In this document: positions 1 through 64,000 of the stretch, piece by piece | How positions within the stretch are numbered: the first letter of the stretch is position 1 | How the letters are laid out: each line of letters begins with the position of its first letter | Assembly: GCF_032854445.1 (NCBI RefSeq) | Contig: NC_088304.1 | Coordinates: forward strand, 29,951,732-30,015,731 | Source of the DNA: Liolophura sinensis | Taxonomy: Eukaryota; Mollusca; Polyplacophora; Chitonida; Chitonidae | Direction of reading: 5' to 3' | Length of the DNA stretch: 64,000 nucleotides | Position numbers and translations under genes: made by a program | The notes under the pieces: model-generated | The model's database searches: none | The model's input: only the letters and a program-made list of their open reading frames with translations | Told to the model about the DNA's origin: nothing

Positions 1-75
1 ATAAAGGAAAAAAAACGAGCGAACATAAAAAATATTTCATTTCATGTAACAAACTTTTCAAAACCTGTGACATGA

Positions 76-345
76 TTTATTTATTTATTTATTTGATTGG
101 TGTTTTACGCCGTACTCAAGAATATTTCACTTATATGACGGGGGCCAGCATTATGGTGGGTGGAAACCGGGCACAGCCCGGGGGAAACCCACAACCATCC
201 GCAGATTGCTGGCAGACCTTCCCATGTACGGCCGGAGAGGAAGCCAGCATGAGCTGGACTTGAACTCAAAGCGACCACATTGGTGAGAGACTCCAGGGTT
301 ATTGCGCTGCGCTAGCGCGCTGACCGACTGAGCCACGGAGGCCCC
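76..345 (-). mobile_element. tRNA-derived SINE, family 1, full length with 12-bp TSD
   Basis: Read on the minus strand: a tRNA-like head with A box TGGCTCAGTCGG and B box GAGTTCAAGTCC, a body, then the tail GGCGTAAAACACCAATC and a (TAAA)n end. CCTGTGACATGA occurs on both sides (64-75 and 346-357) as a target-site duplication. The element lies in a USP32 intron. Confidence 0.9.
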
Positions 346-476
346 CCTGTGACATGAAGTATTACCTTTTCATGTACCAGAATTACCCATTACAGACATT
401 TAGTGTTGAGGAAAGAATGAAAAGAAAAATGGTCTGACCATTAAATCTCCTAACTTTGTCCATTTATATGTTGCAG

Positions 477-1205
477 ACATTACCCCAGGACAACCAGAAG
501 ATCCGTACTCTGTTAGGGGGAACTCTGTATGCATACGAGCTGCCCCCACCCCCTGACATTGACCCCATGACTGAGGAGGAAGAGAAGGCTGGGACAGTTG
601 CAGAGAGTGTGGGGCTTAATGAGATTCAGAGGGGAAAACACACCTGCTGCAGTATGTACATTTACACTGCCTGATCTTTGTTATACTGATGAAAATCATT
701 ACGTGTTTGTGGACAGTGTTCCAGATATAAATTGCTAGGTATATAGCTTTCTTAGGCTTTGTTGAAAGTTGTAGAAAAAAAAAGAAAACCAGTGTCTGTC
801 TTTTTCAGTTTTCAGAGTTAACTGACTAATGTTAATAGTGTATTTTAGGTTTCAGCAATAAAACGTCAAATTGACTTGCTGAAGAGAAGCTTTGTGCATT
901 ATTCTACCATAACTGTTATGTCTTCAGAAAAGGCCAGTTGTACTCCCTGTGGAGCTGAGCTGGTGAATGGTGAGGGCCCAGGGGATCAGCTTAACGGCCA
1001 TCCACATCAGCTAGACCCTGCACAGACCATGGGCACCTTACTATCCTTAACAAATAGCCCTGTTAATGGCTCCTCCATACCCACCAGCCCAGGGCACAGC
1101 CGCAACCCCAGCTCGGCCAGCACCAACGGTGCCTCCACAGAAAGCCTCCCCCGCACTGTCGGAGACATCTTTAATGGATTTGTCATAGGGGTGCATCGCA
1201 AGATG
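477..1205 (+). CDS. USP32: USP32 exons: linker before the second catalytic block
   Basis: Two exons, 477-651 (acceptor TTGCAG, donor GTATGT, phase 1 exit) and 856-1205 (acceptor TTTCAG, donor GTACGT). The first encodes a GGTLYAYELPPPP segment typical of the region after the ubiquitin-like insert of large USPs, then acidic residues. The second encodes a Ser/Thr/Asn/Pro-rich low-complexity stretch and ends FNGFVIGVHRKM, which aligns with the human USP32 segment NGFILGMHRKM. The 651/856 junction is chosen because only acceptor 855/856 keeps the frame open. The residues around it (HTCCTIKRQ) are not ones I recognise, so an alternative or missing micro-exon is possible. Confidence 0.7.
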
Positions 1206-4200
1206 GTACGTGGTAAAAGGGCGAAATTGCAAAGAAATGGATGTTTTATTATTCATTGTGCTTGTCACATTGAACGCAATGAAATGGAAACTTTGTCTGG
1301 ACTAAGTGCAAGAAGTAATTTTGATTGAATATGTGAACAGTGGATTGTGTACACTGACAAATCTTTAATCTTTAATGAGTTAATGCTTTCACCTAGAGGT
1401 AAATTTTATCACTTTTATCCGTTTATTCACTTCATTTGAATACTCAGGTGTACAAAGGATGTACCTCCCTTTGTGCAGTTCTCTCCTGTGTTATTCTGAT
1501 CACCTTTATAGCTGTCCTTTATAGTACACTCAAGTTCCTCGTCCTCAGATACACCTGGACGTCTACTTCCTGTCCTCCCAGAAGTCTCGACCCAGCCTGT
1601 TCGGGACACCAATCATCCTGCCGTGTCACGACAAGACATCCAATCAGGACCTGTATCAGTTTGTGTGGACACAGGTTGCTAGACTAGTCAGCCCCCTTCC
1701 CCCATCAGAGAGTAAGACCACCAACCATGCCCAGGACTGGTATGTCGCAGGCTTTAAGATTTGCTCTCACCGTACATGTAATATGGCAGCTAAAAGGCTT
1801 GACAAAATGGTGGTTTTCACAGGAGCTTGTTCCTCGGTTCAGAAATTTATGTTTTCCACGACTTCACTTGCCTTGATATTATTATAAATGTTGTACTGCC
1901 GGAGTGGGATTTATGGGATTTAAATTCAGCAACCTGCTGAATGATTATGGGTTTCCTCCAGGCCTGCCCGGTTTCCTCCCACCATTATGCTGGCCGTCAT
2001 CGTATAGGTGAAATATTCTTGAGCACGGTGTAAAACACCAATCCAATGAATAAATAAATAAAAAAATTCACGACTATGATAAGAAGATATTAAATAAGTG
2101 ATTTGGTGTTTTGGGTAAAACTACAGATTGTGAAGAAGCTTATCTATATTGTTTGTACTTTGCTTCTGCAGTGAAATGAAACCATATATTAATATTTACA
2201 TTTTATTTATTTGTTTGTTCCCAGCTGAAATTGTTAAAGGTTGCTTTTTGTAGAATATATGACAGGCTTACGGAGAAAGTGCCAGAAGTTCTAAAGCCAC
2301 TCTAGATCTGTTAATAATATGGGATGCAACTATGTGTGAGATATTCTGTATCTATAGCTATGTCTGGTTAGTGTGAAAGCAGGTGATATGACTTTAATGT
2401 TTGTGCTTATACAGCGATGACAGCCTGGGTTATGAGTACCCGTTCACGCTGAAAGTGGTACAGAAGGATGGCTACACATGTGCCTGGTGCCCCTGGTATA
2501 AGTAAGTTCTCTTCTACATCGTGTGTGTAACTTTTCCTCTACATCGTATGTATAACTTGTACTTTCATTTAGTTGTGTGATGCTGATTTATTTTATAGCC
2601 AAGGAGATGGTTAAGCGGCAATTTATGCCTGCAGTGTATTTTGAGAAGTAATTTTGATTAAATAAGTAAACATGTATTTCGGTTTGAAATGTGTAGATAT
2701 TGTGAATGGTAAATGACCAATGCTGGTGACAAGCATTTTGTTCTTCATTAAGGAGTGAGTTTTAAATGTCCATTCATTCCCTTTCCATGCCTTAAGGCAA
2801 AAAAAGAACAAAAACAAAAAAACACAAGGGTCAGATGAACTTTACTCTGTGTACCAGAAAATTTTTGTAAGTCATTGGATAACACTTTCTGTATGTCAGT
2901 TAAAATAGAACATGCTGAAATCTTACCCTGCATTCTTTAAATTTCACTTTGTGTTTCAGATTTTGCAGAGGATGTAAAATAGACTGTAACAACACCCCAT
3001 TTCAGTTTGGAAGCTCCTTCCTGGCCATAGACTGGGAACCCACAGCACTCCATCTGCGTTACCAGACCTCACATGAGAGGGTAAGACAGGAAGCTGGGTT
3101 GTAACAACTGAGAGACAGAGGATGTGTAGGATTTTTGTGAAAGGCAAAACAATATTTTGCTGGTACTTCAAGTTGTTTGATTGCGTTGATGTGAATGGGA
3201 TGTTGATAAGACTGCAAAGTAAGGGAGCAAGTTTGGAGCGCTTAATGGCAGGACCCGGATAGCTGGCGAGTTCCTGAAGTCTTGCCAGTCAAGATTGCTG
3301 TGAGACAAGAGGACTGTATGAAAGTTCATGCATTCAAGTGTGATCCTTCATGTAGGATCACAGGATCAGCAGTCACACAAGATGCCATAAGAATTACAGG
3401 GATATATTTGAACTATACACATGAATCTAGCGGAAAATAATTGAAAAATTGGTATTACGGAAGAGAATATTGATCGAAAATGTCAACTTTCACTGTGTAT
3501 GCCATGACGTGACAGCACTTGTAAAGGAGTCATAAAAGAAGCAAGGGTGAAAGTAGTAAAATAGCTTGCCAGTGAAGAACTTACGGTAAAGTTTAAAATT
3601 GTAATGCTTGTCGATGTAATGATCACCATTTAACAGCTCTACAGAATGTAGACCGTTATTTTCACAGCTCAGACCCGAGGCTTTAAGAAGGTGGCGACTG
3701 GCACACATTTACAAGAGTGCCTCTCAATCATGAGCTTTTTAAATCCTGACAGAAATGATAGCATTCATTTGTTCGAGTGTTAAATCTGCTTTAATCCCTC
3801 GGTTTCAAGGATTTCATATTATAAATTCCTACGTTACTTTAGACAGACATCGGTGTACACGAATCCTTGGTTTGTAGGCCTACTACAGAAATGATACAGA
3901 TGAGGTCTGATTCTCCCAGCCAGGTGTATGTCAGTCAAGCCATAGACCCACTGCCTGTTTCATTCATATGCTGAATATTCTATTCATATTCTAACTGCGT
4001 TTGCTCCAAAACATCCTCAGAATTTACATTAATTTGGTAGTACACATGTCACAGATATCGGATTAGGAGCAGTGTTCATAAAATTGTTTAGTCTTCTTCG
4101 ATACAATCTGAGCAGGACATAGGGCTGTATAATCTGAGCAGGGCATAGGGCCGTATAATCTGAGCAGGGCATAGGGCCGTATAATCTGAGCAGGGCATAG

Positions 4201-7200
4201 GGCCGTATAATCTGAGCAGGGCATAGGGCCGTATAATCTGAGCAGGGCATAGGGCCGTATAATCTGAGCAGGGCATAGGGCCGTATAATCTGAGCAGGGA
4301 ATAGGGCCGTATAATCTGAGCAGGGCATAGGGCTGTATAATCTGAGCAGGGAATAGGGCTGTATAATCTGAGCAGGGCATAGGACTGTATAATCTGAGCA
4401 GGGCATAGGGCTGTATAATCTGAGCAGGGCATAGGGCTGTATAATCTGAGCAGGGCATAGGACTGTATAATCTGAGCAGGGCATAGGGCTGTATAATCTG
4501 AGCGGGGCGTAGGGCTGTATAATCTGAGCAGGGCATAAGGCTGTATAATCTGAGCAGGGCATAAGGCTGTATAATCTGAGCAGGGCATAGGGCTGTATAA
4601 TCTGAGCAGGGCATAGGGTTGTATAATCTGAGCAGGGCATAAGGCTGTATAATCTGAGCAGGGCATAGGACTGTATAATCTGAGCAGGGCATAGGGCTGT
4701 ATAATCTGAGCAGGGCGTAGGGCTGTATAATCTGAGCAGGGCATAGGGCTGTATAATCTGAACAGGGCATAGGGCTGTATAATCTGAGCAAGGCGTAGGG
4801 CTGTATATTCTGAGCAGGGCGTAGGGCTGTATAATCTGAGCAGGGCGTAGGGCTGTATAATCTGAGCAGGGCATAGGGCTGTATAAACAAATGAAATTTA
4901 CAGAGTGCACGTGTCATCAATTTTGACCGAAAAGAGAAGTCCAGAAATGATGCCGAATCTGTTCTGCCTTCAAAGGAAAACAAGAAGTAGCCAAAAAAAT
5001 GAATCAGTTACTCTGCATGGGGCCCAGTGGGGCTTAAATAGGGGAACATAATTCAGTACACATGTTCACAGGTTTTTTGACATAGTTCTTGAAAGAAGAG
5101 AGGACTGTGTAATACAGAAATGAGAGTGATCAGCTAATTTGCTTGGCTAAAACTGCTAGGAACCCACACAAATCCATATATAAACACATCCTTTATGTAT
5201 GAAGTTTCCTGTGACCATGACATCGATTGGAGACCAAAACAGATCAGTCCCTTATGGTTAAAACTCAAATCTGCTACAGGGGCCAACACCGCGTCCTTGA
5301 AATTTAAATGATAATTTCAAGTATATATGTAGGCCATGACTGGTGAGCGTGAAGAAGCCTTTAGACAAGTTAGTGTGTCCAAACTACAAACATTGCCGTT
5401 CATTACCGGCCATGTGGAAATACCATGATGGTTTGTAAGGCACTCCTCGCCACTCCCAAACACCCCTCCAGTACCCCCAAAAGATGTATCTTCATACCCA
5501 GTACAGTGGCCTGCACACAGCTGCTGAGAACACGGCATGTCTGAGTGTACATGTCTATAGCATTGAGGATTTGATAAAGTTTGATACTTCTGCTTTTTTA
5601 TATTGGTCAGTTGTGAAGGATTTTGTGGCTTTATGTATTTATTTTTTCCATGTACTGATTAATTGTCCAACATCACATCAGTGGATGGTTCCGAATTATT
5701 ACTTTTTTCTCTACATTACAGTGTACATCTGTTTTTGTTAACAATAACTACAAAATAAATGGTAAAATCCAGTCTTTGTGAGCACTTAAGTAACTGTTAA
5801 AATACTTTCATATTCATTAATTTTATCATGCATTTTTTTATTTCTGCATTGCTGTGAATAGGCAAGAAATTTGCCTGGTCTTCTGGGATGACACAAACTC
5901 ACATTAAAGCCTAAACATAAACTCTAAAGGACAGTAGAGATAGATCGACATGATGAAAAATAGGAAACACTTAATATAAATTATTTCTTGAATCTACCTA
6001 TATTAGAGGATGTAAGCCTCCAACATATAGCCTAGCCGGACTGTCAGACAGTTGCTTTGACCTACATAGCTTTGTACATAGATTTGAAGCCCCAGACTGA
6101 AAACGAGGGACTACCTCAGTACATAACCAGTCCCTACCCTTGACCCTTGTGTTATATAACAAAGATTTAGCCCTGATAAGGGTCAGTAGCCAAGTGTTCT
6201 GCTGCAAATCAGCCCTATCTTCATCTTGGAAACATTTATCCCAGAAAAGTGCTCCAGGCAGTCAATGTCTTCTGTGAGGCAAAAAACTCAGGCATTGATT
6301 TAAATTTCCATGGTTTGGCAGATCATTAAATGACCCCCAATGAATATAGTGCTTTATTTAAAAGATCATTCACGACTCCGTAATTCCTAAGAATAAACTC
6401 CCGAACCACCTCCCGCAAGCATGGACATTCCAGTGCACGTGTACATGTATATGAAGTTGGGCTACACATGCAGCCACTGGGCTTGGTCTGAATTGGTGTT
6501 GACTGAATGTTTTACCATCCCCACAGTCCTAAATGCAGATTTTTAGTTCATCTGAGAATCTAACTTGTATGACTCTGTGTAATTGAAGGCCTAGCATGCA
6601 TAATAAGTTTTCCAATGAACATGATCCAATAGCTAAACAGTGAGGAAAATTGTCTGCCTTTACATTTAAGTTGTTTCGATTTGTGCAAAAATTCTCTCCT
6701 GGTATCCCACAATGCTGTTGAACTGCCTCTTTATTTTATGAAAACAGCTATACAAAAACAGTGTCAGAACAGAAAACATCAACTAGGGAATGAGCGAAAG
6801 ATTAAACAGCCAGGACTGACTTGTGTTAGGCTGTTTCCGATTCAGTCCTGTTGTTGAGATCCTATTTAACTTAAACCTTTCCTCTGTCAGTTTTTTGAGG
6901 AGCACGGCAGTGTTGAAGAGAGTCGACGGTTACAGTCAGAGCCGATTGACCTGGACACTTGTCTGCACGCATTCACCAAGGAAGAGGAGCTAGAGGAAGA
7001 AGAGCTGTACTACTGCTCCAAGTGTAAGAAACACTGCCGTGCCGCAAAGAAACTTGACATCTGGAGACTCCCACCCATACTGGTCAGACTTCATAAGTAT
7101 AACCTCAGATTTCAGCTTTCTTTGAGTTTTTCACTAATTGATCAAATTGCTGTAAATAGGTTTGTAAAAAAGCACGTAAAATTATATGTGATAAGCAGTA

Positions 7201-10200
7201 AATCGAAAATTTCATGGAATTTTTTCACCAAGAGTAATTCAGAAGAGTGAATAGTTTGATTGAAAATCAGGTGAAAGCTATACATGTGATACTTTGTACA
7301 TTTCTGAACTTTTTAAGTCTTAAAGTTTTGCATTTTGTGTCATTTTACTTTTAATATAGTGCTTTTTAGTCTTTGGACTTTCTAAGTGTTACAGTGTTGC
7401 ATTGCATGTCAGTTTTTAATGTCTGGACTTTCTAAGTGTTACAGTGTTTTGTTTCCCTGTTGTAGATCATCAACCTGAAGAGATTCCAGTTTGTGGCAGG
7501 CCGCTGGGTCAAGTCTCACAAGATCGTCAAGTTCCCCACCGAGGACTTTGACCCCACCCAGTACCTGGCACCCCGCTGCCCTGCTGAAGGCAAACTATCC
7601 AATGGCTACCCTGAGTCACATGACATGAATGGGAGCTGTATGCAATCTAATCAAAACTCAGCCACATCATCTCAGGTAGCTGACAAGCGAGCAAGTAACA
7701 TGAGTAAAGGTGAGTGTGTGTGGATAGTGAGAGAGATGGGGTCCTGGGATTTCCTTCAAAGAAAAGATGGTAAATAAGATACCTCGAATTATTTAGGAAG
7801 AGAGATGAAAAAGATGATCTAACTTTTGAAGTCTGCTAAAGATGATTATTATGAGCCAGGAATGTGCCATATGAGTGCATCAGTCCTGGTGGGCCAATTT
7901 CAAGGCTTCACCTAAATGACTTCATCTGCCTGGACAAAACAGTGCTCTCAGAATATGCTTGAATAAAACATCTTGCAAACATGAAAATGAAAATGTTGAA
8001 GAATTTGCCGTAGTTCAATTTCCGATTCTTCTGGAGCAGATTCCTTTTTTCATGCATGTTGTCATTTGTTAGGAGGTATACAGCCTCTCTGCATTCATAA
8101 TTTTCTTATGCTGCCTTGTTGTAATTTTCTATTTTGATTCTTTTAGAAGCTGCTAGGGGAGACGACTCCAGCAAAACTAAAGTATCGAGTAAACCATGTC
8201 CAGATCCTGTGGGCATCTCCATGAGGACTGGACGACCTCATTCTGAGAGTGGAGACTACAACGGGGTCCGCTATAACCTCTACGCCTTATCAGTAAGTTC
8301 TGCAGAGAATACATGTGCATGTACTCACTGAACTCTTTGAGGAGTCTTTCAATATTAACAGATCGCTTTGGTGGCTTAATAGTTGGAGGGTCCACCTCTA
8401 AGTCAGGAGACCCAGAATCAAACCTGGAATGGGTCTTAACAAAGACCTCAAAAAATGTTAGTTCTTGCAGCCTGACTTGGTGCTCAGCAGTGAGAGGTCA
8501 CAGCAAGGAAACAGGACTGGTTGGCCCAGTGTCAGTATAATGTGTCTGAGTGTCTGGTGTCTGCCTGATATTTCAGTAGCGGCATCACTTTGGTGGCATG
8601 GATTCCTTGAACGAAAGGACATTAAACCCCAAGCATTCATTCATGATATACAATTAGCTTATTTGGTACTACCATTAGCTGTGTGTCCCAGATAAAGAAA
8701 ATACTGTGACTTAAACCACTTTCTAGGTTACATTCACAAGTGTAACATCTTGTTTGTCCTTACATCCTCACATCCTCACATGGTATTTTGGCAAAGAAAA
8801 AAATACAGCACTTTTCACCGTCGTCTTATGTTGACATTGTTGACTATCACAAGAATTACATTATATGAATTATTAGTCTGTAGATCAAATAATACAGCAG
8901 GTTTTGTAATGGGAGTGTTGTGTGTGTAGGCACACAGCATTGTGGAGGCACAGAATAGTGTGGAACTCATAATAGTGTGGAGGCACATAGTTGTGTGGAA
9001 TCACAGAATAGTGAGGAGGCACATAGTTGTGTGGAAGCACAGAATAGTGTGAAGGCACGCAGTTGTGTGGAATCACAGAATAGTGTGGAGGCACAGAGTT
9101 GTGTGGAAGCACAGAATAGTAGGCCTATGGAGGCACACAGTTGTGTGGAAGCACAGAATTGTGTGGAGGCACACAGGTGTGTAGAAGCACAGAATAGTGT
9201 TGAAGCACAAAATTGTGGATAAGCAAAGTTTTTCTTCTCTGTTCTTAACTTGTATTTGCAACCATTCGTCTCAATTCAGAATTGTCTCTTTCATAAAGCC
9301 GCTAATGACTACCAGATGAAAACATAAAACTATAATCAAGGCTACTTATGTTGTTGTATTTTCAGTGTCACACAGGTATTCTGGGAGGAGGTCATTATGT
9401 GGCCTATGCTAAAAATCCCAACGATAAATGGTACTGCTATAACGACAGTTCCTGCAAGGTAAGGAGATAACAGCTGCATGTATGCACTTTGCGATATACT
9501 CATCAAAAAAACAAAAAAAACTTCTGTTACTATCTAGCATCAGGCCCGTGGCTGAGTGGTTAAAGAGGCTTTCCTTTCAATCGCCAGGTCACCAAAGACA
9601 TGGGTTTAGACCCATTCTCGGACAGGTAACTTCCAAGGAATGCGGAATTCTTTTTCTTCATTTGTTCTCGGGGCATTGGTGGCAATAAGCAGTCGGCAGT
9701 GTAACTTCATGTGGTCTTGCATAAAGTTTGCTGTTTCCCACGTGGGAAAGTTTGCCAGTAACTCGTCAAAGATCAATGATCAAAGATCAACTGGTTGCTG
9801 ACTTAGAAGTGAAAAATTCTTGAGTATTGGTTTAAACAACAGTCAAATGACCATTGCCATTATATGAATGATTTGGTTTGTAGACACATTCTTTAAGGAA
9901 TACAAGTTGAGTACATAGACTGCATGTGTTTTGTGGTCAGCTTTCATGTTGCTCCAGTACCACAAGTGTACCTGTATCAGCTTGGCGTTACCTACATGTA
10001 CACATATCTGCTGATAAATGTACAGTGCATATTAAAGTGTAAGCACTACTTCAAACCTTAATGGTTCCAAACCTTTTTTTGACATTTTAAGAATTTTAGG
10101 TTGAAAATATTTTTAACAGAACGGTGACATGTAGAACTCTATCTTGTTTTTCCCCAACAATTTTGGGTTTACTGCTGAAACTCATGACCCAGATTTTCTG

Positions 10201-10522
10201 TGAAAGTATTAAACAAATAATACTGGTTGAACATAAATGGCAAAGAAAAAGAGAGATGTAAATGGGCGAAAATGTATCCACAAGAGGAATAATGAAGATT
10301 GTCACCAGTTGTCTCCCTTTGTATATGTGTTTTTGCTTCTCTTCTTTGCAGGAAGTTGCTGTGGACCAGATGGACATGAATGCCGCCTACATCCTGTTTT
10401 ACGAACGTGCTGACATGAACTACAATAAATTTTACCCAGATATTCGTGGGAAGGAGCCTGACATGCAGGAAATAGACGATGAATTTGAGACAGAATTCAA
10501 GAAGATGTGCGTGATACAATGA
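477..10522 (+). CDS. USP32: USP32-like ubiquitin carboxyl-terminal hydrolase, C-terminal part (5' end outside window)
   Basis: Ten exons join in phase: 477-651, 856-1205, 1549-1739, 2415-2501, 2960-3080, 6891-7082, 7466-7709, 8147-8292, 9366-9458, 10352-10522. They give 589 codons and a TGA stop, and every intron is GT-AG. The product is the second half of a USP-family cysteine protease that removes ubiquitin. The match to USP32 rests on blocks such as YFLSSQK, CAWCPWYKFCRGCKID, LPPILIINLKRFQF and GILGGGHYVAYAKNPN, and on the C-terminal CVIQ box. Human USP32 ends CVLQ and is prenylated and Golgi/endosome-associated. The catalytic Cys box, EF-hands and DUSP domain must lie upstream of base 1. 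The catalytic His (GGGHY) is at 9393-9395 and the Asn-Asp box (CYNDSS) around 9441-9446. The insert between the two catalytic sub-blocks is shorter than I recall for human USP32. Family assignment is very sure; the first two exons less so. Confidence 0.93.
1549..7709 (+). CDS. USP32: USP32 exons: zinc-ribbon and palm part of the USP fold
   Basis: Five exons (1549-1739, 2415-2501, 2960-3080, 6891-7082, 7466-7709). They carry YFLSSQKSRPSLFG, the SPLPP linker, the CAWC and CRGC cysteine pairs, LHLRYQTS, then CSKCKKHC and the KRFQF strand found in all USPs. The paired CxxC motifs are the usual structural zinc ribbon of the USP fingers. The last exon continues into a Ser/Asn-rich variable insert (from about 7570) and leaves in phase 1. 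Donors are GTATGT, GTAAGT, GTAAGA, GTCAGA and GTGAGT. The 3.8-kb intron 3081-6890 holds the 26-bp minisatellite. Confidence 0.93.
1946..2067 (+). mobile_element. SINE family 1, 5'-truncated copy
   Basis: Plus-strand 3' half of family 1: the GGTTTCCTCCCACCATTATG body motif, the TTCTTGAGCACGGTG tail and a terminal AATAAATAAATAAA. In a USP32 intron. Confidence 0.8.
3081..4102. other. USP32 intron, left of the array: nothing recognised
   Basis: AT-rich intronic sequence; no coding block, repeat family or RNA gene seen. The part right of the array (4887-6890) is similarly featureless. Confidence 0.6.
4103..4886. repeat. 26-bp minisatellite, about 30 copies
   Basis: The unit contains TATAATCTGAGCAGGGCATA with variable positions (GGGCTG, GGACTG, AAGGCTG, GGGCCG). 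Unit variants cluster: the GGGCCG type lies at the left end and mixed types to the right. It sits in the 3.8-kb USP32 intron. Long repeat-encoded reading frames on the minus strand are a by-product of the unit lacking stops. Confidence 0.95.
7083..8146. other. USP32 introns 7083-7465 and 7710-8146: little content
   Basis: The first has a small local duplication (GGACTTTCTAAGTGTTACAG at about 7374 and 7423). Nothing recognised in the second. Exon 7466-7709 lies between them. Confidence 0.6.
8147..10522 (+). CDS. USP32: USP32 exons: catalytic His/Asp box and prenylation tail
   Basis: Three exons (8147-8292, 9366-9458, 10352-10522). The 31-codon middle exon is the signature His box: CHTGILGGGHYVAY, followed by WYCYNDSS. 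The last exon reads AYILFYER, an acidic tail (EIDDEFETEFKK), then CVIQ and TGA at 10520-10522. CVIQ fits a CaaX farnesyl or geranylgeranyl site, as in vertebrate USP32, and implies anchoring to the cytosolic face of membranes. Confidence 0.95.
8361..8644 (+). mobile_element. tRNA-like SINE with a family 2 type tail
   Basis: The head resembles a tRNA promoter (GGTGGCTTAATAGTTGG for the A box, GAATCAAACC for the B box). The 3' end GACATTAAACCCCAAGCA matches the tail of the family 2 SINEs elsewhere in the window. Diverged, in a USP32 intron. Confidence 0.6.
8930..9225. repeat. 18/36-bp minisatellite
   Basis: Alternating units such as GGCACAGAATAGTGTGGA and GGCACATAGTTGTGTGGA make a 36-bp dimer period. 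In the USP32 intron before the His-box exon. Confidence 0.9.
9541..9852 (+). mobile_element. tRNA-like SINE, third head type with family 1-like tail
   Basis: The head GCCCGTGGCTGAGTGGTTAA looks like a Ser/Leu-type tRNA A region, followed by GGGTTTAGACCC as B box. The 3' end (ATTCTTGAGTATTGG, then CAGTCAAATG) resembles the family 1 tail. Confidence 0.6.
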
Positions 10523-11060
10523 GGGGAGCACTCCCTCGAACTTGTGTAGAAATCTGTGTAATTATGGAAGTGTAAACTTGTTGTTGTTGTTGTACATTTG
10601 TATAGCTAGCCGTGAAAAGTCTGTGCTCATGTATGATTTTATTTACCTGTGATTGGCTGGTACATATTTGCCGAAGGATGATATTGAAGAATGTGACATG
10701 CACATACATGTTTATATGTAGTGTGTTGTGATCAGTACCAGGGGAGATAACCAGACAGTTTACACTATTCCCATATGTACATTCTGTGATAACTGCACCT
10801 TGTTCTCATGAGACTGCAGACTGTTGATGTCTTTTTGTTACTTCTATACTAACCAGGTTGGACTGTACAGAGTTAAGGTATTCTTATTTTATACCGTTAT
10901 GTAGTGTGACATTTTAATCTCTACCTACATGTAGTGTGGTATCAGGTTTAAGAGCTGTCAGTTTTAGCCAGTGATAGATGTGTATTTACAGGTAAATATC
11001 CTTGTAGGTCAAGAGTTAAATAATCGGTGTTGAGTGAAAATTAAAATTGTGCCCTGCATA
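10523..11060 (+). other. USP32: Probable USP32 3' UTR
   Basis: Sequence after the stop has no conserved ORF. It contains TTG trinucleotide runs and ends near an ATTAAA hexamer at about 11039-11044. No canonical AATAAA lies closer, so the cleavage point is uncertain and the UTR could extend further. Confidence 0.4.
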
Positions 11061-11394
11061 CTCAGTTTATACACCCCTTTTATAAATGTATAAGGCATTT
11101 CACATGTTTAGCAGGTTGACAAGATTGGCAAGAGACCAACAGTTTCACTCTTACAGTACACTTACGTGTATGAGAGCTGTGCATTCTATCTTTTGTTTGA
11201 GGCATTCTTGTCATGGGCCAATTCCTTAGGGGGAATTTGACATGAGGCAGAATTTCCACCTGTGGGGAGAGAGTGTGTGAAGGGTTTACAGGCATCTCAG
11301 TAACTAGATGCTCTCTGTCTTTCTAGGTTTGAGGTAAATTGTACATGTATTAGCGTGGTGCTTGTATCAGACTTACATGTACACATATCTGCTA

Positions 11395-11747
11395 GACACA
11401 CCCACCGTATGTGAACTGTGTACAAATATCTGACTTGTATCTGCCAGATACATCCACGATATGTGAACTGTGTACAAATATCTGACTTGTATCTGCCAGA
11501 TACATCCACGATATGTGAACTGTGTACAAATATCTGACTTGTATCTGCCAGATACATACACGATATGTGAACTGTGTACAAATATCTGACTTGTATCTGC
11601 CAGATACATACACGATATGTGAACTGTGTACAAATATCTGACCTGTATCTGCCAGATACATACACGATATGTGAACTGTGTACAAATATCTGACCTGTAT
11701 CTGCCAGATACATACACGATATGTGAACTGTGTACAAATATCTGACC
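11395..11747. repeat. 52-bp minisatellite, about 7 copies
   Basis: The unit includes GTATCTGCCAGATACATACA and ATGTGAACTGTGTACAAATA. Contains the imperfect palindrome GTATCTGCCAGATAC. Lies downstream of USP32. Confidence 0.95.
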
Positions 11748-12439
11748 TACCCAAATGGTTCTAAAATTTCATCCACAAATGTACATTTTCAAAGGCAGGT
11801 GAATGTCATCTTTAATGCTGAAACCTACATTTTCCTAGTGACATATTATCCTACCTTCCAAACAAAGTTTAAAGCACCTTTCTAAAATCAGCAGAACTCG
11901 CAGAATCATGGAAAATGAAGTTCTTCTTATGTTATATTTAGGTTAGCAGTACAGATACATGTGTCTGGCCTACATATCTGTCACATATCTTACTTTCATG
12001 TATTAACTTGAGTCTATGAAATAATATAATCCCGTGTTTTGAGCAAAAGCCACTTCATCCACTCCAGACTCCAGGGGTCCTATTTGTCAAGCTTAAAGTG
12101 TTTAAAAAGTCAAACTCAGAACAGGAAAGAAGTGTATGGTGCCTTGCTATGCAGTAAAGAATTGGTGTACAAAGTTTAAACTTCCTAGAGCAAAACATTT
12201 TCATTGCAGCTGTGGTTGAATTTTTGGCTAATGACGTTAAGACGGGCCCAGGATCAAGAAGTTGTCTCAGACTTGCAGGATATTCCTGAACTTAGTCTTG
12301 TACTTAAACGATTATTTTCAATTTTGTCCTGAAGAGCTAAGGTAATTCTCAGTATTGTAGTGAAAATGTCTATGGTAAATTCCCAGTTTAAGCGCAGTAA
12401 ACTGCTGTGAAGCTAAGAGCGAAGTGTAGTAAAATCTTA

Positions 12440-13150
12440 AGACAGCTGGAGGTCATAAGATGAATGGTCATGATCCTGGGGCTGGAGGACTTGAGGATGA
12501 ACGGTCATGATCCTGGGGCTGGAGGTCTTGAGGATGAACGGTCATGATCCTGAGGCTGGAGGTCTTGAGGATGAACAGTCATGATCCTGAATGGTCATGA
12601 TCCTGGGGCTGGAGAACTTGAGGATGAACGGTCATGATCTTGGGGCTGGAGGTCTTGAGGATGAACGACCATGATCCTGAACGGTCATGATCCTGGGGCT
12701 GGAGGTCTTGAGGATGAACGGTCATGGTCTTGGGGCTGGAGGTCTTGAGGATGAAAGGGTCATGATCCTGGGGCTTGAGATCTTGAGGATGAACGGTCAT
12801 GATCCTGAACGGTCATAATCCTGGGGCTGGAGGTCTTGAGAATGAACGGTCATGATCCTGGGGCTTGAGGTCTTGAGGATGAAAGGTCATGATTCTGGGG
12901 CTGGAGGTCTTGAGAATGAATGATCATGATTCTGGGGCTTGAGGTCTTGAGGATGAATGGTCATGATCCTGGGGCTGGAGGTCTTGAGGATGAACGGTCA
13001 TGATCCTGGGGCTTGAGGTCTTGAGGATGAAAGGTCATGATCCAGGGGCCGGAGGTCTTAAGGATGAATGGTCATCATCCTGGGGCTGGAGGTTTTGCGA
13101 ATGAAAGGTCATGATCCAGGGGCCGGAGGTCTTGAGGATGAACGGTCATG
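12440..13150. repeat. 37-bp minisatellite, about 19 copies with length variants
   Basis: The unit is built on GGTCATGATCCTGGGGCTGG and AGGTCTTGAGGATGAAC. Some places carry an extra short GATCCTGAACGGTCATGATC insert, so the array is heterogeneous. Confidence 0.93.
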
Positions 13151-13604
13151 CTGTTGCTTACAAAGTTTTGTAGGCCTTATGCTTCCTTTAACAGTCCTCA
13201 GTTCTAGGCAAGCCTGAAGTCTGGCACACTGGTGGGTAAATTGTCAATTGTGCACAGTGTTGCCATGTGTCTTGGCAAGATTTGACATTAAAAGCAAAGA
13301 ACACACTAGCATGAAGTACATGTCAGATGGACCATGAAATATTGTCCAGGAAAATAGTTTGATTTATTTCTTTTTAGAATATTTTTTGACCTGGTAAAAT
13401 ACATTTACAATTTTGGATTCTACTGTGGCCTTTTCTTGCCATATTGGGACCAGTGATGTCACTTCATGTTTTGCCACTTGACACACATAGACTGCTATAT
13501 TTCATCATTCAAAATTCATCATCATTTAGAGCTATGAACGCATTCAACCAATGTACCTTAAAACAAACTATTTCAAGCCAAACACATTGCTGTGACATCA
13601 CCAA

Positions 13605-14208
13605 TGCCCTCTGGGTTCCAACAGACCACCATAGAATCCTGTGTTTTGTCACTGATACCCTCTGGGTCCCAACAGACCACCATAGAATCCTGTGTTTTGT
13701 CACTGATACCCTCTGGGTCCCAACAGACCACCATAGAATCCTGTGTTTTGTCACTGATACCCTCTGGGTCCCAACAGACCACCATAGAATCCTATGTTTT
13801 GTCACTGATACCCTCTGGGTCCCAACAGACCACCATAGAATCCTGTGTTTTGTCACTGATACCCTCTGGGTCCCAACAGACCACCATAGAATCCTGTGTT
13901 TTGTCACTGATACCCTCTGGGTCCCAACAGACCACCATAGAATCCTGTGTTTTGTCACTGATACCCTCTGGGTCCCAACAGACCACCATAGAATCCTGTG
14001 TTTTGTCACTAATACCCTCTGGGTCCCAACAGACCACCATATAATCCTGTGTTTTGTCACTGATACCCTCTGGGTCCCAACAGACCACCATATAATCCTG
14101 TGTTTTGTCACTGATACCCTCTGGGTCCCAACAGACCACCATAGAATCCTGTGTTTTGTCACTGATACCCTCTGGGTCCCAACAGACCACCATAGAATCC
14201 TATGTTTT
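13605..14208. repeat. 51-bp minisatellite, 12 copies
   Basis: Nearly identical units with CCCTCTGGGTCCCAACAGAC and CACCATAGAATCCTGTGTTT. The unit is 3 x 17 nt and stop-free in several frames, so it produces long artificial open frames on both strands. High identity suggests recent expansion. Confidence 0.95.
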
Positions 14209-14229
14209 AAGTGCATTTTAGTCGGTTAG

Positions 14230-17200
14230 AAAAAAAAATTTTAAAAAATCTATTTTCCTGGATTGTGTTTAATGGTCTTTCGTCTGATATATACTTTATT
14301 TCAGTGTTTTCTTTGCCTTTAAGAAAGGGAAAAATGAAGAATCGGGTGCTGTGTCTAGTGCTGCTAGTAAGATGTTCATAGCTAGTGAAAAGTAATCTCT
14401 TCAATGAATTGACATCCTCTAGCACGGGACAGTACACAATTCTTGACCATTGTTGGACAATGTAGTTTATAGGCACGATGTCGCTGTCATTGTTACATGT
14501 AATTCGGTATCCAATCCTGATGTTGTTTTGGCTCCCCCATATGCTTTTAACCGAACTTGGACATATCGTAACTTAATTAAAGTTTTATCACTAGTGCCGC
14601 TAGACGTCGTATTATAGGTTTAGCCGTCTCCTGGAAATTAGATCTAAAGATTCATGTAACAGTTTGACCTAATACATTTGACATAATATCAGTGATGTGC
14701 TATTATTCAAGAGTGCCGAGGACTCCCAATTTCAGAAGATTTTGCCGTGGTCATCTAAGTTTTCTTCATTTTCTCTATCAGTGTTTCCTTTGTATAGACA
14801 TTTCTTTTTTCTTTTTGTATTATTACATTTTGTGCAGTTAAAAACAGTTTTGAGGTATTTTTGTACATATGTGTATAGTTCAGTCAGGTAAATCAGTATC
14901 AATATCATTTGGTTTTATACTTTCCGTGTAGTTCTTGTTTTGTGTGTATGATTTTTTTTTAAGTCATTTGTGTTTTTTTATCTTGTCCATAATTTATCAT
15001 TTGCCATGAACCTGCCCAGGCAATGGGCATCATTCTGTAAACTGATTACATTTAAAGGGAGATAACTGCACACTTATAAATTTCTAGCAATGATCCGCAG
15101 CAACTGTGGATTGTTATTTTGTGCGGTTGAGCATAAGTAATGTTCTGGTTGAATTGGGTGTCGATGGAAGCTGCAACATCTACACTAATGAGAGAAATTT
15201 ATGCAGCATGTAAACTGCTGGAAACATTGCCCCAATCAGCTGTCTTGCTCAACCCATAAACATGATTGATGTAGTAAGGGAAAAGCGTTCACCACCAAGC
15301 AAATCTTCCTCTAGAGTCAATATGGCAAAACAGATATGGTTTAAAAGTGGGTCCATACAGCTGGAGGTCAAGTAATGCTCTCTATAGCAGATGTTGGAAG
15401 TACAGCTGGTTACTGTAGACTAAAGCTGACAACTTCATACTGCAAGTACTATATAATCAGTAATTAAGAATCCCTTTGAAAGAATTTACCGTGTACAGTT
15501 TTCTGTACCGTTGCATCAAAAGTAACTTGAATCATCTGTTTTGTGTAGAACCGTGCAGGTCATGACAGTGCTTCACACACAGGAACTTGATGTGAAATCT
15601 TGTAGAATGTCATTAGGTTAGGTCATGACTATTTACCAAGGTGATGCAAGATGCAGCATCAGGCACAAAATACGACTCGAAAATGGGCCCTTGATGTACA
15701 TTCTGTGATTATAATGTTATAATTTGTGACGTTTGAAATACTGTGGCGTGAAGTCCTGTAAATGCAAAAGGCTATTATGCTATCATGGCCAGACATAACT
15801 TTGCAAAGATTGTTATGTTGTTGCATGTGACGTCAGACTAACACACCAGGACATACTGTAAAGGTCTGAAGAGGTAATGTGGCTGCCTTGATGATAATTA
15901 TATAATTATCGAGAGCAAAGTCTGTTGATGGGGTGATTCATGTGTCTGTGCGCAGGCACCCACTACATCAATTAAACGAGTGGTGTAATTTTCATTTGTT
16001 CCTTGCCAAATTAATGAATTTGATGTACTGGGTCACAAATTGTATATATCCTATTTATCCCACAATTTATTTTGAACGAACGTAGGTGGTTAATAGTGTA
16101 GACAATGTCTGTTTGTTTTGACAAGTATGTAAATGAGATGCATGCTGATATGAATACATGTGAAATGTCTGAAAGCGCTTCACACATTTCACTGAATATA
16201 GTTTTCGAAAACATTGAAGAAATCTGTGATTTCTGTGTTTAGAAGACATATCACATCCCATCAGTTTCGATAAGATGACAAGCTTGCATTTTTTTTGAAA
16301 ATATCAGTATTAATAACAGCTTATTTGTCAAAACATTTGGCTCCAAAATTGCTATCTTTGCTATTGTTCACATTTCATGAATTTTATGCCTATCCAGTGT
16401 CCAAAAAAGTGAGGTGTTTGGTACAAAGAATCCTGTGTCACGGTGTAGAAGCATCGGTTAATGGGTTTTCATGGCATTAAGACTTCCAGCATGAGAAGCG
16501 ACACGTTTCATAGAAAAAATTATTGCGCAACATACATGTGCTATAGAGTAGAGTACTACGAAAACGCGTGTCAGGACAATAAGTGATCAGTACCCTGGCT
16601 TTTTTTTTTCATGGCATCAGACAATAGAAGTAGTCCAGTATGCAGTTTTTTTTCCCTGGATAAGCTTGTCAGTGAAAGGTGACCAATCAAAATTACGCTT
16701 TATTTACATAACGTGTGGAATGTTGAAAATGTACATTACTGTTGTATCATTGACATGGGAAATTATGGGATAAATATAGTTCTCTTACCCATGCAGTGTC
16801 AGAAACTGGTAGACCACCATGATTGTTTGAAAAAGCTTGTAGATTGAAAGTTCATTAGATATACAGAATAAGTAAAAGTTACAACATACTGCACATCAGT
16901 AGAGTACAACAGCTATAGCACCTGACTTTAGAATGCTTCTGCAAAGGATATAAATATTGTGTACTGTACTCAGATTTTCGTTGGCTGCCTCTCAAACATT
17001 CCCCCAGTTTGGTACAACGTTGAAATAAAATTAAGATGATGTTGAGGATGTATACTTTTTTTTTTGAATTGTGTACAAAGTATAGTGTGTATGTGCAGGT
17101 GATGTGTCTGGACTGACACTAATACATGTGTCAGTATATCTCTTATACAGCATGCCTTAGACTTCATGGACCACGAATGCGGGTCTTAAAGACAAATATA

Positions 17201-18322
17201 GTCTGTAAAAACTCCTCCTTTTTTATGATGTGTGATTAAAACTGGATTTGGAAACAGAAAGTCCACTCTACATGTACGTTATTAACATGTCAGTAAGTTG
17301 CCATTCTGTTATAGATGACGCTGTAGCTGTTAGCTATAGGCTAGTCAGCCTTATAGTTACCCGTGTCCGTTTAAAAGTAACCACCTGCCCTAATAAGACA
17401 TCCACCTCATCCTCCCCTGTTCCCTTGACATTTAATCTTGATCACCCTCCCACTCGTACAGTACTCTAATCCAGCTATGTGCACCGGTAGGCTTGTGTGT
17501 TCTGTAACCAGAAACAGTGTTGTGGTTGTTGTATGTACAGTTAACTGCATGATTGAATTGAAAGTACGTGTCACTTGTGCGTCAGTTTGGCACATGTTTA
17601 CATTGTTGGTAACATGACAGTAACGAAGGCTAATCTGAAACTCCAAATAAATCCAATAAATTTTCTAAGAATTTGAATATAACTGTCCTGTTGTACATGT
17701 TTATATAATTTGATGATTATTAATTGAAACCAGCAATCATGACTGTACTTTAAACATCGTTAATTGATTGGTCACCAGAGTGGTGTTGGCCTAGACGATT
17801 TGGCATCTCCGGAGCGAGTTGTTAAGATGTAGCCTAGCATAAATGTAGCCATTCTTATGTTCCTGATGTTCTTGATAACCTTCACAGTCAATTATTATTT
17901 GGCATTGAGGCCAATACAGCAACCCTCTGGGCTATACCCAGGTGCTGTGAAACTCTTAATGATATACATGTATATGCTGTGACTCAGTCGTGCATTGATG
18001 TACCTAACAGGGTATTCCAGTGAGGCAACACAACACACTAAATCCATGTAACTTCACAATTAGACTGTCCTGTTACATGTTCTTGCAGGAAAATACCAGT
18101 GTTTTTCAGGAATGATAAATCTTAAAAGCATTTTACATGTACTGTCTTTTTATCATTACTATACTGTTAGCCAGGTGCCTGGGCAGGCGGTCAGGTCCGT
18201 CAGCCAGGTCCCAGTCTGACAAAGATGTCCTACGTGTATGATAATCACACATATAGGACAATGGTATGGAGCAATTGTACAAAATATTGTACAACAACGT
18301 ACGATAAAAAAAAATGATGTAC
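14230..18322. other. Intergenic region between convergent USP32 and SUPT6H
   Basis: About 4 kb without a conserved ORF or recognised repeat on either strand. AATAAA words occur near 17645-17660. The similar non-repeat gaps 11061-11394 and 11748-12439 are also empty. Confidence 0.55.
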
Positions 18323-18438
18323 GCTGCTTTGTGACTGAAGTCTTCCGAGCATTTTTAGTGCACTACACCATGCCATTGACGCTGCTTTGTGTCTGAAGTC
18401 TTCCATGTGTTTGTACTGCACTACACCATGCCATTGAG
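18323..18438. repeat. 58-bp tandem duplication
   Basis: Two copies starting GCTGCTTTGTG and ending ACACCATGCCATTGA, at 18323 and 18381. Intergenic. Confidence 0.85.
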
Positions 18439-18584
18439 TGTTACATGAAAAACACATACATGAGAATGAAATAATGTTGAAAGTAAGGTTTAACTGATGT
18501 TTCAGGCCATTTACAGCAACATTTTTCTTACATGATGGCTTATTTAAGGATGTCGGTGATTTACATTTGGAGTGCATACAAGAG

Positions 18585-18918
18585 TGAGCGATTAAGTGCT
18601 TGGGGGTTTAACCTCGTACTCAACAATTTTTCAGTCATATGACAACGAAGGAATCTTTAGGGTGCATGTACTTGTAATGTGCCTCCTTGTTGCAGGACGG
18701 ATTTCCACCGCTCTTTTATTTAGTGCTGCTTCACTGGGACGCCTTACTGATGGCAAGTAAGCCCGCTCCGCCCGAGCCATTATACTGATATGGGTCAACT
18801 AGTCGTTGCACTATCCCCTTCATGCTGAACGCCAAGCGAGGAAGTTACAACTTCCTCTTTTAAAGTCTTAGGTGTGACTCGATCAAGGATTGATCCTGGA
18901 TCTACCGGTCCCGAAGGT
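18585..18918 (-). mobile_element. SINE family 2, truncated head
   Basis: Minus-strand copy ending in the TTAAACCCCCAAGCACTT type tail, about 90% like the copy at 47039. The flanks CATACAAGAG (18575-18584) and CATACAGGAG (18919-18928) look like a target-site duplication with one mismatch. Confidence 0.8.
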
Positions 18919-18929
18919 CATACAGGAGA

Positions 18930-20020
18930 TGGAAAGACATGACAGAAACTTCAGGGAATCACGAAGACGATTTTCACCAACAGTTTATTGGCATTTTGAT
19001 ATTTACAGTCACATTTACAAAAAAAAATATTTGAACAGCATGATCGATGAGAATGCAACTCTATACATTCTTTAAGCCTTCCATGAACCGACAGCTCCCA
19101 GGGTGTAAGAACTGCCATGAAACATTGCTATTTCCTTGACAACAAATGCCAGATACACTGCACTTACATTTGCAGCCACAATCAACCACTTAAACTGTAT
19201 GGTAGCTTTTCCAAAACCTTTGACGAAGAGAACCTCTTCAAATTCAGGAGAAATGTACATTACACATTTTTTTTTCTTCTTCATAAATTGAAAATAACTT
19301 AAGAATCGCATACGTGTACTTATATATAAAAAAGTTTTGGAGTTGTAGTTTTAATGAGAGAATTAATCAACTCGGAGGAACGCACAGACACTGGTCGAGT
19401 TCTCGTACGAAACAGAGGATGACAAAGGTACAAAGGATTTCCTTCAGCGTATTACCATGCAGATTCGTGTACATGTATGTGACTACTGTTCGGTAACAAT
19501 ATGACGTATCAGAATCTTTACGTGAACATTCACAATGCAGCAGTCAAGCAGTCATGCTTTCTGATACCATATATTTAAGTCGGCTCTGTTGAAGTTTTGA
19601 CATCCATAAAGAATCAAGGCCTCTTTCAAAAACTAAAATTTAGCACCTGCCAATATATTCACTTGTGTTTAACTGTCCCACACAGAACTCGCGTGCTTCT
19701 GCCAAAATGCCAGGTCATGATTGTGGAGCTGGAAAAAGCATGTCATAGTACGCGGAGCTAATTTGTTATGAACAAAACACGTAATATGACATAAAGATCG
19801 ACATACTTCACAGCTGATGGTGATTTCCAATCTCATCTATGAATAATCATTAGAGAATGATATCACATGTACAGGTTTTTCCAGTTTTTTGAGCCTTTAT
19901 GATTAGGCCTGATATTACATGATCTTTTACATGTATTCAGGCAGCTAAGGCCACGAAAGACAGCAGTTGGCTGTACACAAACAAAGGGATGGGAGGTAAT
20001 TCTGTTCTGAGTGATATCCC
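18930..20020 (-). other. SUPT6H: Probable SUPT6H 3' UTR and convergent gene end
   Basis: Downstream of the SUPT6H stop on the minus strand there is no further coding block. AATAAA on the minus strand lies at 18984-18989 and ATTAAA at 19350-19355; either could mark polyadenylation. A SINE at 18585-18918 lies just beyond. Confidence 0.4.
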
Positions 20021-21714
20021 TCACCGCTCATCAATCAGTGGGGTCGCATCCCCTCTGGGCGAGTCCATTGGGCTGGCAGAAGGGTGAGCACGTGGACTCT
20101 GTCCAGACCGAGGGGTGGCAGGTTTCCTGGCACGATGTTTGGCCCATTGAGCAGCTGCCTTTGCCCAGTCGGTGCCAGCAGTGGAGGTCTGCTGGCTTGG
20201 GTGCTGGCGTGGGGTCTGGGCCGCTGGTGTCCTGGGTGTTGCCCCAGGCCAGCCAGAGCGAGGGGTGGGCTGGTAGGAAGGCGTGGCGGCCATCTGGTGG
20301 GCGGGAGTGCCTTGCACATTCTGACTGGTGTGGTAAGACGGGGTCATCAAGGGTGTCATCATAGGAGTGGAGGCGGGCTGTAAACACACAACATGGTACG
20401 ATAGCTTATACTTCTATACATATTTCCCAGACCATTTACTTGGATTCGGAAAGCGATCCTAATAAACCTGACACATATCTGAATCCAAAACCCATGCTTG
20501 AGCCAGCCATACATGGATTTGAACACTAGCCCTCGGCAGCCAGAACCTAATGTAAGTTCGTCGACTGGCTAGGATTAATTATCTCTTGATTAATGAAGTG
20601 GTGTGTGTTCAAACCCAGCTCAACTATGGTGTTACATCAGGAATATTGTTATGTGCTTGTCGAAGGGCAGTGGTTTCTCTCAGCCTCTGTCTGAATTTCT
20701 CCACCTAAAAGTCTTACCATCAACACCTAAAGGAAAACATCTGGATTCTTGCATTTCAACACCAAGCAAATAAATGATTAAAAAGTGTATCCATAATTTT
20801 GGTCAATGGGGGCTCCACATATTAATGGCAATTTCCAGCTGTAATGATCATGAATGAACATACACAGTTCCAATGTAAACAAAACTTCTCTGAACAGTTT
20901 AAACATACGGTGCAAACAATACATGTATCTTTCTATTTTCTCAGAAGAGACCCTTGTAGGCCAGCATGAATGAGCCAACAACAGAAGTAACACAGGTAGT
21001 CTTGCCACCCTATATACTCTTACCCTATAGCTGTAACCACCGCTGTAACCGCCTGCGAAGTTCGAGGAGTTGCCGAACTGCTGAGGCGTCGCTCCAGCCA
21101 CTTGTGCTAACGTGTTGTAAATGTTGCTAGGGAGACCTGCTGCAGCTCGCTGAATGGTTGCTGGGTCAACAGCTGAAAGGTCAAAGGTTACGAGTTATAC
21201 ACTTAAAACTCCCACATACACAAACATGTTATAAAATATGTTAGAAACATAATGATACAGTTAAAGACATGGCCTGTTAATTTGAAACAGATACTATTGA
21301 GCAGTTTAGGGCCAGGAGAGTTAAGTCTAAGCCCCTTTCCTTCATATTCTTGACCATTCAAGAGACTTAAAATGACATCACAAAACCTTTGCTGTGAATA
21401 AGGCATCACAGAAAAACAAGTACATTTACTAAATACTCCGTAGATTACTCCCCAGCTACATTGTGTCATTGTATATTACAAAGCAGTAGTTTCACTTTCC
21501 CGCTCCACAAATGCAGACATTTCCTGAAACTTAACAAGACAGGATGACTTACTCTGCAGATTTATCCCCCCTACTTGAGGAGTTCTCCCGCTTGTCATGG
21601 GTGTTCTGGATGTGCCCGGTGTGCGGCCAGTTCCAGGCATGGGTGTTCTTGGGTTGGGGGTGCGGGCCCCAGGTGTTCTACCCATCATTGGAGTTCTGGA
21701 AGGAGTTCCGCTCA
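20021..21714 (-). CDS. SUPT6H: SPT6 exons 35-37: Thr-Pro-rich C-terminal tail
   Basis: Residues 1517-1738. Exon 35 (21714-21553) is a run of seven Arg-Thr-Pro triplets separated by Gly/Met/Pro/Ser spacers. Exon 36 has the conserved [14 protein letters not shown] block and a Gly/Tyr-rich end. Exon 37 has further TPR and TP motifs, then [12 protein letters not shown], matching the human DWGKMAEQW block, and the terminal [10 protein letters not shown]. The Thr-Pro sites are likely targets of proline-directed kinases. The RTP density in exon 35 exceeds what I recall for vertebrate SPT6. Confidence 0.93.
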
Positions 21715-24700
21715 CTAAAAACAACAAAAACATGGTGAAATAATTCCATAAATGTACTTGAATTAAAACACTAAGTTTCACTCCCATTTAGGATTTTTCA
21801 AACCATCTCATGCAAAACCCTGCAGGAGTCTCAAGTCACTGAATGTTACGAGACTGAAACTTTAACATATTCAAAACGCACTATCCAATATACCACACTC
21901 CATGACAACTGCAACTGGCTTTCAAAACAATGAATCATCTGTCACATACACTGCATGAAAACGTTGATACATGTAGTTCAGTTGGTAATGAGGTAGGTAC
22001 ACTGAGTCAGGAGTTTGAATTTCTTCCCAGGCAGTATAACTTACGCTAATCTTGACTGAAACAGTTTGAAATCATATCTATTTGATGTATTCCCAGACGA
22101 TGATTGCAACTGAAGAAGTATAGTCATCACTTTCAAAAGACATGAAAACACTCTTTCAGTACCTTGGTTTGCAACATCCATTGAACAATCAACAATATAC
22201 ATGTACAGTGTGCCATCACCTGAATCATGAAACTTACTTGGCACAGGGTCCCTGAAATGCTCTTTAAACCAGCGAATGAGGGAGCCTATAGAGTGGAAGT
22301 TCTGGCTTCTGTATCTGATCCCCTCGGGGTTGACTGTGACGTACTCGTAGTGGGGCTTCTTACGTGGCAGGTAACCCAACAAAAACTTTCCAGGAAATTG
22401 CTTACAACTGCTGAACACATATGGTATCCTGACAAAACAAGAGATGCAAACTGTTAGTGAGGCAGTGGCATGTGGAAACACAGCAAAGTTTACCTAATAT
22501 CACTTTGTGAATATTGACGATTTCAACAGCAGAGCTTGGTTGAAAGCAAAAATCTTGACAAATCGTAAACAAATTAGGACTTTTCTAAACTTGCGGGGAT
22601 TTTCTGAAACCTGGCCCTGGGTCAGAATGAACTCAAATTAAACTCAACAAAAATATAAGCACACGAAGCAATTTTATATTGTTAACTCTCAGTATTAAAT
22701 AACATGATTAATCAACAATAAACACGTAAGTATTCATTATCAATTGTGGTTTCAAATTCCACCAGATTTTCATATTTTAGGGCAATACTCAAGGAGCTAT
22801 GCGGGAAAACAGTCATCGGTAATAACTGTCAAGACAGATCGCACTTATCGTGATGCTAACTTTGGACAGACAAACGGTGGTTATGAGAGAACTTACCGTT
22901 TCACCATGTCCATTACATTTTTAACCATCAAACTAGACAACAGTTAGCAATCTACGACTAACATCAGTACCCTAAAATCCCTGACAGATTCTTCCTCAGA
23001 CACAGACACGTCATGCCATATCATACTGAGAAATTCTTCCTCAGACACAGACACGTCATGCCATATCATACTGAGAAATTCTCCCTCAGACACAGACATG
23101 TCATGCCATATCATACTGAGAAATTCTCCCTCAGACATAGACACGTCATGCCATATCATACTGAGAAATTCTCCCTCAGACACAGACATGTCATGCCATA
23201 TCATACTGAGAAATTCTCCCTCAGACATAGACATGTCATGCCATATCATACTGAGAAATTCTCCCTCAGACACAGACATGTCATGCCATATCATACTGAG
23301 AAATTCTTCCTCAGACATAGACATGTCATGCCATATCATACTGAGAAATTCTCCCTCAGACACAGACATGTCATGCCATATCATACTGAGAAATTCTTCC
23401 TCAGACACAGACATGTCATGCCATATCATACTGAGAAATTCTCCCTCAGACACAGACATGTCATGCCATATCATACTGAGAAATTCTCCCTCAGACACAG
23501 ACATGTCATGCCATATCATACCGAGAAATTCTCCCTCAGACACAGACATGTCATGCCATATCATACTGAGAAATTCTCCCTCAGACACAGACATGTCATG
23601 CCATATCATACTGAGAAATTCTCCCTCAGACATAGACATGTCATGCCATATCATACTGAGAAATTCTTCCTCAGACACAGACATGTCATGCCATATCATA
23701 TATGAATGTTATCTCAAATGGACAAATTTAACCTCAGACAAAGACATGTCGTGCCATATCATATACGCATGATATATCAATTGGACAAATTCCTCCTCAA
23801 ACACAAACGTCATGCCATATCATATACAAATGATATCTCAACTAGACATGTTATTTTATCACTTCTGTGAATTCCATATGTGGCTCTACCTGAACAATGT
23901 GTTTTAGTCCTTAAAATCTTTACAGTCTTCCAAATGAATCGTGTTTCCATAATAGCAATTTTGAAATATACTTTACTTGTGGAATTTCTTGAGGATTTAA
24001 GTTATGTCTTTAGAGACAGATGGTGTGGTGGGTACACTAAATCTCTGCACTGTCACTATCATTTAGTGATGCAATAAAGCAAACAGTGAAACAATAATTC
24101 TCAGACACACAAAGCATCCTTGATGACACACCTTGAAGGAGCCTTTTTCTTCTCGTCAATGAGAACTTTATCGAGGATTTCCCTCTTTCCGCCTTCAGAG
24201 TCCTTGAAGTACTTGAAATAGAGGATATCCCTGGCAAAGGCAGCCATGGGCTGGATGTGACGAGCTATGATCTCGTCAAGATCCTCAAACTCCTGTAAAA
24301 CAATAAATAAGTGCAAAATTTGGAAATGTGCTATCTGGACACACATAAATTAATACATATGTGCTTCATGCACACACTGCATGCTAGACAGAAGTAAAAA
24401 TAGTGAGGTATTCACACAGACCTCACAAAAATAGTGAGGTATTCACACAGACCTCACAAAAATAATGAGGTATTCACACAGACCTCACAAAAATCGTGAG
24501 GTATTCACACAGACATTACAAGAATAGTGAAGTATTCACACAGACCGCACAAAAATCGTGAGGTACTCACACAGACCTCACAAAAATAGTGAGGTATTCA
24601 CAGACATTACAAGAATAGTGAAGTATTCACACAGGCCGCACAAAAATCGTGAGGTATTCACACAGACCTCACAAAAATAATGAGGTACTCACACAGACCT

Positions 24701-27700
24701 CACAAAAATAGTGAGGTATTCGTACAGACCTTACAAGAAGAGTGAGGTATTCACACAGAAATAGCAACAAAACCTTCTACATGGGATCTATAATCCGTGC
24801 TTGATAGAATCATTCAGGTGATGAGTATAGTCTGAGTCCATATACAGATTTGAAGTTCAAGAGGAGCACAAAAATGAAGTCCAGTTTAAGTCATTTCCCC
24901 CTCCCTCCCCTTTTTCTTTTGGACTTGAATATGCATTTTCTAATTTTTGGGTTTTTTTCTTCTTCATTGAGTTTTAACACTTTCAATTGCATAATGGAGG
25001 TCAGTCTTATGGGCATAGAAAACATGACTCTCTCACCTCTTTATTAATCCACAGGGACTGGCCAAGACTGAAGGCATTCTCCTTTTTCTCTTCTTTCACA
25101 TCTATGTGCTGTAATACGTTGTCTGTGACCTTCCATGTGACTGTCAGATGATCAGAGCCCTGGAACATGCATAGTCATAAAATTATCAACAAAGACTGTC
25201 ATCCATTGTCCTGGGCACTCCATGAAACCATCAATGTATAGGGCCAATGAATATTTACAACCAAAGTGTGTATACAGGTAGATACACTGTATTCTACCTA
25301 ACAATCATCATTTTTCAAGTGATACATCCGTCCTCATTCATCCACCTTTTAGGACCTCGTAACAGTATTTTGGTTAAATTTGATTAATTTCTTATCACAA
25401 AAACTTAAGTGTTAGCTTCAAAAGTATCAAGATCTTTATGTGTTTTTGAAAGTGTATTTTCACAGGATAAAATTTTGGTGAAATGTAATATTTAAAATAT
25501 TCGAAAATGTTGAAGTGATGCACTCTAGAAATTACATTTCAAACGAAAAAAATTGTGATCCTTAGTGTATGCAATTATGGTATTATGACCTAAAATCTTG
25601 CCCATGCCTCCACATTTTGCAGCAATCTGAGAGTTTTCTTTGGAAGTTAGAATTCTAACTATGAATTACTGACCACTCTGTTTTCATGCTGCCATAGCTC
25701 CTGGATTATTGTCCTAAAATGTGAAAATCTTGTGAATATTTAAGCCACAAGTGATAATGAATACTTACGCTAATTGTTGAGTTAACACTTGATTTAATAC
25801 TTAAAGAAAACAATATAAACTTGCTTAGTGTGTTTATCTTTTTGTTGAGTATATTTAAATTGCACAAAAAATAATATTTTATGACCTTTTCTCCCTCTAA
25901 CAAAGCAGTCTTTGGTGCCAAAATTTTACGCATGTTGCCATAATGGTCATACTTCACAAGTTACCATAATGGTCATACTTCACAAGTTACCATAATGGTC
26001 ATACTTCACAAGTTACTATAATGGTCGTACTTCACAAGTTACCATAATGGTCATACTTCACAAGTTACCATAATGGTCGTACTTCACAAGCTGCCATAAT
26101 GGTCATACTTCACAAGCTGCCATAATGGTCATACTTCACAAGTTACCATAATGGTCATACTTCACAAGCTGCCATAATGGTCATACTTCACAAGCTCCCA
26201 TAACGGTCATACTTCACAAGCTGCCATAATGGTCATACTTCACAAGCTGCCATAATGGTCATACTTCACAAGTTACCATAATGGTCATACTTCACAAGTT
26301 ACCATGTTTGCCCAGTGAAAATGAAAGCATGAACAGTTTAGGCTCCAGTGCTGTGTGTACCTTGCTGCTAGGCCTGATGATCACATCCCCCTGCTCCATG
26401 TCGGCCATTAGCTTCTCACAGTCCTTGTACGCTATGTTGTGAAATGAGGGGTGAGCTATCACTCTCTTCACGTACGCTGTAACAGGAAACATACCATGTC
26501 ACTCATAGCACATTAGCTAATAAGTGTCACCAGAGGGACGGGTGAACTATTGTCTTCAAATACACCCTGCTGCTTTCATTAATGGCTCACGTTGAATAAA
26601 CAGGAGATATTGTTGTAGAAGGGTTATGATCTTGGACTTCCTTCACAAATGCCTGTATATGTAAAGGCAGGAGTACATGTAATTATATGTACTTCTAGTT
26701 TAGAAACAGACCCGCACTACCATTCCCATATCTAATGAACAGCACTCACTCTGTCTGGCCTGTTGTTTCTTCTTCTCCTCTTCATGCTGAATCTGACTCA
26801 TCTCCAGATCTGCGTCATAGTAATCATCTCTGGGAGGCCTGAAATCAACAACAACAACACGTGTGTTACAACCAGCGGATGTGTCCCACAAATGTCCGAA
26901 AATGCGAGAAACAGTTAAAAATTATAAAACTAGGCATCAAACCAGACATTTGTCAGCCAACCGTCACCCACAATGGAGGTTCCAGCTCAATAATCCCAAG
27001 TCCAAATAACAAAACAATGTTCGACACAAACCACCAAGGTATATAAAGTACAAAATCAAGACGAATTCATACAGAGAAGCAGTCAACAGTTTGTAATGAT
27101 GCTGAGAAGATGCAAGGGATGTCTAGGTGAATGAATAAAATTAGTATCCAAAGCATGGGCATGTAACATGCTGGATTATAGGCTGTTGATTATGAAAATA
27201 TCTCAGTTGCGCTTTGATTATGATTGTTCATATACCCAACATGGCAATCTGATGCAACACAACAAATATACAATGCCTTGCTCTGTTCTTCACAACACGT
27301 TATTAAATCATTTTAGGTGACTGTACAAGACCACAAAAATTGTGATTAAAATGGAACAGAATAGATTAATGGGATTTAATGCTGGCACTATATCATGGAG
27401 ATAAAATGAGAAAATGGTCCCATTAAAACATTGACAGGAACTACCATCGAGACCTCTGAAGTGTGATATATGTCAAACTATAAATCTAGTCGAGAAAGAA
27501 ACTGCATCTGTTAATGAAAAGATCTGAAAAGGTAACCCTTTTCCAACTGTATTGCTGTGCAACAACATTTGTTTAATAATTATCAGGTCAGTTGGTCAGA
27601 TCAACCAGCAAATGTTCACGAACATGTTATTTCCACTCTCATTATTATTATGTATGGAAGAAAAATATATTTGCACCCATCAGCTTTATGGATGGAAAAA

Positions 27701-30700
27701 CCAGATACAGTCTTGGTAAACCAAAACTGTACAGTTCTAAATATATTTTGTAACTTCCTGAAATGAAAAGAATAATTTCAAGTATTGTATGGAACATGTC
27801 TACATGAAACAGTGAATATGTTCATAATTTTGACTAATCAGTGAGAGGATCAGACTTACTTCCACTGTAATTCTTTGTCAATGAGGTCAGAGCTCCTGGA
27901 GGTCAAATCCACACTGAAACGATCTGTGTCAATCTTTGTAATACGGCAGTGTAGCGTCTGACCCACCTGTGAAACAACGACAACAGTGCTATATAAAACA
28001 TGCTCCATTTCAAATAGTGAAGGACATGCTGGCTTGTTCAGTTTTTTTTACCTTTCTCTGGTATCACCTTTATATTAAGCTTTGTAAAACTCATCTATAA
28101 AGCTAGGTTGTTGATTCTTTGGGGGTTTTATAGCACTTTTTATCAGACTACAGCGTAGTTGGAGGTGTGGGTTTTGTTCAGGTCAAGGTTACATTATGTC
28201 CATATGTACTTTGATTGGATGAAACAATAAGTCATGAAGATAGCTACTGTAATTTTTCAACCTTTTCGCATGTTTTCAAGGGGTTTATTCAAGCATATTC
28301 TGAAGTTATTATTCTGTGTAGACTGTCAAAATTACACTTTTTGTGAAGCCCTGAAACTGGACAATCCAACCAATGTAACAACCACTGAAAGTTGCTCGTT
28401 AATACCTGAAAAGTTTAGGAATTAGAGTAGCTCTTGTTTGTGATTTAAATTTAATTTTACACAATATATCAGACTCATATTTTACGGGAAAAGGGAAAAA
28501 AATATGGCTCCTTATCTGTTACATAACGTGATGATTTATTTACATACTTAAAAAGCAGGCAGAGAGTCTTTCTGGGAGGAAGAATCTTGTCTGACAGATC
28601 ATTTGAAAATTTACTGATGAACTTTTTCACATCTGACAGATCAAGGCAGTAGTCTTCAACCAACATTTGACTGTCGCAATCACACATCATGTTTAAGTTT
28701 ATATTTAAGCTTACAAGACATTTCACGTGTTATTTTTTTCACTGAGCTGTTCTACAAGCATAATTAAACACTGTATTAACATGCAATGCACTTTTATGTC
28801 ATTGTTATTGTTGTTGTACATAAACCATCACATTGACCTATCGTGTTAATAAGCCGACAATCTGTCTAAAACCATCATTCCTGTCAAGCCCGCGGTACTG
28901 TCGTTTTAAAGAATTTCCACTGTAATAAACTGACAAAAACCAAGGCTTTACAGTACTCCTAAAAGCACACACATACACGTATGACATCAACATTTGACTA
29001 GGTGGCAAAATTACATGCATACCAAGTGTAGAGTTAGGACTGGTGCAAAATCCCACTGCTAAGACTGACCTTAACCCTTTCCTCGGGATTGGCGACATGT
29101 TTATCACTGATCTTTTTGACATGCAGGAATCCAGAGATGCCATTATCCAGCCGTACACGGACTCCGATGGCCGATCCTGGACAGCTGCCAGAGTCAAAGT
29201 GACTCCATACCTACAACCATAACTGTTAAAGTTAAGACAGTTAAACCAAATTTTGATTTGTCCATCACAATGTTCACCACCAACAGGGGTACCTCCCTTC
29301 CTTCAAATACAAGTAATGAAACATTAGAGCCTCAGCAGCATTCAACAATTGTTCACAGTGTTAACACTGCAAGGAAGATCAAAGAAATTTTCTCAGTCAA
29401 ATCTGACTGAAGTTCCAAATTACCCTTCCAAAGAATATCAAAAATTACACATTACAGTTACACCTCCTGTTTATTTACTTATGTTTATGTAACTATTGTT
29501 TAAAATCATACATTATAATTTTTCACTTAAATGAAGGATGTTAGTAAGTAACATATCACTAAGCTTTTATCAGTCAGTTTTCATAAAGCCACTTTGGTAT
29601 GGTACAAACTTACATCACTGAGTTCTGGCAGGTCATTTCTCCTACAGAAGGGGCACTGCCACAGTCCTGTGTCCTCATCCCTAACAGGGTCTGCCCTGTC
29701 CAACTGATCCCCCTGGGGGCGTTTGTGGGCAATCCCCACCACTCGGCCCAGCACCAGCTTACCTGCAAACAAAGACCAGGTTAAACGTTGTAATATTTCA
29801 CGTGTGTAATATCTAATTGTCACATGCTCAAAATATTTCTTCTATCAGAACTCAGGGAAGAAAATCTTTTGCATCAAAATCAGCTGATATTTCTTCCACT
29901 GGCTGAGCTCCACTAATAAAACGATTAGATCATGGCCCATTATCACCTCAAATCAGCTGATCAGCTTCTCACACCTAACTTTTGTAACGGAGTGAAGGAG
30001 TGCTAGTGTGTGAGCAAAATCTACCCTAAAGCTTGTGTCATACAAATAAATGTTCCTGTGGTCATTAATACACCTAAACACTGAGATGGCTGACTGAGGG
30101 TTAGAGTTATGTATGTATCTTTTGTCAACACGTGGAACTAACACTCACCTACATGTATGTAGAACGTTTGGGGGGTATCTTCTGTTAACATGTGGAACTA
30201 ACACTCACCTACATGTATGTAGAACATTTGGGGGGTTTCTTCTGTCAACATGTGGAACTAACACTCACCTACATGTATGTAGAACGTTTGGGGGGTTTCT
30301 TCTGTCAACATGTGGAACTAACACTCACCTATGTAGAACGTTTGGGGGGTTCTTCTGTCAACATGTGGAACTAACACTCACCTACATGTATGTAGAACGT
30401 TTGGGGGGTTCTTCTGTCAACATGGGGAACTAACACTCACCTACATGTATGTAGAACGTTTGGGGGGTTCTTCTGTCAACATGTGGAACTAACACTCACC
30501 TACATGTATGTAGAACGTTTGGGGGGTTCTTCTGTCAACATGTGGAACTAACACTCACCTACATGTATGTAGAACGTTTGGGGGGTTTCTTCTGTCAACA
30601 TGTGGAACTAACACTCACCTACATGTATGTAGAACGTTTGGGGGGTTTCTTCTGTCAACATGTGGAACTAACACTCACCTACATGTATGTAGAACGTTTG

Positions 30701-33700
30701 GGGGGTTCTTCTGTCAACATGTGGAACTAACACTCACCTACATGTATGTAGAACGTTTGGGGGGTTCTTCTGTCAACACGTGGAACTAACACTCACCTAC
30801 ATGTATGTAGAACGTTTGGGGGGTTTCTTCTGTCAACATGTGGAACTAACACTCACCTATGTAGAAGGTTTGAGGGGTTTCTTCTGTCAACATGTGGAAC
30901 TAACACTCACCTATGTAGAATGTTTGAGGGGTTTCTTATGTCAACACGTGGAACTAACACTCAACTATGTAGAAGGTTTGAGGGGTTTCTTCTGTTAACA
31001 CGGGGAACAAAAACTCACCTATGTAGAACATTTGAGGGGTTTCTTTTGTCAACACGTGGAACTAACACTCACCTATGTAGAACATTTGAGGGGTTTCTTA
31101 TGTCAACACGTGGAACTAACACTCACCTATGTAGAACATTTGAGGGGTTTCTTATGTCAACACGTGGAACTAACACTCACCTATGTAGAACGTTTGAGGG
31201 GTTTCTTATGTCAACACGTGGAACTAACACTCACCTATGTAGAACGTTTGAGGGGTTTCTTATGTCAACACGTGGAACTAACACTCAACTATGTAGAACG
31301 TTTGAGGGGTTTCTTATGTCAACACGTGGAACTAACACTCACCTATGTAGAACGTTTGAGGGGTTTCTTTTGTCAACATGTGGAACTTCTCTTCATTTGT
31401 CGGTGATCTGTAAGGAGTTCGCAGGTCTTTGTAACGGTGATTCAGTTCTGCACGGATATCGTAGAGTGTGATGTGCCGATTTCCATAGCCCTGTGGAAAA
31501 TGAAAGAGAAAGAGAGAGCATCCATTAAAATCCATTCACCTGAATTTTACATCTTTCAGCATTTTATTAAAGCCACTGCACATGCTTGAAATCTCACCGT
31601 CATGAGAGCTTAAGTCTTCCAGAACTTTTTTGTTACTTGTTTATGTTTTCAAACCAGTTTTATTCAGTTGACCCTGAGCTAACTGTCACATGTACGTTAG
31701 AGGACAAGACAGTACTTGGCTATTTTCATATTTCAAACGAAAACAGGCTACTGAAGCTTCCTAAAAAGTATCATGCTTTATTTAACTATTTCAATGAGAT
31801 TTCACCGAATAACATGTAGAACAAAATGGCAATACGGCACAAATGGCCAATGTGAACTGCAGCAGACATCTTGAGAATTTTATCCAATCAAACGCGTTGC
31901 TATCAGATTGTGTGGCCTAAGCTGTGACGTAGCCTTTACCCATTCCCTCATTCAAGTGACATATGATAACTGCATAAGAGATAATTTTGCAACGATTTAG
32001 TTATGTGTAGTCGAAGGGTCATTCCTCAAAGTGATAATTGTGGGACAGGTCTGTATCATTTACGGACCACAAAAGACATAAAATCAGTTGATATACAAGC
32101 CATGTAATATTCAACTACAATATCACAAATAATGTCAGGCACTAGCATACCGTCTCGGCCCAAACTACATTCATCTCTCCAGTAGACCCTTGGCCTACTT
32201 AGTCATGCTGTTCAAATTATACAAATACATTTTTTGTCTTTCCTTTTGGCATACAGTCAACAGTTTCTAAATAACAAAAATCAGAGACACTGCTAAATCC
32301 ATCAGGTATGCCGAAAGTTTGTGGGGAAAAGACGATGATACCTCACCTGACAACGCTAAAGATTAATCAAACCTTATATTTTTTTTTTCTCTGAAGAATG
32401 TAAATTTTATTCCTCTGTCTTTCTCGCATACAACAGATATTTTCTTTTATAAAATACAATAGAATTATTGAAACTCAAGCCGAGGTGCTATCTCTGTCGC
32501 CCCCGGTAACTAGGTCAGCACTGCTCTCATCTTAGAAGCCACCACTACAAAACTGAAGCATACAATCCAACGACAGTCAAATGCCTAGATCATACATCCT
32601 CAGTAGTACTTAGAATTATTTCCATTTGTTTCAGAACAGATCATGAATGTGGTTGTACAGCAATCTTATTGTACATGTAGTTTTGTAAACATTTAATAGG
32701 GCCCAAATTCCCCAGCTAACCCCTCCAGAGGCTACGACCCGAACCACGAATACCGGGCTATTTAAACAGGGTCGCTGAAGTTCCTTGTAAATGATATGAT
32801 AGGCCTACTGTATTAACAGTTCAAGCAGTGGAAGAAATATCTTAAGATACGGTATGTACCATTTCCAAGAAAGTTATTTATCACTTGGGCCTTCATCATT
32901 AAGTCCACAACTTTTGTCTGCCACAGTCTACTGCTTAGATTATTATACGGAAAATACCCTCGATGTCAGAGAGCTAGAGTAAACGTGACGTCACCTTGCT
33001 CTTGATAATGAACACGTGCTGAAGATGTATCAAGGCGAAGTTTCACTGAATTTTACTTGGTCCAAAAAAATCTCAAAAAATATTTAATGCTTGTTTAAGA
33101 TACTTTGAATGGTAGTCTTTCAGTGGGCGTAACCATTATCCAGGTGTTGTTGTCTTTCATTTTATTTATTTATTTATTTGATTGGTGTTTTACGCCGTCC
33201 TCTTTCATTTTAAGATGCAGAATTAAAAACCAGAAAATTCACAAAGCACAAGCAATATCAGTTTGCTAAAAATAAAAAATTGAAAAAAAAAAAAAATTGA
33301 ATCATTATGACTTAACCTCAGCACCTCAGCAATATTGTAGTCATATCGCGGCCAGACCAAGTTTAAACTTGAAGTCACCAAATAAGAGCAAATTCCTGAA
33401 TAGTAAGCACTGCCTGCCCAGGACAAGTTGATCCAAGCTGTGCCCTCTGTTGCACTTTTCTGTATTAGCAAGTTAATGCTTCTGTATAGTTGTGCTGGTG
33501 AGGCAAAGAGATAGTCCATAGGTGCTGCAGTGTAACAGCTGAGATTGGTGTTTTCTACACAGCTTGTTGACAGACGTTCATTAGGTCAACATGTAAAGGT
33601 ACACATGTGTGCAGCCATGCATGATTTATTTATTTGATTGGTGTTTTACACCGTACTCAAGGATATTTCACTTATATGATGGTGGCCAGCATTTTGGGGG

Positions 33701-36700
33701 AGGAAACTAGCAAAACCCGTGACCATACGCAGGTTGACCGCAGACTTGAACTCACAGCGATCCCTTTGGTGGGAGGCCCTGGGTCATAGCACAGTGCTAA
33801 CCGCCATTGGCCCCCTGTGTACGATAAATGTCACTATAACTCCATACCTGTCTCTCCAACCCATACCTGTATCTCTAACTCCATACCTGTCTCTCTCACT
33901 CCATACCTTTCTCTCCAACCCATACCAGTCACTCTAACTCCATACCTGTCTCTCTCACTCCATACCTTTCTCTCCAACCCATACCTGTCTCTCTAACTCC
34001 ATACCTGTCTCTCTAACTCCTCAGCAAAAGCATCCAGATCCAGATCCTTCAGCCTCTCAGGACTCTCCAGGATTTCCTCCAGTGCTCCCGCAGGATTAGC
34101 ATCTTCAGCCGTGTCATCATACTCCAGGGCATCCACAGCCATCTTCCGCGCCCATTCGTATGTCTCCGGGTGGACCCTGGACCCATCCAGCACCTCCACA
34201 TACACCTCCGTGCTGATCACAACAACAACAACACAAGAATGACACATTCTCCACCTACATGTATGTTATGTCTAATAGTCGTGATGATCATCACAAATTT
34301 AAATCTATCTTCATGAAGCCTGCTGTATAAGCATGATATTTATGGTAATCTTAACTTACGACAACAATTTGCGATGTCTTGTGTACCTGATGACCAGCTC
34401 ACCTGTTGCCTAATGAGTTTGTGTCTATCTTGATGAAGCCTGCACAGTTGAGGAAGACCTTTGGCCCCATGTGGCAGGTGGTGACCAGCTGAGATCGGTT
34501 CTCCAGGAGGGTGTTACCCTGCTTCAGGATCTGAAACGTAGCAGAAGTAGACAATACAAACCCTGATTCTCATGCAATTGGGAACTGACTGACAATGAGT
34601 GGCTGTTGAGCTGGCTGGGACAGGCAACTCATGTGATGTAATACAGTGACATTCACGGACAGGGACCAGGAATGTTGAACTCATTTAAACACCATCAGGG
34701 CTCATTGCCTTGTTATGCCAATCAAGGTTAAAAATTTACCCTGCTAAATCAAAAGAAAAAGACCACTAATAGTTTCAGGCTTACATGAAATGCTTTTTTC
34801 TTCTTTATCTCAACATTCATTGTATCAAAGATGCCTTTGAAACCTATACACTGATATGACTGATACAAGGTTGTCAGTCAGATTTATCAGTCAGCGTAAT
34901 TAGGACATTTACGTCAAGACACATGTCCTCACCTTGACCATGTGTGAGCCTTTCCTGGGCCCCAGACCACAGATAAACTGCACCAGCGGGGCCATGTGGG
35001 GGTGTTCTATAGCTCTATTAACGTCAACCCCCACCTCGTTCACACGGTTCACAAACTCAAGGTAGAGACCGTTGATCAGTTCTTCTTTGCTCACATGATC
35101 CTGGAAAAGACACAGATACTCTGGTGAGCTTCAGTGTTGTTCCGGCTACCAATTTATTCAACAGTTGCAGTAAATGCTGAGGAGCAGATGAATGTGACAA
35201 GATAACCGTACTACCATAATCAAACAACATCTGACTATCACCTTGGCTACAAAATACACATTCATGTATAAGAAATACAAAGTCATTCTTCTCAGTGATA
35301 AATAACAAAAAGAGGAAATTTTATAAAACACTATTTTTTTTTCAACATTTATTTATTCTATTTATTTATTTATTTGATTGGTGTTTTACCCTGAATTCAA
35401 GAATATTTCACTTTTTTTAAAGCGGCCAGCATTATGGTGGGAGGAAACTGGGCAGAGCCCAGGGGAAACCCATGACCATCCACAGGAAGCTGGCAGCCCT
35501 TCCCACGTCTAGACGGAGAGGAAGCCAGCATGAGCTGGACTTGAACTCACAGCGACCGCACTATGTATCTGTATGGCTCCTGTGTCATTGACGCTTTGAA
35601 TATTTGTTATCGCTTGTTATCGTTTTCTATCTCTTAATGGTTAATGCTAACATCTGACATACACTTCATGATGCTCGCCTTTAAGAAGCTAACTTGCCTC
35701 CAGTCTCCGGGTGCGCTCGACGGTGAAAGTACTTTCAGTGAAATGAAAACTGTACCTGCAGTGAGTGATAACGGAGACAGAGAATATCCTCATCAGGGTT
35801 ACACAGCTGGGCAAACTCTATCAGGGGGTCCTGTAACCTGCGGGCTATTGACACAGCATGACGGAGAACAGGCGGGTACTCCCGGAAATCAGCCTGTGGG
35901 CAGCGACAAGCAGAGAGAAAGCAGATGTATAACTATACGAGACACATAATATTTCATATGCAATAATTGTTTCAATATTTGACATTTTCGCTTACATTTC
36001 AAATCCGTGATTTTAGTTGCCCTGGTTGCATGTTATTCACAGCTGGTACAAAGGAACAAACTGTCAGTGTTCAATACAAGGTCTATTACAAAAAATCAAA
36101 TGTACAACAATCAGAATAACTCAAATAAAAAAGTTTGACATTTCGGTATAGCATCTTCCTTCTGTTGCGTAACATGTATGGGTGTCAATGAAACATGATA
36201 TTTTAGCATCAAGTTTTCAATGTGTTACATCAAGATGTGAATTTCTTTTTTTTAAGTACCAATTCACCTATAAAGTTTACCATCTGTAATCATCAGAATA
36301 TCTATGAATGGAACAAACCATTGTTTCTACTGGCTTTTTGTCACAAAAAATTGAGCAAATGTTCCTGCAATGAAGTACACACCCATACATAAAACTCCTA
36401 AATGTCTTAGTACAAGGTGTGTACTCTTTCATACTTTCCTGTCAGCATATCCCCAGGCCTTTATTTTCGGAATTCTTCACCAGAATCTAAATGGATTCCC
36501 ATAGGTCTGCTTTGCAGGAATCCATCAGAATCTAGGTCAAATCTAGTACCACAAAGTATGCTATTACTCAAAGTTTTAATACATGGTAATGTAAAATCAC
36601 ATTCTGGGTGACATAAATATCACTATACAGGGGTAGAAATAAGTCCCACAAATCAAAAGGCCAGCAGGGCCAGTTGACTTGGAAATCAATAGGCCCTTGC

Positions 36701-39700
36701 CCAATTTGATAAAGGCCATGCTTTCATGACATAAATAAAGCACCACGCCAATAAAGTTTAATATTGTGGGTCATTCTAATGTATATTGTGTATTATTATC
36801 TTTGTTCAAAGAATTACATGATCAATGGTTACTGATCACATGAACAATGTTGATCAATGGTTACTGATCACATGAACAATGTTGATCAATGGTTACTGAT
36901 CACATGAACAATGTTGATCAATGGTTACTGATCACATGAACAATGTTTTTTTAAAGAAGTTCAGGTGCTAGAGGTTTGACACCAAGAAATCTGCTGTAAA
37001 CTTTTAGTACTGGGTTAGATGTTGAGGGGCCAGCAATCTTCACACAGGCCCTATTAGTAAAATATAAACCATACTTAAACCAAAGCTTTCAGCTTCAGAA
37101 GTCAGCTGTATCTGTCTCAGTTGCTGACATTTGTAATGGATTTGCTACATTGCTGTGACATTTGACAGAAGCATGTCACAATAAAATCTTTCCTTTAGTT
37201 CCAAAACTCCAGTGTAGATGCAAACAAATGTAAAAGCAAACTGTTCAAAGTCGTTTCGATTCCCGTCCCTTCTGGTGTTTCATCGCTCCTTAATAGCAAA
37301 CGAAATATTTTTACAAAAATGTGTTCACCCCTTTTCATAGCTCCATGTTCAATTCATTGCAATCTTCCGATTTGTTTTAGACATGTTTCCGTTTTAATTG
37401 TCCTCTCTAGATGGTCAGAACTGCTACCACTACTGTACCTGCCAAACGGCCACTGCCTTGTTGTAAACAGGTGGCATTTCAGACAATTTGTTTGAAGCTC
37501 ACTCACTGGTCCATAGGAGAGACACAGCCAGCGGGATAGCCTGTACCATAGTGACATTCACTAGAAACCAGAACATGTTTTTATCTACTTTTCTTTCACT
37601 TTTACTGGCACTTTTACCGGACTTTCTTATCCAAACTCTAGCTAAAACATCACAGATTTCACCATCAGAAATCTACCGACCTTACGACCTCACTAAAAAT
37701 TCTGAAAATACATGTTTCCCCCTGTCTGTGATCCCGTGAGAAACGCAGGACGAGTACACAAGCACCGTTGTTTTAGAGCATAATAATGACAGTACACAAC
37801 TGAGGACAGGTTAATGAGGAAAGCGTCCTGATTCGCTTAACCTCAGCTGGAGACTGACCTCTGCCCTGTTGGAGGCCTGGAACACCTGGGCCACCTCGTT
37901 GTCCACTAACTCCACACTGATCGGGGACATCTGATCCTCCTGCTCTAACTCAGCTATCACCTCCTTCACATCCTCCATGATCATTGTCGCATCTCTGTAA
38001 TACACAAGTCACAGAGCAAATGCTGTACAGAACGTTTTCACAGAATAGCCCCTATTAATTAAAAATCTGTGTTATTTCGTACCTTAATGGTGAATTATGG
38101 AATTAAAGTGCCACTCAGATGTTTTTTAGAATACCAAAAGAACATCATCGAATGAAAACAGCTCCAGCAGAATGAAATATGCTGTTTTTGCTTGGATGAA
38201 TGGCAACTATTGTATTTGGGCTATGCCTATGCAAGTCTGACATCCGGAATTGTCAAATTGGAAACATACAAAAACTTTAATATGGACTATGACTTAGCTG
38301 ATTCGGTTTCATACGTTCATCCTGTTTTAGAGTGAACACGGCAAATGACCTAAAGTTTCGCATGTGAGTTACTGTCGTTTACTTTCCCACAATCTGAAAT
38401 GGCGACAAGACGACAGAAGAGAGTGATTAGCACCCCCGCACCCCCTCCCTGTTTCATCACCCTGCATGGCACTTAGCCGCTCAGGTTGCTACATGTAATC
38501 TTCGCCACATGGGATCAAATCACTAATAGTGAGGTGTGCAGGTCTCCTGACTAGGAGGCCTCCATGAACATCTCTAAATATACCCACGAATGGAATCCAA
38601 GAAAGTATTAAGACAGACGATGTCTATTACAAACCTTTAACTTTCAAACACTGTCTGAAAGCATGACCACCCCAAACAAGGACTGTACATGCACAATTTA
38701 CCCTGCAGACGAAGAGATTATTCGGGTTAGGCCTACTTGGAAGTCACCTCACACCGCTACCTGCTGAACGGTGGTCTGCTGAGAGTCCTCATTATGCAAC
38801 GAATGCCTACAACTGTCTTTTAGCTAGAAACGAATTTCACTGAGAAATATCTGTCATCAGCTTCCCGTGTCCATGCAATTCCAATTTAGTACATCGGTTT
38901 AAACGCACATTTTGTTTCTTAACAGTTTAGAACTGTCCTCCTATTGCAGAAAAGTTCCTCATCCCGTGTTTTTACATCGGAAACCTCCCTTCAACAAAGA
39001 ACACATACTCGACACGAGGATTTTGAAAACTACCACAATTCACTTTAACACCTTTTCGGTAGCACTGTGTGCAAGTCTGGCATATCAGGAGACTGGATTT
39101 GTTTGAGTTGTTATCACATTAGGAGTTTGAACAACACCTTCACTGGCTTTATAAACAAAATGTGTTATGATTTCCTGCATACAGTTTTGTCCAGACGTGG
39201 TTTACGTGTCACCAACAACAGATAACAGTATTGCTTTGCCTTTCGCAAGCAAAAATCACGCGATTGATGGGGACACACATGGAAATTTCTAGTCCGGTGA
39301 TTGTAAGTGGCTTGTATCCACTTATAGATCAAAAAAATCTTTATGACTAAAATTTCATCCGAGGAGGTTCTATTAAATATTAAGTATTTTAAGTATTCAT
39401 GTTTATGAAATATGGGTGAAAGTTGACAGTCTTTCAAATTATGCCAGAATGAACAAGAGATGTTTAGCTGCAGCGGTGCAAACGTACGTGTGTAGATGTC
39501 GCTTTAATCGCAATTTTAACATCTTCATCTTGTCTGCTGGAAGACCTATAGTTTGCAAGTATGGATTCACAGTGTGCTAAATTCTCTGACAGCTTTGTAT
39601 TCAGAGAGCCCTGGAGTTCAAAAACAGACATTTGACATCACACTCCACATGCATAAAGATACTCGGTAGTCATGCTTAATCTCCACAGAGTTTTCTCCTA

Positions 39701-42700
39701 AATTCCCATTTATCACAAAATAACGATAACTAAAATTGTTTTGATTAAAACTGAGGGAGAGAAGAACTATTGGTGGTAGGAACATAGACTAACTGCTCAG
39801 CAAAGAGTGAGCTTGTTTATAAGATTCTTGAACTGTCAGTATAACCCGCTGACCACCCCCGATGCTCTCCTGCGGTGCCCAGTTGATAAAAACGACAATC
39901 AACGTAATGAATCATGGGATACACTTTCCAAGTCCCAGGGCGAAACTTTAGGTCATTTACTGCTGGCTAAGAAAATTGATATCTTCATCCCCCACCCCTG
40001 GAGCAGGGAAGACAAAGTTCATAAACCTTGACAGGTAATGCATTTCTTTGCTAGACGTTTTACACCGCATTCTAGAATATTTCATTTATACACTGGCAAT
40101 CAGCATTATAATGAAGTAAAATTTTTCAGTCATATGAAATCCTTTGTAAACAGCTACTCACCTGGATTCTGCGGTGACAGCAACAACATGAGGTTTCTTA
40201 GAAGCAATGAACTCTTTTAACTTCTCTAAGTCACGTTTCTGAATGAATAGACAAATACAGGTGGATGTGGATTTAGTACAAGGTATATGTATAACAATGA
40301 CTGGGCACACAGTAAAAAAACATGAAGAAGTTCCCCTGAGTGCTACACTACTTAGTAACACATACAGTGTAGACACATCAATATTTACCATGATATCCTA
40401 AGGAGAGCTTTGAGATAGCACCTATTTGAGTCAGTGTTCAGACAGCTTCATGTACCATCCATATTGGTGGAAGGAGAATAGTGTTCAGACTGCTTCATGT
40501 ACCTTCCATATTGGTGGAAGGAGAATAGTGTTCAGACAGCTTCATGTACCATCCATATTGGTGGAAGGAGAAGAGTGTTCAGACAGCTTCATGTACCATC
40601 CGTATTGGTGGAAGGAGAATAGTGTTCAGACAGCTTCATGTACCATCCATATTGCTGGAAGGAGAAGAGTGTTCAGACAGCTTCATGTACCATCCATATT
40701 GGTGGAAGGAGAATAGTGTTCAGACAGCTTCATGTACCATCCATATTGGTGGAAGGAGAAGAGTGTTCAGACAGCTTCATGTACCATCCATATTGGTGGA
40801 AGGAGAATAATGTTCAGACAGCTTCATGTACCATCCGTATTGGTGGAAGGAGGAGAGTGTTCAGACAGCTTCATGTACCTTCCATATTGGTGGAAGGAGA
40901 ATAGTGTTCAGACTGCTTCATGTACCTTCCATATTGGTGGAAGGAGAAAAGTGTTCAGACAGCTTCATGTACCATCCATATTGGTGGAAGGAGAAGAGTG
41001 TTCAGACAGCTTCATGAACCTTTCATATTGGTGGAAGGAGAATAATGTTCAGACAGCTTCATGTACCTTCCATAATGTTGGAAGGAGAAGAGTGTTCAGA
41101 CAGCTTCATGTACCATCCATATTGGTGGAAGGAGAAGAGTGTTCAGACAGCTTCATGTACCATCCATATTGGTGGAAGGAGAAGAGTGTTCAGACTGCTT
41201 CATGTACCTTCCATATTGGTGGAAGGAGAAAAGTGTTCAGACAGCTTCATGTACCTTCCATATTGGTGGAAGGAGAAGAGTGCTCAGACAGCTTCATGAA
41301 CCTTTCATATTGGTGGAAGGAGAATAATGTTCAGACAGCTTCATGTACCTTCCATAATGTTGGAAGGAGAAGAGTGTTCAGACAGCTTCATGTACCATCC
41401 ATATTGGTGGAAGGAGAAGAGTGTTCAGACAGCTTCATGTACCATCCATATTGGTGGAAGGAGAAGAGTGTTCAGACTGCTTCATGTACCTTCCATATTG
41501 GTGGAAGGAGAATAGTGTTCAGACAGCTTCATGTACCTTCCATATTGGTGGAAGGAGAAGAGTGTTCAGACAGCTTCATGAACCTTTCATATTGGTGGAA
41601 GGAGAATAGTGTTCAGACTGCTTCATGTACCTTCCATAATGTTGGAAGGAGAAGAGTGTTCAGACAGCTTCATGTACCATCCATATTGGTGGAAGGAGAA
41701 GAGTGTTCAGACAGCTTCATGTACCATCCATATTGGTGGAAGGAGGAGAGTGTTCAGACAGCTTCATGTACCTTCCATATTGGTGGAAGGAGAATAGTGT
41801 TCAGACTGCTTCATGTACCTTCCATATTGGTGGAAGGAGAAAAGTGTTCAGACAGCTTCATGTACCATCCATATTGGTGGAAGGAGAAGAGTGTTCAGAC
41901 AGCTTCATGAACCTTTCATATTGGTGGAAGGAGAATAATGTTCAGACAGCTTCATGTACCTTCCATAATGTTGGAAGGAGAAGAGTGTTCAGACAGCTTC
42001 ATGTACCATCCATATTGGTGGAAGGAGGAGAGTGTTCAGACAGCTTCATGTACCTTCCATATTGGTGGAAGGAGAATAGTGTTCAGACTGCTTCATGTAC
42101 CTTCCATATTGGTGGAAGGAGAAAAGTGTTCAGACAGCTTCATGTACCATCCATATTGGTGGAAGGAGAAGAGTGTTCAGACAGCTTCATGAACCTTTCA
42201 TATTGGTGGAAGGAGAATAATGTTCAGACAGCTTCATGTACCTTCCATAATGTTGGAAGGAGAAGAGTGTTCAGACAGCTTCATGTACCATCCATATTGG
42301 TGGAAGGAGAATAGTGTTCAGACAGCTTCATGTACCTTCCATATTGGTGGAAGGAGAAGAGTGTTCAGACAGCTTCATGTATCATCCATATTGGTGGAAG
42401 GAGAATAGTGTTCAGACTGCTTCATGTACCTTCCATATTGGTGGAAGGAGAATAGTGTTCAGACTGCTTCATGTACCTTCCATATTGGTGGAAGGAGAAT
42501 AGTGTTCAGACAGCTTCATGTACCTTCCATATTGGTGGAAGGAGAAGAGTGTTCAGACAGCTTCATGTATCATCCATATTGGTGGAAGGAGAATAATGTT
42601 CAGACAGCTTCATGTACCATCCGTATTGGTGGAAGGAGAAGAGTGTTCAGACAGCTTCATGTACCATCCATATTGGTGGAAGGAGAAGAGTGTTCAGACA

Positions 42701-45700
42701 GCTTCATGTACCTTCCATATTGGTGGAAGGAGAAGAGTGTTCAGACTGCTTCATGTACCTTCCATATTGGTGGAAGGAGAAAAGTGTTCAGACAGCTTCA
42801 TGTACCTTCCATAATGTTGGAAGGAGAAGAGTGTTCAGACAGCTTCATGTACCTTCCATATTGGTGGAAGGAGAATAGTGTTCAGACAGCTTCATGTACC
42901 TTCCATATTGGTGGAAGGAGAATAGTGCGGACACAGCTTCATGTAAGACAACACAAGATAGCACCATCCACTGCTTATTGCTAAAATGACCCAACAACAA
43001 TGAAATAAGGAGAATCAAGAAGGTTACTTCCCTCTTCTACAACATGAATGAGACCACTTCTCGTGAGACCATTGCCAGGTGATTGTGAAACAAGTACCTT
43101 AAACACCTGGCCGTGGACCTTTTATACATTATACAACTGATAGTTACTCCATGACTGTATTACATGTACATGTACCTTGCCCTTGATGTCCAGTTCCCGA
43201 CCCCAGGCATTACGGCGCGTTAGCATGTACTCCAGGCGCAGGTAATCTGTCACCTCTCCATCACCGTCTATCATAGCGCAGAACGCAGCTGTGTCCCTGT
43301 GAAGAAAAGCACAGCATACAACAATCTAAATCATCTATGGCTTGATCTATTTGTGTAATTCTTATACATAAGGTAAAAACCTAAATTAATTTCCATTGCC
43401 AGTAAACTTAGCTATGCATTAACAGACCAGTAATCAATGCAAGGTTTCCTTCTGTCCCATATGTAAATGTAAAATACAGTATTAATGCAATTTTAGATCA
43501 CAATGGATATCTGTTTTTATTTTCATCACCAAGAAGCCAAAACATTAATAAATCAACAGTCATACTTTGAATATGACAATTTTATGTAAATGTGGGTAAT
43601 CATTTTGGAGAAATCAAATTTAATGTAATTGGGCTCTTTTTGCAAACTGTAGTAGCATGCCCTCATGTTATCCCCCAGGACTTGTTTTACAAAGTTGTAG
43701 TAGCCCCTGGTGTAATGTCTTAGGGCCCGTTTTACAAAGCCGTAGTAGTGTGCGCCTGGTGTAATAGTCCCTGGTGTAATGCCCTAGGGCTTGTTTTACA
43801 AAGCTGTAGTAGAATGCACCTGTTGAGTAATGTCCTAGGGCCCGTTTTGCAAAGCTGCTGAAGCATACCCTGGTGTAATGTTCTAGAGCCCATTTTACAA
43901 AGCTGTAGTACCGTGCCCTTGGCGTAATGTCCCAGGGCCCGTTTTACAAAGCTGCAGTAGCGTGCGCCAGTGGAACAATGTCTTAGGGCCCGTTTTACAA
44001 AGCTGTAGTAGCATGCGCCTGGTGTGATTTCCATGCCAACATATACTGAAGGCAGATGTCACAATAGCAACTGTGCATGATGTAACATTGTAGTAACTAC
44101 TTACTAAGACGTGTCCCTAAAAGATACAGAACTATATTAAACAATCAGGGTGAAGGTACTGAAGTTCCAGTCCAGTGGTGTACCTCTGTTGTACAAATGC
44201 CAGTCCCATGACCCTCAGTCCACGACTACTATCTTCGTCATCATCATCGTCCAGCTGTTGGTCAACCTGGTACGGAGCCACCTTTAGCCAGTTGTACAGC
44301 TTACGACAACATGCCTGACAAGCACATCCACAGACAGACGTTAGTATTTATATATGTATGAGTGTTCGAAAACATACGTTGGTCAGGGTGATACAGGTTA
44401 ATGGCTAAATCATCTGCACATGCAGTTATCTGTATGTTTGCTTGGAGTTTAACATTGCTTTTATCATATCAGTCACATTGCACTTCTTTGAAGTAGGCCA
44501 TTTCCAAACATATTTACAATGCTGCCTCAGGAGTTCTTCCTCATGACAAAGTACATATCTGGTGTACGTTTGGTGAGCTTTGGATAAACTATTCTGGAGA
44601 TATCATACTAGTGTAATTCTACGATCTTTTCTCAGGTTTGCAAAATGCTGATCTAATTTTGTTCTGAAGACATCATTGTGTATACAGTGACAAAATTACA
44701 ATTTCTGTGAAGCCCTCAAATTGGCCATTCCAACCAATGTAGTTTTGTTTCCGAAATCAAATTAAATATGTGCATCAACTGCATTGAAAATGGGTATGTC
44801 CTGACCTTAACAACGCCCTCCTTCGCCTCCTGTAAGAGCCGGGCACGGATCTCCTTCTGCATCTGTGGGTACAGAATCTGCTTGAGGGCTCGCTCCAGAG
44901 CCTGAGTTCTCTGCTCATTCCACTGCTCTACTAGGTGACTGAATTCATCCTACACGAAGAAAGGAACAGTCAGTTATCAGCACTGTGAGATAAGGTAAAT
45001 GATCTAAAACTGTCCCAATCTGTGCATTTTCAGAACTACATAAATGTCATAAAATATTACTTTTGGTGATCAAACTTACATTTTTCTTGTATTTATTTAT
45101 TTATTTTACTGTTGTTTTACACTGTACTCAAGAATATTTCACTTATACGACAAAGGCCAGTGTTGTGGTGGGTGGAAAACCACAAACATAGAAAAATCCC
45201 TTGAACATTCTAAAATTGCCGTAAGAATTTATTTACCGCTCAAAAGCAAAAGAGAATTTGTTCTGACTTTCAGACATTAGACTGATTGCAAAAATTGATC
45301 AATGGAGTCCATTTTCATGCTCAACCAACAGTGCTTCATGGCAAAGTGTTGTGTGGTTGGTACAGGTGAAATCAAGCTTACCATATTGATACTAATACAT
45401 GTACTTTCAATTGACTTCTGATTCTGCCTACATATAAACAGTCTTAAAAACTTTTCTTCACATTCTAAAAAGTTACATCCCACCAACTTTTGTACCCGAT
45501 CTGTTCAAATGTTGACAACCTTGTCATAAGAGCTGCCATCACTGGCCAAATTTGTCCATCATCAAGTAAGTGAAGACAGGTTTGATCCCAGCCTGCATTC
45601 CTATTAAGCACAGTGGTTAGAACAGGGAAGAACGTAGCCCATGTAACCACTGTGAAGCAAGGCAAGGAAGTCCTTCATCTTAGAAAGAGGTTTGGACTCC

Positions 45701-48700
45701 TTACTCTATAATACAGCTGTTTGATCTCCTCAAAGTAAGACTGAGTTCCCATGTCCTCTCCGTCTATCATCAGTGTCAGTGTTAGCAGGTGGTCATCTTC
45801 TGCCTAATAAAACACAGCATAACAATCGGTTCAGAGTAGCGAACGCAGACAACAAGCCAAGGCAAAACAACGACAAGGGAGTGGTAGAGAGCACATGTAC
45901 AAGCCTAATAATCATTTTTAAATTCCGGTGCAGGACATCTTCCCGCTATTCGCATTATTAACAAAGTTACAATTGTATTTATTAGGCAGGCTCAGTGAAC
46001 ATGTACCTGTTGCCAAAATACATGTATCTATAGTAAACTCAAAGCTCTTAACACTGTTGCATCAGTCCTTAGACTTCATAAAAGTGCTCCCATGCTAAAC
46101 ACTCTGAAATTTCATTTGACTGGTGTTTTACGCCGTACTCAAGAATATTTCACTTATACAACGGCAGCCAGCATTATGGTGGGTGGAAACCGGGTAGAGC
46201 CCGGGGGAAACCCACAACCATCCGCAGGTTGCTGTCAGACCTTCTCACGTACGGCCGGAAACACTCTGAAATTCCATGGTACGAACAGTTCAGACGCTAA
46301 CTGATTGATTCACTGACTGACCTTTTCCAAGGAGCAATTTAGTCTCTAAAATAACGCTTTACAAAGTACAATGGGGATTAATGTACAAAATGTGTGCAAA
46401 AATAAAAGAGAGGACCAACCATGGAGAGTTTGAGGAAATCATCATCCTTTAGATCTTTTACTGGTTTGTTTTTCAAGTACTTCATCCCGTAACACCCATG
46501 GTTCTCATCAATTTCCTGTCAACAACAAAAAACAAAACATCAATCACACATGTTATACACATCTTTTAGCTTTAGCTTAGTCTACTTAACCATTCTCGTA
46601 CAAACGGCAAGAGCAAGGTACATTTTATAGACAGAGATAAGTTGAATGATAATAGATATATAAAACTCAGGACAAAGGCGACTTTGTACTGTACCAGTAA
46701 CTAAAAAGCCCAACTTTTTTTCTGTTGTTCTTTGCACTGATTAACAATTGTTGTAGTCTTACAGGTCATGCCATACATATTTGTTAACCTGGTCCCATAA
46801 TCACAAAAAAGACTTAACCGAGGAAATCTTTTTTCCAGACTAAAAGTTGTCTAAGTCAAAGACAGCTTAGAAGATTTTCAGGCCAGGGCCCACTTGCATG
46901 AAACCTTCTTAAAGAGCACGTAACTATCACGGCAAAGTAATGTTGGCTGCCATGGTAGTTACAAGCTCTTAACATTAACGGGTTCTTGCAAGTGAACCTC
47001 GATATTCAATGTTGAGTCACAGTTGATAGCAGTTGGAGTGAGTGAGTGCTTGGGGTTTAACGTCGTACTCAACAATTTTTCAGTCATATGACGATGAAGG
47101 AATCATTAGGGTGCATGTACGTGTAATGTGCCTCCTTGTTGCAGGACGGATTTCCACCGCTCTTTTATTTAGTGCTGCTTCACTGAGACGACTTACCGAA
47201 GGCAAGTAAGTTGCCCCGCCCGAGCCATTATACTGATACGGGTCAACCAGTCGTTGCATTATCCCCTTCATGCTGAAGAAAAGAGGAAGTTACAACTTCC
47301 TCTTTTAAAGTCTTAGGTGTGACTCGATCAAGGATTGATCCTGGATCTACCGGTCCCGAAGCGGACGCTCTACCAACTGTGCTATCCAGGCTGGTGATAA
47401 CAGTTGGAGGACAGAGGTCATTGCAGACCCACTGGACGATTTAAAAGCATTCTTTTTGTCCATGCTGATTTCTCAAACAATGAAGTTGCAGACTCACATC
47501 CACCTTTCACTAGCAAGGCTATGGGATGGTCATATAGTTCCCTCCACGCATAAACTAACACGGCGTCGTGTAAGTAAAAAAGCTTACTTCAGAATTAAAC
47601 CCCAATGAAATGAATAACAAAATAAACTAATATTTGAAAACACTAAATAGCAGAAAGGTATAGACAAGAAAGACCCAATTGTATTTAAACCCAACCCATG
47701 CTTCAGATGAACACACTAGATGCTTTGGTACCTCTGCTGTGGTTCACTCATTCGTCACTAGTTCTACATTAGTTTTCTGTAACCACTCACCTTAATGCCC
47801 TTCTTAGTGGGTGTGACCTTGAGCTTGGCCCGCTCATAGTAAGTCTCCCTGAGACACTGTCTGACGAGGGGCTCATGGGCAATCTGCATAGCCACCATGT
47901 GACGTGCTCCTTTCAATACGTCGTCTGCTGTCGGGAATTGACTGAAACACAAGACAAATTAGTGAAAAAAAATCAATAAATCTTTCCACTGATCAGCAAA
48001 ATTACCAACCCTAAGGCAGGCTAGTCAGGCCTAGAGCCAGATTTTATAGTACATTTAACCACATTTGTTTTCAAACCTATTTGTATTTAAACAATATGTC
48101 TAAGTATAGAACAGCATAATCAAAATAAAGAGTCTCATCCCATAGGCTACAAGGTAGAGATGGCATACACAGGTAGAGATGGCATATACAGGTAGAGATG
48201 GCATATATAGGTAGAGATGGCATACACAGGTAGAGATGGCATACACAGGTAGATAGCACACACCCAAATCAGTGGTCATAGAAGGTAGGAACTCCTTACT
48301 TGGTGTTATTCTTGTCAAGAATGATTTCCATTTTGTTCTGGTGTGTTCATGATATCATGTTCATGGACAAGTGCATATCAACATGTCCCGTTCGGATTTG
48401 AAAGGGCGAGTAAAAACATCCTTCCCCAACATGGCTTTACCTGCAGACATAGTCCTTGGCCAGCTCTAGGGGCTCTATGGGACACTGTTCTATGTCGTGA
48501 CGAGTGTAGTTGTCTCTCAGGTTCTCCCCAAACTGCTCCGGCTTCAGACCAAACTTTTCTGCTATATCACCTGAAGGTTGGAAAACATATCCATGAACTT
48601 ACTTATTTACTCATTGATTCATATGCTTGCTTAACCAACGTATTTTATGCCAGCAAAAATGTACTAACTTGAAAGACAAGTATTTATTTATTTGATTTAT

Positions 48701-51700
48701 TTATTTGATTGGTGTTTTACACCGTACTCAAGAATATTTCACTTATACGACGGCGGCCAGCATTATGGTGGGTGGAAACCGGGCACAGCCCGGGGGAAAC
48801 CCACGACCATCCGCAGGTTGCTGGCAGACCTTCCCACTTACGGCCGGAGAGGAAGCCAGCATGTGCTGGACTTGAACTCACAGCGACCGAAAGACAAGTA
48901 TGTCAAATGGTTGTCATGGTAATGTATGTGAAGTCCCAAATCGCTGAGCTATGCAAATCAGCCCAAGATTCGTTTATAATCAAATCACTCAGTTATGCAA
49001 TCAGCCCAAGATTCATTTATAATCAAATCAATGAGCTACGCAATCAGCCCAAGATTTGTTTATAATCAAATCAACGAGCTATACAATCAGTCCAAGATTC
49101 ATTTATAAACAATTGAATTTCCTGCTTTGTGAAACGAGCTTTTGATTCACTTTTTGGCATACATGTAACTATGCCTATGGCCGACAAGACAGCAAGAACT
49201 AAAGGTTTAACTAGACACTCCCACTGGCATCATAAGCCTTCATATTCTCAGAATGCACAGTGCATGCATTCTTACAATACACAGTGGCTACAGCGTACAC
49301 AGCGCCACATTTCAAAATCTGCCAATAAACAGTCGTATAAATTGTTTTAAATGTGCATAAAAATTAGGAAATATCAAAATGTCTTGCCTTTATGGCTTCA
49401 CTCCTAAAATCATAATGTATTTATTTACTTTACTATTTATTCGAATGGTACTTTATGCTGTACTCAAGAGTATTTTACTTATATGACGTTGGTCACATTA
49501 TGGTGGGAGGAAAATGGGCAGAGTCTGGGGGGAAACCCACAACCATCCGCAGGTTGCTGTCAGACCTTCCCATGACTATCCACAAGTTATTTCCCACATA
49601 CAATGCGTGAGGATCTTCATGTAGCACAATTACACTGGTCACACCCATATTAACTGTAATTGCATGCACATAACTATAAATTACAAAGCTGCAAAAAAGA
49701 AAGGCATTTATGTCAACATTAAAACAATACTAATCCAAATGTTGCATTCAAAATTGTGATTTTATGTTGCTAAAAAAAAAGAAAACAGAAGTGTGCAGAA
49801 ATCCTGTTGATCCATAAATAGAAGCACACAGGTACCTAGCTTGGCCTCGGCACAGATGGTATATCCACTTTTCCTGGCGGGCTGTTTGATGATTTCCTGC
49901 TCAGGTGCTTGTTCAGAGTTCTCTCCCCTTTCCTCGACCGTCTGCCTTTGTTTGAGTTTCTCGGCATTGTGCATGTTGGCTATGTCTGCTCCATAGTAGA
50001 GCAGGAAGTGCTGATAGACATCCCTCAGTTCCTCCTGGGTCTGGATACCCTTCACTCTGAAGTGTCAATCATTGATAAGGACTTTAGGGGACATTAAAGG
50101 AAAAGGCACCTCCAGGATTTTGAGTATGTACAAAAAAAAAAAAACATTTTATGTCGTACAAAACAGGGTGTCCATATGACGAGCAATAAAGGCAAAAAAC
50201 CAGCTTTAGAAATAATGAATGATTGTGGCTTAACGCCATGTCAGCAATATTTCAGCCATATTGTGGCAATTTGAAATATGGCTATGAACATGTAGATGTA
50301 TACAAGACAGGTGTCTTGGTTGATGTCTTATTTTTGGTCACTTTTAATGTTTCCATTTCCAATCTTCTGAACTATTGGTCAAATCAACAGGTTCCTGATT
50401 TCGGCACTAAGGTCAAACCCACTTGATTTGAATACTGAATGCCCCATGTCCAAATTGGTTCATCTGTTTTCGGTTTGATGCCACTGCGTTATGCTATCAT
50501 ACCTGTCGATATCATCTTCCGTCAAAGCTCTGAAGTTTGTCTCCAGGACTTTCTCTGGATCAGAGTTCTGGTCAAACTGGTAGTTCTGCATTTTTTCAAA
50601 CAGACGCACCATATTCTTCTTCCTGGTCTCCAGCTGTGTCCACTAAGAAACACCAGACAGCAAACCAATCATTTACAAGTTACATCCAGCGAAAACATGA
50701 GACAGTGACCATTATTTACAAATTACTAGGGCTCACCAAACATCACAGGATTTCTCACCAAGTACAGCAAGAAGGCAGTAGGTGAAAAATCTGATGGAAC
50801 TATGGGTGATTTTAGGCATAATCGTACTATGTCACAACGAGAAAGAAATCAACAAGGCTAGAAAGTTTAATTGTTTTTTTTTTTAAATTTCTTCACAGAA
50901 TGGGAGATTCGAGAACGAGCTACACAGAAGGTCCAAATGACAGTAGATCACATCATTTTCTTCTGAGACGTTGCAGTCCAGGTGTAATTCATACACGTTT
51001 TATGAGCATACATATACCAATGATTGTGACGTAGTAAAGGAAATAACAAACGAATTCACATCTGGAGCATCTTGATACAGACGGGAAGGAGTTTTACGAG
51101 TTCCCCCAATGTTTCTGGTAAAATAGGTTTTGCTGTTCTGCACTTCTATTTTTGTTTTCAATGCATTTCTCTGAGTGTGATACTGACCTTCTCATCCCAG
51201 TACCAGACCTTCCATAGGTCATTGATTGTCAGCTCAGGCTCTACATACTCCTTCCTGTAGAACGCTATAAATGGCACCTGAAACACCACAACCAATGCCC
51301 CAAGGTGACACACTCACAGAGGAGGACTATCCAATCAGGGCATAGAACACATGTAAGTCCAAAACATGCTTTAGCAAGCTTTGTGGGATATCAGATAGAC
51401 TCAAGTCCATCTCTCACTCTTATCACATTGAACTAAATTCACACTGAATAACCGGACTCCACATTACCTGAACTGTACTCCGAAATCTGAATAGTTCAAA
51501 TTTTCACAAACTCCATGAATACGACTTAGAAATCCATTCTCAACTATATTATTAACACAAAGACAAAAAAGCATAACTGATTGTATTTCTGACTCAGATA
51601 TAAGGCAAAAATCCGAACAACACAAAGCTTCTATGCTAAAAAAAAAAAAAAAAAAAGCACACAGCAATTTTATTGTTTTCTCTCAGTATTAAATAACGTG

Positions 51701-54700
51701 TTAACTCATTAACTAGGGTAAGTATTCATTATCAATTGTGGCTTCAATTTCCACCTGATTTTCACATATTAGGGCTATAACCTGGGAGCTAAGGCAATGT
51801 GAAATAGAGTGGTCGCTGATCAAAGTTCACCCTCTTCATGATGTTAACAGTGAACACACTGGACCCTGTAATGAAAGCTCGTGGATTTCATATTCATGTC
51901 AGACTGACTGGTGTTACCCGAAAGTAATCTGGTTGTCTGATATTACAATGGAAGTGTAGTTGTGATTACTGGAATGTACTGAGTATTTTACATGAAATAC
52001 ATAATCTGTACAAGAGCAGATCCTTACAACAGCGACAATACAAAAATGGCGCAAAATATTAGTAAATAAATGTCATTCTATAACACTGCTATTACTGAGT
52101 GGACATTGAAAGTAACTTTCGTATCGGCTGTTCGAGTCTGAGACAAGCTATCACCATTATCAAACATTACACCTAGAGACTCTTTTTGGACAATAAACCG
52201 CGAGTCTTCCTACATGTCTTATGCATGTCTAACATTTTCTTGTTAACATATATAAGAAGAGCTTCATGGGGTTATTTTGAGAAAGGTATGTGATTGTGGA
52301 TCTTCCAAGATGAGCCGATCTGAACAGCGGGCAGAGCTAGTGTATTAGGTCCTGCGAGAGATTTGCCCTATCTGGCAGGAGATCAGCAATCTCCAGTATA
52401 TTATGCAGGAAGGATTTAGTGTTGTACTGAAGGGAATGTGATTATATGAGTTAAAGAGTTACTTCTCTTGTATTAAACTGTACCGGAAGATTACATTTAG
52501 GTAGAAATTCTAGCACATATACCTGCTGTAATATTTTTACATTGCTAAAGACTGTTCACCGTCTACAGTCATGTCAACGGGCCGGCCAGAGTTATTCCCC
52601 CTGAAACTCTCTCTCTCTCTCTCACAAACGGAATTGCTGATTCTGATGGAATATTTGATGATATGACTGTATATATGTGAACAACTGGCTTGCACAGTTT
52701 AGTGTTCAAACTGAAAACAAATCTTCTCATCGTCTATTACGCTGTCCTTGCTGATTCACTGAAATAAGTCATAAGACTGAGTTTTCCTCCAAGAGTTATT
52801 CTGGAATAATACAGACGGGGAATGTATTTGGTGTTATAAATACAATAACAGCATTGAATAAAAGATTGGAGAATTGAAAGTAAATCCATACTTCTGTAGT
52901 GGTGTCTCCAAATACCCGAGGTAAATATTGGTCTCATATGCTACCAAAATATACCTCCAAGTCGACAGAGATGAACTGGTCATAACACTGGGTTTTTAAA
53001 AATTCGCTAATACTGAGTGTTGTAAACTGTGGTAATCAACTACTGTGTTCACACTGCCATAGCTCCTGGATAATTGCCCTAAAATGTGAAAATCTCGTGG
53101 AAATTGAAGCCACAACTGATAATGAATACTTACCCTAATTTTTGAGTTGACATTATATTTAATACTGAGAGAAATATAATTTATTTTTGGAGTACAGAAA
53201 CTTTGTGATTTTGGGGATTTGTTGAGTAAACAAACTTGTGACGGTCTGCACCTCAAACTGCTGGTTCCTCATGAAGTTGATGGCATCTTTGATCTTGTTG
53301 ACAGTATTGGGTCCCTTCCTCTTGTAATAGTTGTACTGTGCCCCATGAGCATCAATCTGGTCAAACGTGTTCTGCAACAGAACAGCCATGGACAAATGGA
53401 TCACACCAAAGTATTTCAAACGCACGTGCATGTACTGCCAATTCCCCCATGAAACATCCATTTTTTTACCTGAATTTCACGTACATGGTTTCAGATTGTG
53501 CCTTTTGCCACAAACTGGGCTTATAAAGCTACAGTTTTTCAATTATACAAATATTTTATTTGCTTTTCATCACATTCTCAATATTAGTTATAATATTTGA
53601 TGATAGTCAGGTATTTTTGTGAAGAAATCAAAGCACTGTAGCTCAGATACTTCCAGAAAAGTTTCAGGACATGAAATCCCCAATGAAGCACAGGCACTTT
53701 ATCAGGCGAATCAGTTTCATCAACACCTCATCCCTAATCTCACTGAGATCTCTACTCTCACTGAGGTCCCCAAGAGTTCATCTCCCTACACTTACCTGTC
53801 TGGAAGTAGGCATGGTCATGAAAGCTTGTTTGTAAATCCACTCAGCTTCCTTCTCTAACTCTCCTTCTTCTGTAGGTTGAACTGGAGTGGACCGCAGCTA
53901 AACACACAAACCGTACACGTCTAAAGTGTTCTGTTTAACCAGCCTATCCAAGCAGTCATGTGATCAGAAGCAATTCAGTGACATGTACCAAGGTGAGAAT
54001 TCTTCTGGATTGTTTTATTACTATGTCTCACCTAAAGTTAGGAATGTAAAGATACACTTTCTGAGATTAATCAAACATCACAAAGAACTCACACTATTAT
54101 GTAGAAGAATCATTCAGAATCAAGGAAAATTAGTCATTTTAAAAATGCTGAACTTTAGGTAAAATATACCATGTACATATAACCACAAACAAAACCAAGG
54201 CTGCTGCTTTAAAAATACAGCAAGTCAGACGGTAGATATCTCCTGTAAATGTTAGTTAAAGAATGCGACTAATCCAAATTTTTTTGATAGCTTGTGGATA
54301 TTAAACATGTCAACTGAGATTAAAAATTAACTGAAAAATGTAGCACATTTCAGAAGCAACAAGTTTTGGATATATTCTTAATGCCCTTAAAAGCTGACAT
54401 AGCATGAGCAATTTATTTATGTTGTCTATTCGATTGGGGTTTATTGAACTGAGGAAAGGCCTGGCAATCAGTTTTATGAAGTGAAGGCAACAAGAATGCT
54501 TAAAATAAACCAGCAGCCTGTCAACTGTCAAATATTTCCACACGTGATGCACAAATATCCACCTGCAAAATGAGCTCAATATGTACATCATATTGGTGGA
54601 GCTGTGTGTTCGTTTAGTTGAATGACTTACCTGGAACCTCTCTGGCATGTCTGCTATACGAATCTCATTATCCACATCAGTCAGGTGACCTCTCTCCAGC

Positions 54701-57700
54701 TCGCTAGGCTCAAACACCTACATACCAGTAAAATGTACACGTTCAAGTGTGACAATAATATGCAAACCCGATCAGGGTTTTACTTATTTATTTCATTTCA
54801 GCATTAGCTGGACTCGAACTGCTAGCAACCACACTGGTTAGAGGCTCCTGAGTCAACTTTCTGCGCTTATACAATAACTACTTGGCCAAAATCACCAGCC
54901 TCAACATGAAGGAAAACATTTTTTTTCAATGGTATCTTGACTTTTAAATTCCTTCATTTTTCCCCACTGCTGTTCCATTTTGAAGTCATATGGCTTAGTT
55001 TTATGAAATAACTCAGCACATCGTATTCATTCTTTAGTCTACAATCATTTGATTTGTTTAAAGCTCTTCAAGAATTTTCTTTAGGAAAAGGAATCTAAAG
55101 ATGAGAAGACCTTTGAAAAGTTACTGACAAACTTTCCCCATACAGATTTACACTTCATATTGGTGGAAGACGATTCTTCAACAAAATGTAAGACAGTGAA
55201 TTGACCACAAGTGTGCTGCGCGCTGATCATTATCGCTAAAGACTCACAAACAACGAGATCAAGGGAACATAGAGAAATGTCTAAAGTCAGGACTGAACAT
55301 GCATTTTGTCTGTCCTAGCAGTTGAAAAGACAAGAATCTTATAAAGCATCCAGCCACAGCCCAGATCAGAATCCCATATGGTCTCCAGCAAATTCCAGAC
55401 CAGATAACAGACTACTTACATCAAATATACTTTTCTTGGTCTGTTTCTTGTGAGATTTCTTCGACTTTCGTCTTGAAACGGCTCCTTCCCCTTCAGCCTC
55501 TTCATCTATGTACTGAAGAAATAAGAGGTGACAATCCATTAACTGACCATTCTCTTTTCAAAACACTACGTTAAACGAATCACCTATGACTAAGATGTAC
55601 ATTTTGCTTGACTAAGAGTTTTGCTTGTCTCAAACAGAAGTTTTGAAGTTTGTTTGGAAGGTTAAGTTATGTCCTACTGGAATTATGTAAGTTTTAGCAC
55701 CAAAAGTAACATTTTATGACATTTATTTACCTTTAAAATTTTGCGTTATTTACAACACTCCATCTTCATTGGCAGATTTCCTGGTATTAACACCCACGTA
55801 CACATTTCCTCAATCACAAATTCTCCCAATCACACATTATTCAGTTACCAGGTCAGAGAAGATGTACAAATGTGATTTTAAATACTGGTTGCAATCATTC
55901 AGTGTGGGAAACGAAGCACATGGAAAACATAAATCTATTCCAAACAATTAAATAATGAACATAAGTCTTATTCTTATACAAGTAATTATCTTTCAAAAAT
56001 TTAAAAAGCAAAATATAGAGACGAGTAGACCATGTCCTTTACTGACAATGGGTTAAGTGAAACATGATCAGAATATACATAGCTAATATTCATAATACAG
56101 ATATTTAGTCAGGTAACACCTCCCTTTACCTCAATCCCATGTCCCCACTGACGTCCCATACTTACCTCATCCTCATAGTCCTCTTCCTCTTCCTCCCCTT
56201 CTTCCTCTCCATATGTGGCAAATTCATCAAAGTCAAAGTCAACTCCAAAAATATCCTGAGCTTCCTGCAGTGCACTACAAAGGTGAAAAGCAAAACAGAA
56301 TTAAGCAAAGTTATCAATAATCAGCAAATATCCAGTCATCTTAACTCACGTCAAAATGTGAACAGCTGACAAGGACTACAAATAATCAAAGATGAAATAA
56401 AAGACAACACATTAGAAGGAATTCACATAATTTAATCAGAGATCAACGCTGAATATTTATCTTAATGAATTAACGACTTACGAATCACTGTGTATGATGT
56501 GTTTCTTTTTCTTTGCCTTCTTGCTGATTGGTTGACCTTCCTCATCCACAATAAAATCATCTACATCTGAGAAGAAACAAAATATTGCAATGTTTCTAGA
56601 TTCATACCCTTCCAATTTTAACATGTGAGTAAGTGAGTACTTGGGGTTTAACGTTGTGCTCAACAATTTTTCAGTCAAATGACGATGAAGGAATCCTTAA
56701 GGTGTATGTAATGTACCTCCTTGTTTCAGGACGGATTTCCACTGCTCTTTTACCTAGTGCTGCTTCACTGAGACGACTTACCGAAGACAAGTAAGCTGCA
56801 CCTCCCTAGCCATTATACTGATTATGCTGAACGCCAAGCGAGGAAGTCACAACTTCCTCTTTTAATAGTCTTAGGTGTGACTTGACCCAGGACTGAAAGT
56901 TTAATGTGTAAAAACCAGTACACTGATGCATGTAACTGACAAAGTGGATTCACAGTGTACGTTACACACAACAAATAAATTCTTTATAAAAAAAAATGAC
57001 TTTTTGGTGCCCTAACTTATTTATTTGACCGGTGATCGCTGAATATTTCACGAATATTTTACTGATAATATGTTGGAGGCCAGTGGTATGGTGAGAAGGA
57101 ACATGGCAGAGCCTGGGGGAAAAGTCACGATCATCCACTGGTTAACCCTTATTTCAATGCAATACAGTGCCTTTCATAGCCGTGCCTTGGGCACAATCTT
57201 ACACATTAGATTTAAAAAACTATACTGGCCTTATCAAATGCATTATAACTGCCTATCTGAAGATATAAATTCATCTGACCCCATATACACACGTGAAAAT
57301 ATTAAGAATTAGCACCTGAATCAAAGCATTCCACTAATAATCATTTTAAAAAAATGAAAATTTGGCATGAATGCGCACAAATTTATCTCTTGTAGAATCA
57401 ATACTTAAAGGGCAGACAGCTCAACCCATCTTACCAGACTCTTCCTCTGAAGCTTCAAGGTCAAGGTCATGTGTCTCATCGTCCTCTTTCGGTTGTGGCC
57501 TCTCCTGAGCCTCCTCCTCGTCATCAAACAGCTCGTTAGCAATCACATCACGGTCATCAGTGGGCGAGTGTTGACCTCCTTCCTTATCACTGTCTTCATC
57601 GTCAGATGCTATGATCTTCTTAATTCTCTTTCTTTTCTTCTCCTGGAAAATAAATTTGGTAATTTACAAAAATGATTAGTGTGTGCTGGGAAACATACAC

Positions 57701-59672
57701 AGTGATACACCATTCTCATGGTCAATTTCTTACTATCATAATTATTGTCCTTTATAATTTTTCCACAATAAAAGACAATTGTGAGGCATGCTAAACAAAG
57801 AATGTGCTCCATATTCCAGATTCCTTGACATAATTTACAAACAACTGGTCAACTTGAGAATACACTGTAAATGAAACCTTACTCTTTCCTACCCATTGCC
57901 TCCAGAAGACAGCGAAAAAGTACAAGAGATGCTACTTTAAACAGCACAGCAGCAAAAAGAGAGAACTTCCAATTGGCTGAAATTCCTGCAGAGGTGTTTT
58001 GTGCTGACTGTGAGGTTTATATCGTTGTCCACACATTAATCACGATTCCATCAACTGTATCTGAGTGAAACTTTTCCAGATGTTATAAAGCTTACAATTT
58101 GTGCTTCTTTCCTCACCAAAACCAGACAACCACAAATGATTTATCTTTAGTGTATAACTGTGTGTCAAACTTTGTGAAACAAAACAAGAGTTAGAACCTA
58201 CATCTTGCTGTTAACTTTACAAGAAACCTGCTCAATTACACAGATCTGGACCCACTTCCCATAAAGTTGTTACATGTTCAATCTTTATAAAGCAAGTACC
58301 TTTAATCAGTTTTACCATTAGCACCTGTACTAACCCACTTAGTTTTGGTAGCAAGGCCACCAAACATGCCAAACAGCCCTACACATAACGTTTGGCAACT
58401 TATATGACAAATAACATGCACAAAGAGCATATGAATTTTGTCATGTACTGTGACTAATATTTACGAAGTGCATCAACAATGGTTCCCCCTTCCCCCTTTG
58501 TGCCATTATGCTTTGCTTGTATGCAAAACCTTGTGAAGAGCTTGTGAAGATACCATGCCTAACATTTACTTTAACATTGCTTTGCCTGTTATTGGACCTT
58601 GGTGCAGACGCTCGTGTATGACAATAGCCTGCACTTCAAGTGTGTACGGTTCACAACAAAATCAATTTCTATGGCCTTACAAAAGCTATCTGACTGCAAA
58701 TCTTCTCTCACCTTCCTCTGTACTTTGATACCGAGATTCTCCTCAATCAGGTCATAGTCCTCATCGTCCATGACATCGTCTTCCTCATCTGACTCGTGTT
58801 TTCGTTTGTTATCCTCCTCCTCTTCTTCTTCTTCCTCCTCCACATCGTCATTGATCAAGTCCTTCATCTCCTCTCGCAGCAACTCTTCATCTGGTCGGAA
58901 ATAAACAGAACACGACCGACAAAATGGGGGCAAACCCAACACTAAACAGCTAAACAGCTTTACTCTGCCTAGCATAGTCATATTTAGTACCAGTCTGACT
59001 GAAAATTCTTTAATTCAACTAATGTGCTGGTACACTTTGTCTTCTCTTTTTATACTTTTTGTATAATTTTTTTTTCCAAAAATTTTCATAATAGCCTCTT
59101 CAATACAAAAATATATCACAAAGTATTACATGATGTAACACCATTAAGACAAGGCCTCTCTGAGCCAAGATGCTGTGACACCATTAATAGCTTTACTTTC
59201 CCCTGGGTAGATGCCCTCACCCCTATTCCCAATCCGAAGGGTCAAAATGTTCAAAACTTTGAGCTCTTCAGAGTTATGACCTAGATAAAAATCTAGGTCA
59301 ACCAATATGAGTTAAAGGTTCTAAATGAGTTAGATTCCATTTACATGATTGTCAAACAACAGTCATTTACGTTTCGGAAATTATATCTGCGTGATACATC
59401 ATTAATTGATGACCACGGCTCAATCTGAGGTCATCATTATTATTTTGAGCTCTTAAAAATGAGCAAACATTTTTACCCTTCAACCTAAGACATCAAAGAT
59501 TCCACCTACCATCCTCCTCTTCCTCGTCATCATCATCATCATCATCACTTATCCTGTGCTTCTTCTTCTTTTTCTCTTTCTTGGACTTCTTCACATTCAT
59601 TTCATCGTCCTCATCCATGTCTGAGATGTCTCCTCCAGAAGAGACCTCAGCCTCATCCTCCATGAAATCCAT
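20021..59672 (-). CDS. SUPT6H: SUPT6H (SPT6) transcription elongation factor / histone chaperone, complete
   Basis: 37 coding exons on the minus strand, all phases closing, 5217 nt, 1738 aa (human about 1726). Exons in transcript order: 59672-59510, 58890-58712, 57642-57435, 56566-56482, 56274-56166, 55512-55420, 54717-54631, 53897-53796, 53371-53252, 51277-51188, 50642-50503, 50056-49836, 48570-48441, 47941-47791, 46515-46420, 45803-45705, 44949-44806, 44314-44184, 43296-43176, 40238-40162, 37994-37859, 35893-35756, 35100-34933, 34530-34403, 34212-34005, 31490-31343, 29762-29614, 29210-29070, 27966-27860, 26838-26750, 26476-26361, 25159-25037, 24292-24132, 22428-22238, 21714-21553, 21172-21024, 20377-20021. 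SPT6 travels with RNA polymerase II in the nucleus, rebuilds nucleosomes behind it and binds the phosphorylated polymerase linker through tandem SH2 domains. The start ATG has A at -3 and G at +4. The C terminus [10 protein letters not shown] matches the vertebrate ending. All introns are GT-AG; the exon 15 donor (GTTGGT) is weak. Confidence 0.97.
22238..26838 (-). CDS. SUPT6H: SPT6 exons 30-34: tandem SH2 domains
   Basis: Residues 1290-1516. Exon 31 starts the first SH2 ([13 protein letters not shown]) and contains the phosphate-binding loop [10 protein letters not shown], with Arg at about residue 1354. Exon 32 continues [13 protein letters not shown]. Exon 33 carries [20 protein letters not shown] and exon 34 the second, divergent SH2 ([19 protein letters not shown], then [13 protein letters not shown]). 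In the family this pair binds the phosphorylated linker of RNA polymerase II. Introns 31, 32 and 33 each hold a different minisatellite. Confidence 0.95.
22645..22830 (+). repeat. Dispersed element D, copy 1
   Basis: Starts near ACTCAACAAAAATATAAGCA, followed by TCTCAGTATTAAATAA, GTAAGTATTCATTATCA and TTTTAGGGCAAT, then AAGGAGCTATG. Four copies in the window, unknown class, no ORF. In SUPT6H intron 33. Confidence 0.75.
22985..23830. repeat. 45-bp minisatellite, about 16 copies plus degenerate end
   Basis: The unit contains CAGACATGTCATGCCATATC and ATACTGAGAAATTCTCCCTC. Units are regular to about 23700; after that three spaced, diverged copies follow. In SUPT6H intron 33. On the minus strand each unit has GAATTTCTCAG, an acceptor-like string. 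Confidence 0.95.
24405..24765. repeat. 31-bp minisatellite, about 11 copies
   Basis: The unit contains CAGACCTCACAAAAATAGTG and AGGTATTCACA; CCTCAC...GTGAGG makes a short inverted repeat within it. In SUPT6H intron 32. Confidence 0.93.
25645..25860 (-). repeat. Dispersed element D, copy 2 (minus orientation)
   Basis: The minus strand shows the same block order as copy 1: ACTCAACAAAAAGATAAAC, AAGTATTCATTATCAC, TTTTAGGACAATAATCC and GGAGCTATGGCAGC. In SUPT6H intron 31, next to the 26-bp array. Confidence 0.75.
25935..26306. repeat. 26-bp minisatellite, about 14 copies
   Basis: The unit is CATAATGGTCATACTTCACA plus AGTTAC or AGCTGC, the two forms being interspersed. In SUPT6H intron 31, 55 bp from the exon 31 donor. 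Confidence 0.95.
26839..29069. other. SUPT6H introns 29 and 28 around exon 29: little content
   Basis: Apart from exon 29 (27860-27966) and the diverged repeat at 28228-28390, I see only AT-rich intron sequence with no further coding block. Confidence 0.55.
27860..29762 (-). CDS. SUPT6H: SPT6 exons 27-29: S1 RNA-binding domain
   Basis: Residues 1158-1289. Starts [19 protein letters not shown], includes GLWQCPFC and the S1 fold [28 protein letters not shown] and [19 protein letters not shown]. The S1 fold (OB-type) in SPT6 is thought to contact nucleic acid near the polymerase. All three exons close in phase (0, 0, 2). Confidence 0.95.
28228..28390. repeat. Diverged dispersed repeat, partner near 44580-44745
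   Basis: The stretch with CTGTCAAAATTACA, TGTGAAGCCCTGAAA and CCAACCAATGTA resembles GTGACAAAATTACA, TGTGAAGCCCTCAAA and CCAACCAATGTA at 44680-44745, same orientation. Family unknown. Confidence 0.5.
30117..31387 (-). repeat. Minisatellite made of exon 26 end plus its 5' splice site, about 22 copies
   Basis: The unit is 54 bp near the exon and mostly 60 bp distally. On the minus strand each unit has 45 nt equal or nearly equal to the end of SUPT6H exon 26 (31387-31343), including TTCTACATAG, then GTGAGTGTT. The functional donor is the copy at 31342-31341; about 21 further copies lie downstream in intron 26. The 60-bp type has a 6-bp ACATGT insertion just before the donor. Confidence 0.95.
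31343..35100 (-). CDS. SUPT6H: SPT6 exons 23-26: helix-hairpin-helix and death-like domain
   Basis: Residues 941-1157. Family blocks: [34 protein letters not shown] (hairpin), [37 protein letters not shown], then [18 protein letters not shown] and [19 protein letters not shown]. Exons 25 and 26 are the two whose 3' ends and donors seeded the tandem arrays at 33836-34020 and 30117-31387. Exon 25 ends ELERQ (phase 0); exon 26 ends TFYI plus one base of the following Gly codon (phase 1). Confidence 0.96.
31491..33161. other. SUPT6H intron 25, proximal part: nothing recognised
   Basis: About 1.7 kb between exon 26 and the SINE fragments. No ORF, tandem array or known element. Confidence 0.55.
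33162..33201 (-). mobile_element. SINE family 1, tail fragment
   Basis: Only the (TTTA)n run and about 20 bp of the family 1 tail (GATTGGTGTTTTACGCCGTC) are present, in SUPT6H intron 25. Confidence 0.7.
33623..33817 (-). mobile_element. SINE family 1 with internal deletions
   Basis: Has the tail, the body GGCCAGCATTTTGG and a degraded head ending GGCCCCC. About 75 bp shorter than the full copy at 76-345. Lies next to the exon 25 donor array. Confidence 0.8.
33836..34020 (-). repeat. 20-bp minisatellite made of exon 25 end plus its 5' splice site, about 9 copies
   Basis: The minus-strand unit is GGAGTTAGAGAGACAG followed by GTAT, i.e. 16 nt of exon 25 end and the first 4 nt of intron 25. The functional donor is at 34004-34003; about eight more copies follow in the intron with substitutions such as AGAAAG before GTATGG. 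Confidence 0.92.
35345..35562 (-). mobile_element. SINE family 1, head truncated
   Basis: Tail, body (AGGAAGCCAGCATGAGCTGG) and B-box region are clear; the A box is missing. In SUPT6H intron 22. Confidence 0.85.
35756..46515 (-). CDS. SUPT6H: SPT6 exons 15-22: core second half and YqgF (RNase H-like) domain
   Basis: Residues 627-940. Includes [36 protein letters not shown] and [10 protein letters not shown]. The YqgF-like fold follows, from GLRVMGLAF through [13 protein letters not shown] and [13 protein letters not shown] to [14 protein letters not shown]. In SPT6 this domain is a degenerate, non-catalytic relative of Holliday-junction resolvases. An acidic DDDDDED run lies in exon 18. Intron 19 carries the large 47-bp satellite. 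Confidence 0.95.
35894..40044. other. SUPT6H introns 21 and 20: mostly empty
   Basis: Only exon 21 (37859-37994) and the 32-bp array (36818-36950) are recognised. The rest shows no coding or repeat structure that I can support. Confidence 0.55.
36818..36950. repeat. 32-bp minisatellite, 4 copies
   Basis: The unit contains GATCAATGGTTACTGATCAC and ATGAACAATGTT. Each unit carries the palindrome TGATCA. In SUPT6H intron 21. Confidence 0.9.
40045..40115 (-). mobile_element. Decayed SINE family 1 fragment
   Basis: Tail and first body block are recognisable (GACGTTTTACACCGCATTC, then ATCAGCATTATAATG), much diverged. It lies 47 bp from exon 20. Confidence 0.5.
40430..42935. repeat. 47-bp satellite, about 53 copies, with 282-bp higher-order period
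   Basis: The unit contains GTGTTCAGACAGCTTCATGT and CCATATTGGTGGAAGGAGAA. Marked variants recur together: the ATAATGTTGG variant with the preceding AACCTTTCATAT variant returns at steps of about 282 bp (6 units), with one step of 329 bp (7 units). Fills most of SUPT6H intron 19. Confidence 0.95.
43632..44035. repeat. About 60-bp minisatellite, 6-7 imperfect copies
   Basis: The recurring core is GGGCCCGTTTTACAAAGCTG followed by TAGTAGCATGCGCCTGGTGT. Spacing varies and one copy is partly duplicated. In SUPT6H intron 18. Confidence 0.9.
44580..44745. repeat. Diverged dispersed repeat, partner of 28228-28390
   Basis: Shared blocks are described for the partner. Strongest similarity covers about the last 70 bp. 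In SUPT6H intron 17. Confidence 0.5.
45090..45188 (-). mobile_element. SINE family 1, short 3' fragment
   Basis: (TTTA)n, GTTTTACACTGTACTCAAGA and GGTGGGTGGAAA are present, then the match stops. In SUPT6H intron 16. Confidence 0.75.
46112..46258 (-). mobile_element. SINE family 1, 5'-truncated with 15-bp TSD
   Basis: Near-consensus tail and body ending at TACGGCCGGA. AAACACTCTGAAATT flanks it at 46097-46111 and 46259-46273, so truncation occurred on insertion. In SUPT6H intron 15. Confidence 0.9.
47039..47395 (-). mobile_element. tRNA-derived SINE, family 2, full length with 14-bp TSD
   Basis: On the minus strand the head carries A box TAGCACAGTTGG and a B-like GGATCAATCC; the tail is GACGTTAAACCCCAAGCACT. 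Flanks GATAGCAGTTGGAG (47025-47038) and GATAACAGTTGGAG (47396-47409) form a target-site duplication. In SUPT6H intron 14. Confidence 0.9.
47545..47632 (+). mobile_element. Decayed SINE tail fragment
   Basis: Plus-strand remnant with GGCGTCGTGTAAGT, then ATTAAACCCCAATGAAATGA, similar to the shared SINE 3' tail. Confidence 0.5.
47791..54717 (-). CDS. SUPT6H: SPT6 exons 7-14: helical core, first half
   Basis: Residues 280-626. Order: [31 protein letters not shown], the helix-turn-helix block ([18 protein letters not shown]), the joining block [27 protein letters not shown], the [14 protein letters not shown] block, a short charged variable insert in exon 12, then [16 protein letters not shown] and [14 protein letters not shown], ending TPTKKGIK. 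It corresponds to the Tex-like core of SPT6. Exon 9 uses donor GTGCAG and exon 11 GTATGA; both are acceptable because the phases close. Confidence 0.95.
48151..48256. repeat. 19-bp minisatellite, about 5.5 copies
   Basis: The unit is AGGTAGAGATGGCATACAC with a TATAC/TATAT variant in the middle copies. In SUPT6H intron 13. Confidence 0.93.
48684..48888 (-). mobile_element. SINE family 1, 5'-truncated with 13-bp TSD
   Basis: Close to consensus from the (TTTA)n tail to the CACAGCGACC block. GAAAGACAAGTAT lies on both sides (48671-48683 and 48889-48901). In SUPT6H intron 12. Confidence 0.9.
48936..49112. repeat. 43-45-bp minisatellite, 4 copies
   Basis: The recurring core is CAATCAGCCCAAGATTCATT, then TATAATCAAATCA. 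It starts about 35 bp after the SINE at 48684-48888. In SUPT6H intron 12. Confidence 0.88.
49419..49580 (-). mobile_element. SINE family 1, diverged and truncated
   Basis: Tail and body are clear but with several substitutions and small deletions; it ends around the CAGACCTTCCCATG block. Confidence 0.8.
51650..51830 (+). repeat. Dispersed element D, copy 3
   Basis: AGCAATTTTATTG, TCTCAGTATTAAATAACG, GGTAAGTATTCATTATCAA and GGGAGCTAAGGCAATG, preceded by a poly-A run. It faces copy 4 in inverted orientation across about 1.2 kb of SUPT6H intron 9. Confidence 0.75.
51831..53027. other. Spacer between inverted element D copies
   Basis: 1.2 kb of intron 9 with a short CT run at about 52610-52622 and no ORF of note. 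It could be the interior of a non-autonomous element or plain intron. Confidence 0.45.
53028..53235 (-). repeat. Dispersed element D, copy 4 (inverted relative to copy 3)
   Basis: The minus strand reads TCTCAGTATTAAATATAATG, GGTAAGTATTCATTATCAG and GGAGCTATGGCAGTGTG. It reaches to within about 20 bp of the exon 9 donor at 53251. Confidence 0.75.
54775..54858 (-). mobile_element. SINE family 1 head remnant
   Basis: Matches the B-box part of family 1 (CATTAGCTGGACTCGAACT, then GTTAGAGGCTCCTGAGTCA). In SUPT6H intron 6. Confidence 0.55.
55420..59672 (-). CDS. SUPT6H: SPT6 exons 1-6: acidic N-terminal region
   Basis: Residues 1-279. Long Asp/Glu runs alternate with Lys-rich blocks ([25 protein letters not shown]). 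The recognisable family blocks are [26 protein letters not shown] and [18 protein letters not shown]. The last corresponds to the segment that binds IWS1/Spn1 and competes with histone binding in other species. The end KKSIFD precedes the conserved FEPSELE. Short GAT/GAG runs in exons 1 and 2 are coding homopolymers and likely to vary in length. Confidence 0.95.
56628..56895 (-). mobile_element. SINE family 2, truncated
   Basis: Same body as the copy at 47039, with an internal deletion near 56820 and loss of the A-box region. In SUPT6H intron 3. Confidence 0.85.
57008..57146 (-). mobile_element. SINE family 1, decayed
   Basis: TTATTTATTTGACCGGTG tail, a GGCCAGTGGTATGGTGAGA body and GAGCCTGGGGGAAA are recognisable but diverged. 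Confidence 0.65.
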
Positions 59673-59720
59673 CCTCAGTTTAAAGGATGGCTAGGCACAC
59701 TACCAGCTTCTAACACTGCC
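59673..59720 (-). other. SUPT6H: SUPT6H 5' UTR part of the first coding exon
   Basis: A good acceptor (TTTCCTCAG, ending at 59721) precedes 48 nt of leader without an ATG before the start codon at 59672. The splice partner is the donor at 62111. Confidence 0.65.
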
Positions 59721-62111
59721 CTGAGGAAATTATGAACAAAATACCCAGATCATTCACACAACATTTGTAGCAATCGAGTTATCCCTAATTGAACCGTAAT
59801 TGTAACTGCCAGAATTTCATTTCTGAGGAGTTGTTTAAATATCCTGATTGTCCAGAACATTTTAAAGAAAATCTGTTACTGTTCATTTGATACATTGTAA
59901 GTTAATACACTATAAGTTAAACTGTTGGATTGGACATCATTTATAAGCTACCTGAGTCTTAAGCTCACACGCTAATGACACAGAGTTACAAAAAAGAGAT
60001 GCCTTGTATTTCTCTCCATCTGCAAACTCTTCACCGGGCATGTCAGGAATAAAAATCAAAAACAAAAGAAACACAAAGAGTAATGTAACATGGTTTTAAT
60101 ATTTCCTTTCACTTCCTTGAACCGGACTTTTTTGACGTAGGAATACAAGGATGTTATCTCAATAGTTTTTCCTCCTTGGTCCAGGTTAACTGCGATCCAA
60201 TACTTGATTTCGCTGAAACTCTGCACCATGTATGTAGTGGACATTTGACCATCTTACCCACTTGCATGTGACGTATTTGAAATGTAAAGTCTGGAAATTT
60301 AATCAATTTCCTTGTGTCATAGTCCCCTCGTATGATACTATAGTCATCTTGTACCACAATGAATGAAATGTATAAATGTTCCATCGCAGAGTTGGCTGTA
60401 TCAAAACACTGGGTTGAATTTTTACTCACAGGGACCGATGCCCTAGGCATGTGATTATAATTCAGTTATTTATTTGTACTGTGCACCAAATTTTTGGTGG
60501 TCTGGGTGATATCTTGGGCATGGGCAGTCATTGCTGAGAGGTAGGTAGTTTTAGCGCAATTGCAAAAGACCAGGAATTTAAAACACTTAGTCATATTGAA
60601 TAGGCAGCGCATAGGCCACATTCAGCATGTTTCTAGGACATGGTCAGTCACCCTGAAAGTCAAATTGCATTGCCCCACAGTAGGCCACCAGACAGGTCTT
60701 TTGACATTTTTACCATAAGTTAACGTGCATGGGGGCCCAGTTTTCAATGCCGAATTTAAATGAAACAGATATTTAATGTAGTAAGTATGCCGCTGCCTGG
60801 TTAAAGCATAGGGTGTTGAGTGAAAATTAGCTTTCAGCTCCCATGTATTGCAAGATCTTGTGACATTTCTGTTGAAAAAATGGCGGCTGTCAGAAATGTG
60901 AAAGTGGCTTATGCAAATTTCAAAGTCTGAGCTATCTCAGAATAAGACAATCATAGTATATAAACATTACTTTTGTTTTACCTTTATTATCTGTTCATTC
61001 ATGATCACTGTTAACTATAAAACTGGCAGCACAGAAAAAAAAGTTTTCTTTACATCATCTATGTTTCAATTTAGATTGAATAGCAGGCCTAATTTCATGA
61101 AGAGCTACTTCAGTGTCAAGGACTCAATGTCTCTGATGCAGGGTTAAATGATAACAATCGAGATGGTCTAAACTGCTTTACTAAATGTTCATAGGCCCAT
61201 ATATTAAAACCACTGTTGGCAGTTTCGGAAAAAAATGCCATAACAATAGTGCTCTGTCAATTCCAGTTTTGCCTGGGGTGATGTCATGGTGTGACACTTG
61301 GCATCACCCATCGTGAAAATGTCACACTTTCAAATCCATATGATGTCATTCCAACATTACTGCCTTACTTGACGTCATATCTGCTTGGTTCATAGTCACA
61401 TGAGGAATACTGTTACGTCACAATAGGAAAATGTTACGGAAACTGATGACGATTTTGTTTTTTTTACTACTTATCATTTCTAAGGGTTAAATAGAGTTAT
61501 TCACCATAAATATTTTTAACTGTGGCATTAGATCTGTTCCATAGGGTATCCTTCACTTCATTCACATTAGGTAAGTTTAAGTACCGTGAGCACCAACTTC
61601 ACTGAAATCCTTCCAATGAGCTGGAGTGTGCAGATGTCCGGCAATTTGCTTGAAAACATGTGATGGGTTTCGTGTTACGATGAATGTCTGAATATTAAAA
61701 TAGCACACAGAGTCCATTTTGATTGACTACTGTAGGAGCAGCGTGATCGAGCCATAGGCCTATGATTATAGGTCTTGTAAAAATTGAAGAAACAAGATCC
61801 ATACGCAAAGCTTTAAGAGATTCTCATAAAGTCAGACAATATGTCTTATATGGGCAATAGAACACTGCCAAATCCTTCCTACAAAATTGATAAATTGTTG
61901 TATCACTTATGTCGCTGATGTTGTAACACTGACCTTATGAAGAACGGAGTTGTAAACAACATCCAACAGTGTTGATTCTGTTACAGTGTAGTTTCAGGTC
62001 TTTGGTAAATTTTATCTCTGTGTATACCCACATAGGTGAACTAATGATACTTAAAAATCAAAACTAAGTACAACCATACAAAATAGACGCAAAACAAGCG
62101 TTACAACTTAC
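59721..62111. other. SUPT6H intron 1 (within the 5' UTR): nothing recognised
   Basis: 2.4 kb bounded by donor GTAAGT at 62111 and acceptor CCTCAG ending at 59721. No coding block, array or SINE seen. Confidence 0.55.
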
Positions 62112-62165
62112 CAATTCTTTCAAACAAGCGGAATATTATTTTGGTCTCGCTGCTTCCGGCAGTCA
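62112..62165 (-). other. SUPT6H: SUPT6H non-coding first exon (5' limit approximate)
   Basis: A strong donor (ATTG then GTAAGTTG) sits at 62111 on the minus strand, 2.4 kb upstream of the coding exon. It is preceded by an ETS-type CCGGAAG at about 62153-62160 and, further upstream, an inverted CCAAT box at about 62201-62207. The transcription start is inferred near the ETS site. Confidence 0.55.
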
Positions 62166-62351
62166 TGTAATGTTCAGGTCCAAATTATTTCCACGTTTTT
62201 CATTGGTTGAAAATCGTTTCTCTCCCTTGTGACCTATTTAAGGAATGTCAAGGCCACCTAACTTCTCGCTGACAGCGAAGGATAGGGGTAGCAACTTCAA
62301 GTATCCTAGATTTATGTCGCAAGTGACGGGCTGAAAGATTGACTCGATAAG
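62112..62351. promoter_or_regulatory. Divergent promoter between SUPT6H and the acyl-CoA dehydrogenase gene
   Basis: About 240 bp separate the SUPT6H first-exon donor from the ATG of the plus-strand gene. Visible motifs are CCGGAAG (minus strand, about 62153-62160) and CCAAT (minus strand, about 62201-62207). I see no TATA box in a convincing position on either strand. This arrangement is typical of housekeeping bidirectional promoters. Confidence 0.6.
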
Positions 62352-64000
62352 ATGCAGAGGTTTCTGCTTAGCGGATGCTCCAGGACAGTACACCCAAGGT
62401 CCAAAAACTTTTTGGCCCGTTGCATTACGAGTGCTTCAAATTCGACTACCGCCGCGGGCATCACTCAGAGTCCAAAATCTGTGATAGATCGACGTTATGA
62501 AAGCACGCAGCCAACTATGCAGAACTTTTCACAAAGTGACTTTCAAGAGTTAAATATACCAGGGAGCGCATCTTTCCCGTTTGCCACTGAGAAAATTGGG
62601 AGTTTTTTCCAAGCACAACCCATTTTGGGTAACCAGTATCTAGAAGATGTCACAATTCAGGCATATCTGAAGCGCCATGTCCCACCAGAGGTACAGAACA
62701 TTTATTAGCTGATTTCCATATTGTGATATGTATATGCATCGCATTAATCATGAGAGTCCAAAATCCGAATGAAAGATGAAAGCATAATTTATATGAATGA
62801 CAACACTGTATTTATATATAGTTCAATTAAAATAAACATCTATTTTCCATAATTTCTGGTATTTGCCTGCCTCAACGTTTAATCGTTGAATTGAGAAACA
62901 TGATAGGTTCATTCTGTAAGGCACTTTGGAGAACATGCACCACAGTTTGGGAGTGGATTTAACAGCCAACAGACAAACGAGTGCTGGTGATTGACCAAGA
63001 GCAGCTATTATAATCACTGCAAAACTAAGAATTACACTGATATCACCTATCGTTCCACCCTATACAACACTCTATGAACCAGTCCATTATGAATGTGGAA
63101 TGGGACTGATATCAGATGGAACAAGACTGATATCACCTGTCATTCCACCCTACACAACTCTCTATGAACCAGTCCATGACAAATATTGAATGAGACTGAT
63201 ATCTGATGGAATGAGACCCAACACAACACTCTATGAGCCAGTTCATTACAAATATTGAATGACAGTCATATCAGATGGAATGAGACCCTACACAACAATC
63301 TATGAACCAGTCCATGACAAATATGGAATGAAACTGATATCACATGGAATGAGACTGATGTCACCTGTCATTGCATACCGCAAAAAAAAAAAAATAACAA
63401 AAAAGCCCATAGGAATCAGAGCTTCTCTAAGGAGATCGAATAACAGTGATATCCTATGAATTGTAGACTTCCTTAAGGAAACATGAAGGCTGTGTAACAT
63501 GTTAGCTTTGCTGTCTTGAAGGCAGTAACTCCTCACCATTTCTGGGTCAGTAAAATGCTGGCCGTTCAGAGCATATAGTTCTTGCTGGTTTTACAGCGAG
63601 GTTATGTCAGGAAATTCGTCAGGTACCTGAAGAAGGGTGTTGGTTTACTAAATTAAGGGCTGTCCAGTTTCCTCCACTCATAAACCAGACAGCCGTCATA
63701 TAAGTGAAACATTATTGAGTATAACCAGCCAAAACAATCAATTTAGGCACCATTTCTGTTTGTCACTCAGTATCTATCTGTTCTTGTACCTGTGCAGATT
63801 TTGTCCACCATAGATTCTGACCTGAAAAGGTTTGGTCAGCGTGTGACGGAAGACATTTATCAGTACCACCTTGAGTGTGACCGCGACCTGCCGAGACTAG
63901 AGAGGACCGATGCCTGGGGGAACAGGGTAGATAGGATAATCACGTGTACAGGCTGGAAGATGATGCACGACATCGCAGCAGAGGAGGGGCTAGTGGCCAT
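62352..64000 (+). CDS. AidB/ACDH-11-like acyl-CoA dehydrogenase, N-terminal part (3' end outside window)
   Basis: Exon 1 is 62352-62690 (113 codons, donor GTACAG, phase 0). Exon 2 starts at 63798 after TGTGCAG and is open to the window edge. The first 45 residues lack acidic residues and are rich in Arg, Ser and Thr (MQRFLLSGCSRTVHPRSKNF), as in a mitochondrial targeting peptide. Next come FATEKIGSFFQAQPILGNQY and YLKRHVPPE, then LERTDAWGNRVDRI and MMHDIAAEEGLVA. This order resembles the N-terminal domain of AidB-type flavoproteins (E. coli AidB, C. elegans ACDH-11), which are acyl-CoA dehydrogenase relatives. The FAD-binding core lies beyond the window, so activity cannot be judged. A different ACAD subfamily is less likely. 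Confidence 0.75.
63038..63378. repeat. Imperfect tandem repeat in dehydrogenase intron 1
   Basis: Blocks CTATGAACCAGTCCATGACA, AATATTGAATGAGACTGATA and GATATCACCTGTCATTCCAC recur three to four times with deletions. The period is irregular (about 70-90 bp). Confidence 0.8.
63655..63750 (+). mobile_element. SINE 3' fragment upstream of dehydrogenase exon 2
   Basis: GTTTCCTCCACTCATAAACC, CGTCATATAAGTGAAA and CATTATTGAGTATAACCAGC correspond to the family 1 3' half, decayed. It ends about 50 bp before the exon. Confidence 0.6.

Follow-up and report, generated by a model that had tools for sequence, protein, structure and literature searches.

The window, a stretch of 64,000 nucleotides from the chiton Liolophura sinensis (C10:29951732-30015731), carries part of the gene for the transcription elongation factor SPT6 on its minus strand, and two consecutive exons of this gene bear tandem arrays of unrelated units. 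The features are listed below, with a slash at the exon-intron boundary where motifs are written out:

34005..34208, minus strand: preceding SPT6 exon, ending in EELERQ, with its donor at 34004 and a Pfam HHH_9 match (translated stretch; acceptor end approximate)
33829..34020, minus strand: the other array seeded by a donor; its roughly ten units, 19-20 nt long, each combine the exon end (GAGTTAGAGAGACAG) with the donor GTATGG
31343..31490, minus strand: SPT6 exon ("exon 26" in the numbering of an earlier note on this DNA), 148 nt, ending in phase 1
31334..31342, minus strand: authentic 5' splice site (donor at 31342), TAG/GTGAGTGTT, which comes first among the array's donors
30118..31387, minus strand: minisatellite with 22 full units followed by a 23rd that is truncated; unit one joins 43-45 nt from the exon end to 9-11 nt from the intron start
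30148..31288, minus strand: 21 decoy donor positions, 19 intact (TAG/GTGAGT) and two broken (TTGAGT, at 31288 and 30964)
29763..31342, minus strand: array-bearing SPT6 intron, with the next exon starting at 29762

The joined peptide of the array-bearing exon and the next exon matches human SPT6 (PDB 7oop_M, E 6.2e-43), in line with the gene assignment made in the earlier note. That note had also described a 22-copy array built from an exon end and its own 5' splice site, and two approaches agree on this structure: Tandem Repeats Finder reports a period of 54, 22.4 copies and 94% matches at 30118-31387, and cutting the array unit by unit yields 22 complete units from 31387 down to about 30138, followed by the truncated 23rd. 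Twenty-two copies with 94% matches rule out chance as an explanation. The proposed unit of 45 nt of exon plus 9 nt of intron stands in its anatomy, while the exact split lies anywhere between 43-45 and 9-11 nt, as an AG shared by both sides makes the cut ambiguous. The first ten units are 54 nt long and the following twelve measure 60, 59 or 53 nt, most of the latter carrying a 6-nt insertion beside the donor and some a 1-nt deletion, so that variation is ordered along the length of the array. The statement that units of 54 or 60 nt are multiples of three thus holds for many units but not for those of 53 and 59 nt, owing to which donors 12-15, 17 and 18 are out of the exon frame. Likewise, the expected 22 or so near-identical donors are in fact 20 with an intact GT (TAG/GTGAGT); copies 2 and 8 read TTGAGT, which means that the decoy nearest to the real donor is broken. 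Searching the genome (609,464,459 bases in 632 contigs) with the exon and the first unit returned ten places, all inside this array; this concerns one haplotype, and absence elsewhere is no proof of rarity.

An in-frame stop past the first donor had been pointed out as well, and it is found throughout: extension of the exon to any one of the 21 later donor positions encounters a stop at exon codon 53. The unit anatomy, the homology and the reading frames all bear out that full-length SPT6 is obtained from the first donor only.

The array on the preceding exon is absent from the earlier note. The exon itself matches Pfam HHH_9 with an E-value of 3.1e-6 alone and 4.3e-8 when joined with the next exon. 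The match on the joined exons covers profile positions 1-70 of 70 and continues into the second exon, in support of a splice between donor 34004 and acceptor 31490. For the other arrays in the window, no exon overlap was recognised by eye at the edges of 11 and in the surroundings of three.

Are such arrays confined to SPT6? We searched the genome for three copies of a splice-site-like motif, using the same motif read backwards as a control. Triples of AGGTGAGT at 38-68 nt spacing number 1572 against 535 for the backward motif, those of the acceptor-like TTTNCAGG 1994 against 792, and those of AGGTAAGT show a slight excess, 811 against 643; we draw no significance from these numbers, because overlapping matches rather than arrays are counted. 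From the first 100 matches listed for each donor search, all on the largest scaffold (C1, 96,433,062 bp), 41 arrays were grouped, 40 of which were fetched and 38 had a visible 5' edge. The AGGTGAGT part of this sample covers the first 7 Mb of C1 only, an array-dense region. In ten of the 38 arrays, the donor at which the array starts belongs to an exon that homology identifies:

L005: ankyrin (Pfam 5.2e-12)
L007: "helicase-like protein" (PDB 1.8e-18)
L008: the same "helicase-like protein" as L007 (PDB 3.8e-11)
L009: DUF3535 (1.2e-5), with the profile ending 12 residues short of the donor
L017: Fe_hyd_lg_C, Fe-hydrogenase-like (3.5e-13)
L018: 2-oxoglutarate dehydrogenase, OGDH (PDB 6e-21)
L027: regulatory-associated protein of mTOR, RPTOR (PDB 1.3e-15)
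L031: Core-2/I-branching enzyme (1.7e-6)
L034: RNA polymerase III RPC1 (4.2e-9)
L036: GH31 (6.4e-14)

In nine of these ten, by hand count, no more than a few residues separate the end of the similarity from the donor. Three apparently belong to one gene, as L007, L008 and L009 share a strand, fit into about 22 kb of C1 and follow the order of the matched protein, which we take to be BTAF1/Mot1. In L031, L034 and L036, the first donor precedes the first exact match to the search motif. For the remaining 28 of 38 arrays no exon was recognised by homology; among them, exons that look coding by eye gave no match in the PDB search (L019, L021, L039) or in Pfam (L025, and the shorter frame of L020).

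The proportion of 10 in 38 has no equal control, since the PDB was searched for eight test loci (five matches) and for no control locus. A comparison under one rule is available for Pfam. Eighteen control arrays, grouped among the listed matches of the backward motif TGAGTGGA, were all fetched; 17 have a 5' edge (all except L046) and 16 of these an open frame (all except L051). None of the 16 matches Pfam even at an E-value of 0.1, and 6 of 36 test arrays do so at E up to 1e-3, a difference with a one-sided probability of about 0.10 (computed by hand) that is not significant alone. Pfam matches are weak for L008 (0.0012) and L018 (0.017), which are firm only through the PDB, and four more test arrays (L006, L013, L022 and L027) have weak matches of doubtful meaning at 0.03-0.1. 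One control array, L052, overlaps a donor motif and is preceded by sequence that looks coding, with no Pfam match. The stronger argument is one of position: as judged from homology, the repeated donor is where recognised conserved coding sequence gives way to the intron.

Acceptors are affected too. Twenty acceptor-like arrays were fetched with a 3' edge, and Pfam was searched with the longest frame of each and, in three cases, also with the second-longest. Two of the 20 are firm: the exon at the end of L069 encodes a DEP domain (7.6e-16) and the one at the end of L072 an fn3 domain (1.2e-7). The acceptor of L072 is found some 40 nt beyond the computed edge, within a final copy that has degenerated. 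These two cases lead us to conclude that arrays form on both kinds of boundary. A third, L082, shows a weak likeness to deoxyribose-phosphate aldolase (E 0.034).

What do the additional donors do? The earlier note suggested a donor reservoir, a splicing rheostat or a source of poison exons, and the sequence lends no support to such a role. The RNA of three SPT6 units is predicted to be no more stable than shuffled sequences (z 1.14). Only 2 changes occur among the 189 cells of the donor window, yet 11 of the 45 nine-column windows contain as few or fewer, for which reason we do not claim constraint on the donor columns. Pooled over 12 arrays, variation amounts to 0.058 in donor columns and 0.105 in the rest, a result that is biased because 10 of the 12 arrays were found by a search for perfect donors; the pooled values are open to a reading as constraint. 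The nearest SPT6 decoy, copy 2, being one of the two broken ones may hint at selection against it, a coincidence of about 10% given that 2 of 21 decoys are broken.

Decoy strength, expressed as a nine-position consensus count, was compared across the same number of donor arrays, the two of SPT6 and ten on C1 (fetched piece only). In each of the 12, between 3 and 19 downstream sites equal or exceed the real donor in strength, and several different genes therefore live with such decoys. An in-frame stop precedes the first decoy of equal strength in 7 of the 12, and in L005 and L017 it starts one base past that decoy. Beyond the donor of L008, L031 and L036 no stop interrupts the frame for 192-275 nt, so that the first decoys could lengthen the protein instead, and stops are thus no constant feature of these arrays.

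Taken together, the SPT6 array is very probably a neutral minisatellite of the kind termed "mirage" in amphioxus, with the first donor alone in use. A short segment across the exon end and the intron start was most likely duplicated in tandem; slippage or unequal exchange would then have raised the number to 22 copies within the intron. Growth in this direction would be tolerated because the authentic donor stays first and exon-proximal. The spliceosome presumably uses this first donor, as it is transcribed first and leaves the exon at its natural 148 nt, whereas use of a later one would give a premature stop and, most likely, mRNA decay. The amphioxus cases lend support to first-donor splicing in SPT6 by analogy: in the accessible parts of the reports, Adh3 data and globin RT-PCR suggest that regular splicing is undisturbed by mirages (PMC3087553), and the mirages of Adh and troponin C are said not to generate aberrant mRNAs (PMC3902484).

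A regulated function is one alternative. In such a scheme the decoys would bind U1 and divert transcripts to a stop-containing, decayed mRNA, and array length would tune the dosage of SPT6; the 19 intact decoys, equal to the real donor by consensus count, and the stop introduced by extension to any decoy speak for this scheme. We nevertheless regard it as very unlikely, in view of the like anatomy at unrelated genes, the open frames of L008, L031 and L036, and the normal splicing reported, as far as the accessible text goes, for the amphioxus cases (PMC3087553, PMC3902484), and the first and last of these also undercut any other functional role proposed for the array. Even less credible is an assembly artefact with false tandem copies. 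Tandem arrays often cause assembly errors, and one amphioxus mirage looked aberrantly assembled in a draft genome, according to the part of the report available (PMC3087553), but the ordered unit differences along the SPT6 array and the like organisation of other loci of the assembly argue against it. Moreover, the Liolophura japonica assembly, which we take to be the one that contains the window, is described, in the portion of its report consulted, as built from PacBio HiFi reads with a mean length of 8,347 bp at 14x (PMC11068029), far exceeding the 1.3 kb of the array.

A less remote, though still improbable, alternative is that minisatellites arise preferentially at splice boundaries, for instance through co-transcriptional R-loops or polymerase stalling, and are not simply tolerated there. 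The excess over the backward motif for AGGTGAGT (1572 vs 535) and TTTNCAGG (1994 vs 792) would fit this idea, as would the arrays on two consecutive SPT6 exons and the three apparently in one gene. On the other hand, AGGTAAGT is barely above its backward control (811 vs 643), the counts are of matches, which one long array can dominate, and arrays are crowded towards one end of C1, which alone could place several in one gene; the homology test against controls (6/36 vs 0/16), as noted, is not significant alone. A neutral origin with tolerance of the copies accounts for the SPT6 array better than any of these alternatives.

What could this mean for the genome as a whole? It is conceivable, if rather doubtful, that splice boundaries in this chiton are recurrent birthplaces of minisatellites, through a process tied to transcription or splicing that enlarges introns and presses on splice-site choice, and that perhaps at least 100 genes carry competing near-identical donors or acceptors. 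A figure of about 130 genes follows from a crude extrapolation, in which 15 and 26 arrays per 100 listed matches are scaled to 1572 and 811 with recognised proportions of 6/15 and 4/23. Such arrays are most likely harmless. Each of them nonetheless amounts to a natural competition experiment in a gene that depends on correct splicing: a real donor is followed, at known distances, by as many as 19 copies of equal strength. The arrays thereby bear on the roles of position, exon length and transcription order in donor choice. RNA-seq data have been deposited for Liolophura japonica, as stated in the consulted part of the assembly report (PMC11068029). In addition, gene models may settle on decoy sites in genomes of this type.

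How does the SPT6 array relate to known systems? Ordinary intronic minisatellites, or VNTRs, share with it the unit size, the divergence between copies and the expected instability; the SPT6 unit differs from them in including coding sequence and a splice site. Intron gain by tandem AGGT duplication, described for ATP2A1, fission yeast and potato, likewise involves a tandem-duplicated AG/GT segment, to judge from the accessible part of the report (PMC4974935). In contrast, both the donor from which the SPT6 duplication starts and the intron that it lengthens were already present, and no new intron is inferred: the SPT6 exons and junctions agree with SPT6 in PDB and Pfam and nothing suggests a new intron, with a single species considered.

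The closest relatives are the amphioxus mirages, tandem repeats across exon-intron boundaries in Adh3, the globins BflGb6 and BflGb9 and troponin C, with a similar case in PGBD5; units of 10 to 160 bp and effects on both donor and acceptor boundaries are given in the available sections of the reports (PMC3087553, PMC3902484). Amphioxus huntingtin has tandem repeats as well, and the portion of its report that we consulted describes no boundary arrays (PMC2206037). The SPT6 array shares two of the properties that define mirages, as its unit spans exon sequence and the adjoining intron with the splice site and its copies lie in minisatellite-like tandem beside the exon. Judged by title and abstract opening among the matches listed, in a search with most subscription papers outside its scope, no report of a molluscan or chiton counterpart or of splice sites in minisatellites of molluscs was found. 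In kind, therefore, the phenomenon is already known; what is new, as far as the literature searched shows, is that such arrays occur in this phylum and recur at unrelated genes, along with the 22-copy SPT6 array and its neighbour. Amphioxus mirages and chiton arrays are alike in having the exon edge and splice site within the unit, in tandem copies and at both kinds of boundary. The chiton case differs in extending mirages from cephalochordates to a mollusc, with 22 copies in the gene of a transcription elongation factor, and in affecting several unrelated genes of one genome and two consecutive exons of one gene.

SPT6 carries a second array of the donor-seeded kind, in which tandem units join an exon end to its own 5′ splice site. 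It lies at the exon preceding that of the main array and does not appear in the earlier note, and a further tandem repeat occupies the same gene:

Window 33829-34020: second donor-seeded array, preceding SPT6 exon, unit of 19-20 nt.
Window 40433-42945: array of about 53 copies, unit of 47 nt, between SPT6 exons.

By-eye inspection of the longer array recognised no exon overlap at its edges.

Three distinct donor-seeded arrays with differing units (L007, L008 and L009) lie at 4.179-4.201 Mb of the largest scaffold, C1, on the minus strand, in exons that look like parts of a single gene, which we take to be BTAF1/Mot1. The L008 unit measures 33 nt and the reading frame stays open for 192 nt beyond the donor; use of the first decoy donors, the downstream copies, could lengthen the protein by 11 or 22 residues while keeping the frame.

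Tandem arrays also occur at acceptors, where the final copy holds an exon's 3′ splice site: a DEP exon in L069, an fn3 exon in L072 and perhaps an aldolase exon in L082.

The start of C1, a scaffold of 96 Mb, is crowded with tandem arrays: its first 4.5 Mb hold 9 of the 26 AGGTAAGT arrays grouped among the matches listed for the AGGTAAGT search. Dispersed repeats were seen as well. Those at window 3-260, window 45999-46301 and locus L071 have in common the reading frame RRTQEYFTY..., and another, in L032, has a GTACGGCGTGAAACACCAATCAAATAAATAAAT-like tail that resembles molluscan SINEs.
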